Shown one piece after another: positions 1 to 64,000 of a DNA stretch of 64,000 nucleotides (the stretch's first letter is position 1; every line of letters begins with the position of its first letter). This DNA is from Rhodopirellula baltica SH 1. GTDB taxonomy: Bacteria; Planctomycetota; Planctomycetia; Pirellulales; Pirellulaceae. The stretch is from the NCBI RefSeq assembly GCF_000196115.1, contig NC_005027.1, positions 4,030,001-4,094,000 of the forward strand. The letters are read 5' to 3'. The position numbers were made by a program, and so were the translations under genes. Under the pieces are notes generated by a model that was not told the DNA's origin, ran no database searches, and saw only the letters and a program-made list of their open reading frames with translations.

Positions 1-98
1 GCGCGATGCAATTCTTGACACCCCCCACCTCACATTTTCTGGTATTCTGCTTCTGACCTTCCAAACGATTGCTGCGATGGCGAACCATTAGGAACAAC

Positions 99-1112
99 AT
101 GAGTGAATCGATTGACAATGAGTTGCGTGACCGACTCGAACAATTCCGTGGGGATTTTGGTCGACTTCGCGAAGAAGTATCCAAACGCATCGTCGGTCAA
201 CAACCAATCGTTGACGGGGTGCTGACATCTTTGATTGCCGGCGGCCATGTCTTGCTCGAAGGTGTGCCCGGCTTAGGAAAAACCCTCTTGGTCCGAACGC
301 TTTCAGACGTTTTAGATGCCTCTTTTGGTCGTATCCAGTTCACTCCCGACCTCATGCCGGCCGACCTAATTGGCACCAACATTTTGGTCGAAACACAAAA
401 CGGCCATAAAGAATTTCAATTTCAACGCGGCCCGGTCTTTGCCAATGTGGTGCTGGCTGATGAAATCAACCGCGCGACGCCAAAGACACAATCCGCCTTG
501 CTAGAAGCAATGCAGGAACACAGTGTCACGGTTGCAGGAACTTCACATCAACTTGACGGGCTATTTTTTGTGTTGGCCACGCAAAACCCGCTGGAAATGG
601 AAGGAACCTACCCTCTGCCCGAAGCCCAACTGGATCGTTTCCTCATGAAATTGGTCGTACCATTTCCGACGACCGAGGAAATGGAAACGATCATGGACCG
701 CACCACAGCAGGAGAGATTCCGCCACCTCAAAAAATCATGTCTTCCGATCGCGTGATCGAGCTTCGCCGCCTGTCGAGGCAAATCCCGATTGCCGATGAA
801 GTTCGGCGTTATGCGATTTTGATGATCATGGGCACCCATCCATCTCACGAAGCGGCGACCCCGATGGTGCAAAAATTTGTCCGGTATGGCAGCAGTCCAA
901 GGGGAGCACAAGCATTGATTTTGTGTGCAAAAATCCGGGCCGTTTTGGACGGTCGCTTTCATGTTGCCAAAGAAGATATTCGCGAAATGGCCCATGCAAC
1001 GCTTCGGCACCGGGTCATGCTGAACTTTGAGGGCCAAGCGGACGGAATCACCATCGATGCGATCGTTGACGACCTGATCGAAAACGTTCACAGCGAAGTG
1101 GTTGTGGCATGA
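99..1112 (+). CDS. MoxR-family AAA+ ATPase
   Basis: A 337-residue AAA+ ATPase of the MoxR group. These are chaperone-like ATPases that work with VWA-domain proteins. The Walker A motif GVPGLGKT is at residues 55-62 and Walker B (LADEINR) at about 119-125. The rest has the usual MoxR length and C-terminal lid. I chose the ATG at 99, preceded by AGGAAC at 90-95. An in-frame TTG at 69 would add ten residues that do not look like the family. It is first of five plus-strand genes and its stop overlaps the next start by 4 bp (ATGA), so translation is probably coupled. Family is certain; the client is inferred to be the downstream VWA proteins. Confidence 0.95.
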   Translation: MSESIDNELRDRLEQFRGDFGRLREEVSKRIVGQQPIVDGVLTSLIAGGHVLLEGVPGLGKTLLVRTLSDVLDASFGRIQFTPDLMPADLIGTNILVETQNGHKEFQFQRGPVFANVVLADEINRATPKTQSALLEAMQEHSVTVAGTSHQLDGLFFVLATQNPLEMEGTYPLPEAQLDRFLMKLVVPFPTTEEMETIMDRTTAGEIPPPQKIMSSDRVIELRRLSRQIPIADEVRRYAILMIMGTHPSHEAATPMVQKFVRYGSSPRGAQALILCAKIRAVLDGRFHVAKEDIREMAHATLRHRVMLNFEGQADGITIDAIVDDLIENVHSEVVVA

Positions 1113-2011
1113 CCGTCTTTGACTCGGACTTTCTGAAGCGACTGGAATACCTTTCGCTCTTATCAAAGCGGATGTTCAAGGGGCAACTATTGGCCCAGCG
1201 ACGAACGATGCAAACCGGCGGCGGAATCGAATTTGCCGACCACCGCGAATACATCAGCGGAGATGACCTGCGTTACTTGGACTGGAACGTTTACGCGAGG
1301 CACGGCGATTTGCTGCTAAAACGATTCCAGGAAGAGGAAGACCTTCACGTGTATATGCTGCTCGATACATCCGCCAGCATGAACGTGGCTGATTCAGATA
1401 ACCGTCATGGTGAGGCCACAGGAACAAAATTCCTACTGGCCCAGCAGATCGTCGCGGCGTTGTCCTATATCGCTCTGGCAGATCTCGATCGCGTTTCGAT
1501 CTTGGCTTACGACGACCGTGTACGTGCGACCATGCCATTGATCCGAGGCAAAAACCAAGTCCTCAGTTTGCTGCGTTTTCTTGAGCAACTTGAGTGCGGC
1601 GGCGAACGCACGGACTTGCAAACGGTTGTTGGTGATTTTGTGGACCGAGCACCACGAACGGGACTGGCGATTGTTGTCAGCGATCTGTACGACCAAAAGG
1701 GTTTCCGCGACGGCATCGATCGACTCCGTTACGCCCGCTTTGAACCGCATGTGATTCAGATCCATACGCCCAGTGAAGCGTCCCCCAGTTTTTTGGGAGA
1801 CATGGAATTGGTGGACTGTGAGAGTGGTCTGCAAAAAAAGGTGACGGTAACCGAACGCAAGCTACGGCAGTACAAAAAGCTTTTCCAGGCATTCTTAGAT
1901 GACGTCGAAACCTATTGCCGCAACCACGGCCTGAGTCATACACGAGCGACGACGGAGGTTCCTTTCGACGCTGTATTGCTTCGTATGATGCGTACTGCGG
2001 CGGTGGGATAA
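1109..2011 (+). CDS. DUF58 domain protein (VWA-like)
   Basis: A 300-residue soluble protein of the DUF58 family, which regularly follows moxR. The family signature is visible around residues 50-75 (DDLRYLDWN, then HGDLLLKRFQEEED), followed by a VWA-like strand with LLDTSASM, a MIDAS-type DxSxS metal site. It has no membrane segment, unlike longer DUF58 proteins with N-terminal helices. The start overlaps the moxR stop (ATGA) and the next gene begins 3 bp after its stop. Its role is inferred to be a metal-dependent adaptor acting with the MoxR ATPase at the envelope. Confidence 0.92.
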   Translation: MTVFDSDFLKRLEYLSLLSKRMFKGQLLAQRRTMQTGGGIEFADHREYISGDDLRYLDWNVYARHGDLLLKRFQEEEDLHVYMLLDTSASMNVADSDNRHGEATGTKFLLAQQIVAALSYIALADLDRVSILAYDDRVRATMPLIRGKNQVLSLLRFLEQLECGGERTDLQTVVGDFVDRAPRTGLAIVVSDLYDQKGFRDGIDRLRYARFEPHVIQIHTPSEASPSFLGDMELVDCESGLQKKVTVTERKLRQYKKLFQAFLDDVETYCRNHGLSHTRATTEVPFDAVLLRMMRTAAVG

Positions 2012-2014
2012 CAC

Positions 2015-3937
2015 ATGTCGCTGGCGTCTCCCGAACGATTGATGTGGCTTTGGATTGCACTTCCAATCATCGTTCTCTACATCCTGAAAACGCGTTTGCG
2101 ACGCCGGCCTGTCGCAACGCTCCTGTTTTGGGAACAGATCTTCGAAGAGAAACGTCAGCGATCCCTCTGGCAGAATCTTCGTCGTTGGCTGTCACTTCTG
2201 CTGCAGCTTGTATTTGTTTCGCTATTGGTATTCGCACTGGCAGATCCACTTTGGCGTTGGCAGGCGGATTCTGGTCAAGAAGTGATTTTGGTCGTGGATA
2301 ACTCTGCCAGTATGCAAGCGGTCGAACCGGAGACAGGCCAAACAAGATTGCAACTAGCCGTTGACCGCGCCGCTTCGCTCGCTCGCGGTCTTCGCCAAGG
2401 CGACCAAATGGCATTGGTCACCGCGGGCACCACGGTACGCGTGGTTGTCGGCATGTCTGATTTCGCACCGGCGATCGAGGAAGCCATTCATTCGATCCAG
2501 CCAACCGATGGACCAACGCAGATCGGCGCTGCCATCGAAGCGGCCAGACGGTTAGCAGACAAAAATGACCGACGCCGTATTGTCGTCATCACCGACACAA
2601 CACTTGGCGTTCAAAATGACATCGAATCAGCCGAAGATCTTTCATGGGAGACCGTTGGCACTTCTCAAACAAACCTAGCAATCACCACATTCCAAGTTCG
2701 ACGTTCGAGCGTTGATCCCGTTGGTTACGCATTGTTGGTCGAAGTCCGCAACTTCTCCGACGAACCAGCCAGTACACGGCTGAAGCTTACGCTTGGCGAT
2801 GACTTGGTCGACGTTGTTCCAATCAAGCTGGACGCCGATGGCGTTTGGCAAACAACGATCGATGGAACGTCTCGCGAGGGCGGGGTTTTGACCGCTTCGT
2901 TGGACGCGACCGATGGGCTCTCCGTCGACAACGTGGCCCGAGCAGTCGTTCCGGCACGCCCGCTCGTTCCAGTGACATTGGTGACTGGGGCAGATGACGT
3001 GTCGTTCTATCTTCGCACCGTTTTAGAATCGATACCGTTGATCAAGTTGACGGTGGTCAACGACGCCGAGCAAACCGCAGAGAATGGTTTGACGATCTAC
3101 AGCGGAGCGGTTCCCACGGAACTTCCTTCCGGCCCCGCTCTGTTTATCGCCCAGGATGACGGTCCACCGGGAACCTGGAAACTTGGCAGCGAAATCGATA
3201 CCCCCATCGTGGCAAAACAGGACAAGGAGTCATCTTTGCTGCGGCACGTTCAATTGCAAAACGTGATGCTCGCCGGCGGGCGTGATATCGAAGTCGACGA
3301 ATCGCTGGGACAGGCGACCACGTTGCTCGAAACAGCTGACACCTCGCGGGTTTTGGTTTCCGTCGAACGTGAATCCGGCAGAATTCTAATTCTGTCAGCC
3401 AACTTGGATGACAGCGATCTACCGCTTCGGATCGCATTCCCTGTCATGATGACCAATGCCATGAATTGGTTCTTCCGGCAAACAGGTGACATGAACCCCG
3501 CCTTGAACACGGGATTGGCGACTACGGTGCCATGGGATTTCGACGTTGCCTCGGCCGTGTTGATGTCGCCGGATGGAAATGTCCGAAACATTTCCGTTAC
3601 GCGTGATCACGCCACCATCAGCCCAATCGGGAAAGCCGGCGTGTACGGCCTGTTCTCACCTGAGTCGTTGCCCCAAACCGACTCAGCACCACAGCCCGAA
3701 CAGCAACCCGTCAAGACTCCCGAAGAATGGAAGTTAGCGGAAGATGTTCCTGGTGAATTGCTGGCGGTCAACCTGTGCAGTGCCGAGGAAAGTGACCTAC
3801 GAGTTGCCCAGCAGCCAAAGGAGCCAACAAGCTTGGTCTCGCGAGGCGGAGCTCCAGCGTGGTTCTACTTGGTCATGTTGGCAATTGCATTGGTGGTCGG
3901 TGAGTGGGCATTGTTCCATCGAAGGGTGGTGGCATGA
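2015..3937 (+). CDS. BatA-like membrane protein with VWA domain
   Basis: A 640-residue protein with the aerotolerance/BatA N-terminal layout: a first hydrophobic helix at about residues 8-25, a basic stretch with LLFWEQIFEE, and a second helix at about 58-78. A VWA domain follows with MIDAS DNSAS near residue 94. The middle is beta-rich, and a last helix (FYLVMLAIALVVGEWAL) lies near the C terminus. The VWA domain is thus probably periplasmic between membrane anchors. The gene starts 3 bp after the DUF58 gene and its TGA overlaps the ATG of the next gene, so it belongs to the same operon. Known family; precise function unknown. Confidence 0.9.
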   Translation: MSLASPERLMWLWIALPIIVLYILKTRLRRRPVATLLFWEQIFEEKRQRSLWQNLRRWLSLLLQLVFVSLLVFALADPLWRWQADSGQEVILVVDNSASMQAVEPETGQTRLQLAVDRAASLARGLRQGDQMALVTAGTTVRVVVGMSDFAPAIEEAIHSIQPTDGPTQIGAAIEAARRLADKNDRRRIVVITDTTLGVQNDIESAEDLSWETVGTSQTNLAITTFQVRRSSVDPVGYALLVEVRNFSDEPASTRLKLTLGDDLVDVVPIKLDADGVWQTTIDGTSREGGVLTASLDATDGLSVDNVARAVVPARPLVPVTLVTGADDVSFYLRTVLESIPLIKLTVVNDAEQTAENGLTIYSGAVPTELPSGPALFIAQDDGPPGTWKLGSEIDTPIVAKQDKESSLLRHVQLQNVMLAGGRDIEVDESLGQATTLLETADTSRVLVSVERESGRILILSANLDDSDLPLRIAFPVMMTNAMNWFFRQTGDMNPALNTGLATTVPWDFDVASAVLMSPDGNVRNISVTRDHATISPIGKAGVYGLFSPESLPQTDSAPQPEQQPVKTPEEWKLAEDVPGELLAVNLCSAEESDLRVAQQPKEPTSLVSRGGAPAWFYLVMLAIALVVGEWALFHRRVVA

Positions 3938-6606
3938 TGTTGCAATGGACTCAGCCGCAATGGGCATGGCTTTGGGTCCCAGCCGTCTTATGGCTGGTGG
4001 TGTTTCACCTTCGAACGCTCAGCGACTTCCCACCGCGTCAACGACTCGTATCGCTGCTGGTTCGAGGCATCGTGCTAACGCTGCTGATCATGGCGGTTTG
4101 TGGACCGGTGGCGCTTCGTTCGACCTCGCAAAAAATGATTGTGTTCGCAGTCGACCAAAGCGAGAGCATCGATGAGGCCGCACGCGAAACCGCGGACGAA
4201 TACTTAAAGGATGCCATCGAGCAGGCGAAAGAAGACGATGCCGAGGTGCGTTTTTTGCCGTTTGACAGCACTCCACGGCAACTTCAATCCAATTGGACGG
4301 CGTTTCAAGAGCCTCCTGCGGAAACGGACAGCGAACCAGCATCGGTCGAAGTTGAGGAAGAAACACCGGCGGACGTTTCTGCGATCGATCGAGTTGACCC
4401 CGGGGAAGACGAAGTACCGGCGCCAACCCCATCACCGACCGACTTGGATGCCGATGAAGCGAAACGAATGGGCACGGACTTAGCCGCCGCCATTCAAACC
4501 GCCGTGGCTTCGATTCCTCCATCGCGCGTGCCACGAATCATATTGATGAGCGACGGCAATCAAACAAACGGCGATGGGATTGCCGCCGCGACAGACGCTG
4601 ATGTTCCCGTGTGGACGGTGCCACTTCCGACACGAAGCGAACCGGAAGTGCAGATGGCCGCGGTGGAGGCTCCCACGCAGGTGCGTCAGGGCGAACCATT
4701 CTTCGTCGAAGTTGTTGTCAGCAGCAATCGTGACACTGAAGGACATGTCGATCTGTATCGTGGGGACATTCAAATTGGCGACGTCGACGCACCGGCGGTG
4801 AAGATCAAAAAGGGAGAAAACCGCTTCCGGTTTCAGCAGACTTTGCTGGGGCAACGACAAGAAACCTTTGCCGCGCGATTGCGAGATTGCGATGACACAC
4901 TGCTTGATAACAACGAAGCCCAGGCGATCGTGTACGCCAGCGGCAAACCTCGCGTGCTGCTGATCGACAGCGAACCCGACGAAACGGACTCCTTGCGTTG
5001 GGCATTGGATGAACAATCCATCGATGTTGACGTTCGTCCTCCGGAGGGCATCCCCAGCGACTTGTCTGAAATGCAGGGTTATGAATGCTTGATCCTTTCC
5101 AACGTTCCGGCAACTTCGATGTCGATGCGGCAGATGGATCTGATCAGGATCTACGTTCAAGACTTAGGCGGTGGGCTGATCATGCTCGGTGGCGACCAAG
5201 CCTTTGGCCTGGGCGGTTATTACCGAACTCAGATTGAAGAAATCTTGCCCGTTCGCAGCAACTTTGAAAAAGAACGCGAAAAGCCTTCGTTGGCAATGAT
5301 GCTGGTGATCGACAAGAGCGGCTCGATGGGCGGCCAAAAAATAGAACTTGCCAAAGATGCTGCCCAAGCCGCCGTCGAACTGCTTGGCCCCAAAGACGCC
5401 ATTGGAGTGATCGCCTTTGATGGAGACTCCTACACCGTGTCCGAGCTTCGTTCGACTTCCGATCGCGGTGCGATCTCGGATGCCATTTCAACAATCGAAG
5501 CGTCCGGCGGAACAAACATGTACCCCGCAATGGCTGACGCCTACGAAGCCTTGCTTGGCGCAACAGCCAAACTGAAACACGTGATCCTGATGACGGATGG
5601 TGTTTCTTCACCGGGCGACTTCCAAGGAGTTGCCGGCGACATGTCCGCATCGCGAATCACGCTCTCTACCGTTGCACTCGGTCAGGGTTCGAGCGAAGAC
5701 CTGCTGGAGGAACTCGCTCAGATTGGTGGAGGTCGCTACTACTTTTGCGATGATCCTCAATCGGTTCCCCAAGTCTTTGCAAAGGAAACCGTCGAAGCCA
5801 GCAAATCCGCAATCAACGAACTGCCTTTTGTCCCACAGTTGGTGCGTCCCACATCGGTGCTCGATGGGATCGAACTGGACCTGTCGCCACTGCTGCTCGG
5901 CTACGTCGTGACGCGTCCCAAACCCACGGCCGAGTTCATTCTGGCCAGCGAGTCGGGCGACCCGCTGTTGGTATGGTGGCGATATGGTTTGGGGATGTCG
6001 GTTGCTTTTACCAGCGACGCAAAAAATCGATGGGCGGGCGAATGGATGACCTGGCCAGACTTTGGAACCTTTTGGGCCCAAATCATCCGCCATGCGATGC
6101 GCAAGGACGACAATCGAGGCGTGTTTGTGGAAGTCGAACGAAACGGCAATCAAACTCGTGTGGTCATGGACGCGGTCGACGACAATGGTCGATTCATCGA
6201 TGAGGCCGAAACTCGATTGACGGTGATCGATCCTCGATTAAAGAATGAAAAGATTGCCATGCGGCAAACCGCGCCGGGTCGCTACGAGGCCTCGGTGGAA
6301 ACGCTTCGTCGCGGTGCATACCACTTTGACATCGCCACCAACCGGATGGACGGGACCAGCCAACGAAGCTCTCGAGGAATCGCGGTTGGCTACCCCGACG
6401 AATTGCGTTTGCTGCCACGTGGCGACGAATTGCTTCGACAAATCGCGTCCGTAAGCGGTGGACGCTATGACGCCCCGGCAAGCTCCATCACGGAAAACGA
6501 TGATCGCACAGCACGTGACCCTGTCCCGATCTGGCCATGGCTACTCATGGCTGGCTTGGTTCTGTTCATCGCGGATGTGGCGTTTCGCCGAGTCGAAATG
6601 CTTTAA
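3934..6606 (+). CDS. Large membrane protein with two VWA-type sites and a glutamine-amidotransferase-like region
   Basis: An 890-residue protein counted from the ATG at 3934, which overlaps the previous stop as ATGA. An upstream in-frame ATG at 3904 lies inside the preceding gene and is less likely. It has N-terminal hydrophobic helices, then a first VWA-like segment with DQSES at residues 74-78, interrupted by an acidic, Pro-rich linker near 130-175. A Rossmann-like stretch (RVLLIDSEPDE, GGGLIMLGGDQAF) resembles the class-I glutamine-amidotransferase-like domain found in such proteins. A second VWA domain has DKSGS at 460-464. A final membrane helix (WPWLLMAGLVLFIADVAF) ends the protein. It is the fourth gene of the MoxR operon. 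Confidence 0.9.
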   Translation: MMLQWTQPQWAWLWVPAVLWLVVFHLRTLSDFPPRQRLVSLLVRGIVLTLLIMAVCGPVALRSTSQKMIVFAVDQSESIDEAARETADEYLKDAIEQAKEDDAEVRFLPFDSTPRQLQSNWTAFQEPPAETDSEPASVEVEEETPADVSAIDRVDPGEDEVPAPTPSPTDLDADEAKRMGTDLAAAIQTAVASIPPSRVPRIILMSDGNQTNGDGIAAATDADVPVWTVPLPTRSEPEVQMAAVEAPTQVRQGEPFFVEVVVSSNRDTEGHVDLYRGDIQIGDVDAPAVKIKKGENRFRFQQTLLGQRQETFAARLRDCDDTLLDNNEAQAIVYASGKPRVLLIDSEPDETDSLRWALDEQSIDVDVRPPEGIPSDLSEMQGYECLILSNVPATSMSMRQMDLIRIYVQDLGGGLIMLGGDQAFGLGGYYRTQIEEILPVRSNFEKEREKPSLAMMLVIDKSGSMGGQKIELAKDAAQAAVELLGPKDAIGVIAFDGDSYTVSELRSTSDRGAISDAISTIEASGGTNMYPAMADAYEALLGATAKLKHVILMTDGVSSPGDFQGVAGDMSASRITLSTVALGQGSSEDLLEELAQIGGGRYYFCDDPQSVPQVFAKETVEASKSAINELPFVPQLVRPTSVLDGIELDLSPLLLGYVVTRPKPTAEFILASESGDPLLVWWRYGLGMSVAFTSDAKNRWAGEWMTWPDFGTFWAQIIRHAMRKDDNRGVFVEVERNGNQTRVVMDAVDDNGRFIDEAETRLTVIDPRLKNEKIAMRQTAPGRYEASVETLRRGAYHFDIATNRMDGTSQRSSRGIAVGYPDELRLLPRGDELLRQIASVSGGRYDAPASSITENDDRTARDPVPIWPWLLMAGLVLFIADVAFRRVEML

Positions 6607-6819
6607 AAGCAGCTCGATAGCAATCCCGAATCCGAGATCACCAGCCGGAATCCGCCCAGATTTTCTTATGATTGATACAGCTTTCTATCTTGGTGGTAGG
6701 CATCCCTACCCCCTAGACTGGTCGATAGCGACGGGCGAGCGAAAGAATTGCCGAAGGCATCGATTCGCTTTGCGCCCGAGTCATTCCACTTTCAGCCACT
6801 TCTGCTAGTGAGACCAACG

Positions 6820-8313
6820 ATGCTGCACGAAATTCTTCGACCAGTTCAACGACGTCTGTGGCTTGCTTCGATGATTCGCGGCGTCTCAACCGGTCTGTTG
6901 ATCGGAGCGATTCTTGCACTCTGGGTCGCAATCGCTCGCACCGCATTCTTTCCCACGATGCATTGGGGATGGCCACTATCGATCGTTGTCGCCGGCGGCG
7001 TGGTCGGGTGGATGATCGGAATGCTGGGACGATTCAATGAACAATCGGCCGCACGACTGATCGACCAACACTACGGACTGAAAGATCGTTCGATCACTTC
7101 GTTGCAGTTTGATCGCGAACGAAAAACGCATTTGGATCCCGTACGAGAGCTGCAATTGGCCGAGGCGGACCAACAGCTTCATCGAGTCAACCCGGTCGAA
7201 TGTGTCCCGATCACCGCGCCGCGACACGCGCGATGGATCGCAGGCTTGGTCATTGCAACGACATTGATCTTGATCGTCGGCAATCGCAATGTTCCTACCC
7301 TGGAAGCCAAACCCATCTTGCCATTGGCTCAGCGGCAATCCGTCGACCTTCGCCAAACGATGCTCGAAGATTTGGAAGAGATGGCGGAGGAACAAAAGGA
7401 TCCTGAACTCGAAGCACTCATCGAAGAACTCAGTGAGCAACTGGATGAGATGGAATCGGCTTCGTTGGATGAAGCCGACTTGCTGGCAACACTTTCCGAA
7501 ATGGAACAATCACTGGCAGAAGCTCGCGAGTCACTGAAGCTGGAAATGACTGACACGATGCTAAAGGCACTCGCCGCAGCCATGAAACCATCCGACGCGA
7601 TGAACCAAGCCGCCAAGGCTCTTGAAGCAGAACAATACGACGAAGCAAGTGAACAACTTGAAGCGGTGGATCCTTCTCAAATGGGCGACAAGCAACGCCG
7701 CGCCGTCGCAGACAACCTGAAAAAGATGTTGTCAAAACTCAAACCCGCACAGCAGGGACAACTCAGTAATTCAATCAGCGAGCTTGCCGAAGGCTTGGAC
7801 TCAAAAAACATGAGTCAATGCAAGAAGTGCCTTTCGAAACTCGCGTCGGAATGCAAACAGCAAGGGCAACGCAAAAAGATTGGCAACTGCATGTCGTGCC
7901 AACTCAACCGACTCTCACAATGCAAAAGCGAGTGTCGCGGTCAGTGCCAATCCGACAGTGTCGCAAAGTCCGACTCGCCGAGCCAAAATGCGGGCCGAGG
8001 TGTCAGTGGTCAACCGCTGGGCGATCAAGCCACTAAAATTGACAGCGTTCGAAACGAGGAAATGCTAACCGGCCAACAGTCTGAAGGCCCTAGCGAAACG
8101 GAAATCTTGCAAGCCCCCGAGGGCGAACAACAAGCCATCCGGCAGTACCAGGCCAAGTACAACAAGTTCAAACGGGAAGCCGAGGCGGTACTGAACTCCG
8201 AACCGCTTCCAATGGGACACCGAGAAACCGTCCGCAAGTACTTCGAAGCGATTCGCCCAAACAACGAAACCGAAGCGGAGATGGCCATGGAAGCATCTGC
8301 AACGGATGAGTGA
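6820..8313 (+). CDS. Membrane-anchored coiled-coil protein with Cys cluster, function unknown
   Basis: A 497-residue protein starting at the ATG at 6820; a TTG at 6748 would add an unlikely N-terminal tail. Three hydrophobic helices lie near residues 20-42, 49-70 and 148-163. A long acidic, Glu/Leu-rich coiled coil runs from about 175 to 330. A cluster of about nine Cys residues (CKKC, CMSCQ, CKSECRGQC) lies near 332-375 and could bind metal or form disulfides. The Gln/Ser-rich tail ends with a short helical segment. It follows the MoxR/VWA genes after 213 bp and probably belongs with them. I do not recognise a named domain beyond a loose DUF4175-like layout. Confidence 0.8.
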   Translation: MLHEILRPVQRRLWLASMIRGVSTGLLIGAILALWVAIARTAFFPTMHWGWPLSIVVAGGVVGWMIGMLGRFNEQSAARLIDQHYGLKDRSITSLQFDRERKTHLDPVRELQLAEADQQLHRVNPVECVPITAPRHARWIAGLVIATTLILIVGNRNVPTLEAKPILPLAQRQSVDLRQTMLEDLEEMAEEQKDPELEALIEELSEQLDEMESASLDEADLLATLSEMEQSLAEARESLKLEMTDTMLKALAAAMKPSDAMNQAAKALEAEQYDEASEQLEAVDPSQMGDKQRRAVADNLKKMLSKLKPAQQGQLSNSISELAEGLDSKNMSQCKKCLSKLASECKQQGQRKKIGNCMSCQLNRLSQCKSECRGQCQSDSVAKSDSPSQNAGRGVSGQPLGDQATKIDSVRNEEMLTGQQSEGPSETEILQAPEGEQQAIRQYQAKYNKFKREAEAVLNSEPLPMGHRETVRKYFEAIRPNNETEAEMAMEASATDE

Positions 8314-8375
8314 ATCCACTCCACCATTTCCGTTGAGGGTCGGTTGTCAAAACTCACAACAAGACGGAACTCAGA

Positions 8376-9899
8376 TCAATCTGATTTCGCGAGACCGTCT
8401 GTTGGAAGATTCCAAAGCCAACGCTGCAGGTAGGAGTCTGCCAGCATCGGCGCATACTCCGCGTCTGCATCGATGAAGTCTTGTTCGGTGGGAGGATCGA
8501 CAGGAGTCGCCGCAGTTACTGAGTCGGGTTCGAATCCCCAGAGCACCAATTCGTCCTGATCGACCTTCAGACCGAAGGGTCGATCTCCCATGGGTGCGAG
8601 ACTTCCGATCGTGAGATTTCCGTTCTCATCGCCGGAACTCAGCAAACCTGGGGCAGCGTCGTGGATCTCTTGGATGGTGCTGGGCCAACGCCCTTCTCGG
8701 TGCTGAAACAATCGAGCCAGGATGGCTGTTTTCGCGAGACGCACATGCATGGCGGATCGGACAAAAGCTTGATTCATCAAAACCAAACTCGGCATGGTCA
8801 CCTCAGTGATTTGAGTGTCCAATTTCCGCAACCAACTCCTGGATTGAAAAGAAGCTTGCACCAAAGTTTCCAGACTCTCGATCTCCTCGAAAAAGGTGGT
8901 CAAATCATCGGTGGGAACAAGCTCCAGCCGGTCGTACATAGCCAGTGTCTCCAAGGCATCGATGGAGTGCCCACCCGGCAACTGATACTCAATGGTATCT
9001 CCCCCCAGTTCTTCCATTGAGGTCTGATCCTGAAACAACGGTAGCACCCAAGCTCGTTCGCCAATCAGAAATCGTCGGTAGCGAGGTTCAATCTCTTCAA
9101 GTCCCTCGAGTTGCTCCAACACCGCTCGCCACTGTTCATCGTCAAAGCAATCGATTTGCAATGCGGTTTTGATGGCATCAAGAGCGAACTCGAGTATTGC
9201 CACACTGACCAACTGCGAAACCGCCATCGGCTCCTCTTCCAACGCCCGTGAATTTCCGATCAGGGCCAACACACAGTGGTTCGCATGATCGAAGTCATCA
9301 CGCCGAAGTGCGTCATCAAACTCCAAACGCAGCAATCGAGAGACATCTCTCGTCGGTCCAATACGAGGAAAAAGATCATAGGTGGTCATCGGCGTCCACA
9401 CGCCACGACTGCCTTCAGTGATCAAATGAATTCGCTGCAGCAGCCCCGACCATTCACTCAGGTAGTCCCTTGCAATCAGATGGTTCGAATAGGGTTGCCC
9501 GTAGACGTATTCCTCCGGTTCTTCTTCGTAAGCCAGGCCAATGATCGGAACGTCTTCCCCGGATTCCTGGAACGCGTCCGATTCGATTTCATCAAGGATG
9601 CGTTGCCATTCCTGGCTACGCGATGAATCAATCCGTTCCCTGCGGTAGTCCAGCAACGACTCCGCATCGATTGGCAAACCGCTGGCCAGCAAATCATTTT
9701 TGCGGTCGGCCAGTTCCTGAGCCGCGATGTTCTGGCGAGCGAACCACCAAATTAGCACCAGAAAAATCAGTGATAGCGGCAAGACAAGAAAGACAAACAC
9801 CGCCAAGTTTCGCGGGGCCAACAATCTCGCTAACAAACTCGACGGCAGCTTCGAATCATCTGATGAAGTCATATGTGTCTGGACCGATTCGGAAGGCAT
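8376..9899 (-). CDS. Membrane-anchored protein of unknown function
   Basis: A 507-residue protein with one clear N-terminal membrane helix at about residues 32-52 and a large acidic domain behind it, presumably outside the cytoplasm. No domain is recognised. Its start overlaps the stop of the upstream NamZ gene (TGATG arrangement at 9899-9901), so it is translationally coupled to it. This makes it the last gene of a transporter-muramidase-unknown operon. A second ATG ten codons in is also possible. By position it may help in peptidoglycan sugar turnover; this is inference only. Confidence 0.8.
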   Translation of the reverse strand: MPSESVQTHMTSSDDSKLPSSLLARLLAPRNLAVFVFLVLPLSLIFLVLIWWFARQNIAAQELADRKNDLLASGLPIDAESLLDYRRERIDSSRSQEWQRILDEIESDAFQESGEDVPIIGLAYEEEPEEYVYGQPYSNHLIARDYLSEWSGLLQRIHLITEGSRGVWTPMTTYDLFPRIGPTRDVSRLLRLEFDDALRRDDFDHANHCVLALIGNSRALEEEPMAVSQLVSVAILEFALDAIKTALQIDCFDDEQWRAVLEQLEGLEEIEPRYRRFLIGERAWVLPLFQDQTSMEELGGDTIEYQLPGGHSIDALETLAMYDRLELVPTDDLTTFFEEIESLETLVQASFQSRSWLRKLDTQITEVTMPSLVLMNQAFVRSAMHVRLAKTAILARLFQHREGRWPSTIQEIHDAAPGLLSSGDENGNLTIGSLAPMGDRPFGLKVDQDELVLWGFEPDSVTAATPVDPPTEQDFIDADAEYAPMLADSYLQRWLWNLPTDGLAKSD

Positions 9900-11125
9900 C
9901 AGCGATACATCAGGTACTTCAGTCGGCGAGTTTGAAACTCTTCCAACTCTTCTTGGTAGGCCGCCTGCAACTGCTTCACCGAGTGACTACCCAGGATTCC
10001 TTCCGCTGTTTTCTGGCTGACCAACAAACGGTTCAGTGACTTCGTATTCCAATCATCGGGAGCAAGTTTCCTTAACGTCATGGCAATGGTTAGCGCGGTT
10101 TGCAACGGATCGAACTCAGCCCGCTGAGTCAGGATCACGTTCACTCCGCCACACTTTTCATTGGCAAATTTACTGGCGTTCGGAGTGAACTCGATCGGGA
10201 CAAATCGCACCCCGCTCAATCCTTGTGCGTTCAGTTCACTCGCCAGTTCCAATGCGTCGATCCAGGGAGCACCGAAGTGTTCAAACGGTGTGTCCGTTCC
10301 CCGGCCTACGGACAAATTGGTCGTCTCCCACAATCCGATCGCCGGATAAAGGTAGGCCGCGTTGAGACTGCGCATATTGGGTGATGGATTGATCCACATC
10401 CGTCCGGTTTGATCAAACCCGGGGCGTCCTTCCCAACCCTCCATCGGAATGACTTGCAGATCCAGATCGAGTTCCCATTCCGCTTGGAACATTTTCGCCA
10501 GCTCACCAATCGTCATCCCATGCCGGACGGGAATGCGGTGGTAAGCGATGAACGACTCGCTTCCCTCATCGGTGATGGGACCTTGCACCTCCGTCCCGTT
10601 GATTGGATTGGGCCGATCCAAAACTACAAACCGAACATCATTCTCTGCCGCCGCCTTCATCACGCCACCCATCGTCGAGATGTAGGTGTAGAAACGAACG
10701 CCAATGTCCTGAATATCAAAGACCAGCGTGTCGATGCCTTCTAGCATCTCCGCTGTCGGAACTCGCGTTTTGCCGTACAGACTGTGAACCTTCAATCCCG
10801 TCAGGGAATCCTGCTGATCATCGATGTTCGCTTGATCCAATTGCCCGACAAACCCATGTTCGGGACTGAACAAAGCGACCAGGTCAACGTCCTTTGAATC
10901 GTCCAGCAACTGAACCGTCGAGGCTCCGGTCAGGTTCGTGCCCGTGTGATTCGTGATCAGCCCGACCTTTTGACCAGCAAGGCTTGCGAAATCATCTCGC
11001 TGCAAAACATCGATTCCGGCCAGAACTTGCGCACTGGCCACACTGGATTGGGAGATGGAAAGCGAGATCGCAAGCAGACAAGCTACAGCACACGGATGAT
11101 GCATGATTGATTTCAGAGAGAACAT
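9899..11125 (-). CDS. namZ: DUF1343 exo-beta-N-acetylmuramidase, NamZ-type
   Basis: A 408-residue secreted protein of the DUF1343 family, whose characterised member NamZ of Bacillus removes MurNAc from non-reducing ends of peptidoglycan fragments. A signal peptide is visible in the first 33 residues, cut near ASA-QV. Family stretches follow: GLITNHTGTN, LFSPEHGF, FDIQDIGVRFYTYI and VLDRPNPI. Length matches the family. An alternative ATG lies seven codons in. It sits 41 bp downstream of an SSS transporter gene and near murQ and an amino-sugar kinase, which together support a role in MurNAc recovery. Confidence 0.9.
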   Translation of the reverse strand: MFSLKSIMHHPCAVACLLAISLSISQSSVASAQVLAGIDVLQRDDFASLAGQKVGLITNHTGTNLTGASTVQLLDDSKDVDLVALFSPEHGFVGQLDQANIDDQQDSLTGLKVHSLYGKTRVPTAEMLEGIDTLVFDIQDIGVRFYTYISTMGGVMKAAAENDVRFVVLDRPNPINGTEVQGPITDEGSESFIAYHRIPVRHGMTIGELAKMFQAEWELDLDLQVIPMEGWEGRPGFDQTGRMWINPSPNMRSLNAAYLYPAIGLWETTNLSVGRGTDTPFEHFGAPWIDALELASELNAQGLSGVRFVPIEFTPNASKFANEKCGGVNVILTQRAEFDPLQTALTIAMTLRKLAPDDWNTKSLNRLLVSQKTAEGILGSHSVKQLQAAYQEELEEFQTRRLKYLMYR

Positions 11126-11166
11126 GTGTTGTCGGTATCACAGAGTCATTTTTCGAAAAAGTGGTA

Positions 11167-12690
11167 TCAATTCTCGGCTCGCCGCCCGGCAGGGATCAAG
11201 CGACTGGCGATGTAGCCTGCCGTGAACGTGGTGACCGACCCGATGATCGCGAACCATGGCCACGCGACAGCCGTTCCAAACTTGATGGCAGTGAGCACGA
11301 CCATGCCCGAGACCATTCCAATCAGAGCCCCACGCTGGTGAGCAGAAGTGGTCAAAATCCCAAGCAGGAACACGCCCAACAAAATCCCCGCCGTGAAGCC
11401 CGCAATCGCGAGTGCATCACTGATGACACTGCTGGACAGATAGCTCGCACCGATCCCAATCCCGATCTGAATCAAACCAAAGGCAATCGTCAGCTTGCGA
11501 CTGACTCCGAGAAGGTTGCCAGATGTTTCGCGATCAAAGCTCTTCTCGTCAGTTTCTTTGTCAGACGATCGGTTGTAGCGAGCGAGCAGCCAGGGCTGGT
11601 AGAAATCCGAGACGGCTGCCGAGGCCGACGAATTCAACGAACTGGACAACGTTGACATGGCTGCCGCAAACACCGCCGCAAGCGTAATGCCAACCAAACC
11701 AACCGGCAGGTAATCGACAATGAACGCCGCGAAAACTTCGTCGTTGTGTTCAAACGCTCGCGGATGGATTTGCGAATAGAAACATGCCAACGCAACACCC
11801 AACACCAGGAACAAAGCGAACTGGATCAGGACCACCACGCCACTGGCAACCACGGCTCGCTGCGCATCCACCGTACTGCGGGCCGCAAGGTAACGTTGAA
11901 CAATCATTTGATCGGTCCCGTGAGTTCCCAGCGTCAACACCGCTCCGCCGATGACTCCCGACCAGAACGTGAACGGTTCGGTCAGCACACTGAACGTTTC
12001 AGTTGCTCGAACGCGGAAATCAAAGACATGGAAACGCCCGGTTTCCTGACCAAATTCGACCAGTTGTTGCCAACCGCCCGGGAAGTAGTTGACAAGAATT
12101 TGCAACGACAACACGCCACCGACCATGTAAACGACCAACTGGATGCAGTCGCTCCAGATGACAGCTTTGATCCCGCCAAAGAACGTGTAAACGATCGTGA
12201 AGACCCCCAGAATCACGATGCAGCTAACCAGGTCAACGCTGAGCACCTTTTCTAGCGCGATGCCCGCCAGGAACAGACGCAATCCATCGCCCAAGTTTCG
12301 GGTGACCAGAAACAGCAACGATGCGAAACGTTTGCTGGATCCGCCAAACCGCGTCGCCAAAATCTCATAGGCCGAATAAATTTCGCCGCGTCGAAACAGC
12401 GGCACCAACACGATTGCCACGATCAAACGGCCGATGACCAGCCCCATTCCCAATTGCAAAAAACGCATGTCGCCATCGACGGCGAAGGCGATTCCAGGCA
12501 CGCTCAAGAATGTCGCAGTGCTGGTTTCTGTTGCGACGATCGATCCCAAGATTGACCACCACGGCATCGAGCGTCCGCCCAGCAAGTAACCTGCCAAGTC
12601 CTTTTGATCTCGCCCGACCCAGATGCCAAAGGCAACCATCGCAAGCATGTAGATGACCAGAACGGCAAGGTCAAAGAAGCTGATAGCCAA
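11167..12690 (-). CDS. Sodium:solute symporter (SSS family), probable amino-sugar importer
   Basis: A 507-residue polytopic membrane protein with about 13 hydrophobic segments and SSS-family features: the first helix FFDLAVLVIYMLAMVAFGIW, then GYLLGGRSMPWW and ATETSTATFLSVPG. The family couples Na+ influx to uptake of sugars, amino acids or similar solutes. It is first gene of the minus-strand operon with namZ. Its ATG lies 135 bp from the divergent murQ ATG. In Tannerella forsythia an SSS-type protein (MurT) beside murK and murQ imports MurNAc. The same substrate is inferred here from context, not from the sequence itself. Confidence 0.88.
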   Translation of the reverse strand: MAISFFDLAVLVIYMLAMVAFGIWVGRDQKDLAGYLLGGRSMPWWSILGSIVATETSTATFLSVPGIAFAVDGDMRFLQLGMGLVIGRLIVAIVLVPLFRRGEIYSAYEILATRFGGSSKRFASLLFLVTRNLGDGLRLFLAGIALEKVLSVDLVSCIVILGVFTIVYTFFGGIKAVIWSDCIQLVVYMVGGVLSLQILVNYFPGGWQQLVEFGQETGRFHVFDFRVRATETFSVLTEPFTFWSGVIGGAVLTLGTHGTDQMIVQRYLAARSTVDAQRAVVASGVVVLIQFALFLVLGVALACFYSQIHPRAFEHNDEVFAAFIVDYLPVGLVGITLAAVFAAAMSTLSSSLNSSASAAVSDFYQPWLLARYNRSSDKETDEKSFDRETSGNLLGVSRKLTIAFGLIQIGIGIGASYLSSSVISDALAIAGFTAGILLGVFLLGILTTSAHQRGALIGMVSGMVVLTAIKFGTAVAWPWFAIIGSVTTFTAGYIASRLIPAGRRAEN

Positions 12691-12825
12691 GTGTTGAATC
12701 TCGTATGCGGAAGTCCATTTGGCGGCGTGAACTCGCCCCGTCTCACCTGCGTGGCTACCTTACTGTATTTTGTTGGGGTCGGGTTTGTTGCGGTCCGGGA
12801 AATCACTCCTACGAAACCATTCACC

Positions 12826-13734
12826 ATGCTGAATCAGTTGAATCAATTGACCACGGAAGCTAGCAACCCAGCTTCTGCCCAAATCGATTCTTTGTCAGCG
12901 TTGCAGATCGTTCAGCTGATCAATCAACAGGACGCTTTGGTCGCTGCCGCGGTGAACACGCAGGCCGAAATGATCGCTGAGGCAGTGGACGTGATCGCGG
13001 ACAGATTTCGATCCAACGGACGCCTGATCTACTTGGGAGCTGGCACGTCAGGTCGCCTAGGGGTGCTCGATGCAAGCGAATGCCCACCCACCTTTCGCAC
13101 CCCACCCGAAATGGTCGTGGGTGTTATCGCCGGCGGTCCCGAAGCGCTGACCCGCGCGATTGAAGGTGCCGAGGATCACCCTGAATTTGCTGAGCGTGAC
13201 TTGGCGAAGATCAATTTATCCAGCAACGATGTGTTGGTCGGGATCGCCACCAGCGGAAGAACCCCCTACGTCATCGGCGGGTTGAAATACGCCCGATCCA
13301 TTGGTGCATTCACAATCGGCCTGAGCTGCAACCCAAATTGCCAGTTGCGGCCGTTGTCCCAAATCATGATCGCGCCAATTGTCGGTCCAGAGATCGTCAG
13401 CGGATCGACTCGCATGAAAGCTGGAACAGCGACCAAGATGGTCCTGAACATGTTGACAACTGGTGCCATGATCCGAATTGGAAAGACCTATGGCAATCGC
13501 ATGGTCGACGTCCGTGCAACCAACGAGAAACTGGTCGCCCGATCGCGACAGATGCTGTCGGAGATCGTCGGTATCTCCGGCGATCAAGCTGAACAACTGC
13601 TGCAGCAATGCGACGGCGAGGTGAAGACCGCGATCGTCGTTCACATAAAGGAAGTCTCGCCGCAGACCGCCCGTCAAATGTTGGTCGACGTCGACGGACA
13701 CCTCAGTCGCTTGCTCGCAACGCCGTCCGAATGA
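12826..13734 (+). CDS. murQ: N-acetylmuramic acid 6-phosphate etherase
   Basis: MurQ cleaves the lactyl ether of MurNAc-6-phosphate to give GlcNAc-6-phosphate and D-lactate in the cytoplasm. The 302-residue product from the ATG at 12826 has the SIS-domain loop GAGTSGRLGVLDASECPPTF, with the catalytic Glu at about residue 85, the IAGGPEAL and GAEDHPEFA stretches, and SGSTRMKAGTATKMVLNML near 195-213. The open frame extends upstream to 12604 but those residues are unlike the family. It overlaps the following kinase gene by 4 bp (ATGA), so the two are coupled. Confidence 0.96.
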   Translation: MLNQLNQLTTEASNPASAQIDSLSALQIVQLINQQDALVAAAVNTQAEMIAEAVDVIADRFRSNGRLIYLGAGTSGRLGVLDASECPPTFRTPPEMVVGVIAGGPEALTRAIEGAEDHPEFAERDLAKINLSSNDVLVGIATSGRTPYVIGGLKYARSIGAFTIGLSCNPNCQLRPLSQIMIAPIVGPEIVSGSTRMKAGTATKMVLNMLTTGAMIRIGKTYGNRMVDVRATNEKLVARSRQMLSEIVGISGDQAEQLLQQCDGEVKTAIVVHIKEVSPQTARQMLVDVDGHLSRLLATPSE

Positions 13735-14696
13735 ATACTTCAGACGGACTCATCCTGGGGATCGACGGGGGCGGCACCAAAACCGTCGCTTGGTTGGCGA
13801 GGTGCGACTTCAAGAACGACGGCGATCTCCCCAACGCCACTGAAACAATTGGTCGTGGACATTCGGGATCGTCGAACGTTCGCGGCGTTGGCTTCGAGAC
13901 TGCGTTTGACAATTTGAATCTGGCGGTCGAGCGAGCCTTCACTGATGCGGAGCGGTCTCGAGTCACCGTCGAGTCTGCCTGTTTGGCTCTCGCGGGTGCC
14001 GGTCGAGATGTCGAACAGCAACGCATCCGGTCTTGGGCCGAACAATGTCAACTGGCAAGCAAGTTGACGGTCGTCGATGACGCATTGCCAGTGCTGTATG
14101 CCGCCTCACCAGACGGGGTCGGAATCGCGTTGATCGCGGGAACTGGTTCGCTGGCCTTGGGCCGGAATGAAAATGGCAACATGGCGCGATGTGGTGGCTG
14201 GGGAAGCTTGCTCGGCGATGAGGGCAGCGGCTATCAGATTGCTCTCGCAGCACTACGAGCTGCCGTTCGCGTCGATGACGGGCGTGGGCCAGCCACTCAA
14301 TTGCATGGTCGACTGCTTGAGCACTTCGTCATTCAATCGGCCGTTGAATTGATTCCAATTCTGCATGCCGATCCGAACAATCGAATCATGATCGCCTCGC
14401 TCGCGCCACTCATCTTTGATGTGGCCGGTTCGGGCGACCCGGTTGCGATGCAGATCATTGATCAGGCATCGACGGATCTGGCGGAGACGCTCAAGACGCT
14501 AATCAATCGACTGGGCATGCTCACTCAACCGGTCTCGTTAGCAGGCACCGGCAGCGTACTGATTCATCAGCCTGCGTTCACACAAAGCATTCGCGAAAAG
14601 CTGGCCGAGTCTGGAATTGAAACGGATTACCGTGCAATTCCTGAGTCAGTCGCCGGGACGCTGGTGATCGCAGTGGGATCGATGACAACTCACTGA
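13731..14696 (+). CDS. BadF/BadG-type ATPase, probable MurNAc/GlcNAc kinase
   Basis: A 321-residue kinase of the BadF/BadG/BcrA/BcrD ATPase family (ASKHA fold). The phosphate-binding loop GIDGGGTKT is at residues 9-17. Later signatures are GTGSLALGRNENG and GGWGSLLGDEGSGY. Members include eukaryotic GlcNAc kinase and the MurK kinases that phosphorylate MurNAc and GlcNAc at O6. The ATG at 13731 overlaps the murQ stop, which makes production of the MurQ substrate the best guess. It is not the AnmK type. Substrate preference cannot be read from the sequence. Confidence 0.88.
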   Translation: MNTSDGLILGIDGGGTKTVAWLARCDFKNDGDLPNATETIGRGHSGSSNVRGVGFETAFDNLNLAVERAFTDAERSRVTVESACLALAGAGRDVEQQRIRSWAEQCQLASKLTVVDDALPVLYAASPDGVGIALIAGTGSLALGRNENGNMARCGGWGSLLGDEGSGYQIALAALRAAVRVDDGRGPATQLHGRLLEHFVIQSAVELIPILHADPNNRIMIASLAPLIFDVAGSGDPVAMQIIDQASTDLAETLKTLINRLGMLTQPVSLAGTGSVLIHQPAFTQSIREKLAESGIETDYRAIPESVAGTLVIAVGSMTTH

Positions 14697-14715
14697 CAAA
14701 CAGTGGTCCGGTCAA

Positions 14716-15426
14716 TCACCAAGCACCGCATTCGGGCTCGTGTTCGTCTTCAACACCCAAGCGGGTTTTGAACTGCTGGAACTTGTCGTACAAGCGTTCG
14801 CTGCTGCTGTGCACATGCTCAGCCTCGGTAACAAACTTGATCGAGTCGTCCGGGTAGACGTCGGAATTGATCAACGTTTGACGGAATCCATCCAGCGGCG
14901 TGCCATAAGCAATCAACAGTTTGTGTTCGTCCAATTGGACTTCCTGTTGCTTGGCCGTGTTGATGATGGCGATGCCGGTGCAGCCGTCATTGAGCAGCAC
15001 GTCTTCGAATTCCATCAGGATGCTTTTCAGCACGGGAACATCGATGTGTTCGCGGTACAGATCTTCGTGTTGTGAAGAACTGTGATGGCTCGTTTCCAAG
15101 ACAACATCGACAACACTGCCCAATTGATCAATCAGGTCCAAGAACACATCCATCAAAATCGGCTTGGATGCGGCGGCCATGATCACCGGAGTGGTGGATC
15201 CATTGGATTCGTCGACGTATTTGTCGTATCGAAATCCTTGACGTGGCGAAATCTGCACGTCGTAGGAAGGTCGGATGGCGTCAGTCAATTCAAACATCCC
15301 ATAGGTTTTGATCCCCATGTGAACTTGCAACTCTTCGTCGGAAAGACGTTCAAAGCTGCCTGGCGCGGATGTCGGAATCGCGTCGTCCTGTGTCGTCGGA
15401 CGAAGGATGCGTTTGAGAAAGCCCAT
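14716..15426 (-). CDS. Hypothetical protein
   Basis: A 236-residue, acidic, soluble protein with no signal peptide or membrane helix. I recognise no domain. The central part alternates strands and helices (ITTPVIMAA-like and VDVVLETSHHSS stretches). The C-terminal tail contains EDEHEPECGAW. It converges with the kinase gene, the two stops lying 19 bp apart. The long consistent reading frame and codon use support a real gene. It stands alone, so its neighbours give no functional hint. Confidence 0.75.
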   Translation of the reverse strand: MGFLKRILRPTTQDDAIPTSAPGSFERLSDEELQVHMGIKTYGMFELTDAIRPSYDVQISPRQGFRYDKYVDESNGSTTPVIMAAASKPILMDVFLDLIDQLGSVVDVVLETSHHSSSQHEDLYREHIDVPVLKSILMEFEDVLLNDGCTGIAIINTAKQQEVQLDEHKLLIAYGTPLDGFRQTLINSDVYPDDSIKFVTEAEHVHSSSERLYDKFQQFKTRLGVEDEHEPECGAW

Positions 15427-15789
15427 TGGTTGGTAATTTTCGACGCGTTCGTAGTGTCGACGTCAGGGTGAAAAGATTGCCTGAGCCGGTTCACCGCTGC
15501 GACTGGTGAACACACAAAGCTAGGTCACACCTCGACGAAGACTCCACAACTCATCCAGAACCGCTCAAAACTCGCTGAATGGGTTTTGTGCTGGCCTCCC
15601 AAAAATTTTCACCGCTACAACCGGCACAAACGTTCTGCTCAACCTGCCACCAAATGGCCAACACACGAACAGAACCCACCGAAAGCGGTTGACACAAAAG
15701 CCAGGGAGTCGACATTGGGGTGTCAGCGGTGCTCAATCGCCGCGAATTTCAGAAAAACGCTTCTTTGAAACGCATTCAAGCGGCTGGTC
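15427..15789. other. Intergenic region, 363 bp
   Basis: Divergent region between the 236-residue unknown gene and the transglutaminase-fold gene. It contains one short inverted repeat, GTTCACC at 15489-15495 and GGTGAAC at 15505-15511 (9-nt loop). Nothing else stands out, and I see no convincing promoter hexamers. Confidence 0.5.
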
Positions 15790-17814
15790 ATGATGGATCG
15801 AACAGCATTCCGACGGACTTTGCCCCGTCTACGACGCATTTTCTCGAACCAAGGCCATTCATCGGGCCTCGGCTGTGAGTCCAATGCCGCGAACTCGGAT
15901 TTCACGAAGCACCGGGCTCGAAAGTCGCTGAGAACACTCTGTCTGATCGCGATCGCAGTCCCCGTGATCGCAGGCCCGCTGGGTTGCGATCTGCCTGATC
16001 GGTACGACATTGAATCGTTTGAAAAACCGGCCCCTTGGCATTCTGACGCTTCGTCATCTTTCGCGTCTCAGGCCAGCAACACGGCACGCCCGAATTCTGC
16101 CGCCGACGCAATGCGGCAATCCGGAATGCCAGAAATCCTCACCCCAGGTCAATCACCTTCGGCGACCATGGGAACGGTCTCCGGCAAACCTGCCTCACAG
16201 ACTTCCGCGGGCGACATCGCGAATCGACTCGCCGACGAATGGGAAACGTGGCAAATTCACAGCCTGCGTTCAACCATCCTGGGCGGCATTCATGCCAAAT
16301 CCACTCGAACAGTCGACAACCAAATCAAAGTTGAACTGGAAGAACAAGGTTTGACTTACCGAGGCATGCTGCAGATCCTCGAATCCAACCAGCAAACATT
16401 TTGGCACGATGCCAACGGCGATCTAAAGAAAGTCGACTGCACGTTCCGGCGAGGCCCAATTGAATCGCACCGGACCATTGAAATCACCGCGAGCGAAGTG
16501 CAGTTCGTAGATGACCGTTTGGTCTCATCGCAGAAGAAGACACTGCGAATCAACTCGCCACTCGGCGGACCACTGCACGTTTACCAGACATTGCGCCGAA
16601 AGCCGCTGAAGGAAGGCGAGATTCGCGAAGCCAACGTGTTGCTTCCGATCATGGGCGAAGTTGCAACGCTTCGTCTGCAACACAACTCACTCGCTTCGCC
16701 TTCGGTATTGACTCCGCAAGGGTTCCAAGAGGTCGTTCTCCAAGAAGCATCTTGTTTGCTGTCGCTCGACCCCAAACGTCAACGGGAAAGCGTTTATTGG
16801 TTTGATGATCAGGGCCAGGTCCAGCTCTATCACGTCTCGAACGAACAACGATTTTCGTACGGCTGCAAAGAGTCCCAGTACAAACTGCTGGGAAAAGAGT
16901 TCCTCAACCAAGATTATCCGATTGCCTTGCAGGTACAGGGCAAACCTTTGGAAACGGAGTCCAGCTTGCTAGCGGGCGATCTGCGACAAGTGGGATACAA
17001 AATCATGTGGGCCAAACCGCCCGCACCTGAATCGGTCACGCCAAGCGAAGACGAGCAGACCACCGAATCAGAGTCTGACGCACCCGCTGATGACGACGAC
17101 AACCGGATTGCATTGGCACCACGGCAATATCTACAACGCGGCGGTGACGGCGTCGAGCAAAAGCTGATCGTTTCCCGCGTTCCTGTTCCTCAATCAAAGC
17201 TTCGTGATCGCTTTGATCAATTCGGAGGAGAAGACACACCGGCTGATTTGGCGGCGACATCCTTGGTCGACTATCGATCCGCTACCGTCCGGCGGATTGC
17301 CAAGGCGACGGCCAACAGTCCTGACTTCACAACTGCTGAGCGTGCGATGGAGATGAACCGAACGGTTCACTCGCTGTTGTCCTTTCAACCACTTTCACAA
17401 GGGATGCGGCCGGCCAGCCAGATTGCGGACTCATCGACGGCCGACAGCACGGAGCAGTCCATTCTGCTGATGGCTTTATTGCGATCCGCTGGCATCCCGT
17501 CTCGGATGGTAATGGGCATTCGTCACCAAACTGCCGACCACATTTCGCCCACACGAGATCTGGCGTTGCCGTTTCAAACACGAGCACGTTTGCCCGATGG
17601 GAACCGCTTTGTTTATCACGCGTGGGTTGTGGCCAAAGTGGACGATCAGTGGATTTGTTTGGACCCGGTTGAAGGAACCGAAACCAAACCTGATTGCTTG
17701 GCGATTGAGACGACCGACATGAAGGACATCGATCCCATTGATTTGGTCGAAGACTTCATCGACAAACTTTCGCGGATGCAGATCAGCATCTACGCGGTCA
17801 TTCGCGGGGCATGA
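15790..17814 (+). CDS. Transglutaminase-fold lipoprotein lacking the catalytic Cys
   Basis: A 674-residue protein. A hydrophobic segment near residues 47-63 ends in GPLGC, which looks like a lipobox, so the mature protein may be a lipoprotein; the N-terminal stretch before it is unusually long, and a later start is possible. The C-terminal 150 residues have the transglutaminase-like core: ALLRSAGIPSRMVMG, then FVYHAWV (His610) and WICLDP (Asp625). The nucleophile position, normally Cys in a D-C-T-E-H context, reads DSTEQ with Ser553. It is therefore either non-catalytic or uses Ser. An acidic, low-complexity linker lies at about 415-440. It converges with the Cys-rich gene across a terminator. 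Confidence 0.82.
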   Translation: MMDRTAFRRTLPRLRRIFSNQGHSSGLGCESNAANSDFTKHRARKSLRTLCLIAIAVPVIAGPLGCDLPDRYDIESFEKPAPWHSDASSSFASQASNTARPNSAADAMRQSGMPEILTPGQSPSATMGTVSGKPASQTSAGDIANRLADEWETWQIHSLRSTILGGIHAKSTRTVDNQIKVELEEQGLTYRGMLQILESNQQTFWHDANGDLKKVDCTFRRGPIESHRTIEITASEVQFVDDRLVSSQKKTLRINSPLGGPLHVYQTLRRKPLKEGEIREANVLLPIMGEVATLRLQHNSLASPSVLTPQGFQEVVLQEASCLLSLDPKRQRESVYWFDDQGQVQLYHVSNEQRFSYGCKESQYKLLGKEFLNQDYPIALQVQGKPLETESSLLAGDLRQVGYKIMWAKPPAPESVTPSEDEQTTESESDAPADDDDNRIALAPRQYLQRGGDGVEQKLIVSRVPVPQSKLRDRFDQFGGEDTPADLAATSLVDYRSATVRRIAKATANSPDFTTAERAMEMNRTVHSLLSFQPLSQGMRPASQIADSSTADSTEQSILLMALLRSAGIPSRMVMGIRHQTADHISPTRDLALPFQTRARLPDGNRFVYHAWVVAKVDDQWICLDPVEGTETKPDCLAIETTDMKDIDPIDLVEDFIDKLSRMQISIYAVIRGA

Positions 17815-17870
17815 TTGCAATCGCCGCGATGGTCAAGCTCGGCTCGGCCGCATCGTTTTACATCGCTTTG

Positions 17871-17938
17871 TTCAGCGTACGGAGCTTTGTTCAGCGTACG
17901 GAGCTTTGTTCAGCGTAAGAAGTTTTGATCAGCGTACG
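17871..17938. repeat. 19-bp tandem repeat, about 3.5 copies
   Basis: Two identical 19-bp units (TTCAGCGTACGGAGCTTTG) at 17871-17889 and 17890-17908 are followed by a diverged third copy at 17909-17927 and a partial fourth starting at 17928. They lie just after the transglutaminase-fold gene and before the terminator. Function unknown. Confidence 0.9.
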
Positions 17939-17987
17939 AATTGATCCGATAGCCAACGGGTTTGTCTCCGCCCGACGACGAGCGCAT

Positions 17988-18030
17988 AAAAAAACGCCCC
18001 GGAGAAGGTTACCCTTCGCCGAGGCGTTTT
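17988..18030. terminator. Bidirectional intrinsic terminator
   Basis: A long hairpin with AAAACGCC on the left and GGCGTTTT on the right, plus inner pairing of CGG-GAAGG with CCTTC-CCG around a short loop. A-runs on the left and T-runs on the right allow it to work on both strands. It lies between two converging genes (stops at 17814 and 18085), as expected. Confidence 0.85.
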
Positions 18031-18084
18031 GGAGTCACGTCTGTTTGACGCAGTGGTCTACTTTCATCAAGTGAACAAGTTCAC

Positions 18085-18930
18085 TCAGCGAACGTAGCTG
18101 GCACTGGCCTGAATGACGCGACGATTACGGGAAATGCTTGCACTTGGATCAACGATCGGTGCTGGTGGCATTGGAGCTGCTTGAGGAGCAACAACTGGTG
18201 CTGCGGTAGGAGCAGCATAGGTCGATCCACATCCGCATCCGGTGTCACAAGGAGCTGCATCGCAGCCCATGTCACAGCAGCTGCTCTTCTTGCAACCGAG
18301 GTTGCCGAAGAGTTTCTTCAACAAGCCACCTTTGCCGATGCTGCAGCAACCGCTGTCACATCCGCTATCGCAGCAGGTAGGTTCGCAAGAAGCGATTTCG
18401 CAACCGCAAGCTGGTTCGCAAGCGACTTCGCATGGAGCTTCGCAGCAGCTGTTGCAGCCCTTGTTGAACAACTTGCTGAGCAAGCCGCCCTTGCCGATGC
18501 TGCATCCGCTGTCGCAGCACGAAGGTTCGCAAGAAGCGATTTCGCAACCACAAGCTGGTTCGCAAGCGGTTTCGCATGCAGGAGCACAGCCACAATCAGC
18601 GATTTCGCAACCGCAAGTTGGTTCTGCACAGCTGTTGCATCCGCCGAGCAGTTTGCCCTTCAGCAAGCCACAACCGGAGTCGCAACCGCCACAAGGAGCT
18701 TCGCAACCGCAATCGGGTTCGCAAGCAGGAGCACATCCGCAGTCGCTGTCGCAACCGCCGCAAGGTGCTTCCAAACCACAAGTAGGTTCGCAAACAGGAG
18801 CTTCGCAGCAAGCTGTCGAGCTGCCGCAGCCTTTCATGCCGAGCATGCGATCAAGCAAGTCAAAGCCAAAGCCTTGAGTACAGACCGAACTCGCCACGAC
18901 CATCGTCAATGTTAAAATTGTCCGCTTCAT
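18085..18930 (-). CDS. Secreted Cys-rich repeat protein
   Basis: A 281-residue protein with a signal peptide (first 22 residues or so) followed by a region with about 50 Cys residues. The Cys-rich part is built from recurring short units (CEPACGCEIA, CEAPCGGCDSGCG) separated by three basic, Leu-rich blocks (LLKGKLLGG, GKGGLLSKLFNKG, GKGGLLKKLFGNLG). The tail is Cys-free and rich in Ala and Pro. Planctomycetes have proteinaceous, disulfide-rich cell walls and secrete Cys-rich proteins, so a structural envelope role is plausible but inferred. A strong bidirectional terminator follows. Long open frames on the opposite strand here are composition artefacts. Confidence 0.88.
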   Translation of the reverse strand: MKRTILTLTMVVASSVCTQGFGFDLLDRMLGMKGCGSSTACCEAPVCEPTCGLEAPCGGCDSDCGCAPACEPDCGCEAPCGGCDSGCGLLKGKLLGGCNSCAEPTCGCEIADCGCAPACETACEPACGCEIASCEPSCCDSGCSIGKGGLLSKLFNKGCNSCCEAPCEVACEPACGCEIASCEPTCCDSGCDSGCCSIGKGGLLKKLFGNLGCKKSSCCDMGCDAAPCDTGCGCGSTYAAPTAAPVVAPQAAPMPPAPIVDPSASISRNRRVIQASASYVR

Positions 18931-19599
18931 CGGAGATTATTCTCCCTCTCGAGATTGTTGCGGGAAGTTGTCGGCAGTGATCCGTCACTTGCGATTCTGC
19001 AACCTCACCGTTGAATCGTTGCCCTTGGGGACACGGTCGTCGGACGAAGTCGCCGACGATCAAGTCCCGAGGTCAAGACTTCAGAACACAAACCGAACCA
19101 GGTGCGAGCACCCAGCCCGCTGACTTCGTTCAGTTCTGAAATCCATTTCGATTCGTGCCAGGGTCTCTGGCGACGGTGTAGCTGGTCCAATCGTTGGATG
19201 AAGAAACATCTGCCAGATGCAGACATCCGCTGTCTGCATCTCTGGGTCATCCGAGTCGCCTGAGTGAATTCGAGCCTTCGACGCCGGGAGCGTTTCAAAC
19301 CCGACTCATGCGGTCGGACAACAAACGTATCGGCGACACCTAGGCTTCAATGCAGTGGTTTGGGTGTTTTTCGGCAGCTTGTTAACGTTTGCGGCTTACG
19401 GAATTTCAGCCCGGTTATCCGGCGGGTATGGGTCGTCCCGAACGATCCTCTGGTACGATGCGTGCAATCGATCCAGACTGACAAAAACACCCTCTGATGG
19501 CCGGGGCGGAGGCTCAATCCGAGCGGTCGATGCCGTGGAACTTGCCAACGTGAAACCAGGCCGTCCTTCGCCACATTCGTAGTACAGAAGTCAAAACCG
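18931..19599. other. Intergenic region, 669 bp, with several inverted repeats
   Basis: Divergent region between the Cys-rich gene and the cupin gene. It holds TCGTCGG/CCGACGA (about 19038-19060), TTCAGAAC at 19080-19087 pairing with GTTCTGAA at 19133-19140 around an inner GGTGC-GA-GCACC hairpin (19101-19112), and a perfect 11-bp stem at 19215-19241. No T-run follows any of them. No supported coding frame is present. Confidence 0.6.
19215..19241. other. Perfect 11-bp stem-loop, role unknown
   Basis: AGATGCAGACA (19215-19225) and TGTCTGCATCT (19231-19241) pair perfectly around the loop TCCGC. No T-tract follows on either strand, so a simple intrinsic terminator is not indicated. It could be part of a structured RNA or a protein-binding site. 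Confidence 0.6.
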
Positions 19600-19971
19600 A
19601 TGGTCGCCAAACCCGAAATCGTGGATTTGACACGGATCAAACCGGTTGAATGCCCCTGCGGGCAGGCTCGCCGAGCCTTCGCGGAGTCACCTGAGTTCCC
19701 CGGCACGTTGCACCTGACACAGATCAGCCTGGATGCGAAACCGCATCACCACCGCGATCACACCGAGGTCTACGTGATTCTGACCTGTGACGCCGACGCC
19801 GCGATCGAACTCAATGGCGAACTTCATCCCGTTCGGCCACTGATGTCCATTCTCATTCCACCCGGGGTCCAACATCGAGCGGTCGGAAAAATGGAGGTAC
19901 TGATCGTGTGCACACCTGAGTTCGATCCCGCGGACGAGCACTTCGGAGATCCGGCCGTCTCTTCAGCCTGA
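19600..19971 (+). CDS. Small cupin-domain protein
   Basis: A 123-residue single-domain cupin. The first cupin motif is seen as HHHRDHTEVYVIL (residues 48-60), giving His/Glu metal ligands. The second is IPPGVQHRAV (about 87-96). This fold binds a metal ion and serves as a small enzyme or sugar-binding module. CPCG near residue 18 may add Cys ligands. It stands alone between unrelated genes, so the substrate cannot be guessed. Confidence 0.85.
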   Translation: MVAKPEIVDLTRIKPVECPCGQARRAFAESPEFPGTLHLTQISLDAKPHHHRDHTEVYVILTCDADAAIELNGELHPVRPLMSILIPPGVQHRAVGKMEVLIVCTPEFDPADEHFGDPAVSSA

Positions 19972-20001
19972 ACGACTCGTTTTCTGTAACTCGACTGCGC
20001 T

Positions 20002-20045
20002 GTGCCGTCTGATCTCGGATCCGGTGCCGTCTGTGCTCAGATCCG
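20002..20045. repeat. 22-bp tandem duplication
   Basis: Two adjacent 22-bp units, 20002-20023 and 20024-20045, both begin GTGCCGTCTG and end GATCCG, with a few internal differences. They lie in the gap between the cupin gene and the first PQQ-repeat gene. Function unknown. Confidence 0.8.
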
Positions 20046-20240
20046 GTTTCAAAAGCGTCCTGCTCCCACGAAAACGCAAAAACACGCCGAAAGGGCAGAC
20101 TTGTCAGCTTTTACGTTTTGAGCATTCGAGGGGATTGCACGTGACGGGTCCCGGCACGCTAAAATCATTTCAACCAATACGATTCGAATTATCCTGTCGT
20201 GCCCCACCTTCCCACCTCATCCCTCCCACCGGAATCCTTG

Positions 20241-22556
20241 ATGTTCGCGACGTTGCGCCGCTCTGTCACTTCGCCACAATCCCAAAGGACCTCACAACAA
20301 CAGGCCAGCACTGCTCGTGCGGTGACCGTGTTGCTGTGTTTGATGGGTTTTGTAGGTGTGACCCTCGGATCCAACACCGCCCGTGCCCAAGAAAACGGTC
20401 AAACGGCGGACTGGACTTACTGGCGAGGCCCTAACTTCAACGGGACCGCCGAAGCTGAAAACCTGGTCGAAGACTGGGATTCCGAAGGCGGCGAGGGCAG
20501 CAACCTCATCTGGAAACGGGAAGACATCGGTACTCGCAGCACGCCAGTTTCGATGAACGGCCGGCTTTACACGATGATGCGTTCGAATCCGGGCACGGAC
20601 ACCGAAGGCGAAAAGGTCGTCTGCCTCGACGCGGAAACCGGTGAAACCCTCTGGGAAAACGCTTTCAACGTCTATCTATCTGACGTTCCTGACACCCGGG
20701 TGGGTTGGAGCAGCGTTGTCGCGGATCCCGAGAGCGGCAACGTTTATGCCCTGGGCGTGTGCGATTTGTTTCTCTGTATCAATGGAGAAACCGGGCAAAC
20801 TGTCTGGAGCAAACCCCTTCACGAACAATTCGGGATGTTGTCGACCTACGGCGGTCGGACCAACTTTCCTGTGATTCACGAAGACCTCGTGATCATCAGC
20901 GGTATCATCATTAACTGGGGCGAAGCTGCCAAACCCAACCACCGCTTGATCGCGATGGACAAACTGACCGGCGAGGTTGTCTGGTTCAGTGGCACCAAGG
21001 ATTTGCCCAACGATACGACCTACTCAGCGCCCACACTGACCACGATCGAAGGCCAACGGCAATTGATCCTGGGAACGGGCGATGGAGCGGTCTGGGGCAT
21101 CCAACCTCGCACCGGCAAGCCACTTTGGCATCACGACCTATCTCGTCGCGGATTGTTCGCCACGCCTTTGGTCGACGGCAACCGGGTTTATGCTAGCCAC
21201 AGCGAAGAAAACATGTCCGGCAGCTCGATGGGTGCGGTCGCTTCCGTCGAAGTCGGCGGAACCGGCGACGAAACCTACGGCAAAGAAGTCTGGAAGATGG
21301 AAGGGCTGGTCGTCGGCCGCAGTGCCCCCGTCGTCGTCGACAACCGTTTGTATGTGGTCGATGACCGTTGCAAGCTTTGGATCATTGACACCGAAACCGG
21401 TGACTTGATCGCAGAGCGGATCGCAATCGGTGACCGCAAACAATGGCCCTCGCTCTTAGTCGCAGATGAAAAGCTGTACGTCCTGACCGAAAACGGTCGG
21501 TGGGCGATCTTGGAAATGACGGAGGACGGCGTTGAGTTCCTCAGCAAGGGCCGAATTCGCAACGAGGCATTTCATTCCTCGCCAATCTTGGCCAACGGCA
21601 AGCTTTATTTCCAAGGTGCTTCGGCCCTGTATTGCGTCGGCTCGCCTGAATCAAAGCAAAAGCCACTCGTCCTGGCAGAACAATTGCTCGGCGAGACGCC
21701 CATCGAAGAAAACCCGGAACCAGCTCAGTTGTTGGTCACGCCAGCGGAAGGTTTACTGTATCCCGGTCAAACCATGAAGCTATCAGTTCGATTGTTCAAT
21801 CGATTGGGACAACGTTTGGCTGATCCGGCCGATTCGGACATCACCTTCAGTGTCGAAGGCCCTGGCTCGGTCGACGGCAACGTCTTCACCGCCGATTCCG
21901 ACGTCGCCCACACCGCGGCCACCATCATCGCCAAAGTTGGCAGCGTCACCGGACGCACTCGGGTTCGCATCGTTCCTGAACTGCCATGGGCGTTCGACTT
22001 TGATGACTTGAACGATCCACCACTGTCCTGGGTGGGGGCTCGCTATCGTCACGTGATCCGCCCTGTCGATGGTTCACCGGCACTCGTGAAGATCAGCACG
22101 ATTCCAAAGGGAGCACGAAGCCGTGCTTGGATGGGATCCAGCGAACTGAAGAACTACACCATCGCCGCTGACGTTCGTGGCAGCCGTGCCAATGACCAAC
22201 TCCCGGACATCGGTTTAACCGCTCACGGCTATGTCTTGGACTTGATGGGCAACAGCCAACAGTTGCAAATCCGATCTTGGTCACCGCAATTGCGAATGGC
22301 ACAAACCGTTGATTTCCCTTGGAAAGAAGACCAGTGGTATCGGATGAAATTCCGAGCCCAAATCGAAGGCAGCGGCGACAACGCCATTGCCGTGTTGAAG
22401 GGCAAAGTCTGGCCTCGCGGTGAAGAAGAGCCCGCTGACTGGACCGTGACCGCGGAAGACAAGATTCCTGTTCTGTCGGCCAGTCCTGGTTTGTACGGCA
22501 ACGCGAAGGTCGCTGAGCTCTACATCGACAACCTGGAAGTCACACCCAATGAGTGA
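20241..22556 (+). CDS. Secreted PQQ-like beta-propeller protein
   Basis: A 771-residue protein with a signal peptide (hydrophobic core VTVLLCLMGFVGVTLG, cut near ARA-QE) and a chain of PQQ-type propeller repeats. The repeats are seen as recurring G-x-L/V-Y blades such as MNGRLYTMM, NVYALGVCD, NRLYVVDD and GKLYFQG, spread over about residues 60-480. The last 280 residues form a separate beta-rich domain, likely a carbohydrate-binding or LamG-like sandwich. An in-frame GTG at 20199 is possible but the ATG at 20241 gives the better signal peptide. It is followed after 142 bp by a second PQQ-repeat gene. Periplasmic scaffold or enzyme; substrate unknown. Confidence 0.88.
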   Translation: MFATLRRSVTSPQSQRTSQQQASTARAVTVLLCLMGFVGVTLGSNTARAQENGQTADWTYWRGPNFNGTAEAENLVEDWDSEGGEGSNLIWKREDIGTRSTPVSMNGRLYTMMRSNPGTDTEGEKVVCLDAETGETLWENAFNVYLSDVPDTRVGWSSVVADPESGNVYALGVCDLFLCINGETGQTVWSKPLHEQFGMLSTYGGRTNFPVIHEDLVIISGIIINWGEAAKPNHRLIAMDKLTGEVVWFSGTKDLPNDTTYSAPTLTTIEGQRQLILGTGDGAVWGIQPRTGKPLWHHDLSRRGLFATPLVDGNRVYASHSEENMSGSSMGAVASVEVGGTGDETYGKEVWKMEGLVVGRSAPVVVDNRLYVVDDRCKLWIIDTETGDLIAERIAIGDRKQWPSLLVADEKLYVLTENGRWAILEMTEDGVEFLSKGRIRNEAFHSSPILANGKLYFQGASALYCVGSPESKQKPLVLAEQLLGETPIEENPEPAQLLVTPAEGLLYPGQTMKLSVRLFNRLGQRLADPADSDITFSVEGPGSVDGNVFTADSDVAHTAATIIAKVGSVTGRTRVRIVPELPWAFDFDDLNDPPLSWVGARYRHVIRPVDGSPALVKISTIPKGARSRAWMGSSELKNYTIAADVRGSRANDQLPDIGLTAHGYVLDLMGNSQQLQIRSWSPQLRMAQTVDFPWKEDQWYRMKFRAQIEGSGDNAIAVLKGKVWPRGEEEPADWTVTAEDKIPVLSASPGLYGNAKVAELYIDNLEVTPNE

Positions 22557-22698
22557 TCGCGATGATGCGGTTGATTTTGTGCCGCATCCAACGTCACCGA
22601 CTGATTGAACTCCCTCCCAATCTGCAGCGAGATCGCGACCCTCCAACCGTCGCAATTCGCTTCGAACATCCAACGAACCCTCCCTCCCAAAAACAATC

Positions 22699-24777
22699 AT
22701 GGCTCGCTCTGAATTTTCTGCTTGGTGCTTGATGCTTGGCTCAGCGATACTGGGCACACTGACAACGGTTCTGCTGAGCGGTTGCCAACCGCCTGTTCCG
22801 TTGAGCACTGTCACATTGGCCGCCGCTGCTGCGAACGAAACGGTCGTGGCCGACGTGGACAAATCGAAATCCGATTCTGGATCTGCTGCCGACGTTAGCG
22901 AATTCATCCCTCCCGCTGAGGTCATCGAATCCGGCAAGGAATGGCCACAATGGGGCGGCACCCGCGTCCGCAACAATGTGCCCAATGCAAAGAACCTGCC
23001 CGAGTCCTGGAACATCGGCAAATTTGATCGCCGCACCGGCGAGTGGGATGGATCCAAAGCTGAAAACGTCCGCTGGTTCTCCAGCCTAGGAAGCCAAACC
23101 TACGGAAACCCAGTCGTTTCAGGAGGCCAAGTCTACGTCGGTTCCAACAACGGCAACGGTTACCTCAAACGCTATCCCAGCAACGTGGACCTCGGTTGCT
23201 TGCTCGCTTTCGACCAGAAAGACGGCAGCTTCCTATGGCAACACAGCAGCGAAAAACTGATCACCGGTCGTGTCCACGATTGGCCATTGCAGGGCATCTG
23301 CTGTGCACCATTGGTCGAAGGCGAACGATTGTGGTTCGTGACCAGCCGCGGTGAAGTCCGCTGCCTGGACACCAAAGGTTTCCATGATGGTGAAGACGAC
23401 GGACCAGTCCAAAACGAAGTGGCTCGTGTCGGCGACTTGATGAACAGCGGCGAAGGAAGCGACTACGAAGATTCGTTGTCGTCGCTGAACCAAGGTGAAT
23501 TGACCAAATCACTGACGAAGGTTTTGACCGACGCCGGAAGTGAACCCGAAGGCGACATCGAAATCAAAACACTCGCGGAAAACAAATCATGGACCGCCAA
23601 AGGCAATTTTGGTGGCGTCGATCGTACACTGGCAATCAAACAACTCGGACCACGCATCTCGATCTTCAAGACATTGTCGGTAGAGGACAAACAAGACGCT
23701 GACGTGATTTGGGTTTTCAACATGATGGATGAACTCGGGGTCAGCCAACACAACATGTGCTCATGCAGCGTCACCAGCTACGGAGACTTGTTGTTCGTCA
23801 ACACCAGCAACGGTCTCGACGAATCACACATCAACTTGCCCGCACCCGAAGCTCCCAGCTTCATCTGCATGAACAAGAACACCGGTGAGGTGTTGTGGAC
23901 TGATCAATCTCCTGGCACTAACATTTTGCACGGACAATGGTCGTCACCTTCCATCGAAGTCCTCGGTGGCGTACCGCAAGTTTTGTTCTGCGGTGGCGAC
24001 GGATGGTTGTACAGCTTCAAAGCTGACGGCGGAAAAGATGGTGCGGGCGAATTGCTTTGGAAGTTCGACTGCAATCCCAAGGAATCCAAATGGATCCTCG
24101 GCGGCGAAGGCACTCGCAACAACCTGATCGCGACCCCGGTTGCTTACGACGGTTGGGTTTATGTCGCCGTTGGACAAGACCCTGAGCACGGCGAAGGGGA
24201 AGGTCACCTGTGGTGCATCGACCCCACCAAACGTGGCGATGTTTCGCCTCAGTTGGCCGTGAAATTGGAAGGCGATAGCCGCGAACCCATCGACCACAAA
24301 CGCATTCAAGCGGTTGAACCGGAAAAGGGCGAGGCTGCTGTCGACAATCCGAATTCGGCTGTCGTTTGGCACTACTCATTGGCTGACCAAAACGACGACG
24401 GTGAAATTGATTTCGAAGAAGAAATGCACCGCAGTTGCGGCACGGTTGCCATCAAAGATGACGTGCTTTACATCGCTGACTTCTCCGGATTGGTCCACTG
24501 CTTGGACGCGAAAGGGAATGAAGATGGCACACCGATTGTTCACTTCACCTACGACATGTTCGCCCAAAGCTGGGGCAGCCCGCTGATCGCCGACGACAAG
24601 GTCTACATCGGTGATGAAGACGGTGACGTCTGCGTGTTCGAGTTTGGTGCGGAGAACAATGAGCCCATCGAAGAGATCAACATGGGAACCAGCGTTTACA
24701 GCACACCCGTCGCTGCCGATGAAACGATCTTCATCAGCACGAAGGACAAGCTGTTCGCAATCGGTAAACCTCGCTGA
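22699..24777 (+). CDS. PQQ-like beta-propeller lipoprotein with EF-hand loop
   Basis: A 692-residue protein with a lipoprotein signal ending in LLSGC at about residue 30. PQQ-type propeller blades follow (GGQVYVGSNNGNGYL, GWVYVAVGQD, DVLYIADFSG, DKVYIGDEDGDVCVF). Residues 563-574 read DQNDDGEIDFEE, a textbook EF-hand calcium loop inserted between blades. An acidic insert lies near 250-300. The two neighbouring PQQ genes are related and on the same strand, so may be co-transcribed. A two-hairpin structure follows about 115 bp after the stop. Confidence 0.88.
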   Translation: MARSEFSAWCLMLGSAILGTLTTVLLSGCQPPVPLSTVTLAAAAANETVVADVDKSKSDSGSAADVSEFIPPAEVIESGKEWPQWGGTRVRNNVPNAKNLPESWNIGKFDRRTGEWDGSKAENVRWFSSLGSQTYGNPVVSGGQVYVGSNNGNGYLKRYPSNVDLGCLLAFDQKDGSFLWQHSSEKLITGRVHDWPLQGICCAPLVEGERLWFVTSRGEVRCLDTKGFHDGEDDGPVQNEVARVGDLMNSGEGSDYEDSLSSLNQGELTKSLTKVLTDAGSEPEGDIEIKTLAENKSWTAKGNFGGVDRTLAIKQLGPRISIFKTLSVEDKQDADVIWVFNMMDELGVSQHNMCSCSVTSYGDLLFVNTSNGLDESHINLPAPEAPSFICMNKNTGEVLWTDQSPGTNILHGQWSSPSIEVLGGVPQVLFCGGDGWLYSFKADGGKDGAGELLWKFDCNPKESKWILGGEGTRNNLIATPVAYDGWVYVAVGQDPEHGEGEGHLWCIDPTKRGDVSPQLAVKLEGDSREPIDHKRIQAVEPEKGEAAVDNPNSAVVWHYSLADQNDDGEIDFEEEMHRSCGTVAIKDDVLYIADFSGLVHCLDAKGNEDGTPIVHFTYDMFAQSWGSPLIADDKVYIGDEDGDVCVFEFGAENNEPIEEINMGTSVYSTPVAADETIFISTKDKLFAIGKPR

Positions 24778-24890
24778 GCACCTTCAGCGACCGAGACCAT
24801 CATTCGGCGTCGCCACAGCTAGACCGTGAGCGACGCGTTCTTGAAACAACGAACTGATGGCAGAGCCAAAGACCATCGCTAGAATCAACA

Positions 24891-24942
24891 TTTCGCCACC
24901 TTGTTCAGTTTGGACCGGTGGCGAAACTCGTTTGGAAACGAG
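24891..24942. other. Two adjacent perfect hairpins
   Basis: TTTCGCCACC (24891-24900) pairs with GGTGGCGAAA (24917-24926), a perfect 10-bp stem with a 16-nt loop. Immediately after it CTCGTTT (24927-24933) pairs with AAACGAG (24936-24942). No T-run follows. It may end the PQQ transcript by another route or be a structured RNA element. Confidence 0.6.
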
Positions 24943-24984
24943 CGAAATCAGCTTGACGGGTCGGCCTCGGAATCAATCGCGAAA

Positions 24985-25173
24985 TTACGCGTCTTGATCC
25001 AAGGACTGTTCATCGGAGTTGCGGCGTTTAGGCGTTGGCCGATCCACAACATGCTCTTCACGACGTCGTGAAGTTTGTGGATCTTCGTTCTCACTACGCT
25101 GCGAGACAGGTGCGACCCGATAGGTCAAACCATGAAGCGTGTGAATGAATGGCGTCGAAATGGGAGCGAACAT
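24985..25173 (-). CDS. Doubtful small ORF, 62 residues
   Basis: A short frame from the ATG at 25173 (or a GTG at 25206) encoding a peptide with a hydrophobic start and a strongly charged tail (RRREEHVVDRPTPKRR, SLDQDA). No domain, no clear ribosome-binding site. Kept only because the region is otherwise empty; it may well not be translated. Confidence 0.25.
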   Translation of the reverse strand: MFAPISTPFIHTLHGLTYRVAPVSQRSENEDPQTSRRREEHVVDRPTPKRRNSDEQSLDQDA

Positions 25174-25402
25174 GGGTGTCGTCTCGTTCAGAAGGTCGGT
25201 GGACACGAAAGCCTAGCTCTCTAAACCAACTTTTCGACGTTCGCTTAGGTCGCGATTCACCAAAAGCGACATTTCGTCACGACCCAAAGTCCATCTGGTT
25301 GGATTGTGCGGGCAGAATGACACACAACGCGCACCAGGAAAACACAATCCGCCAACAAAGCGACTTTCCGCAACCTTAAAAAGGTCACTGACACGCCGAC
25401 GC

Positions 25403-26275
25403 TCAGCAACTCGTCAGCGACAACCCGTCGAGCAGTTCAGCGGCAGCTTCGCTTTTGTTCAGAACGTAATAATGGATGCCGGGCACGCCATTGTTCACCA
25501 AATCAATCGTTTGCTGACGAGCGTGCTCGACGCCCACGCGGAATTGATCCTGATCATCATCTGCTTCGGTCATCGCGGATTCCAGTGATTGCGGGATCGC
25601 CGCCTTGCACATCGATGCGATCCGTTTCGCTTGCTTGAAATTGGTCACGGGCAAAATCCCTGGAACGATCGGCACCTCGATGCCAACCTTCTCACAGGCG
25701 TCGCGGAACCGGTAAAAATCATCGTTGTCGTAGAACAACTGCGTGATGACGATGTCTGCTCCCGCGTCGACCTTTCGCTTCAGATTGGTCAAATCGGTTT
25801 GGAAGTCCACCGCTTCTTGATGTGTCTCAGGATAGCCCGCAACCGCAATTCCTAAATCACCGAATCGTCCACGGATCAGTTCCACCAACTCATTGGCGTA
25901 TTTCAGACCGCCCTCGGTGACTTCGAATTGCGTTGTTCCCTTGGGTGGGTCACCACGCAAAGCAACGATGTAGTCGACGCCGATCCGACCGGCTTCCGTG
26001 AGGTAGGCCTCCAGTTCCTTCACGGTCGACCCGACACAGGTCAGGTGAGATGCGACGGGCAGTTTGGTGATTTGCTTCACCTTCTGCAGGACCTCGAGTG
26101 TTGTTCCTTGGCTCGAACCGCCCGCTCCGTAAGTGCAGGTGAAATACTTCGGGCCAAACTGCATCAACCGTTCGACGTTTTTGCAGAGCAATTCCACACC
26201 TTCGGAGGTCTTAGGCGGAAAAAGCTCAAATGAAATCGCACAATCGGTGGACTGATAGACAGAAGCCAGAGTCAT
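25403..26275 (-). CDS. metF: 5,10-methylenetetrahydrofolate reductase
   Basis: MetF reduces 5,10-methylene-THF to 5-methyl-THF for methionine synthesis, using FAD. The 290-residue product has typical family features: SFELFPPKT near the N terminus (with the conserved Glu), TYGAGGSSQGTT, HLTCVG, ALRGDPPKG, VAGYPETH and ITQLFYDNDDFYRF. Length matches bacterial MetF. The ATG at 26275 is preferred; an in-frame GTG four codons earlier is possible. It appears to be a single-gene unit. Confidence 0.96.
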   Translation of the reverse strand: MTLASVYQSTDCAISFELFPPKTSEGVELLCKNVERLMQFGPKYFTCTYGAGGSSQGTTLEVLQKVKQITKLPVASHLTCVGSTVKELEAYLTEAGRIGVDYIVALRGDPPKGTTQFEVTEGGLKYANELVELIRGRFGDLGIAVAGYPETHQEAVDFQTDLTNLKRKVDAGADIVITQLFYDNDDFYRFRDACEKVGIEVPIVPGILPVTNFKQAKRIASMCKAAIPQSLESAMTEADDDQDQFRVGVEHARQQTIDLVNNGVPGIHYYVLNKSEAAAELLDGLSLTSC

Positions 26276-26681
26276 CAAACAAATCACAAAGGAGAAAAAG
26301 CTGCGAAACGAGAGTGTTTCATTTTTTGGTGAGTGAACTGCACCGACAGAATTGTCTTCGGTCCCTTCGATGAACGTCTAGGAAGTTCAAGCCACCACAC
26401 ATTTCCATCGCAGAAACGCTCTCAACACTGCGAAAGAATAGCCTGGCAACTTCACCGGCTCAGCGGCAGCCGACGAAACCGGGCACCGCGCCAGTATAAA
26501 CGCCCGCTCGTTTTACGGAACCGAGACTCCCACCACGATTGAACCGAAGCCGCCGAACTTTACCGTTTTTTCCGTCGCTCCCAAACCGAATTCGCCATTA
26601 AAACCGCGTGGATATCCAGATGATCAGCACACTTCGGTGGCTGAAACAATCGGTTTCGGCGTTGCCTCTCGCATTGACGGA
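26276..26681. other. Intergenic region, 406 bp
   Basis: Lies between metF and the stop of the upstream PhyH-type gene on the same strand. It must carry the metF promoter, but I cannot pick out hexamers or a riboswitch fold with confidence. No supported coding frame is present. Confidence 0.4.
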
Positions 26682-27539
26682 TTACGAGGCAAACGACTCA
26701 GGCCGCTGAGCCCCCGGCCATTTACCTGCCGGAGCGGTGCCGGCAACGACCACACCCTTCTTTTCCCAGCCCAAATACGCTGTCACGTCCGCGGGGCAAT
26801 ACCGCAGCGTCAAACCGCAACGCCGTCGGTCACTCTGGTTGGGCGCCGATCCGTGAACCAACAAATCGCTATGGATGGACACCTGTCCGGCACGAACGGG
26901 AGTGAACCGGTGCGTTCCATACTTCTCAGGTTCCGCGACGACTTGATCCAGAACATTCCCCGAATCTGAATCGGTCATGTCAAAATCAATCAATCCGTGC
27001 TGATGAGAACCGGTGAAGACTTCCATCCCACCATTGTCTAAATCGGCATCGTCGATCGCCAGCCAAACGGTCACGGCTTTGGTTGGTGTCAGAGGCCAGT
27101 AGCTGGCATCTTGATGCCAATCAACTCGCTTGCCATCGCCAGGCATCTTGCAGAAGAAATGCGATCCCCAGCCAATGACATCTTCACCCAGCAAATCGGA
27201 AACGTATCCAACTAACTTTGGATGCTGAAGCAAATCCCAAACACGAGCGTGCTTCAGATGAGCACTGCTGATCGAATAGCTGTCTTTTCCGGCCGCCATG
27301 GTTTCTGCCAACAAGGCATCAAAGTATTCACGCAGCGAAGCGGTTTCATTCGCGTCGAGAACATCCAGCGGCCCCAAATAGCCATCTTCGTTCCAAGCCT
27401 TCACCTGCTCTTGGCTCAGCAGATTTGGAGAATCATTGATGGTCGGAAAGAAGCGGATGTCACGCTGGACCGTCGCAATGGATTCCCGATCAGGAATGAT
27501 CGCGAACTGAGTGTCCGAGGAGGAACTGTTGTTGTTCAT
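26682..27539 (-). CDS. Phytanoyl-CoA dioxygenase (PhyH) family protein
   Basis: A 285-residue Fe(II)/2-oxoglutarate-dependent oxygenase. The facial triad is visible as His142-x-Asp144 in WHQDASYWPL and the distal His229 in LLVHGSAPN. The 2-oxoglutarate-binding Arg is probably Arg246 (LTLRY). Family stretches GWGSHFFCKMPGDG and DNGGMEVFTGSH support the call. The substrate is unknown, as the family covers many hydroxylations and halogenations. No co-directional partner is close. Confidence 0.9.
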   Translation of the reverse strand: MNNNSSSSDTQFAIIPDRESIATVQRDIRFFPTINDSPNLLSQEQVKAWNEDGYLGPLDVLDANETASLREYFDALLAETMAAGKDSYSISSAHLKHARVWDLLQHPKLVGYVSDLLGEDVIGWGSHFFCKMPGDGKRVDWHQDASYWPLTPTKAVTVWLAIDDADLDNGGMEVFTGSHQHGLIDFDMTDSDSGNVLDQVVAEPEKYGTHRFTPVRAGQVSIHSDLLVHGSAPNQSDRRRCGLTLRYCPADVTAYLGWEKKGVVVAGTAPAGKWPGAQRPESFAS

Positions 27540-27811
27540 GAGCGTTGGACTTCGTGAATAGGTGTGGGGATTTGTTCATTGTCAGTCAGTCCCGCGGCCG
27601 ATTCAACCCAACCAGCTTGCCGGGACATGCCTGCAAGACCGTCAAAACCGGATTAGTCCATCGACTTTCTCTTTTGCTGGGATGCCACCCGTCAGGTTGG
27701 AGGCGCCGATCAATCCATGCGAACTAGGGTTGGATGCAACCGTTGCCATCATGGCGGTTGCGACACATTTCCCTCTTTGTCAGCACCCAATTCGTTCGAA
27801 CGGTTTGCATC

Positions 27812-28303
27812 ATGTCCATCGCAGCCAGCACTCATCCAACACGGAAGGACCGATCCACGACGGTCGTCGATCGCACAGTCCAATACGGCGTCGTGAAGAA
27901 GATTGCTTTTCACTGGATCGTTTTGTTTGTGTGCAACTCCGTTGCCTTGCTGCTCTGGTTGCGTTTGTTTGAACAACCTGACCTGAGCTGGCAGCACTCG
28001 TTCGAAGACTGTGTACGCCGGTTCTTACCGTTCTTCTTGATTTCGGTCGCGCTGATCCCCGCCTTTGTGCTCGACACACTGAAACTAACCAATCGTTTCG
28101 CCGGACCGATCATGCGATTGCGAACCGAGATTCTCAACGCGGCCGAAGGCCGCCCAGTCAAGCGTTTGTCATTCCGAACCAATGACTTTTGGAAAGACGT
28201 CGCTGATTCGTTCAACAGCATGGCCCAGCGAACCGGGTTGTTGTCCGATGCCGACGCCGAACCAACCGGCGACGAAACCAGCCCATCATCCACCAACGCC
28301 TGA
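27812..28303 (+). CDS. Two-helix membrane protein with HAMP-like segment
   Basis: A 163-residue protein from the ATG at 27812; the frame opens earlier at 27734. Two membrane helices (about residues 32-54 and 72-92) are followed by a HAMP-like stretch (GPIMRLRTEILNAAEG, then DFWKDVADSFNSMAQR). There is no signalling output domain; the protein ends in a short Thr/Ser-rich tail. It begins a four-gene plus-strand cluster with TadE/TadG-like genes, the next starting 10 bp after its stop. Confidence 0.8.
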   Translation: MSIAASTHPTRKDRSTTVVDRTVQYGVVKKIAFHWIVLFVCNSVALLLWLRLFEQPDLSWQHSFEDCVRRFLPFFLISVALIPAFVLDTLKLTNRFAGPIMRLRTEILNAAEGRPVKRLSFRTNDFWKDVADSFNSMAQRTGLLSDADAEPTGDETSPSSTNA

Positions 28304-28313
28304 TTTCATTCCG

Positions 28314-28751
28314 ATGCCTGTACCCACCTCCAAACGACGGAACAAATCAGTTCCTGGGCGGCGTCATCGTCGTCGCCGATCCGGTGTGGCAACGGTTGAA
28401 TTCGCCGTTTGCTTGCCGATTCTGATCCTGCTGGTTTTCGGTTCAATCGAAGCCTCCAGCATGATTTTCTTGAAACAGTCTCTCAACGTCGCCGCCTACG
28501 AATCCACCCGCGAAGCAATTCGCGATGGACGAAGCAATGCCGACGCCGCAGCGAGAGCCCAAGCGATCCTCGATTCGCGTGGCATCGTTGGCTACCGAAT
28601 CACTTTCCCCAATGGCGAATCATTGGATGCCGATCGTGCAGCAGAAGTCATCACCTCCGTGACGGCTTCGAGTGCAGAGAACAGTCCCTTGCTGGGACGG
28701 TTTCTCACCAACCGCCAACTCACCGTCAACACAGTGATGCTGAAGCAGTAA
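28314..28751 (+). CDS. TadE-like pseudopilin
   Basis: A 145-residue TadE-family protein. A basic N terminus (RRHRRRRSG) precedes the family signature VATVEFAVCLPILILLVFGSI and a following amphipathic helix with AAYESTREAIRDGRSN. Such proteins are minor pseudopilins or membrane anchors in tight-adherence systems. I chose the ATG at 28314; the frame extends upstream over the previous gene. It lies 10 bp after the HAMP-like gene and 76 bp before the TadG-like gene. Confidence 0.88.
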   Translation: MPVPTSKRRNKSVPGRRHRRRRSGVATVEFAVCLPILILLVFGSIEASSMIFLKQSLNVAAYESTREAIRDGRSNADAAARAQAILDSRGIVGYRITFPNGESLDADRAAEVITSVTASSAENSPLLGRFLTNRQLTVNTVMLKQ

Positions 28752-28827
28752 GACATCAGCACGTCGTTGATTCCCAAACGCACGTCCGACTCGCCCCATC
28801 TTTCTCCGACTCGTTCAGAACTGCACC

Positions 28828-29919
28828 ATGCGAAATCCCTTCACTAGCAAAGCGAAACTGTCTCGCAAATTTCGCGATCGCTGCGTCGCATTGGACCCCA
28901 AGCAAGCTCGAAACGCACCGCAACGGCACGGGGCGATGCTGGTCCTGATCGCGATCATGATGTTCTTGTTTCTAATCGTTGTGGCATTCTCGATCGACAT
29001 CGCCCAAATGCACTTGGCTCGAACCGAGTTGCGTTCATCCACCGACGCCGCCGCGAATGCTGCCGCGACGACCTTGGCAGATACACTCGATCGAAATCTC
29101 GCGATTCAACGTGGACAGCAAATCGCACAAGCTAATTTGGTCAATGGCCAACCTTTGCTTCTCGCTGATGGAGACTTTCAGTTCGGCAGATCCGATCGTC
29201 AGGTCAATGGCAAGTACGCATTCAATGCCGGCGAAGCACCTTTCAACGGTGTTCGCGTCAACGGACAACGCACGACTGGTTCACTTTCGGGTCCTGTTCC
29301 ATTGTTCTTCGGAAATGTCACCGGAACATCCATCTTTGAACCCGAAGCCTTCGCGACGGCAACTTACGTCGAACGAGACATCACTTTGGTGGTCGACCGC
29401 AGTGGCTCGATGGCCGGCAGCCGATTCAATGATTTGCAAGCCGCTATTCGGATCTTTACCGACCTGCTCGCAACGACCCCCGTCGACGAACAGATTGGGT
29501 TGGCTTCGTACAACGACCGAGCCAGCGAAGACGTTCAACTGACCGAGAATTTCGCTGAGGTCAACAATGCGATGGACCGCCTACGAACCGGCGGCTTCAC
29601 CAGCATCTCCCGCGGCATGCAAGCAGGGCAAGAAATTGCACTGCGTGGTCGCCCACCTGAATTTGTCGAACGAACCATGATCGTCATGACGGATGGTCGC
29701 CACAACCGCGGCCCCGAACCACGCGTCGTGGCAACCGACTTGGCGGCCGATGGCGTCACCATCCACACGATCACTTTCGGAGCTGGGGCCGATTTCGGTC
29801 GCATGCAAGACGTCGCACGAATTGGCGGGGGACGTCACTTCCATGCCACCAATGGCGATCAATTGCGTGACATCTATCGTGAGATCGCACTGACACTCGG
29901 AACGGTTTTGACGGAATAA
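28828..29919 (+). CDS. TadG-like protein with VWA domain
   Basis: A 363-residue protein with a TadG-type N terminus: basic leader, QRHGAMLVLIAIMMFLFLIV, then a helix with SSTDAAANAAATTLA. The C-terminal half is a VWA domain with MIDAS DRSGS near residue 191 and VMTDGRHN further on, so it probably binds a divalent metal. This TadG-VWA layout is common in planctomycetes. It sits between two TadE-like genes on the same strand. Export is by the N-terminal anchor, leaving the VWA domain outside the cytoplasm. Confidence 0.9.
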   Translation: MRNPFTSKAKLSRKFRDRCVALDPKQARNAPQRHGAMLVLIAIMMFLFLIVVAFSIDIAQMHLARTELRSSTDAAANAAATTLADTLDRNLAIQRGQQIAQANLVNGQPLLLADGDFQFGRSDRQVNGKYAFNAGEAPFNGVRVNGQRTTGSLSGPVPLFFGNVTGTSIFEPEAFATATYVERDITLVVDRSGSMAGSRFNDLQAAIRIFTDLLATTPVDEQIGLASYNDRASEDVQLTENFAEVNNAMDRLRTGGFTSISRGMQAGQEIALRGRPPEFVERTMIVMTDGRHNRGPEPRVVATDLAADGVTIHTITFGAGADFGRMQDVARIGGGRHFHATNGDQLRDIYREIALTLGTVLTE

Positions 29920-29969
29920 ATACGCCTGACCGGCCGCACTTCCACTTCATTTTCTCACGATCCAACCCC

Positions 29970-30392
29970 ATGCAATCTCTGTCTCACGCTCGCCGACACT
30001 TCGCCAAACCGGAATCCCGAAAAGGGGCCGTCGCGGTCGAATTTGCCATCGTCGTCCCGCTGTTGTTCCTGTTCTTCTTCGCAGGCTTCGAATTCATGCG
30101 AGTGGCGATGGTTCGGCATACGGTCGACAACGCCGTTTACGAAGGCGCACGCGTCGGAATCATTCCTGGTGGAACCAACGCTGAAATCCGAGCCGAAGCG
30201 ACTCGAATTCTTGGTACGATCGGAATCGATGAATTCACTTTGGAAGTCGAACCGGCGAACATCACCGATGCAACACAAGACGTCACCGTTCGTGTGACTG
30301 TCCCGTTGGATCGCAACACCTACGTCCCTGCTCAATACTTCTTGGGTGAGGAGATGCAACGAGAATTGACGATGCGTCGCGAAGGCCGCTGA
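29970..30392 (+). CDS. TadE-like pseudopilin
   Basis: A 140-residue TadE-family protein with the signature KGAVAVEFAIVVPLLFLFFFAGFEF, here about residues 19-43, followed by NAVYEGARVGIIPGG, a pattern shared with the TadE-like gene 1.2 kb upstream. It is last in the cluster. Its stop lies 1 bp from that of the converging sulfatase gene, with no room for a separate terminator. Confidence 0.88.
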   Translation: MQSLSHARRHFAKPESRKGAVAVEFAIVVPLLFLFFFAGFEFMRVAMVRHTVDNAVYEGARVGIIPGGTNAEIRAEATRILGTIGIDEFTLEVEPANITDATQDVTVRVTVPLDRNTYVPAQYFLGEEMQRELTMRREGR

Positions 30393-30393
30393 T

Positions 30394-31923
30394 TCACTTT
30401 CCCAATCGAGTCTTCAAGAACGATTGATACTCCGGTCGATCACGCCACTCGTCAAAGAACACTTCGTAACGCGAATCGTTCGTCCAATACTTCGGTTCAG
30501 CGTGGTCTGGATTCACGCGGCCTTCGGAATAATCCAAACCCGACACGCTGTCCTCGACGGAGTCATTCCATTCGGCCAACCACTCGCTCAAACGCGATGC
30601 AATTTCCGGGTAGTCACCGGTCACGTCTTTGCTTTCGCTGACATCTTCGTCCAGTTGATACAACTGTTCGCTCGTCACCGATTTCCCCTTCTGCTTTCGC
30701 GTCTCGCGAATCAACTTCCACCGGTTGTCGACCACCGCCGAATTACCGCGAAAACGAAACCCGAGCGGTTTTTCGCGATGCGACACCACCGCCTCATCCT
30801 GACCCTGAATCACTGGCAACAAACTGATCCCATCGACAGGCGTGGTCAGTGAGTCACCGGGCAATCCCAGCAAATCCACCAGCGTCGGCGCAATGTCGGT
30901 CGCACAAGCTGGAACCCGACTGATGCGACCTGCTTGAATCTGGTCGGGCCAGTGCAATACACAAGGCACACGTAGCCCGCCCTCGTAAAGCTGCGACTTG
31001 TGACCGCGCAACGGTTCCGTCGTCGATGGTTCGATGCCCTTCAAACCACCGTTGTCACTGCAGAACCAAATCAGCGTGTTGTCCAGCACCCGCAATCGCT
31101 CCAGCCCTTCTCGCAGAGTCCCCAGACTTCGGTCCATGGCAACCAATTCACCATAGTGATTGCGAGAACCCTCATCCATGCCATCGACGATCCGCTGCAA
31201 CCTAGCCTTCTCATCTTCGTCTTCGCCCGCGTCGACCAGTGTTTGCATGTCTTCATCGGATGCAACAAACGGACTGTGTGGGGTGCCATACCAAACCACC
31301 GCGAAAAACGGTTGCTGAGACCGTGCTGATCGAGACGCGAAGTCCAACGCCTCTTTCACGATCACTTCGGACGAGTCGCCTTCAAACGCTTCAAACTTTC
31401 CCCGTCGACTCATCAACGGATTGCGATCAAAGAAGTTGGTCACCGACAACCACACATCAAACCCAAACCGACCGGGGTGATAGCGATCCTCGCCCAGGAT
31501 CGGAACACCCGGCCCGCGAAGGCCATTGAGATGCCACTTACCAAAGTGACCCGTCACATAGCCAGCTTTTCGGATCGCAGATGCGATGGATCGCTCTTGA
31601 TGTCGCAGGGCGTGACCATGCGAAGGCACACCGGTTCGCTCAGGCGAACGCCCCGTCAACACGCTAGCTCGGGTCGGCGAGCAAACTGCGGAAGCCGCGT
31701 AGAACCGATCCAGACGCAAACCGCCGGCGGCCAATCGATCGAGCTCCGGTGTCTTCAGCAACGGATGGTCAAAGTATCCCGTCTGCGCATACCCCAAATC
31801 ATCCGCCATCACCAAAATCACATTGGGACGATCCACCTCATCGCCAACGAGATCTCGGCCCAGCACCGTGACAAACACGATCATCACAACGCCACACAAC
31901 AACCCGCTCAATCTAAACGACAT
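30394..31923 (-). CDS. Secreted sulfatase, formylglycine-dependent
   Basis: A 509-residue type I sulfatase from the ATG at 31923. A signal peptide or anchor covers about residues 5-22. The metal-binding Asp pair (MADDLGYAQTG) is at 41-42, and the maturation motif CSPTR starts at Cys81, the residue converted to formylglycine. GKWHLNG and the HSPF stretch support the active site. Rhodopirellula-type planctomycetes have many sulfatases for algal polysaccharides, so a sulfated glycan is a likely substrate, though not readable here. No glycoside hydrolase is adjacent; a secreted esterase gene follows upstream on the same strand. Confidence 0.93.
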   Translation of the reverse strand: MSFRLSGLLCGVVMIVFVTVLGRDLVGDEVDRPNVILVMADDLGYAQTGYFDHPLLKTPELDRLAAGGLRLDRFYAASAVCSPTRASVLTGRSPERTGVPSHGHALRHQERSIASAIRKAGYVTGHFGKWHLNGLRGPGVPILGEDRYHPGRFGFDVWLSVTNFFDRNPLMSRRGKFEAFEGDSSEVIVKEALDFASRSARSQQPFFAVVWYGTPHSPFVASDEDMQTLVDAGEDEDEKARLQRIVDGMDEGSRNHYGELVAMDRSLGTLREGLERLRVLDNTLIWFCSDNGGLKGIEPSTTEPLRGHKSQLYEGGLRVPCVLHWPDQIQAGRISRVPACATDIAPTLVDLLGLPGDSLTTPVDGISLLPVIQGQDEAVVSHREKPLGFRFRGNSAVVDNRWKLIRETRKQKGKSVTSEQLYQLDEDVSESKDVTGDYPEIASRLSEWLAEWNDSVEDSVSGLDYSEGRVNPDHAEPKYWTNDSRYEVFFDEWRDRPEYQSFLKTRLGK

Positions 31924-32056
31924 TCTCTGTTCTCCAAAGAAGCAAACGCGTCCGCCTTTCCAACCAACCCGCAATCGGAATCGCATTAAAATTTCGCCGA
32001 CGCAAACAGCGAAATCAGTCGCCCATCATAGGCTTTGGCAAACTCTCATTCTTAAA

Positions 32057-32959
32057 TCAATCCGGTCGATGGGCGTTCAAAAAAAGAATTGCTTTCTGAA
32101 GTGAATCCCCCTCAAAGAATCGCTTGCCGCCGTGGCCTGCTCCTTCCAGCCTGATGAGTTCGACGTCCAGACCAACGGCGTCGTACAACTCAACCATCCG
32201 GTCGCTTTGATCCAACAACACCGTCTTGTCGGCGGTCCCATGAAAGATCAATAGCGGCGGGTCGTCGGTGGACACATAGGTCGCCGGGCTAGCCAATCGT
32301 TCCATCTGCTCGGGAACCTTTCCGCCTTCGCCGCCCAGCAAGGCGTAACTGCCGGATTGATTGGTGTACGCTCGCTCGGGTTGAGTCTTCCCACGTAAAA
32401 CAAAGTCAGTTGGGCCGAAGTAATCGATCACGGCCTGCACGCTGGAAGACTGCTTGAGGTTGCCGCCAACTTCTCCTTCCAACTCAGTCACGTCACCCGA
32501 CGTGCCAAGCAACAACGCCAAATGCCCGCCCGCGGAACTTCCCGCGACCGCGATCCATTCCGCGTTGTATCCATAGCGATTTGAATTCGCTCTCAACCAA
32601 CGAATCGCCGCTTTGCAGTCGTGAACCTGAGCGGGAAAAATCGCCTCTTTTGAGAAGCGATAACTCAAGCTGGCCAACGCATAGCCGTTTTCGGTCACCT
32701 CCATCAGTTTTGGATTTCGTCGCGAACCATTTCGCCATCCGCCGCCGTGAATCCAAACCACCAAAGGAGGCGGCTCGGACGTCATTGGCAAAAACAAATC
32801 CAGCTGAAGCGATCGAGCTTCGTTCCCGGCACCTGAAACCTCCGCGTAGACGAGTCCTTGATGCTTCACAACCGAACTTGATTCCTCGCAGTGACCGGTC
32901 TTCTGCAATATCAGCAAAGACATGACAATGAGCAACCAAAGGCTATGACGGTGTTTCAT
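32057..32959 (-). CDS. Secreted alpha/beta-hydrolase (esterase)
   Basis: A 300-residue hydrolase with a signal peptide (first 23 residues). The oxyanion motif HGGG is at 71-74, the nucleophile Ser142 lies in GSSAG (140-144), and the Asp and His come from GTADKTV and GAGHGG near the C terminus. It matches the BD-FAE/carboxylesterase-like group. It lies upstream of and on the same strand as the sulfatase, separated by 133 bp. De-esterification of a polysaccharide would suit the neighbour, but this is inference. Confidence 0.9.
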
Positions 32960-33123
32960 CTTCGCGTTCCCAAATCAACTTAGGTGGACGAGGCTCATTG
33001 CCGGCTTCGCTGGACGGCTCATCATACCCTCTGCGGAAAGACGGCTGGCGAGGCAACGCCATCTGACGGCGAAGCATCCAGACATCTCACCCAAACGCCA
33101 ATCTTCTACCCACAGGTCTTCCG

Positions 33124-34311
33124 TTGAACGACACACAACGCGAACCATGGTTGATTCGAAGCGACCTCGATTTCCTCAACCACGGATCCTTCGGCGCCAC
33201 ACCTCGATGTGTGATCGAAAACCAACGCCATTGGCAAAACCTTCTGGAAGAGGATCCGATCGAGTTCCTCGCACCTGAAAGATCGCTACTACCCAAACTC
33301 GACTTCGTTCGCGAAACGGTTGCCAAAGAAATCAATGCGTCGTCGCGAGATGTTGTTTTTGTTCGCAATGCCACCGAAGGTGTCAACGCGGTGGTGCGGT
33401 CGCTACCGCTGCGAGCCGGCGACGAAATACTCGTCACCAACCATGGTTACAACGCCTGCATCAATGCGGTTTCCCAAGCCGCGAATATTGCTGGTGCAGC
33501 GGTAACGACCGCCAACATTCCCTTTCCAATTCAAAGCCCCGACGAAGTCGTGCGGGCGATCGAGCGTAGGATTTCGCCGAAGACCACATGGATGCTGATT
33601 GACCATGTGACCAGTCCCACAGGAATTGTCTTGCCGGTTGCTCAGTTGATTGAACTGGCCCATTCCAACAACATTCGCGTGATGGTCGATGGTGCTCACG
33701 CACCCGGCATGCTGCCATTGAATCTCAACGAACTGAAGCCTGACTACTACACCGCGAATCATCACAAATGGTGGTGCGGACCCAAGGTATCCGGATTTCT
33801 TTACGTCGATGAAGAATCTCAAGACGAAGTCCTTCCATCAATCATCAGCCACGGTGCGAACATGGAAGGCTATGGCCCAAGCAAGTTCCAAAGCCAATTC
33901 AACTGGCCGGGAACCTTTGATCCTTCTCCCCTGTTAGCATTGCCAACCGCGATTGATTTCCTGGCAGGCTTGCACCCGGCCGATGGTCCCAATCGATTGG
34001 CGGGACTGTTGCGACACAACCATGAACTGGCTGTCGAAGGTCGGCGTGTGATCCTCAACGAACTCAAACTCGCCGAACCCGCACCAGAATCGATGTTGGG
34101 CAGCCTCGCCACCATTCCCGTTCCAGCGTGGACGAATCACACCTCAGTACAGATACAAGCTGTCCGAACCGCTTTGCGAACCGAATATCGGTTCGAGCTT
34201 CCCGTGTTTCGGTTCGATGCAACCAACGTCTGTTTGCGAATCTCGGCACAAACCTACAACTCGCTGGATCAATACGAACGGTTGGCCGACGCAGTCACCA
34301 AACTTTCGTGA
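33124..34311 (+). CDS. Class-V aminotransferase, isopenicillin-N-epimerase-like
   Basis: A 395-residue PLP enzyme. The N-terminal LNHGSFGATPR, the cofactor-binding Asp189 in MVDGAHA and the Schiff-base Lys215 in ANHHKWWCGPK identify the class-V group close to isopenicillin-N epimerase and cysteine-desulfurase-like proteins. The start appears to be TTG at 33124; no in-frame ATG precedes the conserved N terminus. It stands alone between an esterase gene and an acyltransferase gene. Substrate unknown. Confidence 0.88.
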   Translation: MNDTQREPWLIRSDLDFLNHGSFGATPRCVIENQRHWQNLLEEDPIEFLAPERSLLPKLDFVRETVAKEINASSRDVVFVRNATEGVNAVVRSLPLRAGDEILVTNHGYNACINAVSQAANIAGAAVTTANIPFPIQSPDEVVRAIERRISPKTTWMLIDHVTSPTGIVLPVAQLIELAHSNNIRVMVDGAHAPGMLPLNLNELKPDYYTANHHKWWCGPKVSGFLYVDEESQDEVLPSIISHGANMEGYGPSKFQSQFNWPGTFDPSPLLALPTAIDFLAGLHPADGPNRLAGLLRHNHELAVEGRRVILNELKLAEPAPESMLGSLATIPVPAWTNHTSVQIQAVRTALRTEYRFELPVFRFDATNVCLRISAQTYNSLDQYERLADAVTKLS

Positions 34312-34350
34312 GACTTCTCGAATCAATTCGCGAGTGTCACCAACGTGAGG

Positions 34351-35637
34351 CTATCCAGCCAATCGTCGTTCGGACGCCGATTCTTCTGATGTTGTTGGCA
34401 TCGTCAAAATCGATGGTGCATCTTGGTCGCCTTGCGACACGACTGTCGAAGCTCGCCGTGCCATCATGCCTCGAAATACGAAATGCATTCCCACCGGGAC
34501 GAGAACCGCGATGATCGTCCCGAGCGACATCTTTAATAGCGGAGACGCCGAAGGCATGCCGTGCTTTGCAGCGACATGAAACAGCACCAATACCGGATGA
34601 TGTAGCAGATAAATCGCAAAGGACGCCGTTGCCAAACGCTGAGTAACGGGACCGATTTTGTTGACCCGACGACATGCGATTCCAATCAGCGACAACGAAA
34701 CGCCGGTGGCGCCTGCGACGGTCAACAAAGCCAGCGACACCCAGGTGACCCGACTGACTACAACGGGAAACGCCGACGCGTATTGAACGTCATCTGATGG
34801 CCTTTGGTTGAGCACCCATATACCGAGCACCGTCGCCGCAATGCACAGCAAAGCACTGGGACAAAACGCACGCCCGGCAACCTGTCTCAGCCAACTCAGA
34901 TCCGCATCCGCACGTGCGATCAACACTCCCATTGCGAAAGCGCACCCGCTGTACAACCACTTAGCAGGAACTGGCAAAAATGCATGTTGAAACCCCCAAA
35001 CGACTTCGGGGTGAAAGCACAGCACGACGGCGGCAACTGAAACAGTCAGCGGCAATCCGATGCGAAACACAGTCTTTGGTTCAATCCGCTGCAACCACTT
35101 CCAGGCCCCCGCAAGAACTGCGATGTAAAGGATCAGGTACTGTAGGAACCAAAGATGCGACAAACCCCAAAGATGCTCATCTTGTCCCTCGGCGAACTTC
35201 AACGTTCGCATCTGACGAGGCGTGATCACACCGTCGGCCAACCAGCCTAAGAGCCAGGCGTAAAGATCAACGGGAATGAGAAACACGACCGACAGAAACA
35301 AAGGCCAACCCAACCGGCGAGTCCGAGACTTGAGAGTTGCCAGCGGTCCTCGCGAAGTCATGCTTCGAACGGCTAAGATCCCAGCCATCACCAAAAAGAT
35401 TGGCATGATGACAATCTCAATGGCCCACATCAGCGATGTCAGGGCAGAGTGAGGCGTATCGGTTGTCGCCCAGGTCAAACCGGGAACATCCGGATTGGAA
35501 TAGGGCACGCATGCGTGCAGCACAACAACGCCAACGGCGGCCCACGCCCGCACGGCATCCAGGCCGAGCAGGTTGGTATTCTGGGGAGCCGATTCGGCGG
35601 AATCCGCTCGATTCAGACGAAGATGAGTCGCACACAT
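34351..35637 (-). CDS. Acyltransferase 3 family membrane protein
   Basis: A 428-residue integral membrane protein with about ten hydrophobic helices. The family signature GLDAVRAWAAVGVVVLHA is at about residues 25-42, with the conserved Arg and His. These enzymes O-acylate sugars or other cell-surface molecules. A short cytoplasmic tail ends in SEESASERRLAG. It converges with the aminotransferase gene. No polysaccharide cluster is nearby, so the acceptor is unknown. Confidence 0.88.
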   Translation of the reverse strand: MCATHLRLNRADSAESAPQNTNLLGLDAVRAWAAVGVVVLHACVPYSNPDVPGLTWATTDTPHSALTSLMWAIEIVIMPIFLVMAGILAVRSMTSRGPLATLKSRTRRLGWPLFLSVVFLIPVDLYAWLLGWLADGVITPRQMRTLKFAEGQDEHLWGLSHLWFLQYLILYIAVLAGAWKWLQRIEPKTVFRIGLPLTVSVAAVVLCFHPEVVWGFQHAFLPVPAKWLYSGCAFAMGVLIARADADLSWLRQVAGRAFCPSALLCIAATVLGIWVLNQRPSDDVQYASAFPVVVSRVTWVSLALLTVAGATGVSLSLIGIACRRVNKIGPVTQRLATASFAIYLLHHPVLVLFHVAAKHGMPSASPLLKMSLGTIIAVLVPVGMHFVFRGMMARRASTVVSQGDQDAPSILTMPTTSEESASERRLAG

Positions 35638-35805
35638 GTCCTTTCAATACCGGATCCTCGTTCGTGAACGCCAGACGAGTCAGCTCGAAACATGTCCGTG
35701 CAACTTGGCGTGAAACTCAAACTTCCCCCTCATCGTCACCGAACTCATACGAACCGGCAACGGTACAAAAAACAAACCAATCGCTGACCATCCAAAGGAA
35801 TCCAT

Positions 35806-36708
35806 ATGCCGGAGTTGCCGGAAGTCGAAACGATGTGCCGCGGGATCTCTCCAATCGTCGGATGCGAGATTGAGCGAGTCGACCTTCCACCGTGTCATTG
35901 TCGACCGATCACGATGGAACCATCGGTCGCGATCCTCAACCGTCGTCTTCGAGGCCGCCGTGTCACATCCATACAGCGGCGTGGCAAACGCGTGATGCTT
36001 TGCTTCGACGATCAATCGCGACTCGTCATCGAACCCCGGATGACCGGGTTGGTGCTGTTGGCTGACCCACCCGATCCTGACCACTTGCGATTACGCATTC
36101 AGTTTCGCTCACCACACAATCGGTCAACGATGCGATCCCGCGAAATACCAACCGAAATGCTGGTCTGGGATCGCCGCGGCCTGGGGACGATCCGCTGGAT
36201 GACCGAACGAGACTACCTCGAAAAAGTCGATTCGCGTTTGGGTCCCGATGCAATGTGCATCACCGCGGAACAACTGCGAGCAAACTTGGCCGCCTCAAAA
36301 CGCCCTATCAAAGTGGCGTTGTTGGACCAATCTGCTGTTGCCGGGATTGGCAACCTGTACGCAGCCGAGATTCTGTTTTTAGCGGGCGTCGACCCACGCA
36401 CACGTTGCGACCGACTGACCAAACCACAATGGGAACGCATTCATCCCGCCATCACGTTGGTGCTGCAAGACGCCATCAACCACGAAGGCAGTACGCTGAG
36501 CGATGGGACGTATCGCAACGCACTGAATGATCCCGGCAATTACCAGAACATGCATCGCGTCTATGATCGCGAACATTTGGCGTGTCCTCGTTGCGAGGAC
36601 GGGGTGGTCCGGCGGATCGTGCAAGCTCAACGGGCGACGTTCTTTTGTCCGGGATGCCAACGCAAAAGCGGTCGGCACCCCAGCATCTCGCCTCCAACCG
36701 CAACGTGA
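35806..36708 (+). CDS. mutM: Formamidopyrimidine-DNA glycosylase
   Basis: A 300-residue base-excision repair enzyme that removes 8-oxoguanine and formamidopyrimidines. The catalytic N-terminal Pro2-Glu3 is in MPELPEVETM. The helix-two-turn-helix region has VAGIGNLYAAEILF, and the C terminus has a zinc finger of the form CPRC-x16-CPGC. QRRGKRVML near residue 60 holds the conserved Lys. There is an Arg/Pro-rich tail. It appears to be a single gene. Confidence 0.96.
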   Translation: MPELPEVETMCRGISPIVGCEIERVDLPPCHCRPITMEPSVAILNRRLRGRRVTSIQRRGKRVMLCFDDQSRLVIEPRMTGLVLLADPPDPDHLRLRIQFRSPHNRSTMRSREIPTEMLVWDRRGLGTIRWMTERDYLEKVDSRLGPDAMCITAEQLRANLAASKRPIKVALLDQSAVAGIGNLYAAEILFLAGVDPRTRCDRLTKPQWERIHPAITLVLQDAINHEGSTLSDGTYRNALNDPGNYQNMHRVYDREHLACPRCEDGVVRRIVQAQRATFFCPGCQRKSGRHPSISPPTAT

Positions 36709-36751
36709 TCAAACACATTGCCAGCTGGACAATTGACCCGTCAGTTGAACA

Positions 36752-38113
36752 TCAGTTATCGACGCAGGTTTCCAAGAACCGAGCCAAACGGTGGAAGTCC
36801 GAATTCTGCTCGATAAAGCGAACTTTGGTGACCAACGTTTGCGGGTCAACCAATTCTTCGAATGGCACGAAGTGCAGATCAAACTGTCCCGAGACTGAAA
36901 CCATGACGCCGTTCAGTTTCTCTTCGACCAACGCTCGGTAAGCACCGACGCCGAGTTGAGATCCCAACATGACGTCGTAAGCGTGCGGTGGTGCACAACG
37001 AGACTCATAGCCCATCTGCAATCCATTCACCTTACGAGTCCGGCCGGTTCGTTCGTTGTAACGAGCAGCCAGCAAACGCGACATGACGGCGGAAAGGTTC
37101 ACCAACGAAATGTTGATGTGCCCGTGATCATCGCGTGTGACGCCTTCGAGATACTTCGCTGGCAGATACTCGGCCATCCCTTCTGCAATCACGATGGTGC
37201 CGTATTGGCGTCCTTCGCGTTCGCGTGCCAACATCATGTCGACCATCCGATCGATCACCCGATCCATCGCCATGATTTTGCGGGTCTCACCGGTCTCTTG
37301 ATTGACGACTTCTTCGTCTGCCAGTGCACCGGTGATGTCTTCCACGCTGAGCACCATGCTGGCTTCACCGGCAATGGCCGCACCGTAGGCCAACCAACCG
37401 GCACTGCGTCCCATGGCTTCGCACAGGAAGTAAGCTCGTCCAGCGGCGGCATCGTAGTTGAGGTTGCGAATTTCTTCGGCCAATGTTTCAACCGCGGTGA
37501 AGAATCCGAACGTGAAATCAATGCCTGAGTAATCGTTGTCGATTGTTTTCGGCAAATGAACCACCGGGAAACGACGAGCGTCGCCGGGCAGGTTGTCCTG
37601 GAACATCTTGAGTTTGTTCGCGGTCTTCAACGTGTCATCGCCGCCAATCGAGATCAACGCGTCGACTTCCAGTGAACACAATCCTTCGTAGACGCGACGG
37701 AGCGGCGCAACCAACTCGGGGTCTTTCAAGTGTTCGGGGCTGCTAACGTGTTTGCCGGGGTTGGTGCGAGCCGTTCCGATCATGATTCCACGGCTACTGC
37801 GAGCGTGGGTCAGCGAATCGTGCGTGAACCGGATGTAGTCGGTGCCTTCTTGCAACGGACCGGCGGCGGTGTATTCCGCCAAACGGCTGTAACCGTGTTT
37901 GATGCCAAAGACCTGAGCACCCTCTTCCAGGAACGAAAACGCGGCGGTACTGATGACCGCATTGGCGGCTGGAGCGGGTCCGCCGGCGAACAAAATCGCG
38001 ACGCGTTTGATATCCAAATTGTGATGAGCGAGCTCAGCCACGATGACACTGCCTGGTGAAGAGGAATTTCCGAAGACAATCGCGTTGCGATTGAGAGCCC
38101 AGATTCTAAGCAT
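36752..38113 (-). CDS. Phosphofructokinase, probably PPi-dependent
   Basis: A 453-residue 6-phosphofructokinase. The phosphate-donor region has FAGGPAPAANAVI at about 43-55 and SIGGDDTLK with Asp at both 159 and 160. A second Asp in place of Gly here is a mark of PPi-dependent enzymes. The catalytic loop PKTIDND is at about 189-195. GRSAGWLAYGAAIAG and the C-terminal substrate region are present. I use the ATG at 38113; the frame is open to 38164. The reaction interconverts fructose 6-phosphate and fructose 1,6-bisphosphate. Confidence 0.92.
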   Translation of the reverse strand: MLRIWALNRNAIVFGNSSSPGSVIVAELAHHNLDIKRVAILFAGGPAPAANAVISTAAFSFLEEGAQVFGIKHGYSRLAEYTAAGPLQEGTDYIRFTHDSLTHARSSRGIMIGTARTNPGKHVSSPEHLKDPELVAPLRRVYEGLCSLEVDALISIGGDDTLKTANKLKMFQDNLPGDARRFPVVHLPKTIDNDYSGIDFTFGFFTAVETLAEEIRNLNYDAAAGRAYFLCEAMGRSAGWLAYGAAIAGEASMVLSVEDITGALADEEVVNQETGETRKIMAMDRVIDRMVDMMLAREREGRQYGTIVIAEGMAEYLPAKYLEGVTRDDHGHINISLVNLSAVMSRLLAARYNERTGRTRKVNGLQMGYESRCAPPHAYDVMLGSQLGVGAYRALVEEKLNGVMVSVSGQFDLHFVPFEELVDPQTLVTKVRFIEQNSDFHRLARFLETCVDN

Positions 38114-38297
38114 CCACCTCGTTTCGCCAAGACGCCTGCCAATCCGCGAGGTGATTTGAGGCAACGAGAGCCGCTCAACTCAACACAGTGGACAAATGCC
38201 ACCTTCACGGAGGTGCTCGTCCCGATTCCAGCGTGAAAATCTGTAGAAGACGACTCCAGGGAAAACGAGTTCGGATTCCCGAGAAGAGAATCGTTCG

Positions 38298-39161
38298 CTA
38301 AGCAGCTTCTCGATCAAGCAAAACCGAATCGGCTGCGTTGGCGATACCGATTGGTTCCACGCCGGAAACCAGCGAGTCGTGCCCCCCGGCTGATTTGCCA
38401 ATTTTGTCTGGTCGCACGTTTTCAGCTGGTTGCAAGTTCGCGTCAGACGAAGGCGACTCATGCTTGTCTCGCCGCTTCCCCGACTTTTTGCGGCACTGCC
38501 GGTCACAAATGGCCGCTTCTTCCGGATCCATGCGGTGTTCCATGATTCGCAAAGATTCCGCCACCTTCGCTCGCAAATCGTCAATCGACTCACCAGGAGT
38601 CGGATAGATCGGGTCACCAAACAACGCATCCACCATCGTGAATGGAAGCAGGATCTGCATCCGGTCCCAAGCTTTTGACATGATCCAACGTCGCCGGGGA
38701 ATCAGAACCACGGGGATGATTGGGACATCAGCTTTCATCGCAACCATAGCGATGCCTTTTTGCGCCACGCCGCGAGGTCCTCGGGGACCATCGACCGCGA
38801 TCACACTTGGATTGCCATCCTTCACGTGGCGAATCATTTTGGTCAGTGCTGTGGCACCACCCTTTTCGCCCACGCCGCTGCTGCCGCGAATCGGCACACA
38901 ACCGTTGCCACGCAGCAGTGGCATCAGAAGATCACCGTCTCGCGACCGAGAAACCATTGCCCCCACGCGAGGTGCTGACAATGACAATGCGGCCAATTGA
39001 TGAGCATGCAGAATCGCCAAAGCGTACTGCTTGCCCGTCCGCTGCACCAAGCGTTCACGTTGGTCGTTTCGAACACGTATGCGAAACGTGAGTCGAAACA
39101 ACTTGAACGTCACAGCGATGCCTGCTCCGATCACCGGGTTCACGAGGGTTGGGACTTTCAT
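38298..39161 (-). CDS. DUF374 lysophospholipid-acyltransferase-like protein
   Basis: A 287-residue protein of the DUF374/LPLAT group. An N-terminal hydrophobic segment is followed by HAHQLAALSL (His acceptor motif) at about 60-70, then PIRGSSG and AVDGPRGPRGVAQKGI, the usual DUF374 signature. Members transfer acyl groups to lipid A-type or other glycolipids at the inner membrane. The tail past residue 220 is charged and low in complexity. The ATG at 39161 gives the family N terminus. It lies upstream of the phosphofructokinase gene on the same strand. Confidence 0.87.
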   Translation of the reverse strand: MKVPTLVNPVIGAGIAVTFKLFRLTFRIRVRNDQRERLVQRTGKQYALAILHAHQLAALSLSAPRVGAMVSRSRDGDLLMPLLRGNGCVPIRGSSGVGEKGGATALTKMIRHVKDGNPSVIAVDGPRGPRGVAQKGIAMVAMKADVPIIPVVLIPRRRWIMSKAWDRMQILLPFTMVDALFGDPIYPTPGESIDDLRAKVAESLRIMEHRMDPEEAAICDRQCRKKSGKRRDKHESPSSDANLQPAENVRPDKIGKSAGGHDSLVSGVEPIGIANAADSVLLDREAA

Positions 39162-39268
39162 CGAGGTTGAAGGAAAAACAACAAGACGCGAAACAACCAA
39201 TGGGAACGCCACCGCCGAAGATACTTTCTTCAGTGGCGAACGTTGCCAGCGATCACGACGCTAGCAAC

Positions 39269-40180
39269 TCAGTCAGCGAACTCGCTCCAGTTCACTTGTT
39301 TGTAAACGACTCGGTAGCCTCGAACCTGATCGATTTGACGCTCGGCATCATCATCAAGGCCTTCGGACCAGTCCGATTCAATGTTCAGATTTGCCTTCAT
39401 GACCGGTTCACCGTCAGCCCCGTTCCGGTCAATCGACAACTTTGTTTTCACGCCAATCAAAGATTGCTTCCAAAGCTCGTCGTTCAGTCGCATGCGTCCA
39501 AACGGTGGCAACCCTCGAGGTCGGGCAATGTTGAGACGACATGCCCAATCGACCAACTGCGCATTGGCGATCGCCATCGCGGGTGACGGAGGAGCAACGC
39601 CTTCTACTTCGTAACGCACGCCCGGGTAAGTCATTTCATATTGCTGAGGGCCGATCATTCTCACGCGTGCATTCATCCCGAGTCGCTCCCGACGCATTGG
39701 GTCAGTGACCGACGCGTCCGCGCGAGCGGTCAATCGAGTCAACTCATCCATGGATACCGAGCATCGTGTTTTGGTTTGCTGATCCAGCAACACGATCATG
39801 GACTGGTTCAAATCAAACACGGTCAGAAACCGAGGATCCGATTCCGACACGCTGTAAATCACGCCTTCAGCAAAGATGTTTTTGTGAACCGTGTTCGGCT
39901 TACGCTCGCCCGCGAAATAGATTTTGGTCGTTAGCGTGAAGTCGGGCGTTTTCGCTTTGGCAGTCTTGTCACCCAGACGGTTCGCCAGCCGAAACTCTTG
40001 AGCGGTAGTTGAAACACAGCTGAGCATCAATGAGAACGCGATCAGCAGCACCGGGAAGCAGTTGACCGAAATTGCCAGATTCAGCGCACGCGGCAACCTT
40101 GCCCGATCGAGCATCGGCAGTTGAGCATTACGGGCGGAAAGAGAAAGCATCGCGGGACCCATCCAATTCAATTTGGGCAT
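39269..40180 (-). CDS. Secreted protein of unknown function
   Basis: About 303 residues from the ATG at 40180. The frame is open to 40366 but the earlier part does not look coding. A hydrophobic stretch (CFPVLLIAFSLMLSCVSTTAQ) near residues 38-58 is the likely export signal. The rest is beta-rich, reminiscent of the LolA/outer-membrane-lipoprotein-sorting fold (YPGVRYEVEG, LVDWACRLNIARP), but I cannot assign it. It lies 107 bp upstream of the DUF374 gene on the same strand. Confidence 0.72.
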   Translation of the reverse strand: MPKLNWMGPAMLSLSARNAQLPMLDRARLPRALNLAISVNCFPVLLIAFSLMLSCVSTTAQEFRLANRLGDKTAKAKTPDFTLTTKIYFAGERKPNTVHKNIFAEGVIYSVSESDPRFLTVFDLNQSMIVLLDQQTKTRCSVSMDELTRLTARADASVTDPMRRERLGMNARVRMIGPQQYEMTYPGVRYEVEGVAPPSPAMAIANAQLVDWACRLNIARPRGLPPFGRMRLNDELWKQSLIGVKTKLSIDRNGADGEPVMKANLNIESDWSEGLDDDAERQIDQVRGYRVVYKQVNWSEFAD

Positions 40181-40465
40181 CGAATTCGTGCCTAGAGAAG
40201 GAATAGTCGACCGCTGCGGGGGGCGTCCAGACCGGTTTGTAATTCTTGACATCGACTTGTAACAGCTACTAGCCGATTTTACACGCCGTGGAGGCACCCA
40301 ACGCAAACCAAACACGCAAAACGTTTCCAGAAAACAACTTACAACAGAACACTTTAGTTTCCACAAGCGTTTGGCACTGCCGTTGCATTAGTCCCCCATC
40401 ACAACCGCGGGTCACAACGGCCCACTTCTCTTAAACGACTCTCTTCTGGGGCAAAGGAAACTGCC

Positions 40466-41035
40466 ATGTTGGTTCTCACTCGAAAAATCGACGAACAAAT
40501 CGTTATCGGCGACAACATCAAGATCACCGTCATCAAGGTTCGCAACAATCAAGTTCGGATTGGTATCTCCGCTCCCCGCGACGTCCGCGTTCTGCGAGGT
40601 GAATTGGAACCGAAAGAAGCCGAAGCCACCGAATCGGACGACGCTCAACTTGTCGTTGACCTGGAACTGGACGACGAAGCCACGCAAACGCTTTTGAAAA
40701 CCACCGAAGAAATTGAAACCAGTTACCGGCCCACCACCGCGAAGAAACCAACCCAATCGCCTGCCTCGATTGCCAAACGCCCTCAACCTTCGGCCGTCGA
40801 ACGAACGACTCCGATCGCATCCGCCGCGGGCAATGCATCACCGAACCGAGTCGGCCACATGTTGCCAACGGGAAACACATCCAACCGCATGACCGCTGCG
40901 ATTGATGCAACCGATACGGTTTCACAAAATGATGCCAGCCCCGAACTACGTGTGTACAGCGGAAAAGTCAGTCGTCGAACTGGCGCAGGATCGCTGAAAC
41001 GCAGTCCTTTGGCCAATTACTTCACCGCTCCCTGA
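40466..41035 (+). CDS. csrA: CsrA family translational regulator with long C-terminal extension
   Basis: Residues 1-47 are a complete CsrA domain (MLVLTRKIDEQIVIGDNI, NQVRIGISAPRDVRVLRGEL), including the Arg needed for RNA binding. CsrA binds GGA motifs in mRNA leaders. The usual length is 60-75 residues; here about 140 more follow, rich in Thr, Ser, Ala and acidic residues, mostly unstructured in appearance, ending in a basic stretch (SGKVSRRTGAGSLKR). No flagellar gene or fliW is adjacent. A sigma-54 regulator gene follows after 126 bp on the same strand. Confidence 0.92.
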   Translation: MLVLTRKIDEQIVIGDNIKITVIKVRNNQVRIGISAPRDVRVLRGELEPKEAEATESDDAQLVVDLELDDEATQTLLKTTEEIETSYRPTTAKKPTQSPASIAKRPQPSAVERTTPIASAAGNASPNRVGHMLPTGNTSNRMTAAIDATDTVSQNDASPELRVYSGKVSRRTGAGSLKRSPLANYFTAP

Positions 41036-41161
41036 ACTCGAACCGGGCCGATTGCCCCGCATGCAGCCCGAAAGCAACACGTGTTCTTTTTTGCCTCATC
41101 ATCAAACATGACCTAGGAAAAGGAGTAGTCCTTACGAAACACCCTGCTTCGGAATCGCACC

Positions 41162-42619
<1,458 letters not shown>

Positions 42620-42626
42620 CATCCCC

Positions 42627-43415
42627 ATGCCTGCTGCCGCCCCAGTTGCTCTCACGATCGCTGGCTCGGATCCGTCGGGCGGGGCCGGGATGCAAGCGGA
42701 CCTGAAAACCTTTCACTCGTTCGGCGTGTATGGTTGTAGCGTGATGACGCTGCTGACGGCACAAAACACAATGGGTGTTCAGGGCATTCAAATGGTTCCG
42801 GCCGAATTCGTTCGTGCCCAATGGACCAGCGTCTCCAGTGACCTGCCATTGGCTGCGATCAAGACCGGTGCTCTCGGCAACGCGGAATTGATTGAGACCG
42901 TGGCTGATTGTTTGCACTCTTTGGCATGCCCTTTGGTCGTGGATCCGGTCATGATCAGCAAACACGGCCACCCAATCATTGACGAAAACGCAATCGACGT
43001 GTTGATCAATCGCGTGTTCCCGTTGGCAGACCTGGTCACGCCCAACGCATTTGAAGCCGAACGTTTGGTCGGCCAATCCATTCGCAACGAGGATGATCTC
43101 GCAAGCGTCGCCGATAAGCTGCTTGCGATGGGACCGCGTGCGGTTCTGATCAAGGCCTGCGTGGGTGAGCGGTCAGTTGACTGCTTAGCTGACGCAGATG
43201 GAGCTCAATTGCTTCGGTCGCCACGAATTGAATCCAATCGAACCCACGGCAGCGGTTGCGTGTTGTCCGCTGCCATCACGGCTGGCCTCGCCAAAGGCCA
43301 AGATCTGATCGAAGCGGTGCGAACCGCTCGCAACTTCGTGCATGATGCGATTCGCAACGCACCAAAACTCGGCCAGGGAATCTCACCACTCGGGCTTCTC
43401 GACCAACGCATCTGA
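42627..43415 (+). CDS. thiD: Hydroxymethylpyrimidine/phosphomethylpyrimidine kinase
   Basis: ThiD phosphorylates HMP and HMP-P in thiamin synthesis. The 262-residue product has TIAGSDPSGGAGMQADLK at its start, SVMTLLTAQNT, VVDPVMISKHG and the anion-hole THGSGCVLSAAI with the catalytic Cys/Asp region. I use the ATG at 42627, just after the response regulator stop; an ATG at 42588 would overlap it by 32 bp. Co-transcription with the regulator is likely. No TPP riboswitch can precede it at this spacing. Confidence 0.95.
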   Translation: MPAAAPVALTIAGSDPSGGAGMQADLKTFHSFGVYGCSVMTLLTAQNTMGVQGIQMVPAEFVRAQWTSVSSDLPLAAIKTGALGNAELIETVADCLHSLACPLVVDPVMISKHGHPIIDENAIDVLINRVFPLADLVTPNAFEAERLVGQSIRNEDDLASVADKLLAMGPRAVLIKACVGERSVDCLADADGAQLLRSPRIESNRTHGSGCVLSAAITAGLAKGQDLIEAVRTARNFVHDAIRNAPKLGQGISPLGLLDQRI

Positions 43416-43448
43416 TTCAAACGTGGAAGAAGCCCGCATCCATCAGCC

Positions 43449-44402
43449 TCAGAAAGCAGACTGTGGCATTCCCGGTTGAGGAATCCCGGGCTGTCCTGGA
43501 CGTTCGCCTTTCATCATGACGTACGCGGTCGCGAACAGCACACCAATGAATGGTCCGGTGAACAACAGCCCAATGAAGAGAGCCAACAGTCCGCCCAACG
43601 AAATGAGCATCGAGGCGACACCGAGCACAAATGAGGTTGCCCAGTTCGCTTTGCCAACTTCAAACGCTCGAGAGAATGCTTCAAACACACCACACTGACG
43701 ATCGACGATGAAGTAGTAGTAAGGCCACATCAAAAGCAGGAAGATCAACCCGGGAATGATCAGCAACAAGAAGCCGAAGACCGCTCCAATGCCAAACAAG
43801 ATGGTTCCGCCGAGAACGCCAAGAAACACGTCACCACCGTTGAACAGCATGCCAATGTTGACCGGCTGAAAACGAGTGACGCCGATGCAAATTCGAGCCA
43901 TCCCAATCCCGATGAACATGTTGACCAAACTGCTCCCGAGATTCAGCAATAGCGTCAACACAATAAAGGCTGCACTCTCATTGTCCTGCGCCACCTGTTC
44001 AAAAATCGACGTCACGATACTGAAACCGAACGAAATACCGAACACGATCACAGTGGCCCCGACCAAAATGCCAATGTTCGGTTTGAATGCCTGCCAAGCA
44101 TGCGAGAAGATCTCTCCAAAATCAGCGGCCGTCGGCTGGTAACCACCTGTCGATACGTGAGCGGACGTATGAGAAGTCACCGGCGACGCATAGGGATTGG
44201 ATGCCGCGGCAGGCGAAGGTTCGTTGAACTCCGACTTGAACGCACCAAACGGATCTTCGGCAGCAGCGGGTGCGGCAGGAGGCGTCCCGCCCGGAATGGG
44301 TTGCACACTTTGGCACGTGGGACAGCGAGCTGATTTACCAGTCGATTCGTCGCCAACACGTAGAACCGCGTTACAGGAAGAACAATTGAATTGGATCGCC
44401 AT
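43449..44402 (-). CDS. Zinc-ribbon membrane protein
   Basis: A 317-residue protein from the ATG at 44402. The N terminus is a small zinc ribbon (FNCSSCNAVLRV, then ARCPTCQ at about 27-33), followed by a Pro/Ala-rich linker and about six hydrophobic helices with Gly-rich cores (GGTILFGIGAVFGFLLLIIPG). The membrane part resembles DUF975 or glycerophosphodiester-phosphodiesterase-type membrane domains. It converges with thiD. Function unknown. Confidence 0.82.
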   Translation of the reverse strand: MAIQFNCSSCNAVLRVGDESTGKSARCPTCQSVQPIPGGTPPAAPAAAEDPFGAFKSEFNEPSPAAASNPYASPVTSHTSAHVSTGGYQPTAADFGEIFSHAWQAFKPNIGILVGATVIVFGISFGFSIVTSIFEQVAQDNESAAFIVLTLLLNLGSSLVNMFIGIGMARICIGVTRFQPVNIGMLFNGGDVFLGVLGGTILFGIGAVFGFLLLIIPGLIFLLLMWPYYYFIVDRQCGVFEAFSRAFEVGKANWATSFVLGVASMLISLGGLLALFIGLLFTGPFIGVLFATAYVMMKGERPGQPGIPQPGMPQSAF

Positions 44403-44529
44403 GGGATGCCTTCGGCGAGGAGCATGTTGGGTGTGGAATTCCTGCAGTGTAGCGGTCTCCACCATCTCCGTGGGGCGGCACTGACCCACCGCACCATTTT
44501 CGCGTCTCCACTAACGCAAGTGGCGACGG

Positions 44530-45372
44530 CTATCGCTTCGACGTCCAGTCAGAATTGCCGTATCGCTGCGTAGCAATTTGTTTCGCGGCTTCCATCTCGT
44601 TGGGCTCGAGTGCACCTATTTGCCAATCAATCTCAAACAGCGTTTTGAGTCGTCGTTGCAATCCGAGAACGAGTTGATCCATGCCTAACCGTCGTCCGGC
44701 CAGCTGCTGCATTCCCGGCAAAACATCCGCGTGAGGTGAGACACTCCACAACAAGCTACCGTGCTGCAACAACGCACCTTTGGTTCTGCGCTGTGCACTG
44801 CCCAGCACCTTGTATCCGCTCACGATCAAGTCTTCGTCGGTGCGGCGTTGAAAACAGAGGAAAGGCTCGTCAGGCTTGCCGACATTTGATCGCTCAGATG
44901 CATCACACGGTACTGCATCACTCGGCACTCGCGTGACTGCCGCCGTGCCAAGCGTTCGAAACGGTTTCGCATCGACGCCCATCATCTTGAGTTCGCTCGC
45001 AATCGCTTGGTGAACGTTACGGTAAGTTGCCTCGCGAGCCCCCGTGTCCGAAACATTCATCGGCAACGTCAGCGACAGCGTCAGCTCAGCGTGATGCAAA
45101 ATGGCGCCGCCTCCAGTGGAACGGCGAACCAGATCCACATCGCCGGTATTTCCTAAAGCGACACCCGTTCGGTCTGCCCACGCGATCGCTTCATCCAACG
45201 GTTGAAAGTAACCAAGCGAAAGCGTCGGTCGTTTCCAGCCGTAGAATCGCAGCGTTGGAGGGGCACCCGCGGCAACACTGTTGAGCAATGCTTCATCGAT
45301 CGCCATGTTCGCCGCAGCGTCATGGTTTGCCAATTCGATCAAACGGCCACGGACGGCTGAAACCTCACTCAC
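44530..45372 (-). CDS. LipM/LplA-type octanoyl or lipoate transferase
   Basis: A 280-residue member of the biotin/lipoate protein ligase fold. RRSTGGGAILHH at 83-94 is the lipoate-binding loop and SGYKVLGSAQRR contains Lys188. Cys173 in FLCFQ matches the nucleophile position of LipM octanoyltransferases rather than LplA ligases. The start overlaps the gcvPB stop by 4 bp, making it the last gene of the glycine cleavage operon. In Bacillus, LipM loads octanoate onto GcvH. The product here is therefore probably the lipoylation enzyme for the GcvH of this operon. Confidence 0.88.
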   Translation of the reverse strand: MSEVSAVRGRLIELANHDAAANMAIDEALLNSVAAGAPPTLRFYGWKRPTLSLGYFQPLDEAIAWADRTGVALGNTGDVDLVRRSTGGGAILHHAELTLSLTLPMNVSDTGAREATYRNVHQAIASELKMMGVDAKPFRTLGTAAVTRVPSDAVPCDASERSNVGKPDEPFLCFQRRTDEDLIVSGYKVLGSAQRRTKGALLQHGSLLWSVSPHADVLPGMQQLAGRRLGMDQLVLGLQRRLKTLFEIDWQIGALEPNEMEAAKQIATQRYGNSDWTSKR

Positions 45373-46871
45373 GTCGCGGATTCACCCGCCGCATCCGTCC
45401 ATTTCAAAATCGGACGTCGAGCCGCGGTCACGTCGTCGGGTCGACTGATTCGCGTTGAATGCGGTGCATCGTGAATCAGTTCTTCGCCTTCTTCCGTGAT
45501 TCGGAAAAGAGCTTCCACGAAAGCATCCAACGTTTGCTTGCTTTCCGTCTCGGTCGGCTCCACCATCACGGCTTCATCAACGACCAAAGGGAAGTACACC
45601 GTCGGTGCATGGAATCCATAATCCAAAATCCGCTTGGCGATGTCCATCGCGGAAAGCTTCTTCTCTTTTTTCAAACGAGTCGCCGATGCAACAAACTCGT
45701 GCATGCAACGATCGCCGTGGGGCACATCAAGGAAATGCTTGACCTTGCTGAGCAAGTAATTCGCCCCGAGCACTGCGTCTTCGCTGACATGACGCAGACC
45801 GTCGCCGCCGTAAGTCCGCAGATAAATGTAAGCTCGAACCAAAACGCCGGTGTTGCCAAAAAAGCTACGGACACGTCCGATGGAATCATCCGAAGGCGAC
45901 GTCAGATGGTAGGTGTAACGATCGTCGTCTCCGCTCGCATTCTCGTTCTCGACCCGGGTCACAATTGGACCGGGCAAATACTTTGCCAAGAAATCGCGAA
46001 CACAGATTGGGCCAGCACCCGGGCCACCACCGCCGTGTGGTCCCGAGAATGTTTTGTGCGGGTTGTAGTGCATCAAGTCTGCACCGAAGTCACCCGGACG
46101 AGTGATGCCCAAGATCGCGTTCATGTTCGCACCGTCCAAGTAGATCAACGCTCCGGCATCGTGAACCAGTTTGTTAATCTCTTCGATCTGACGGTCAAAC
46201 AATCCCAATGTGTTTGGGTTGGTCAACATGAACACTGCGGTCTTGTCATCCAGCTTCGCTTTCAGATCTTCCAGATCCACCAAACCGTTCGCATTGCTTT
46301 TGACCGTTTTGGTTTTGAAACCGGCCATCTGAGCACTGGCAGGGTTCGTTCCGTGAGCCGAGTCAGCGGTCAGAACGACGTTCCGATCGCTGCCCTGTTC
46401 GCGGAAGTAAGCCGCCGCAACCAACAACGCCGCCAATTCACCGTGCGCCCCAGCGGCAGGCTGCATCGAGACACCTGGCAGCCCACTGATTTCCGCAAAC
46501 ATCCCCTGTAATTCGTACAACAACTCGAGCAGACCTTGCAGCCCCGACTCATGCTGCAACGGGTGCACGTTCAAGAACCCTGGCAACGACGCGATGCGTT
46601 CATTGCGTTTTGGGTTGTACTTCATCGTGCACGAACCCAGTGGGTAGAAGTGCGTGTCGACGCTCATGTTCAGCGTCGACAAACCGACGAAGTGTCGTAC
46701 CACATCGCCTTCGGCCAACTCGGGAAGTGGTGGCGGTGTTTCCGCGAGAGCCTCGTCCGCGAAAAGTTCGTCGACGTTCACCGAGGGCACGTCCAAATCA
46801 CCGAGTCGGTGAGCACGTCGTCCAGCGCGGCTGAGTTCAAACAGAAGCTGAGTCGATTGTTGGTTTCGCAT
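45369..46871 (-). CDS. gcvPB: Glycine dehydrogenase (decarboxylating) subunit 2
   Basis: The PLP-bearing half of P-protein, 500 residues. The Schiff-base Lys273 is in NPHKTFSGPHGGGGPG. LGSCTMKYNPK, QPAAGAHGEL and AHGTNPASA are family stretches. With subunit 1 it decarboxylates glycine and passes aminomethyl to lipoyl-GcvH. It follows gcvPA after 33 bp and overlaps the downstream ligase gene by 4 bp. The large open frames on the opposite strand are shadows. Confidence 0.97.
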   Translation of the reverse strand: MRNQQSTQLLFELSRAGRRAHRLGDLDVPSVNVDELFADEALAETPPPLPELAEGDVVRHFVGLSTLNMSVDTHFYPLGSCTMKYNPKRNERIASLPGFLNVHPLQHESGLQGLLELLYELQGMFAEISGLPGVSMQPAAGAHGELAALLVAAAYFREQGSDRNVVLTADSAHGTNPASAQMAGFKTKTVKSNANGLVDLEDLKAKLDDKTAVFMLTNPNTLGLFDRQIEEINKLVHDAGALIYLDGANMNAILGITRPGDFGADLMHYNPHKTFSGPHGGGGPGAGPICVRDFLAKYLPGPIVTRVENENASGDDDRYTYHLTSPSDDSIGRVRSFFGNTGVLVRAYIYLRTYGGDGLRHVSEDAVLGANYLLSKVKHFLDVPHGDRCMHEFVASATRLKKEKKLSAMDIAKRILDYGFHAPTVYFPLVVDEAVMVEPTETESKQTLDAFVEALFRITEEGEELIHDAPHSTRISRPDDVTAARRPILKWTDAAGESAT

Positions 46872-46904
46872 GATTGCGTGAATAAAAGAGTGAACTTCGT
46901 TGAA

Positions 46905-48308
46905 TCAAACCGTGGCCATCGCGGGAGCTTCGCAGAGCACTTTAGCCCAACGATCAATCTCCACACGCGAACGTTTTTCAGTCACCGCGACGAGGAAACA
47001 CTGCTCGTATCGCGATGGAAGTGCGATCGACGCGTCGGTTGCCTCCGCCCCACCAACACACATCGGCGTCATGTCGATCCCGGCGAGCAAGCCATTGTCA
47101 CGAGCGTGAGCGAGCAAGCCATCCACATCCGCGCCGAGGTCTCGCACGACGAATTCTTTGAGCGAAGGTCCTTCACCGACGATTTCAAAGCGATCCGATT
47201 TTGCGATCACTTCTTTGGCGTAAGCCGTTTTGGCGATGCAGTGATCGGCCGTCTCTTTCAAACCCTCGGGCCCAAGCAACGACAGGTGTACGGTCGCTCG
47301 CAAAGCCAACAGGGTTTGATTACTGCAAATGTTGCTGGTCGCTTTTTCGCGGCGAATGTGCTGCTCACGCGTTTGCAACGTCAATACCCAACAACGCTTT
47401 CCACGGCGGTCGGTGGTTTGCCCCGCGATCCGGCCAGGCAATCGTCGCACCAACTCGTCACGGCAAGCCATGATGCCCAGGTAAGGCCCACCGTATGCCA
47501 GCGGGTTGCCCAAACTTTGACCTTCGGCGATGGCGATGTCGACGCCCATGTCACCGGGACGCTTGAGACGCCCGAGGCTAACCGGGTCGAACACCTGAAT
47601 CGTCAGTGCACCAGCTTCTTTGGCCGCGGCAGCGATCTCAGAAACCGATTCGAGCTGACCAACGAAGTTTGGATGCTGGATCAGCACGCATGCGGTCTTG
47701 TCATCGATCGCATCGATCATGGGTTTGGAATGCCCATTTTCATCCGATGGAACTACCACCAACTCGGCGTCAATGTTCTTGAGATACGCGACCAAGATGT
47801 CACGGTACTGCGGATGAACCACATCGGTCGTGATGACCTTGTTGCGTCCGCGTTGCATCGACAAAGCCATCAAAACAGCTTCGGTCGCAGCGGATCCGCC
47901 GTCGTACAAACTGGCGTTGCTCACGCCCAACCCGGTCAACTGTGTGACCAAAGTTTCGTACTCGAACATCACCTGCAAATTGCCTTGGCTGACTTCGGCC
48001 TGATAAGGCGTGTATGACGTGTAGTACTCACCCCGCGAAGCAATTTCATCGACTGCCGCGGGAATGAAGTGGTCGTAGGCACCGCCTCCCAAGAAACAAA
48101 CATGCGAGTCAGCCGATGCGTTGCGGGCGGCCAACCGAGTCATCTCGGCGGTCAATGCCAACTCATTGCAGGCGGGCGGCAAATCCAACGGCCGTTTCAT
48201 GCGAACCGCTTCTGGCACCTGATCGTTGATGATCTCATCGATGCTGTTGGCACCGATCGATTTCAACATCTCTCGGCGATCTTCGTCGGTGTGAAAGAGA
48301 TAACTCAT
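46905..48308 (-). CDS. gcvPA: Glycine dehydrogenase (decarboxylating) subunit 1
   Basis: Subunit 1 of split P-protein, 467 residues from the ATG at 48308. Characteristic stretches are FLGGGAYDHFIPA, YTPYQAEVSQGNLQ, NASLYDGGSAATEA and TSNICSNQTL. It forms the P-protein heterotetramer with GcvPB. It starts 4 bp after the gcvH stop, so translation is probably coupled. The split form is the usual type in many bacteria. Confidence 0.97.
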   Translation of the reverse strand: MSYLFHTDEDRREMLKSIGANSIDEIINDQVPEAVRMKRPLDLPPACNELALTAEMTRLAARNASADSHVCFLGGGAYDHFIPAAVDEIASRGEYYTSYTPYQAEVSQGNLQVMFEYETLVTQLTGLGVSNASLYDGGSAATEAVLMALSMQRGRNKVITTDVVHPQYRDILVAYLKNIDAELVVVPSDENGHSKPMIDAIDDKTACVLIQHPNFVGQLESVSEIAAAAKEAGALTIQVFDPVSLGRLKRPGDMGVDIAIAEGQSLGNPLAYGGPYLGIMACRDELVRRLPGRIAGQTTDRRGKRCWVLTLQTREQHIRREKATSNICSNQTLLALRATVHLSLLGPEGLKETADHCIAKTAYAKEVIAKSDRFEIVGEGPSLKEFVVRDLGADVDGLLAHARDNGLLAGIDMTPMCVGGAEATDASIALPSRYEQCFLVAVTEKRSRVEIDRWAKVLCEAPAMATV

Positions 48309-48312
48309 TCGA

Positions 48313-48711
48313 TCAACCTGCTTCGGAACACTGTTTTTGATAAGCGGCAAAGTCCATCAACGTCTCAGGCAGATCCGCTGACAATTTCACTTTCAGAATC
48401 CATCCAAAATCGAACGCATCGTCGTTCAAGTTGTCCAAGTTGTCTGGCAGATCGGTGTGAACTGCGACGACTTCGCCAGCAACCGGGCTGTACAACGGAC
48501 TAACCGCTTTCACGGATTCGACTTCACCGAATTCTTCGCCAACTTCCAGTGTGCGTCCAACTTCGGGAAGGTCCATATAGACCAAGTCGTTGAGCTGTTC
48601 GACGGCAAAGGCAGAGATACCGATCGTTGCGAACTTGTCGCCGCCTTCTTCTTGAACGTCCACCCACTCATGGGTCTCGGCATAACGCAGGGTCGAAGGG
48701 TCTCGTGCCAT
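48313..48711 (-). CDS. gcvH: Glycine cleavage system H protein
   Basis: The lipoyl carrier of the glycine cleavage system, 132 residues. ETHEW at the N terminus and the lipoylation site Lys68 in EVESVKAVSPLYSPVAGEV are clear. It shuttles the aminomethyl group between P, T and L proteins. It lies between gcvT (103 bp upstream) and gcvPA (4 bp downstream). No L-protein gene is in the window. Confidence 0.97.
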   Translation of the reverse strand: MARDPSTLRYAETHEWVDVQEEGGDKFATIGISAFAVEQLNDLVYMDLPEVGRTLEVGEEFGEVESVKAVSPLYSPVAGEVVAVHTDLPDNLDNLNDDAFDFGWILKVKLSADLPETLMDFAAYQKQCSEAG

Positions 48712-48814
48712 CGGAGGCTCCTAACGAATCAATGAAAATTTAAAAGGAAATGGATGAATCAAAACTTATTGAACAACAATCGCGAATCGCAATCGCGGAA
48801 TAGCGTGCCTACGA

Positions 48815-49981
48815 TCAAGACGCGGCGGGTGGCCGTTTGTAGAACGGCAGTTTCGTTGGCAAAGCATCCGTTGTCTTGCCACGAATATCAATTTGAAAAC
48901 TCGGATCTTTCGCATGCTTGGCATCGATCGTCGCCATCGCGATGGGAACACCCAACGTGGGTGACGGACCGCCACTGGTGACCTGCCCAATCTTTGCTCC
49001 ATCCGCGTTCAGAACGTCGCAGCCTTCTCGCGCGGGACGTTTTCCTGTCGGAAGCAATCCGATTCGGCATCGCGTCGGGCCTTGCTCCGCAACCGCTCGC
49101 AACGCATCTTCACCGATGAAGTGACGGTCTTTCAAGTTGCAGCCAAACTTCAATCCGGCGGTGATTGGATCAATCGTTTCATCCAGTTCATGCCCGTAAA
49201 GTGGCATCCCGGCTTCCATTCGCAGTGTGTCGCGAGCACCCAAACCGGCAGGAACAAACCCCGCTTCGCGACCAGCGAGCAAAACGTTCTCCCAAACCCG
49301 GTGAGCTTCTTCGGCTCGAACGATCAATTCCAGCCCATCTTCGCCGGTGTATCCCGTGCGGCTAACGATGACGGGTTTCTTGAATTGGTCGGTGATAAAC
49401 GCGTTGTAGTTTTTCAACCGCGATGGATCGATCGAGAAAAGCTTCTTGCAAACTTCAATCGCCATCGGTCCTTGGATCGCAATCATCGCCGTCAATTCGG
49501 TGCGATCCGACATGGTGACGGTCGGAAAATCGGCCAAGTGAGGCTCAAACCATTTCAGAATCTTTTCACGGTTGGATGCGTTGACCACCAACAGGTGAAA
49601 GCGTCGTTCCGAAGGCGTTTGCAAAAACGAAACCAGCACGTCATCCAAGACGCCGCCTTCCGCGTTGCAGACCATTCCATAGCGGACTTGGCCAGGCACC
49701 ATGTCGGTCACACGACGCGTCAAAACGTGGTCGAGAAATTCGGCCGCGTGATCGCCATCGAACCGCAATCGGCCCATGTGCGAAACGTCAAACAAAGCGG
49801 CCTTGGTGCGACATGCCTGGTGTTCCGCGACGATGCCTTCGTACTGGATCGGCATCTCGTAACCGGCGAAGGGAACCATTTTGGCCCCGGCCTGGCGATG
49901 CCAAGCGTCCAACGGTGTTTGCAGAAAGTCCGCCGGGGAAGATGGATTTCCCACAGGATCGTTGGTGGATGAAGTTGTCAT
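48815..49981 (-). CDS. gcvT: Aminomethyltransferase, glycine cleavage T protein
   Basis: T-protein, 388 residues, transfers the methylene group to tetrahydrofolate, releasing ammonia. LFDVSHMGRLRF, TGYTGEDGLEL and GLGARDTLRMEAGMPLYGHE match the family, and the C-terminal barrel is complete. It is first gene of the operon gcvT-gcvH-gcvPA-gcvPB-ligase. I looked for a glycine riboswitch in the leader and could not recognise one; the leader contains a 7-bp inverted repeat at 50083-50118. Confidence 0.97.
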   Translation of the reverse strand: MTTSSTNDPVGNPSSPADFLQTPLDAWHRQAGAKMVPFAGYEMPIQYEGIVAEHQACRTKAALFDVSHMGRLRFDGDHAAEFLDHVLTRRVTDMVPGQVRYGMVCNAEGGVLDDVLVSFLQTPSERRFHLLVVNASNREKILKWFEPHLADFPTVTMSDRTELTAMIAIQGPMAIEVCKKLFSIDPSRLKNYNAFITDQFKKPVIVSRTGYTGEDGLELIVRAEEAHRVWENVLLAGREAGFVPAGLGARDTLRMEAGMPLYGHELDETIDPITAGLKFGCNLKDRHFIGEDALRAVAEQGPTRCRIGLLPTGKRPAREGCDVLNADGAKIGQVTSGGPSPTLGVPIAMATIDAKHAKDPSFQIDIRGKTTDALPTKLPFYKRPPAAS

Positions 49982-50082
49982 AAAAAACGCTCGACAACGC
50001 AGGCAAAAACGAACCTCATCGGCTGGGATCCCCTACCAACCGGCACAACACCAGCCAACGGGAACCCTGGACAAGGACGAAA

Positions 50083-50118
50083 CACTCGGATGAAAAAGAT
50101 CAATGTTGGTGCCGAGTG
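50083..50118. other. Inverted repeat in the gcvT leader
   Basis: CACTCGG at 50083-50089 and CCGAGTG at 50112-50118 are perfectly complementary across 22 bp, about 100 bp upstream of the gcvT start. It may be an operator or a leader hairpin; neither is established. Confidence 0.4.
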
Positions 50119-50128
50119 TAAACAACAA

Positions 50129-50160
50129 AAGCCGGACCTGGCACCCGCCCGATCCGGCTT
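50129..50160 (-). terminator. Intrinsic terminator after the M16 peptidase gene
   Basis: Read on the minus strand, AAGCCGGA and TCCGGCTT form a perfect 8-bp stem with a 16-nt loop, followed by TTGTTGTTT. It lies 44 bp after the peptidase stop at 50204 and before the gcv leader, as expected for a terminator separating the two units. Confidence 0.75.
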
Positions 50161-50203
50161 CGCTGCATTTTTATGAATCGACCGCAGCCGAACTGCGATC
50201 AGA

Positions 50204-53032
50204 TCACTCTGCTGGCTGCTCGACCGCCGCAAAGTCACCCGCGATGGCCATCACCAAGCCATCGAGATCCACGTATTTTTTCAGCGCCGCGTTGACCGAA
50301 TCAACCGTCGCCGCCTGAATCTGCTCTTCATGCTCCGCCACAAAGGCCATCGTTCGATCGTTGAAGACCGATTTGACCAGCATGCTAGCTAGCCTCGAAT
50401 CACCCGTTCGGCCAATCCGTTCGGCTTGCAAATACGCGCCCTTGGCCTGCTCCAACTCTTCCTCGGTGACGCCGTCTTCGAGCACCCGAACAACCTCTTC
50501 GCGAATCACGCGAAGCAGTTTGTCTTTGTTGGCCGGGTTCGTGATCGCGTACAGCGTGAAGCTGACCTTCTCATCCTCGGCAAAGTTCGCCGCGGTTAAA
50601 CCGCTGCGAACACCGTAGGACAAACCTTCTTGCTGACGAACGCGGTTGGCCAATCGGCTGCTCAGTGATCCGCCACCCAAAATGAAGTTGCCCAGCACCA
50701 ACGACGCGTACTCGGGATCCGAATCCGCTAACTTGTATTGTTGGCCGCTGTACAACAACGCGTTGGATTTGTCAGGCGTCTCGATCGTCACGACTGCGCC
50801 GGGAATGTCAGGCTGAGCCGGCGTCACAATTCGTTCGAACGGCTGCTTCGCTTCCCAACCTTCCACGATCGACCGGAACTTCTCAAGCGTTGGCTCAACA
50901 TCAAAGTTACCAACGATCGCCAACTCACCGGCTTGGTTGCCCAAGTACTCCGCGTGCAGCTGGCGGATCTGTTCGATGGTCGTCTCTTCGTACATGGCGA
51001 TTTCTTCTTCGATCGTCATGACGTATCGGATGTCATCCTTGTCGTACGGCGAGAGCATCTGCTGCACTTTGCGAGGTGCGAGAGAATTCGGTTCAGTCTT
51101 GTTCTTTTCCAATCCGGTAATGACTTGGCGACGCATGACTTCGAGCTCCGATGGCTCAAAGCGAGGCGAGCGGAAAATCTTTCCAATCAAGTCAATGACT
51201 TCGGGCAAGAACTCTTCTTTGGTTTGAACCTGAACCTGCAACACGCCTTTCAAGGTGTAGATCTGGACTTCGGCACGCAACCGAGTCCATTCGTCCTGCA
51301 GTTGTTGGTAGTCAAGATCTTCGGTCCCGCGAGCCATCATCATTCCCAACAACTCGACCGCGCCGAGTTTGTCTTTGAGTGATTCAGCCGTTCCGAAACG
51401 GAGCGTCATCAACACCGAGACTGAATCACCGCGAGTCTTTTTGGGCAGCACGGCGTATTCGATCCCCCCGGCGAGGCTGCCACGTTGAACGCGTTCTTCA
51501 ATCGCTTCCGGATTGGGATCGAAACGCTCCCCGGCGGCGGCAGCTGCCCGGCCTTTGTAATCTTTCAGCAACGCTGCCAAATCCGGGGACTCGGGAATGC
51601 TAACGCGATCCGATTCCTCCGATGGCATGAACAAACCAACGGTTCGGTTGTTTCGTTTCAGATAGCGGTCGGCAACGTCCCGAACTTGCTCGACGGTCAA
51701 AGCTTCGACCGCGTCGCGGTACAAGAAATACAGACGCCAATCGCCTTGTGCGGCCCAGTCGCTGAGCGACACGGCAATTTTGTCCGTGTTGGCTGATTCC
51801 AATTCACGAGCCTTCAGCATCTGTTGCTTGGCTCGTTCCACCTCTTGTTCGGTGATCGGGTTCTTCGCCCAATCGTTTTCCATCAAGTCGATCAGCTTGG
51901 CACGGGCCTGCTCAATGGATTGCTCCTTGGGCACTTCTGCCATCGTCATCAACAACCCTGGTTCACGAAAACCGAACGCCATCGCGAAAACGTTGCTGGC
52001 GATTTCCGTTTCGACCATTTCTTTGTAGAGACGACCACTCGGCTCATCGCCCAACACGTTTGTGAGAGCTTTGACCGCGGCGTAATCAGGGTGACTGCCC
52101 GCAGGAATGTGGTAGGCGGCACCGACGACTTGCACGTCGCCGACCCGACGCAACACAACCGTCCGCTCTCCGTCCTTGGGAGGCTCGACGGTGTAAGTTT
52201 CATCGATTGGAGTGCTAGGAACCGGCAGGCTGCCAAACGCATCATTGACGGCTTTGAGTGCGTGATCGACGTCGAAGTTGCCGGCGATGATGACCATCAC
52301 GTTATCGGGACGATAATACTTCCGATAAAACTGGCGCAGTTTGACAACCGGCACCCGTTCAATGTCGCTGCGGTTGCCGATCGTCGATTTGCCGTAGTTG
52401 TGCCAATCAAATGCGGCTGATTCGATCCGCTGCATCAAGACTCGCATCGGTGAGTTCTCGCCGCGTTCGAATTCGTTGCGAACAACGGTCATTTCGCTTT
52501 CGAGATCTTCGCCCTTGATGTTGCTGTTGAGCAACCGATCGGCTTCCAAGTTCAATGCGAACTCGAGATTCTCTTCGCTGGCCGGAAGTGTTTCGTAATA
52601 GTTCGTCCGATCCATCCAAGTTGTGCCGTTGAACCGCGCTCCCCGATCCTGCAACACTTTGGGGACCTCCGGGTGCGTGGGAGTGCCCTTGAACAACATG
52701 TGCTCGAGAAGGTGCGCCATCCCGGCTTCACCGTAACCTTCATGACGCGAGCCAACGAACACGGTCATGTTGACCGTCACAACCTCTTTGCTCTCATCGG
52801 GAAAGAGCAAAACCTTCACGTCGTTGGGCAGCACATACTCGCTGATCCCCTCGACTTCGCGGAGTTTCAATGGCACGGACGAATCCTTTTTTGCCGCGTC
52901 GTCGGCGGAACAGAGGGTTGGAATCAAACAGAGAGCAGCGACCAGACTGCTCAGCAGGAAAGCGGACGTTCTGCGTCCGCAGCGGCATCGAACCGCCGCC
53001 ACATCCAGTTGTGAAAGCATTGCGAAATTCAT
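50204..53032 (-). CDS. M16-family zinc peptidase with two copies of the M16 unit
   Basis: A 942-residue protein from the ATG at 53032, with an export signal (AFLLSSLVAALCLIPTLCSAD). The first M16 unit has the zinc site HLLEH at residues 107-111. The second half has the inactive-type unit, lacking HxxEH, with GGGSLSSRLANRVRQQEG and the SYGVRSG stretch. This active-plus-inactive layout is that of pitrilysin or PqqL-like clam-shell peptidases. It is probably periplasmic. The gene stands alone and ends at an intrinsic terminator. Its substrate is unknown. Confidence 0.93.
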   Translation of the reverse strand: MNFAMLSQLDVAAVRCRCGRRTSAFLLSSLVAALCLIPTLCSADDAAKKDSSVPLKLREVEGISEYVLPNDVKVLLFPDESKEVVTVNMTVFVGSRHEGYGEAGMAHLLEHMLFKGTPTHPEVPKVLQDRGARFNGTTWMDRTNYYETLPASEENLEFALNLEADRLLNSNIKGEDLESEMTVVRNEFERGENSPMRVLMQRIESAAFDWHNYGKSTIGNRSDIERVPVVKLRQFYRKYYRPDNVMVIIAGNFDVDHALKAVNDAFGSLPVPSTPIDETYTVEPPKDGERTVVLRRVGDVQVVGAAYHIPAGSHPDYAAVKALTNVLGDEPSGRLYKEMVETEIASNVFAMAFGFREPGLLMTMAEVPKEQSIEQARAKLIDLMENDWAKNPITEQEVERAKQQMLKARELESANTDKIAVSLSDWAAQGDWRLYFLYRDAVEALTVEQVRDVADRYLKRNNRTVGLFMPSEESDRVSIPESPDLAALLKDYKGRAAAAAGERFDPNPEAIEERVQRGSLAGGIEYAVLPKKTRGDSVSVLMTLRFGTAESLKDKLGAVELLGMMMARGTEDLDYQQLQDEWTRLRAEVQIYTLKGVLQVQVQTKEEFLPEVIDLIGKIFRSPRFEPSELEVMRRQVITGLEKNKTEPNSLAPRKVQQMLSPYDKDDIRYVMTIEEEIAMYEETTIEQIRQLHAEYLGNQAGELAIVGNFDVEPTLEKFRSIVEGWEAKQPFERIVTPAQPDIPGAVVTIETPDKSNALLYSGQQYKLADSDPEYASLVLGNFILGGGSLSSRLANRVRQQEGLSYGVRSGLTAANFAEDEKVSFTLYAITNPANKDKLLRVIREEVVRVLEDGVTEEELEQAKGAYLQAERIGRTGDSRLASMLVKSVFNDRTMAFVAEHEEQIQAATVDSVNAALKKYVDLDGLVMAIAGDFAAVEQPAE

Positions 53033-53274
53033 CCGATCGTCTCGTTGGAGTGATGTGTGAGCTGAGGGACGCCCGAATTGTAACGACGAGTCGACAAGTG
53101 TGTCCCCCCGGGGTCGCCGCGATCGGCAGCAAACTTCACACTGTGTGTTTCCAGGAGCGATCAAAGGATGAGCGATCGGTACCATTTGCGAGAGGCCCCG
53201 ACGGGCCGTTCTATCAAGGGATACCGACTCCTTCTTTCCCGCTCATTGCCAAAGGCTTTTTTCGGGCAGACCCC

Positions 53275-53712
53275 ATGAGCGATTCAGATTCCGATCCAAA
53301 ACCAACGCGAAATTTGTATCCCAACGAACTCGCTGAGCAAAACCACAGCCGCGAACCGCGAGAAGACCTGCCGTGGCACGTCGCGTTCGATTTGAGCGAA
53401 ACTGACCCAGGACTCGCCGAACGCTTGGCTGCCAATCCCGACACTGAATCGTATGTACGCGAAGCCTTGGTTGGCGATCGAATTCTCGCCGTGATTTTTC
53501 ATGCAGGCCAATGGTATGCCATGGACGGAATCTGCACTCACCAGGGCGGACCGCTCGCCGAAGGCCATGTGGCCGATGGATGCGTGACATGCCCTTGGCA
53601 CGGATGGCAATATGAACTGGAAACTGGAACGCAAACAACCAGCCGCCAACCCCTTCAAGCGGTCTTCCCAATCCGACAAAACGGCACGGCGATCGAAGTC
53701 CAACTGCCCTGA
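53275..53712 (+). CDS. Rieske [2Fe-2S] ferredoxin-like protein
   Basis: A 145-residue protein with one Rieske domain. The cluster ligands are Cys87 and His89 in CTHQGG, and Cys106 and His109 in CPWHGW. No membrane helix is present, so it is a soluble ferredoxin of the NirD or dioxygenase-component type. The ATG at 53275 was chosen; the frame continues upstream to 52870 over the peptidase gene on the other strand, without family likeness. The 75-residue N-terminal region is charged and unusual. The partner enzyme is not obvious. Confidence 0.92.
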   Translation: MSDSDSDPKPTRNLYPNELAEQNHSREPREDLPWHVAFDLSETDPGLAERLAANPDTESYVREALVGDRILAVIFHAGQWYAMDGICTHQGGPLAEGHVADGCVTCPWHGWQYELETGTQTTSRQPLQAVFPIRQNGTAIEVQLP

Positions 53713-54058
53713 ACTTTACCCGCCCAAATTCGCGGTTCGCGGCACTCAGGCAACATCGCCCGCAGTTGTGTCTCGTCTGACGTAGCATCATGCGAGTCGA
53801 AAAATCGGCATGTCGCAAAAGTTTCCGTCCCGGAGGATTGGCCACCTCGGACGAATCGATGACGGCTTGAACGGGTGAATTTTCCCAGTCGGATGCCTGC
53901 TCCAGTTGGCCATTCCGAATCGACCAGCCCCATCAAAGAGCAAAATTTCACACAAAAGTGTTGACTCGCGGACACATACCTGCATTATACAGATACTGGC
54001 GAAGCAAATGATTCCACTCTCCACTCCGCTTCCTTGCTACACGCACACGACAAATGTC
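53713..54058. other. Intergenic region, 346 bp
   Basis: Between the Rieske gene and the DoxX-like gene. It carries the promoter and palindrome of the MarR operon at its end (53961-53992). The rest holds no feature I can name. Confidence 0.5.
53961..53992 (+). promoter_or_regulatory. Promoter and candidate MarR operator
   Basis: A TTGACT -35 box at 53961-53966 lies 17-19 bp upstream of a -10-like region in ATTATACA (53984-53991). Over the -10 sits an imperfect 13-bp palindrome CTGCATTATACAG (53980-53992), one mismatched pair. It is upstream of the DoxX-MarR-MBL operon, so autoregulation by MarR is a good guess. Confidence 0.55.
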
Positions 54059-54535
54059 ATGACCGCAGAAAAACGGAACATCCGATTGCCGCGAGTTGCC
54101 ATGGTCACCCGGATCCTTTTCGCATCATTCCTGTTTGGAACGGGAATCATGACGATGGGCTTTGCCATCAATGGCTATCCCGTCGGTGACACGCCCGATG
54201 ACGTGGGACGATTCATGATCGCACTGGAGCAAACTGGTTATCTGATCTTCTGGGTTGGCTTTTTCAAAACCGTTGCTGGCGGTCTGATGTTTTTCCCTCG
54301 GACAGCGCCGCTGGCCGTTCTGATGTCGCTGCCGTATGTCGTCAACATTCTGCTTTACGTGACATTCTTTGCCCATCAATACCTCGTGATTGGGCTTCCT
54401 GATTTTGCAGCCTGCGCATTGTTGATTCACTGCTACTTCGATTGGTACCGGCCGATTTTGGCGAGCCCTACGGAACAGCCTGGACCAATGAGCACTTCAA
54501 CCTCAACGCCTTCGGGAGGCGATCATGCATTTTGA
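54059..54535 (+). CDS. DoxX-like membrane protein
   Basis: A 158-residue protein with four membrane helices (about residues 12-30, 53-75, 77-95 and 99-120), in the DoxX-like pattern. Two in-frame ATGs are possible, at 54008 and 54059. The later leaves a leader of about 60 nt from the predicted promoter and is preferred. DoxX-type proteins are often found with MarR or oxidative stress genes. The gene overlaps the following marR start by 11 bp, so they are co-translated. Confidence 0.75.
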   Translation: MTAEKRNIRLPRVAMVTRILFASFLFGTGIMTMGFAINGYPVGDTPDDVGRFMIALEQTGYLIFWVGFFKTVAGGLMFFPRTAPLAVLMSLPYVVNILLYVTFFAHQYLVIGLPDFAACALLIHCYFDWYRPILASPTEQPGPMSTSTSTPSGGDHAF

Positions 54536-54977
54536 TTCAGAGTCTTCGCCTGGATTTGTCATTGGGCGAGTCGCTTACTTGATACGCACCGGAATGGGAG
54601 CGGAACTGAAGAAAGCCCGCTGGCCTTTTTCACCCGAGGAAACACAGACCTTGATCACGCTGTCCGATGCCGGCCAGCCTCTGAGCATGAACGAACTGGC
54701 ATCGCGAATGATCCGTGATGCGACGACTGTGAAACGACAGTTGGATCGACTTGTCGAACATCAGTTCGTAGAGCGAAACGCCTCGAGCGAGGATGCTCGG
54801 ATCGTGATGATCGGCTTGACCCGCCGAGGCGAGCAACGATTGCAGAAGGTCCTCCCGCTATTGGATGACCTGCGGAAGATCGCTTTGAAAGGAATTTCAA
54901 AGAAGGAACTGGATGCAGCACAAAACGTTCTGCATCACATGCAGAAAAACCTCAAGACCCATCTCACAAAGGATTAA
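54525..54977 (+). CDS. MarR-family transcriptional regulator
   Basis: A 150-residue winged-helix regulator. The DNA-binding helix is in LSMNELASRMIRDATTVKRQ (about residues 51-70), followed by the wing with ERNASSEDARIVMIGLT. Family members repress their own operon and release on binding small aromatics or oxidants. The gene overlaps the DoxX-like gene and is followed after 4 bp by the hydrolase gene. A palindrome overlaps the operon's promoter at 53980-53992. Confidence 0.95.
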   Translation: MHFDSESSPGFVIGRVAYLIRTGMGAELKKARWPFSPEETQTLITLSDAGQPLSMNELASRMIRDATTVKRQLDRLVEHQFVERNASSEDARIVMIGLTRRGEQRLQKVLPLLDDLRKIALKGISKKELDAAQNVLHHMQKNLKTHLTKD

Positions 54978-54981
54978 TCTC

Positions 54982-56382
54982 GTGAACAGAACTCACTTTC
55001 GAATCCGTTTTGGCAGAAGCTTGCGAACGACGATCTTACTTGGCTTCTTTGTGTTAGCTGCGGGCGTTGCCAATGGACAAACTCAGGTCGCCCCCGAAAC
55101 CGCACTGAGGATGCTGAACGCTCAGCAACAGCAGTTCGAGAAGGGCGTGGTCAAAGTCGCCGACAATGTCTTCACTGCGGTTGGTTTTCACGGCGCAAAC
55201 ACATCCATGATCGTTGGTACCGACGGGGTCATCATCGTCGACACTCTTTTCGGCCCCTCCAGTGCGTCCAAAGCCGCGGCAGCCTTTCGGCAATACAGTG
55301 ACAAACCGGTCAAAGCGATCATCTATACCCACAGCCACGGCGATCACATCGGCGGAGCGAGTGCTTTTGTCGGCGATGAGAAACCGGATGTCTACGCGAC
55401 GGAAACGTTTGGTTCCGCCGAAGGCGTCAACAAAGCGGTTGATCCGGTGAAAGCGAAACGAAACGTACGCCAGTTTGGCCGCAATCTTCCGCCTTCAGAG
55501 AGCACCAACCGCGGTGTCGCTCCAGCCAATACCGAAGACGGCGACCGTGGCAAAGGATTCCTTCCACCGACGATCACCGTTCCTAGCGATGGACTCAAAA
55601 CAACGATCGCGGGCGTGGAAATTGAATTCCACAACGGACCAGGCGAAACCGGGGATGCCATGTTCATCTGGCTCCCGAAAGAAAAGGTGTTGCTGGCGGG
55701 CGACAACTTCTACAGTTCCTTTCCCAACCTGTACGCAATTCGCGGCACGGCCTATCGCGATGTGCTGAACTGGTCAGAGAGTGTTGCCAAGATGGCGACT
55801 TTCAAACCACATGTTGTGATCCCTGGCCATACCATGCCGATTCAAGGTCAGGATGCCGCCACCACTGCACTGGCCGATTACAGCGAAGCAATCCGTAGTG
55901 TTTATGACCAAACTGTCCGTGGCATCAACGCCGGCAAAGGTCCGGATCAACTGGCACATGAAGTCAAGCTTCCCGCACACCTGAAAGACAAGCCGTACCT
56001 GCTTCAGTTCTATGGTTCGGTGCCGCATGCGGTACGAGCGATCTATGCTGGGCTGCTGGGTTGGTACGACGGCAACCCAACGACATTGAATCCGTTGGAA
56101 CCCAAACTCAAGGCGAAGAAAATGGCAGATCTGGCGGGCGGCACACAGAAGCTGACCGAACAGATGGAATCCGCTTTGGCGAAAGAAGAATTCCAGTGGG
56201 CTTTGGAACTTTCCGACCATGTGAAATGGCTGGAAGATGCCGACGTCAAACTTGCCCGCAAGGTCAAGATCACAGCTCTCCGGGCCCTCGCCGCGAGAGA
56301 GTACAACGCGCCCAATCGCAATTACTACCTCAGCTACGCCAACGAACTCGAATCGGGGCAGTTGAGCGAAGTGTGGTTTTAG
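54982..56382 (+). CDS. Secreted metallo-beta-lactamase-fold hydrolase, alkyl-sulfatase-like
   Basis: A 466-residue protein starting at GTG 54982, with AAAGGA 9 bp upstream, and a signal peptide (ILLGFFVLAAGVANGQ). The metal motif THSHGDHIGG is at about 115-124, followed by GETGDAMFIWLP and VVIPGHTMP. The order and the helical C-terminal dimer region resemble SdsA1-type alkyl sulfatases, but the protein lacks the final SCP2-like domain. It may act on a sulfate or phosphate ester or a lactone. It is last in the MarR operon, which may sense its substrate. Confidence 0.88.
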   Translation: MNRTHFRIRFGRSLRTTILLGFFVLAAGVANGQTQVAPETALRMLNAQQQQFEKGVVKVADNVFTAVGFHGANTSMIVGTDGVIIVDTLFGPSSASKAAAAFRQYSDKPVKAIIYTHSHGDHIGGASAFVGDEKPDVYATETFGSAEGVNKAVDPVKAKRNVRQFGRNLPPSESTNRGVAPANTEDGDRGKGFLPPTITVPSDGLKTTIAGVEIEFHNGPGETGDAMFIWLPKEKVLLAGDNFYSSFPNLYAIRGTAYRDVLNWSESVAKMATFKPHVVIPGHTMPIQGQDAATTALADYSEAIRSVYDQTVRGINAGKGPDQLAHEVKLPAHLKDKPYLLQFYGSVPHAVRAIYAGLLGWYDGNPTTLNPLEPKLKAKKMADLAGGTQKLTEQMESALAKEEFQWALELSDHVKWLEDADVKLARKVKITALRALAAREYNAPNRNYYLSYANELESGQLSEVWF

Positions 56383-56425
56383 GGTTGCTGAGACGCGTTG
56401 GTCTGCAGCATGGGCCAAGGTTCAT

Positions 56426-56445
56426 CTCGGTGGGGGACCACCGAG
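56426..56445. terminator. Hairpin between converging genes
   Basis: CTCGGTGG and CCACCGAG form a perfect 8-bp stem with a GGGA loop, 44 bp after the hydrolase stop. It lacks a T-run. A second, T-tailed hairpin follows (56455-56494), so this one may assist it. Confidence 0.5.
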
Positions 56446-56454
56446 CGACAAGTG

Positions 56455-56494
56455 AAAACGACCGTTTGCCTAGGATAGGCCAGCGATCGTTTTT
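56455..56494 (+). terminator. Probable terminator overlapping the 3' end of gltX
   Basis: AAAACGACCG (56455-56464) pairs, with one mismatch, with CGATCGTTTT (56484-56493), and a T-run ends at 56495. On the plus strand this can end the MarR operon transcript. It extends into the last codons of the converging gltX gene. Confidence 0.5.
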
Positions 56495-58017
56495 TCAATT
56501 CGTGCGGTCACCTTGTCTTTTCCCAAGACCGCGAGCGTGTCGAACATGCCGAAACCGCTGGCCGCTCCCGTCGTCGCCACTCGCAATGCGTGAATGATTT
56601 GCCCGATCTTGATGCCCTCGGATTCACAGAACGACTTCACGGTCGTTTCCACGTTGGCGGCGTCAAACTCGGTTGCTGCCTTCAAAGTCTCGTTCAGCTT
56701 CGCAAGCAACTCCTTTGCACCATCGGCTTTGGCCAAACGTTTCTCGTACGCTTTTTCGTCAACGGAATAATCGTCCACGAAGCAGTAGTCAAAGTCGACG
56801 ATGTCACCGGCCATTTTCAAACGATCGCCAGCGGCTGCCAGAACAGCTTTCAACGTTTCGTCGGCATCGCCATCGGCAACAAAGCCTGCGGCAACTGCAA
56901 ACGGACGCACCAATTCGGTTCGTTTCTCATCGGACAATTCCGCGAAGGCGTCGCCCTGGAACGATTGCAGTTTGGCCGGGTCGAATGAGGCGGGAGCTTT
57001 GTTGACGCGATCCAGAGTGAACTTCTCGATCATTTCCGCGATCGTGAACTTCTCGGTTTCGCCATCGAGCGACCACCCAAGCAACAACAAGTAATTCAGC
57101 AACGCATCGGGCAAGAATCCGATCTCGCGGTAGAAATCAACCAAGACAGGATTGAACGTGTCCGCGTCGACTTGCATGTTGCAACGCTCGGCGATCTTTT
57201 CGCCATGAGCCAGCAACACGGCGAAGTCGCGGTTCTTCTTGTACTTGTCGAGTTTGCGTTTGCTCAACTTGGCCGATCCACCAGGTTCAGCCACGTAGGG
57301 CAGGTGAGCGTAAATTGGCAATTCATACCCAAGCGACTGAGCGATGAAGACTTGGCGAGCCGTGTTGGGCAAGTGCTCCGCGGCGCGAACGACGTGGGTG
57401 ATCTTCAGTTCGTGATCATCGACGACACTGGCCAGGTGATACAGCGGGCTGCCGTCTGCACGCGCGATCACGTGGTCTTGTTCGGACGCCCATTCGACAA
57501 CGACTTCGCCGCGGATCAAATCTTGGATCACGCATTGACCTTCGCGTGGCATCTTCAGACGCACGACGCCTTGTCGACCTTCGGCTTCGAATTTGGCCGC
57601 GGTCGCTTCGTCTTCCGCCATCCAGCGTCGATCGTAGACAAACGCCTCGCCCCCTTTCTGAGCTTCTTCGCGAAGCGTTTGCAATTCTTCCGGTTTGGCA
57701 AAATCTCGATATGCATGGCCATCGGCGAGCAGCTTCTCGGCAGCGGCTCGGTACTGGTCACCTCGCTCCGATTGGAAGTAAGGGCCGTGGGGTCCGCCGA
57801 CATCGGGGCCTTCATCCCAATCCATTCCGAGCCAACGAAAACCGTCCAAGATCGGTTTCAGGGCCGCATCGACGTTTCGTCCGGCGTCCGTGTCATCGAT
57901 CCGAAGAATGAATTGCCCGCCAGCCTGTTTCGCGAGCAGCCAATTAAAAAGTGCGGTGCGGACGCCACCGATGTGCAAGTATCCGGTCGGGCTGGGGGCA
58001 AATCGCGTGCGAATCAT
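56470..58017 (-). CDS. gltX: Glutamyl-tRNA synthetase
   Basis: A class I aminoacyl-tRNA synthetase of 515 residues from the ATG at 58017. The first signature [13 protein letters not shown] (residues 6-18) has the HIGH-type motif, and the second is [10 protein letters not shown], the KMSKS-type loop. The Rossmann core has RIDDTDAGR, in place of the usual EDTD. The C-terminal anticodon-binding region is complete. Whether it also charges tRNA-Gln cannot be told from here. It stands alone. Confidence 0.96.
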
Positions 58018-58559
58018 GGTCGGAAAACAGTGAGGATAAAGAAGTGTGGGAACGACCGGAGGTGCTCGAGCTTGGATTGGTTCGGTTCGACCGGCGTGCA
58101 ACATCAATGCTAGCAGGCCGCCGAAACTTTCCTAACCCGCCAACCAAAATCATGCCAGCCGCCCTCACCGTACGATGGGCTTCCCCAGCCCGTCGCAAAC
58201 TCACTCCGTACGATGGGGTTCCAAGCCCGTCGCAAACTCACTCCGTACGATGGGGTTCCAAGCCCGTCGAAACCGACTCTGCACAATGCGTTTCCAAGCC
58301 CGTCGATGTGCGACGAAAATAAGTCCAGTGTGCGCGACGGTCTTGGAAGACCATCGTACTGGTCTGAGAACGACGAAAAGCCCGACGGGCCTGCAAGCAG
58401 ACCGGTCGAGCTAGTCGTGGGGGTGGGTCGTGGATCCAACGCGCGTGTGTCGGACGACAACCACCCAAGCCTCCGCCCCTACGAAGGTGATGAGAACCGT
58501 TCCGAGTCTGCCAGCGATCAGCCGGTCAGTGACTCAGACTTGGTTCGTGTTCAGGTGTT
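58018..58559. other. Intergenic region, 542 bp, with a REP-like array
   Basis: Between gltX and the stop of the TolC-family gene, both on the minus strand. About 200 bp of it is the hairpin repeat array described at 58162-58359. GCCCGACGGGC near 58383 is another small palindrome. No supported coding frame is present. Confidence 0.6.
58162..58359. repeat. REP-like hairpin array
   Basis: Three direct copies of a 37-38-bp unit with GTACGATGG at 58170, 58208 and 58245, a diverged fourth after 58273, and an inverted copy at 58335-58359. Each carries a stem of the form CGATGGGCT-TCCC-AGCCCGTCG. Stem bases change in compensating pairs between copies (GGGCT/AGCCC, GGTCT/AGACC), as expected for folded elements. 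Similar elements occur at 63440-63508. Confidence 0.85.
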
Positions 58560-61025
58560 TCAGCGAGGGATGGGTTTCCGCCGCACAGGTTGCGGTGCGT
58601 ACTCGGCGGGTTCCGCAGCCGATGTTGCCGCGGGTGCCGTGTAAGCTGCCGGCTGGACTCGGCGAGCCGTTCCCCACGACGCACCATCGCTGGACGATGC
58701 GGCGGGCGATTGAAGTGGCTGAGCCGATTCAATCGAAGGAGCCGGAGTTGGGACAGTCACGGGAGGTGACAGCCGATCGATGGGCTGAGGAGCCTGCAAC
58801 ATTTCGTGAGTACTGTTGCCGTACTCGCTCAGTGGTTGATCGTCGATTCGGATCGGATCGCGAACGATTCCCATGTCCATTGGCAAGGCTTCGCCGTTGG
58901 CATCGCCGAAGATGACTTGGCCATCGGCCGCGTTCATCTCGAACTCGCCCGGTGGCAAGATTTGCCCGTGGGTGTTGGCTCCACTGCCGATGATCTGCGA
59001 AGCGGAGTCCGCATCACGAACCGGCCCTTGGCGAACCACACCTGGACGAGTCACGCCGTACTGCAGCTTCTTGCCAGCACTTCGTTCGCGAGCACGTTCC
59101 AGTGCATCCCAGTAGGCTTTCTTGTTCCAAGGTCCTTCTCGCAACACGATCCCGCTGTTGGCCAGCAAGGTGCCCTTCAAGTAGTCGACGTAGCTCAATG
59201 ATTTGCTGTACTCAGCCAAGGCACGGTAGTAGTTGATTTCCGCTTGAGCCTTTCGTTGCTGACTTTGAAGGACCACGTTGATGTCACGTGTACCGGCTTC
59301 GAATTCAGCCAATCGAGTTTCCACTTCCGTTTCGAAAGCTTGCCACTGTTGTGCGTTGGTTTGCGTCAGTTGATAGTGCGACTGAGCCTTGCGAATCGCA
59401 TCGGACAACTTGCTGACCATCAGACGTTCGTCTTCTTGCAACTTACTGCGGGCTGCAGCCAATCGGAACTTCGAACCTTGGATTCGAGCAAGCTCTCGGC
59501 GGCTACCAATCGCGGGAGGAGTCACTTCGAGGCGAACCGCCCCTTCTTGGAAATCACCACCGGTCAAACTGCCCAGTGCTGAACTTCCAGGTTCAGGAAA
59601 TTCGCCGGTTCCACCATCAGGAGGACCAAGCGTGTCACCGACACCCACCCAGCGGTAAAGCAATGACAAGTTCACCTCGGGAAGGATTTGGTTCTTTGCT
59701 GAGATCAGCTCCAACTCTTGTTGTTTGATGCGGGTCTTCGTTCGACGCAATTCGGGCGACAGGTACAACATCTGTGCAACCGACTCGTTCCAGTCAAATT
59801 CAACACGTGCGAGGGTTGGCTCGTCGATGGGACGAATCAATCGACCATCGGTTGCCGCCAATCCCATCAACTCACGCAGACGGTTTTCCGAACCGTAAAC
59901 ACCGAACCGGTCAGGGCCAGGCAGGTTCGATCCGGCAAGTGCAGTTTCGAGCTGAGCCTTGAACTGAAAGTATTGACCTTTGGCTTGCGACAACTCTTGC
60001 AGTGTGCCGGTACCGTTTTCCAAAGCGAGTTGAGCAAACTGTGCCGTTGCGATCGCACTGTTACGACCGACCACCGAAGTGGCCACGTTGCGGTAAGCAA
60101 CATACAGGTCCCAGTAGGCGTTCTCGACATCACGGACCAAGTTGCGAACCTGGACTTCGTATTCGGCAATCGACACGTCTTCGTTGAGGCTGGCCAAGAC
60201 AACCGGAATTCGGTTGACCAAGGTGCCTCGGTTCCGCATCAATGGTTGCTGCACTTGAGCTTCCATCGAAACGGTGTAGTCACTCGAAACAACTCGCGAT
60301 GCCGAGTTGGCTGCCAGCGGTGCGGTTGGCAGGTTGTTGTGTCCGTACACCAGTTGATGGCGAAGTGTGGCAACACCACCGGTAGCGAACCGTTTGCTGA
60401 TCGCGGCTTGGGCCGTCACATCGTCGGATTGAAACAGCGAGGTTGAAACAGCACTGTTGCCCGAGTTTCGTGGACGGTCGGTGTTGCTGTAGCTGATGAA
60501 ACCGCTGGCTTGAGCATCGAACTCAGCCAAAGCATCTTCGACACCGCCAACTTGGTTGGCTCGCAGAACACCACGAGGCAGCGTGCGGTTGCCATTGCTA
60601 TCAACGGTCAACGGGACCGACTGAGTAGTTGATTGCTGGATGGCAACATCATAAATGCTGCCTACTTGCTCGAACGTGCTGCTGATGAACTGGTCAGCCA
60701 CGTTTTGACGTGTTTCTGCGATGCCGCTGGTGGTGACGAAGAACTTCGCATTTTGCAACGCGATGTTGGTCGCTTCTTCCAGCGTCAAATCCCAGAACTG
60801 GTAGTCGTGGTTGCCGATCGCCAGCGGAGGCAACGCCTCCGTCGTTTCGGGCAGACTCTCCACGTCCACATCCGGATATTCAATCTGGGTGGCTGAGTTG
60901 AGATAGTAGTTCAGGTCCGGAGACTCGTTCAAGAAGAACGGCTGAGTTGGAGCGCACCCACAGGCGATCAGGAGGGTAATTCCCAATTGCAGTTGTGCAG
61001 TCAAACGGATCAATGAGCGATTCAT
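58560..61025 (-). CDS. TolC-family outer membrane efflux lipoprotein with C-terminal extension
   Basis: An 821-residue protein from the ATG at 61025. A lipoprotein signal ends at ACGC near residue 23. The TolC-type outer membrane factor core follows, with paired long helices (LTLEEATNIALQNA near 80, then AYWDLYVAYRNV and ELSQAKGQYFQFKAQLETAL). Two periplasmic repeats are visible. The core ends near residue 620. The last 200 residues are a Pro/Ser/Ala-rich tail absent from typical TolC (about 450-500 residues). No membrane-fusion or RND pump gene is adjacent. Confidence 0.9.
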   Translation of the reverse strand: MNRSLIRLTAQLQLGITLLIACGCAPTQPFFLNESPDLNYYLNSATQIEYPDVDVESLPETTEALPPLAIGNHDYQFWDLTLEEATNIALQNAKFFVTTSGIAETRQNVADQFISSTFEQVGSIYDVAIQQSTTQSVPLTVDSNGNRTLPRGVLRANQVGGVEDALAEFDAQASGFISYSNTDRPRNSGNSAVSTSLFQSDDVTAQAAISKRFATGGVATLRHQLVYGHNNLPTAPLAANSASRVVSSDYTVSMEAQVQQPLMRNRGTLVNRIPVVLASLNEDVSIAEYEVQVRNLVRDVENAYWDLYVAYRNVATSVVGRNSAIATAQFAQLALENGTGTLQELSQAKGQYFQFKAQLETALAGSNLPGPDRFGVYGSENRLRELMGLAATDGRLIRPIDEPTLARVEFDWNESVAQMLYLSPELRRTKTRIKQQELELISAKNQILPEVNLSLLYRWVGVGDTLGPPDGGTGEFPEPGSSALGSLTGGDFQEGAVRLEVTPPAIGSRRELARIQGSKFRLAAARSKLQEDERLMVSKLSDAIRKAQSHYQLTQTNAQQWQAFETEVETRLAEFEAGTRDINVVLQSQQRKAQAEINYYRALAEYSKSLSYVDYLKGTLLANSGIVLREGPWNKKAYWDALERARERSAGKKLQYGVTRPGVVRQGPVRDADSASQIIGSGANTHGQILPPGEFEMNAADGQVIFGDANGEALPMDMGIVRDPIRIDDQPLSEYGNSTHEMLQAPQPIDRLSPPVTVPTPAPSIESAQPLQSPAASSSDGASWGTARRVQPAAYTAPAATSAAEPAEYAPQPVRRKPIPR

Positions 61026-61060
61026 GCCCTGGACTTCCCTGGCGCGGTGCCGCCGCAGAA

Positions 61061-61096
61061 CATGCCCCACGAGTGCCGCGAGTGCGGCATGGCATG
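61061..61096. other. Nested hairpin upstream of the TolC-family gene
   Basis: CATGCC (61061-61066) pairs with GGCATG (61091-61096), and inside it TGCCGC (61074-61079) pairs with GCGGCA (61084-61089) around the loop GAGT. It lies 36-71 bp before the TolC-family start and could be a 5'-leader structure or a protein-binding site. Confidence 0.45.
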
Positions 61097-61149
61097 TCCC
61101 CGGTCGGGCCGAGTGTGGAAAGCCCCCCTACAAAAGTCTCGCCCATCAT

Positions 61150-61168
61150 CGTTCCACCGAATGGAACG
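61150..61168. promoter_or_regulatory. Operator-like inverted repeat
   Basis: CGTTCCA and TGGAACG are perfectly complementary around CCGAA. It sits in the middle of a divergent promoter region. It could bind a dimeric regulator; none can be named. Confidence 0.4.
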
Positions 61169-61593
61169 AGACCTTCATCCGAAAGTAGGTATCGGGTTCC
61201 GACCGGGCAAACTTTGACGGCAATCCGAAAAATCGTGAAGTTTTTCGCCAGCCGACTTTCAGGCTCGTTTACAAGCCAAATACGCGAGGATTCAGCCAAC
61301 TCGCCCCATGAAGATTTGATGGGCAAAGAATGTTTCCTACTGAAGCGTCCAGTACAAAGGACGCTCGTGACGAAACACTTCCGTGAAACTTGCCTCCGCG
61401 CAGAACATTTGTCCAGGGACATCCCGTTGAACGGCGTTCCTCCCCAAGCCAATTGACTCGACGCAACAACGTCAGCCGAGATCGCTCCGCGTTTCTCAAA
61501 TACGATGAGCCTTCACCTGAACCGTTGAAGACAATTGTTCTACTTCGCGACTCCCACTCGACCTCCCGCCAACTCTCTCGCCTGAAACCCACC

Positions 61594-62859
61594 ATGAAAC
61601 TCTCCCAGTGCCTGCATCGTTGCCTCCTGCCTCTTTCCTTCCTCGCACTTTGCCTCACCATTCCATGTTTCACGTCGCTGTGTCACGGCGATGAACCGGC
61701 ACCTCAATGGTGGAAGGGAAACATCCACACGCATTCGCTGTGGAGTGACGGCGATCAATTCCCTGAGATGATTGCAGACTGGTACCAATCCGAAGGCTAC
61801 AACTTTCTGGCCCTGACCGACCACAACGTGCTCAGCGAGGGTTCGCGATGGATGGACTACTCGAAAATCCTGCAACGCAGTGACGATGGGATCCTGGATC
61901 GCTACCGAGCACGATTCGGCAACGCCTGGGTGGAAACTCGGGGCACGGAAGGCGAAGCTGACTACCAAGTGCGACTCAAACCGCTCGATGAGTTCCGTTA
62001 TTTGGTTGAACAGCATCACCAATTCATCCTGATTCCCGCGGAAGAAATCAGCGATCGCGGGGAAGGCAAACCGGTTCACATCAACGCAACGAACTTGGCC
62101 GAAGCCCTCGAACCCGCCGGAGGCGATACGGTTCGCCAAGTGATCGAAAACAACTTGCGAGCGATCCTGGAACACGAAAAGGCACACGGCCGAGAAGTTC
62201 TGCCGCACGTGAACCACCCGAACTTCCACTACGCGGTCACCGCCGAGGACCTCGCCTCAGTTGTCTCCGAACGTTTCTTCGAGGTCTACAACGGGCACCC
62301 GGGCGTCAACCATCTTGGCGATGACGAACACCCCAGCATCGAACGCATGTGGGACATCATTAACGCCCTGCGTCAGACTTCACTGAACGTCCCGCCGATG
62401 ATGGGTATCGCAACCGATGACAGCCACGAGTATCACGGCAAACCCGGATCGCGTCCCGGCCGCGGTTGGGTGATGGTCCGCAGCCAATACCTGACGCCTG
62501 AACACCTGATCCGAGCAATGAAACGTGGCGACTTCTATGCATCTAGCGGAGTCAGCCTGGACGACGTGAAATACGATGCCAAATCGAAGACACTGTCGCT
62601 GAAAATCCAATCCAAACCCGACACGACGTACCAAACCAAATTCATCGCGACGCTGGCCAAAGAAGACGGTTTGATCGATGAACACCGAATTGGTGTGACC
62701 GTGGGAACGTCCGGCAGCCTTCAGCCCCAATACACGCTGACGGGGAAAGAACTTTATGTTCGGGCGGTCGTGACCAGCGACCAACCTCCCCGAGACCCGT
62801 CGTTCAAGGACCAAAAACAGCAGGCTTGGACACAGCCCGTTGGCTGGGAATCGCCCTGA
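61594..62859 (+). CDS. Secreted PHP-domain protein
   Basis: A 421-residue protein with a signal peptide (about 30 residues, ending before HGDEPAP). The PHP metallo-phosphoesterase fold is shown by GNIHTHSLWSDGD at about 42-54, LALTDHN near 75, VNHPNF near 205 and DDSHEY near 270, giving His and Asp metal ligands. The last 100 residues form a beta-rich domain. The frame is open upstream to 61390, but the ATG at 61594 starts the signal peptide. Family members are phosphoesterases or related hydrolases; the substrate is unknown. Confidence 0.9.
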   Translation: MKLSQCLHRCLLPLSFLALCLTIPCFTSLCHGDEPAPQWWKGNIHTHSLWSDGDQFPEMIADWYQSEGYNFLALTDHNVLSEGSRWMDYSKILQRSDDGILDRYRARFGNAWVETRGTEGEADYQVRLKPLDEFRYLVEQHHQFILIPAEEISDRGEGKPVHINATNLAEALEPAGGDTVRQVIENNLRAILEHEKAHGREVLPHVNHPNFHYAVTAEDLASVVSERFFEVYNGHPGVNHLGDDEHPSIERMWDIINALRQTSLNVPPMMGIATDDSHEYHGKPGSRPGRGWVMVRSQYLTPEHLIRAMKRGDFYASSGVSLDDVKYDAKSKTLSLKIQSKPDTTYQTKFIATLAKEDGLIDEHRIGVTVGTSGSLQPQYTLTGKELYVRAVVTSDQPPRDPSFKDQKQQAWTQPVGWESP

Positions 62860-62954
62860 TTCGCTGTTTTCCGGCGGTTTGATCCCGCGAGATCCTGGGA
62901 CCGTGCGTGAACTCTATGTTGATTGGCCGATTGGGGCAGGTTATCGTAGAAAGC

Positions 62955-63317
62955 ATGAGCAAGAACAAAAACCTAAATATCTCCCGGGGTCCCGAAGGCT
63001 GGACCGTTCGAATCGTTCGCGAAGGCGAACAGCACTCCAAGTACTTTCGGTTCTCCGATGGTGGGATCCGAAAGTCGCTGGCCAAGGCCCAGAAATGGCG
63101 TGATGCCAAAATCAAAGAGCTCGGCGAGCGACAATGGCGCAAAGGGCCTCGCAAGAAACCCACCAACAACACGTCTGGCATTACAGGTGTCAGCCGAAAC
63201 TTCTACGGCCGCTGGGTGGCGACTTGGCAGGAAGACGGGGTCCAACGTTTCTTGACGTTCAAGACAAAAAAAGAAGCCGTCGCACACCGAAAAGCGATGA
63301 TCGAGGGAATGGGCTAG
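62955..63317 (+). CDS. Small protein with two AP2-like DNA-binding repeats
   Basis: A 120-residue basic protein from the ATG at 62955; a GTG at 62907 would add 16 residues. The C-terminal half, SGITGVSRNFYGRWVATW, then FLTFKTKKEAVAHRKAM, is a clear AP2-type three-strand-plus-helix unit. The N-terminal half (GPEGWTVRIVREGEQ, then KSLAKAQKWRDAK) looks like a diverged second copy, joined by a basic linker (RKGPRKKPTNN). AP2 units occur in plant factors and in bacterial homing endonucleases; no nuclease domain is seen here. Its TAG stop lies inside the inverted repeat of a small element. Confidence 0.82.
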   Translation: MSKNKNLNISRGPEGWTVRIVREGEQHSKYFRFSDGGIRKSLAKAQKWRDAKIKELGERQWRKGPRKKPTNNTSGITGVSRNFYGRWVATWQEDGVQRFLTFKTKKEAVAHRKAMIEGMG

Positions 63318-63439
63318 CAGGCTGTTGATTTATTGAGCCGCACCGCGTTAGCGGCGGTTGATTAGACGCCAACCGGGGCTAACGCCCAACGGCTAATGAT
63401 TGTCATTCGGTATGCGACTAAATCAACAGCCTGCTAGCC
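63312..63439. mobile_element. MITE-like element with 21-bp terminal inverted repeats
   Basis: A 128-bp segment bounded by perfect 21-bp inverted repeats, 63312-63332 (starting GGCTAGCAGG) and 63419-63439 (ending CCTGCTAGCC). The inside is non-coding and has smaller palindromes (CCGC-GTTA-GCGG). It is too short for a transposase. No clear target-site duplication is visible. It supplies the last codon and stop of the AP2-like gene. Confidence 0.7.
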
Positions 63440-63508
63440 GTACGACGGACTTCCGAGTCCGTCGGTGCCAAGGACGATTGACTTTGACGGATTTGGAAAG
63501 GCCATCGC
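63440..63508. repeat. REP-like pair in inverted orientation
   Basis: GTACGACGGACTTCCG at 63440 continues into AGTCCGTCG, a perfect 9-bp hairpin of the same type as the 58162-58359 array. A degenerate copy in the opposite orientation lies at about 63487-63508. The pair abuts the MITE-like element. Confidence 0.7.
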
Positions 63509-63592
63509 TCCGCGCCCCAACCCAAGCGTTTTGGCAATCCGTTGTGCGTCCGCCACACGATGCCTGCGACATGGTCTTCGCCGTCGAATGGA

Positions 63593-64000
63593 TCACTCGC
63601 CGGTCAGCTTTCCCATGCTGATTCGTTCTTCGACTTGGAATCCGAGCGATTGGTAAAACGCCACGACCTCGCTGTTGTCGGCGATCACTTGCAAGTTCAC
63701 CTTGGGGCAACCACGACGAGTCAGCTCCGATTCGGCGTGCCGGACCAATCGCGTCCCCACGCCACGTCGTCGGAAGGCAAGCGACACCGCGACGGAATAC
63801 AGCCATCCACGATGCCCGTCGTAACCAGCCATCACCGTGCCCGCCACGTTCACATCGTCCGTCGCCACAAAGAACAATCCATCGTCCGCAGCCATTTTGC
63901 GATCGATCGAGGTGCCAGGATCATTGTGCCCGGTAGATCGAGGGAACACCGCCAACCAAAGATCCACGACGGCGTCACGATCTTCGGCGACGTAATTGCG
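63593..64000 (-). CDS. GNAT-family acetyltransferase (partial, 5' end outside the window)
   Basis: 135 residues are visible plus the stop. The acetyl-CoA loop is in RRRGVGTRLVRHAE, preceded by GTVMAGYDGHRGWLYSVAV and followed by VIADNSEVVAFYQSLGF. This is close to the YpeA group of GNAT proteins. An in-frame GTG at 63967 is not likely the start, because the frame continues to the window edge with family-like residues (YVAEDRDAVVDLW). The substrate is unknown. Confidence 0.9.
   Translation of the reverse strand, partial: RNYVAEDRDAVVDLWLAVFPRSTGHNDPGTSIDRKMAADDGLFFVATDDVNVAGTVMAGYDGHRGWLYSVAVSLAFRRRGVGTRLVRHAESELTRRGCPKVNLQVIADNSEVVAFYQSLGFQVEERISMGKLTGE

Follow-up and report, generated by a model that had tools for sequence, protein, structure and literature searches.

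As characterized in the accessible part of PMC3733652, bacterial MITEs measure 70-300 bp, carry terminal inverted repeats (TIRs) of 15-30 bp, are non-coding, often lie near genes and have strong secondary structure; the same text describes several REP families in R. baltica, together with numerous genes for tyrosine transposases that are flanked by repeats. Palindromic targets have been described for some members of the IS1182 family and for IS1272 (PMC5678879, accessible part), where IS1272 is proposed to replace a target inverted repeat without target duplication, in a scheme that includes a branch duplicating only the loop. The element analysed here lies in a window of 64,000 nucleotides from the Rhodopirellula baltica SH 1 genome (NC_005027.1, positions 4,030,001 to 4,094,000), and it is similar to the MITEs RUP, NEMIS, Bcr1, ERIC, YPAL, Nezha and EFAR, as far as these are covered in the accessible part of PMC3733652, in size, TIRs, non-coding nature, position beside a gene and folding. 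It differs from them, in a comparison by description and not by ends, in the REP-like core of its family. The likeness to REPs and REP dimers (BIME, REPIN) lies in the short palindrome of the core, which recurs elsewhere in the genome, whereas the element ends in TIRs and is flanked by a 4-bp target duplication. The link to the IS1182 family (including IS1272) and its derived MITEs consists of similar ends, a DUF772 DDE transposase and YTAR flanks on insertion sequences (ISs) of the genus; unlike the target replacement proposed for IS1272 (PMC5678879, accessible part), the 4-bp YTAR duplication is kept here and the host flanks are intact. We found no description of this family in the open-access literature on Rhodopirellula repeats, MITEs, IS1182 and RAYT, and Rhodopirellula is not named in the accessible part of PMC6006769; it is a MITE family that is new but belongs to a known kind.

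The first-pass annotation of this locus had placed a MITE-like element of 128 bp at 63312-63439, with perfect 21-bp inverted repeats around a non-coding core. The repeats were recovered by an inverted-repeat search (63312-63332 and 63419-63439, spacing 86 nt) as the only inverted pair of at least 12 nt reported between 62500 and 64000. The mobile unit, however, is 116 bp long and spans 63318-63433, as delimited by 62 copies in the genome and by empty sites in relatives (Table 1). Its apparent TIR is 21 bp instead of 15 bp because the CTAG duplication and 2 bp of a host palindrome extend it on each side, and the empty target, which reads GGCTAGCC, is itself palindromic. Within the 116 bp there is no ORF of 50 aa or longer, and the element strand folds far more stably than its shuffled versions (RNA: -68.9 kcal/mol, z -7.85, the shuffles averaging -38.9 kcal/mol; DNA: z -9.0). 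Being short and without its own transposase, bounded by TIRs and a target duplication with a corresponding empty site, and present in near-identical copies, 63318-63433 is a genuine MITE. The cautious "MITE-like" of the annotation can thus be made firmer by the many copies, the TIRs, the 4-bp target duplication, the empty site in relatives and the candidate source ISs in the genus.

Table 1. Coordinates of the MITE, its target and the associated features (window positions unless a genome contig is given).
Feature	Position	Strand	Basis or remark
AP2-like gene, 120 aa	62955..63317	+	stop TAG kept by target duplication
Host GG, half of GG-CTAG-CC target palindrome	63312..63313	.	
Left copy of 4-bp target duplication CTAG	63314..63317	.	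single CTAG in empty sites L136, L139
MITE proper, 116 bp	63318..63433	+	62 aligned genome copies and empty sites in G006, G009
Left 15-bp TIR CAGGCTGTTGATTTA	63318..63332	+	
REP-like hairpin core of MITE	63336..63394	.	fold
Core motif ACCGGGGCTAACGCCC	63372-63387		within REP-like hairpin core; present also outside the 62 MITE copies
Right 15-bp TIR	63419..63433	-	perfect reverse complement of left TIR
Right copy of 4-bp target duplication CTAG	63434..63437	.	
Host CC, second half of GG-CTAG-CC target palindrome	63438..63439	.	
IS4-family IS copies L081-L084	G000:C1 5759805, 2764405, 2226768, 2219825		

The genome of the window is a single contig of 7,145,576 bp, in which at least 41 long matches to the region were found with the best 40 of 133 candidates scored. 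The 15-bp end had 151 matches at up to 2 mismatches versus 10 for a reversed control, and together these two counts exclude chance. From the fetched loci we assembled at least 62 distinct full-length copies, a lower bound that leaves out split copies, partial copies and unfetched places, and the other copies with the same termini that the annotation had proposed to look for are therefore abundant. By nearest reference, 35 of these copies belong to a "young" and 27 to an "old" group, and all but one are 116 bp long. Flanking 4-mers are identical in 42 copies and not identical in the other 20. The 42 duplications read CTAG (10), CTAA (10), TTAG (8), CTAT (5), ATAG (5), CTAC (2), TTAA (1) and CTTG (1), so that most (29 copies: CTAG, CTAA, TTAG and TTAA) are of the form YTAR, in a context that favours GC-YTAR-GC (-1 C in 26/42, -2 G in 27/42, +1 G in 26/42 and +2 C in 23/42). 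The copy in the window belongs to a set of eight, among the 62, that are identical in every letter, and this suggests a recent spread of the MITE. One copy (L063, G000:C1 3606930-3607172) carries a further insertion in its core and measures 243 bp in total.

Across 60 genomes, with at most the best 14 candidates scored in each, the MITE was matched in 16, representing 5 of 48 genera. Most of its length is matched within the genus of the window; among the matches listed, long ones have 81-99% identity in G002, G004, G006, G010 and G012 and ~73% in G018 and G025, which belong to two other genera, while many of the other listed matches are limited to the REP-like core or to an end. The family is large, with its at least 62 full-length copies here and 234 exact matches to the end NTARCNGNCTGTTGATTTA in G010, compared with 74 in the window's own genome and 0 for controls, and exact matches of this kind are present in 11 of the 13 genomes that represent the genus. 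No MITE match was found in a plasmid collection that may omit records near the window's genome. At five G010 loci (L260, L268, L274, L277 and L287) two elements lie side by side with one CTAG in common. G008 carries a different MITE of ~126-127 bp (L155, L157, L158, L159, L190 and L192) with similar ends and another core, and ends and cores may therefore have recombined within the genus.

The gene into whose end the window copy is inserted encodes a protein that scores 17.2 bits against Pfam AP2, below the 33.3-bit cut-off, and is called AP2-like here. It also gave 13.7 bits with the HTH_23 profile (cut-off 24.6). Matches to the protein occur in 16 of the 60 genomes searched (own genome included); ten of these are close (72-100%), namely the own genome and nine others of the same genus. 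The ORF (62955-63317) ends in GGC TAG, with the last Gly codon at 63312-63314 and TAG at 63315-63317, and both codons do fall within the left 21-nt arm, as the annotation had noted. Its further reading was that the element supplies the stop codon and that the insertion thereby set the C terminus of the protein. A TAG inside a 21-bp inverted repeat invites that conclusion, and yet the TAG consists of the last three bases of the left CTAG duplicate, which is host target sequence outside the MITE. In G006 and G009, whose AP2-like proteins are 100% and 95% identical to that of the window, the site is empty and has a single CTAG (ATGGGCTAGCCGTACGACGG), the stop being in frame as GGC TAG CCG. Alignment of the window with these empty sites gives a clean 120-bp gap, made up of the 116 bp and one CTAG, and in all three genomes the protein terminates in ...MG*. 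The AP2-like proteins of G004 (TAG) and G002 (TGA) also stop at the same residue, with different bases downstream. That the stop came from the element is therefore practically out of the question: the TAG belongs to the host, and the end of the AP2-like protein is unchanged whichever way insertion or excision went. Since the empty state is common to two relatives, insertion in the lineage of the window is likelier than two precise excisions. The comparison with genomes lacking the insertion, which the annotation had itself proposed, thus goes against its account of the C terminus, two members of the same genus keeping an identical protein end; the absence of other copies, which it had named as the second point that would speak against it, is contradicted by their large number. 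The apparent lesson is that a target duplication can conceal a stop codon within an apparent inverted repeat, and a tempting misreading, with a transposon as the maker of a protein's end, is corrected.

Directly 3' of the insertion lies a host inverted repeat (63444-63463, GACGGACTTCCGAGTCCGTC) with 8-bp arms and a 4-base loop, which is kept in G006 and G009 and may have been the 3' hairpin of the AP2-like gene before the insertion. The MITE hairpin faces a GNAT-type gene that runs convergently and ends at 63593.

Taken together, 63318-63433 is very probably a non-autonomous MITE that was moved in trans by an IS1182-type DDE transposase, with a YTAR duplication that keeps the stop and leaves the protein unchanged. 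Observed directly in favour of this model are the copies, their boundaries, the target duplication, the empty site and the identical protein end. An IS1182-type DDE transposase, supplied in trans, would recognise the 15-bp ends and cut the 4-bp YTAR target, here the CTAG within GGCTAGCC at the AP2-like stop, with a putative 4-bp stagger, and repair of the gaps would then duplicate the 4 bp. With TAG contained in the duplicated target, the stop would be restored on the gene side and the AP2-like protein would remain as it was. The part predicted to change is the 3' untranslated region, where the mRNA would gain a strong hairpin after the stop and ahead of the hairpin that the gene itself has downstream.

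Candidates for such a transposase were found within the genus. Six same-genus ISs (in G003, G006, G007, G008, G010 and G012), each with a transposase matching NF033551 (IS1182), have ends that resemble those of the MITE. These read CAGCCTGTTGATTTA/T or CAGCGTGTTGATTTA/T in G003, G006 and G008, CAGCCCGTTGATTTT and CAGCGTGTTGATTTT in G007, and CAGGCTGCTGAAAAA in G012; the IS of G010 carries the end CGGGCTGTCGGTTTA and is flanked by CTAG on either side. The end CAGCCTGTTGATTTA of older MITE copies is matched in 15/15 bp by one end of the G003 IS, and the end of the window copy in 14/15 bp. All six ISs have YTAR beside both ends; the two 4-mers are identical in three, and in the other three they are one base apart (TTAA/TTAG, TTAG/CTAG and CTAA/CTAG). 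An IS in G005, with a transposase over the NF033551 cut-off and related ends (CGGCGTGTTGATTTA), has flanks that are not YTAR, which counts against a uniform YTAR rule. Among the nine contig-edge ends listed for G008, eight are of the IS type with YTAR flanks, and the ninth starts like the MITE of G008 itself and has the flank CAAG. The G008 transposase has the domains DUF772, DDE_Tnp_1 and DDE_Tnp_1_6. With the NF033551 cut-off of 270 bits, the transposases of G005 and G010 score above it and the others under it, G008 at 198 bits. The likeness between the MITE and the ISs of the genus is limited to the ends, no internal match of the MITE to a parent IS having been found. Based on these ends and flanks, the IS1182-type ISs of the genus are likely the movers of the MITE.

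In the window's own genome, a search with the G008 protein gave 0 matches, PF05598 gave 0, and NF033551 gave only two 20-bit matches. G004 also carries the MITE, with no IS1182-type transposase detected by the G008 protein, and in G002, another carrier, the same search returned only two short transposase fragments of 30 and 52 residues. The parent transposase that the annotation had suggested seeking is hence represented by autonomous candidates in other genomes of the genus, and none was detected in the MITE's own genome. An autonomous relative in the same genome is not demanded by all MITE definitions. The family looks orphaned in its own genome, and an IS1182-type transposase has perhaps been lost from the lineage of the window. 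In a scan of named genomes, which may omit records near the window's genome, the transposase had 9 relatives, including Rhodopirellula europaea 6C (100% to the G006 protein), Aporhodopirellula aestuarii and Rhodopirellula rubra.

The own genome also contains two 1607-bp intervals bounded by matching ends, which were considered as the parent IS and rejected as MITE copies split by an IS4-family IS. In their favour, the matching ends lie ~1.6 kb from each other and enclose a 457-aa transposase; the transposase, however, belongs to an IS4-family IS (NF033592, 197 bits) that has its own ends and its own 10-bp duplication and splits two MITE copies, at the same spot and in opposite orientations, and the two other copies of this IS lie in other palindromes. 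We see almost no chance that these intervals are the parent. Four identical copies of the IS4-family IS were found in the own genome with the best 40 of 42 candidates scored, all of them in REP-like palindromes with the 10-bp duplication GGYGNNAGCC, two of these being MITE cores. ISs that target REP palindromes are known from IS1397 and similar elements. The IS4-family IS resembles this type in that 4/4 copies found are in a palindrome, and differs in its relation to the MITE, of which it is a passenger and not the parent.

The core of the MITE also raises the question of REP-type mobility. The motif ACCGGGGCTAACGCCC has 93 occurrences at up to 1 mismatch in the own genome, versus 0 for the control; the 62 copies account for 59 of them, and of the remaining 34, three are in interrupted MITE copies and at least three others in partial ones. 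A REP-like core, with a motif that is also found outside the 62 copies, could indicate a repeat of REP/REPIN type whose mover is a RAYT (Y1 tyrosine transposase) instead of a DDE transposase. REPs, however, are not known to duplicate their target on moving. Here a 4-bp duplication is present in 42 of 62 copies, the empty site lacks 116+4 bp, and similar ends occur on DDE-type ISs, so that even with the REP families and the tyrosine transposase genes with flanking repeats of R. baltica (PMC3733652, accessible part) we consider movement by RAYT very improbable and retain mobilization by an IS1182-type transposase.

Other copies, too, have landed on stop codons. Genes were called by codon usage, with a caller trained on the window (47 genes), in preference to longest-ORF calling. 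This puts 1 of the 62 copies in a weak ORF and the other 61 on a stop or outside called genes; longest-ORF calling places 21 of 62 "inside" ORFs, and both approaches place 11 on stops. Exactly on a called stop are 11 of the 29 YTAR-duplicated copies, compared to 23 of 222 other extragenic YTAR sites from the flanks of all 62 copies (Fisher p 0.0004), and 5 of 46 extragenic YTAR sites in the window are on called stops. Using five caller settings and the flanks of the 29 copies only, the values were 9-11 of 29 versus 4-5 of 74-83, with a stable direction. The excess persists within 200 bp downstream of stops (p 0.008-0.02) and is not significant within 60 bp downstream (p 0.06-0.22). By a hand count among the loci listed for other genomes, stops account for 6/15 in G006, G004 and G002 together (two sites being common to G006 and G004 by their flanks, and one also to the own genome) and for 0/25 in G010; pooled versus 20/321 controls, this gives p 0.054.

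The size of the excess in the own genome and its stable direction over five settings could mean that stop codons are an actively preferred target and not merely tolerated by selection. We find this unlikely, as the excess loses significance within 60 bp, G010 (0/25) disagrees with G006, G004 and G002 (6/15) with a pooled p of 0.054, and 17 of 62 copies lie at targets matching repeated motifs. The stop landings are probably explained by selection and target sequence; most simply, insertions would persist where they are harmless, and with a YTAR target a stop codon would be one of the harmless places. As YTAR is a palindromic class containing TAR, a gene that ends in such a 4-mer retains its stop on either strand, and two convergent genes sharing one YTAR could both keep theirs. 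It is conceivable, and we propose it tentatively, that in this genus a YTAR-targeting MITE treats stops as safe landing sites, repeatedly swapping 3' untranslated regions for a mobile REP-bearing hairpin and leaving the proteins untouched. The family offers a clean test case for whether the choice of transposition target interacts with stop codons.

Palindromes are a second feature of the targets. Pairing beside the 4-mer averages 1.79 of 5 positions in the 42 copies versus 1.29 in 309 sites (p 0.002); copies at stops do not stand out in target pairing (1.45 of 5 positions). The motif ACCGGGGCTAACGCCC also serves as a landing site, with 6 of 62 copies inserted into occurrences of it, so that the MITE brings along the type of palindrome in which it lands. 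For copies in such REP-like hairpins, the loop-only duplication branch of the scheme in PMC5678879 (accessible part) would fit, a link that is drawn by our own analysis. A second repeat, TGGAAGCCTATGCCA, is matched at the target by 11 of 62 copies at up to 3 mismatches, and one of these (copy 1371443) counts as a stop-codon site too.
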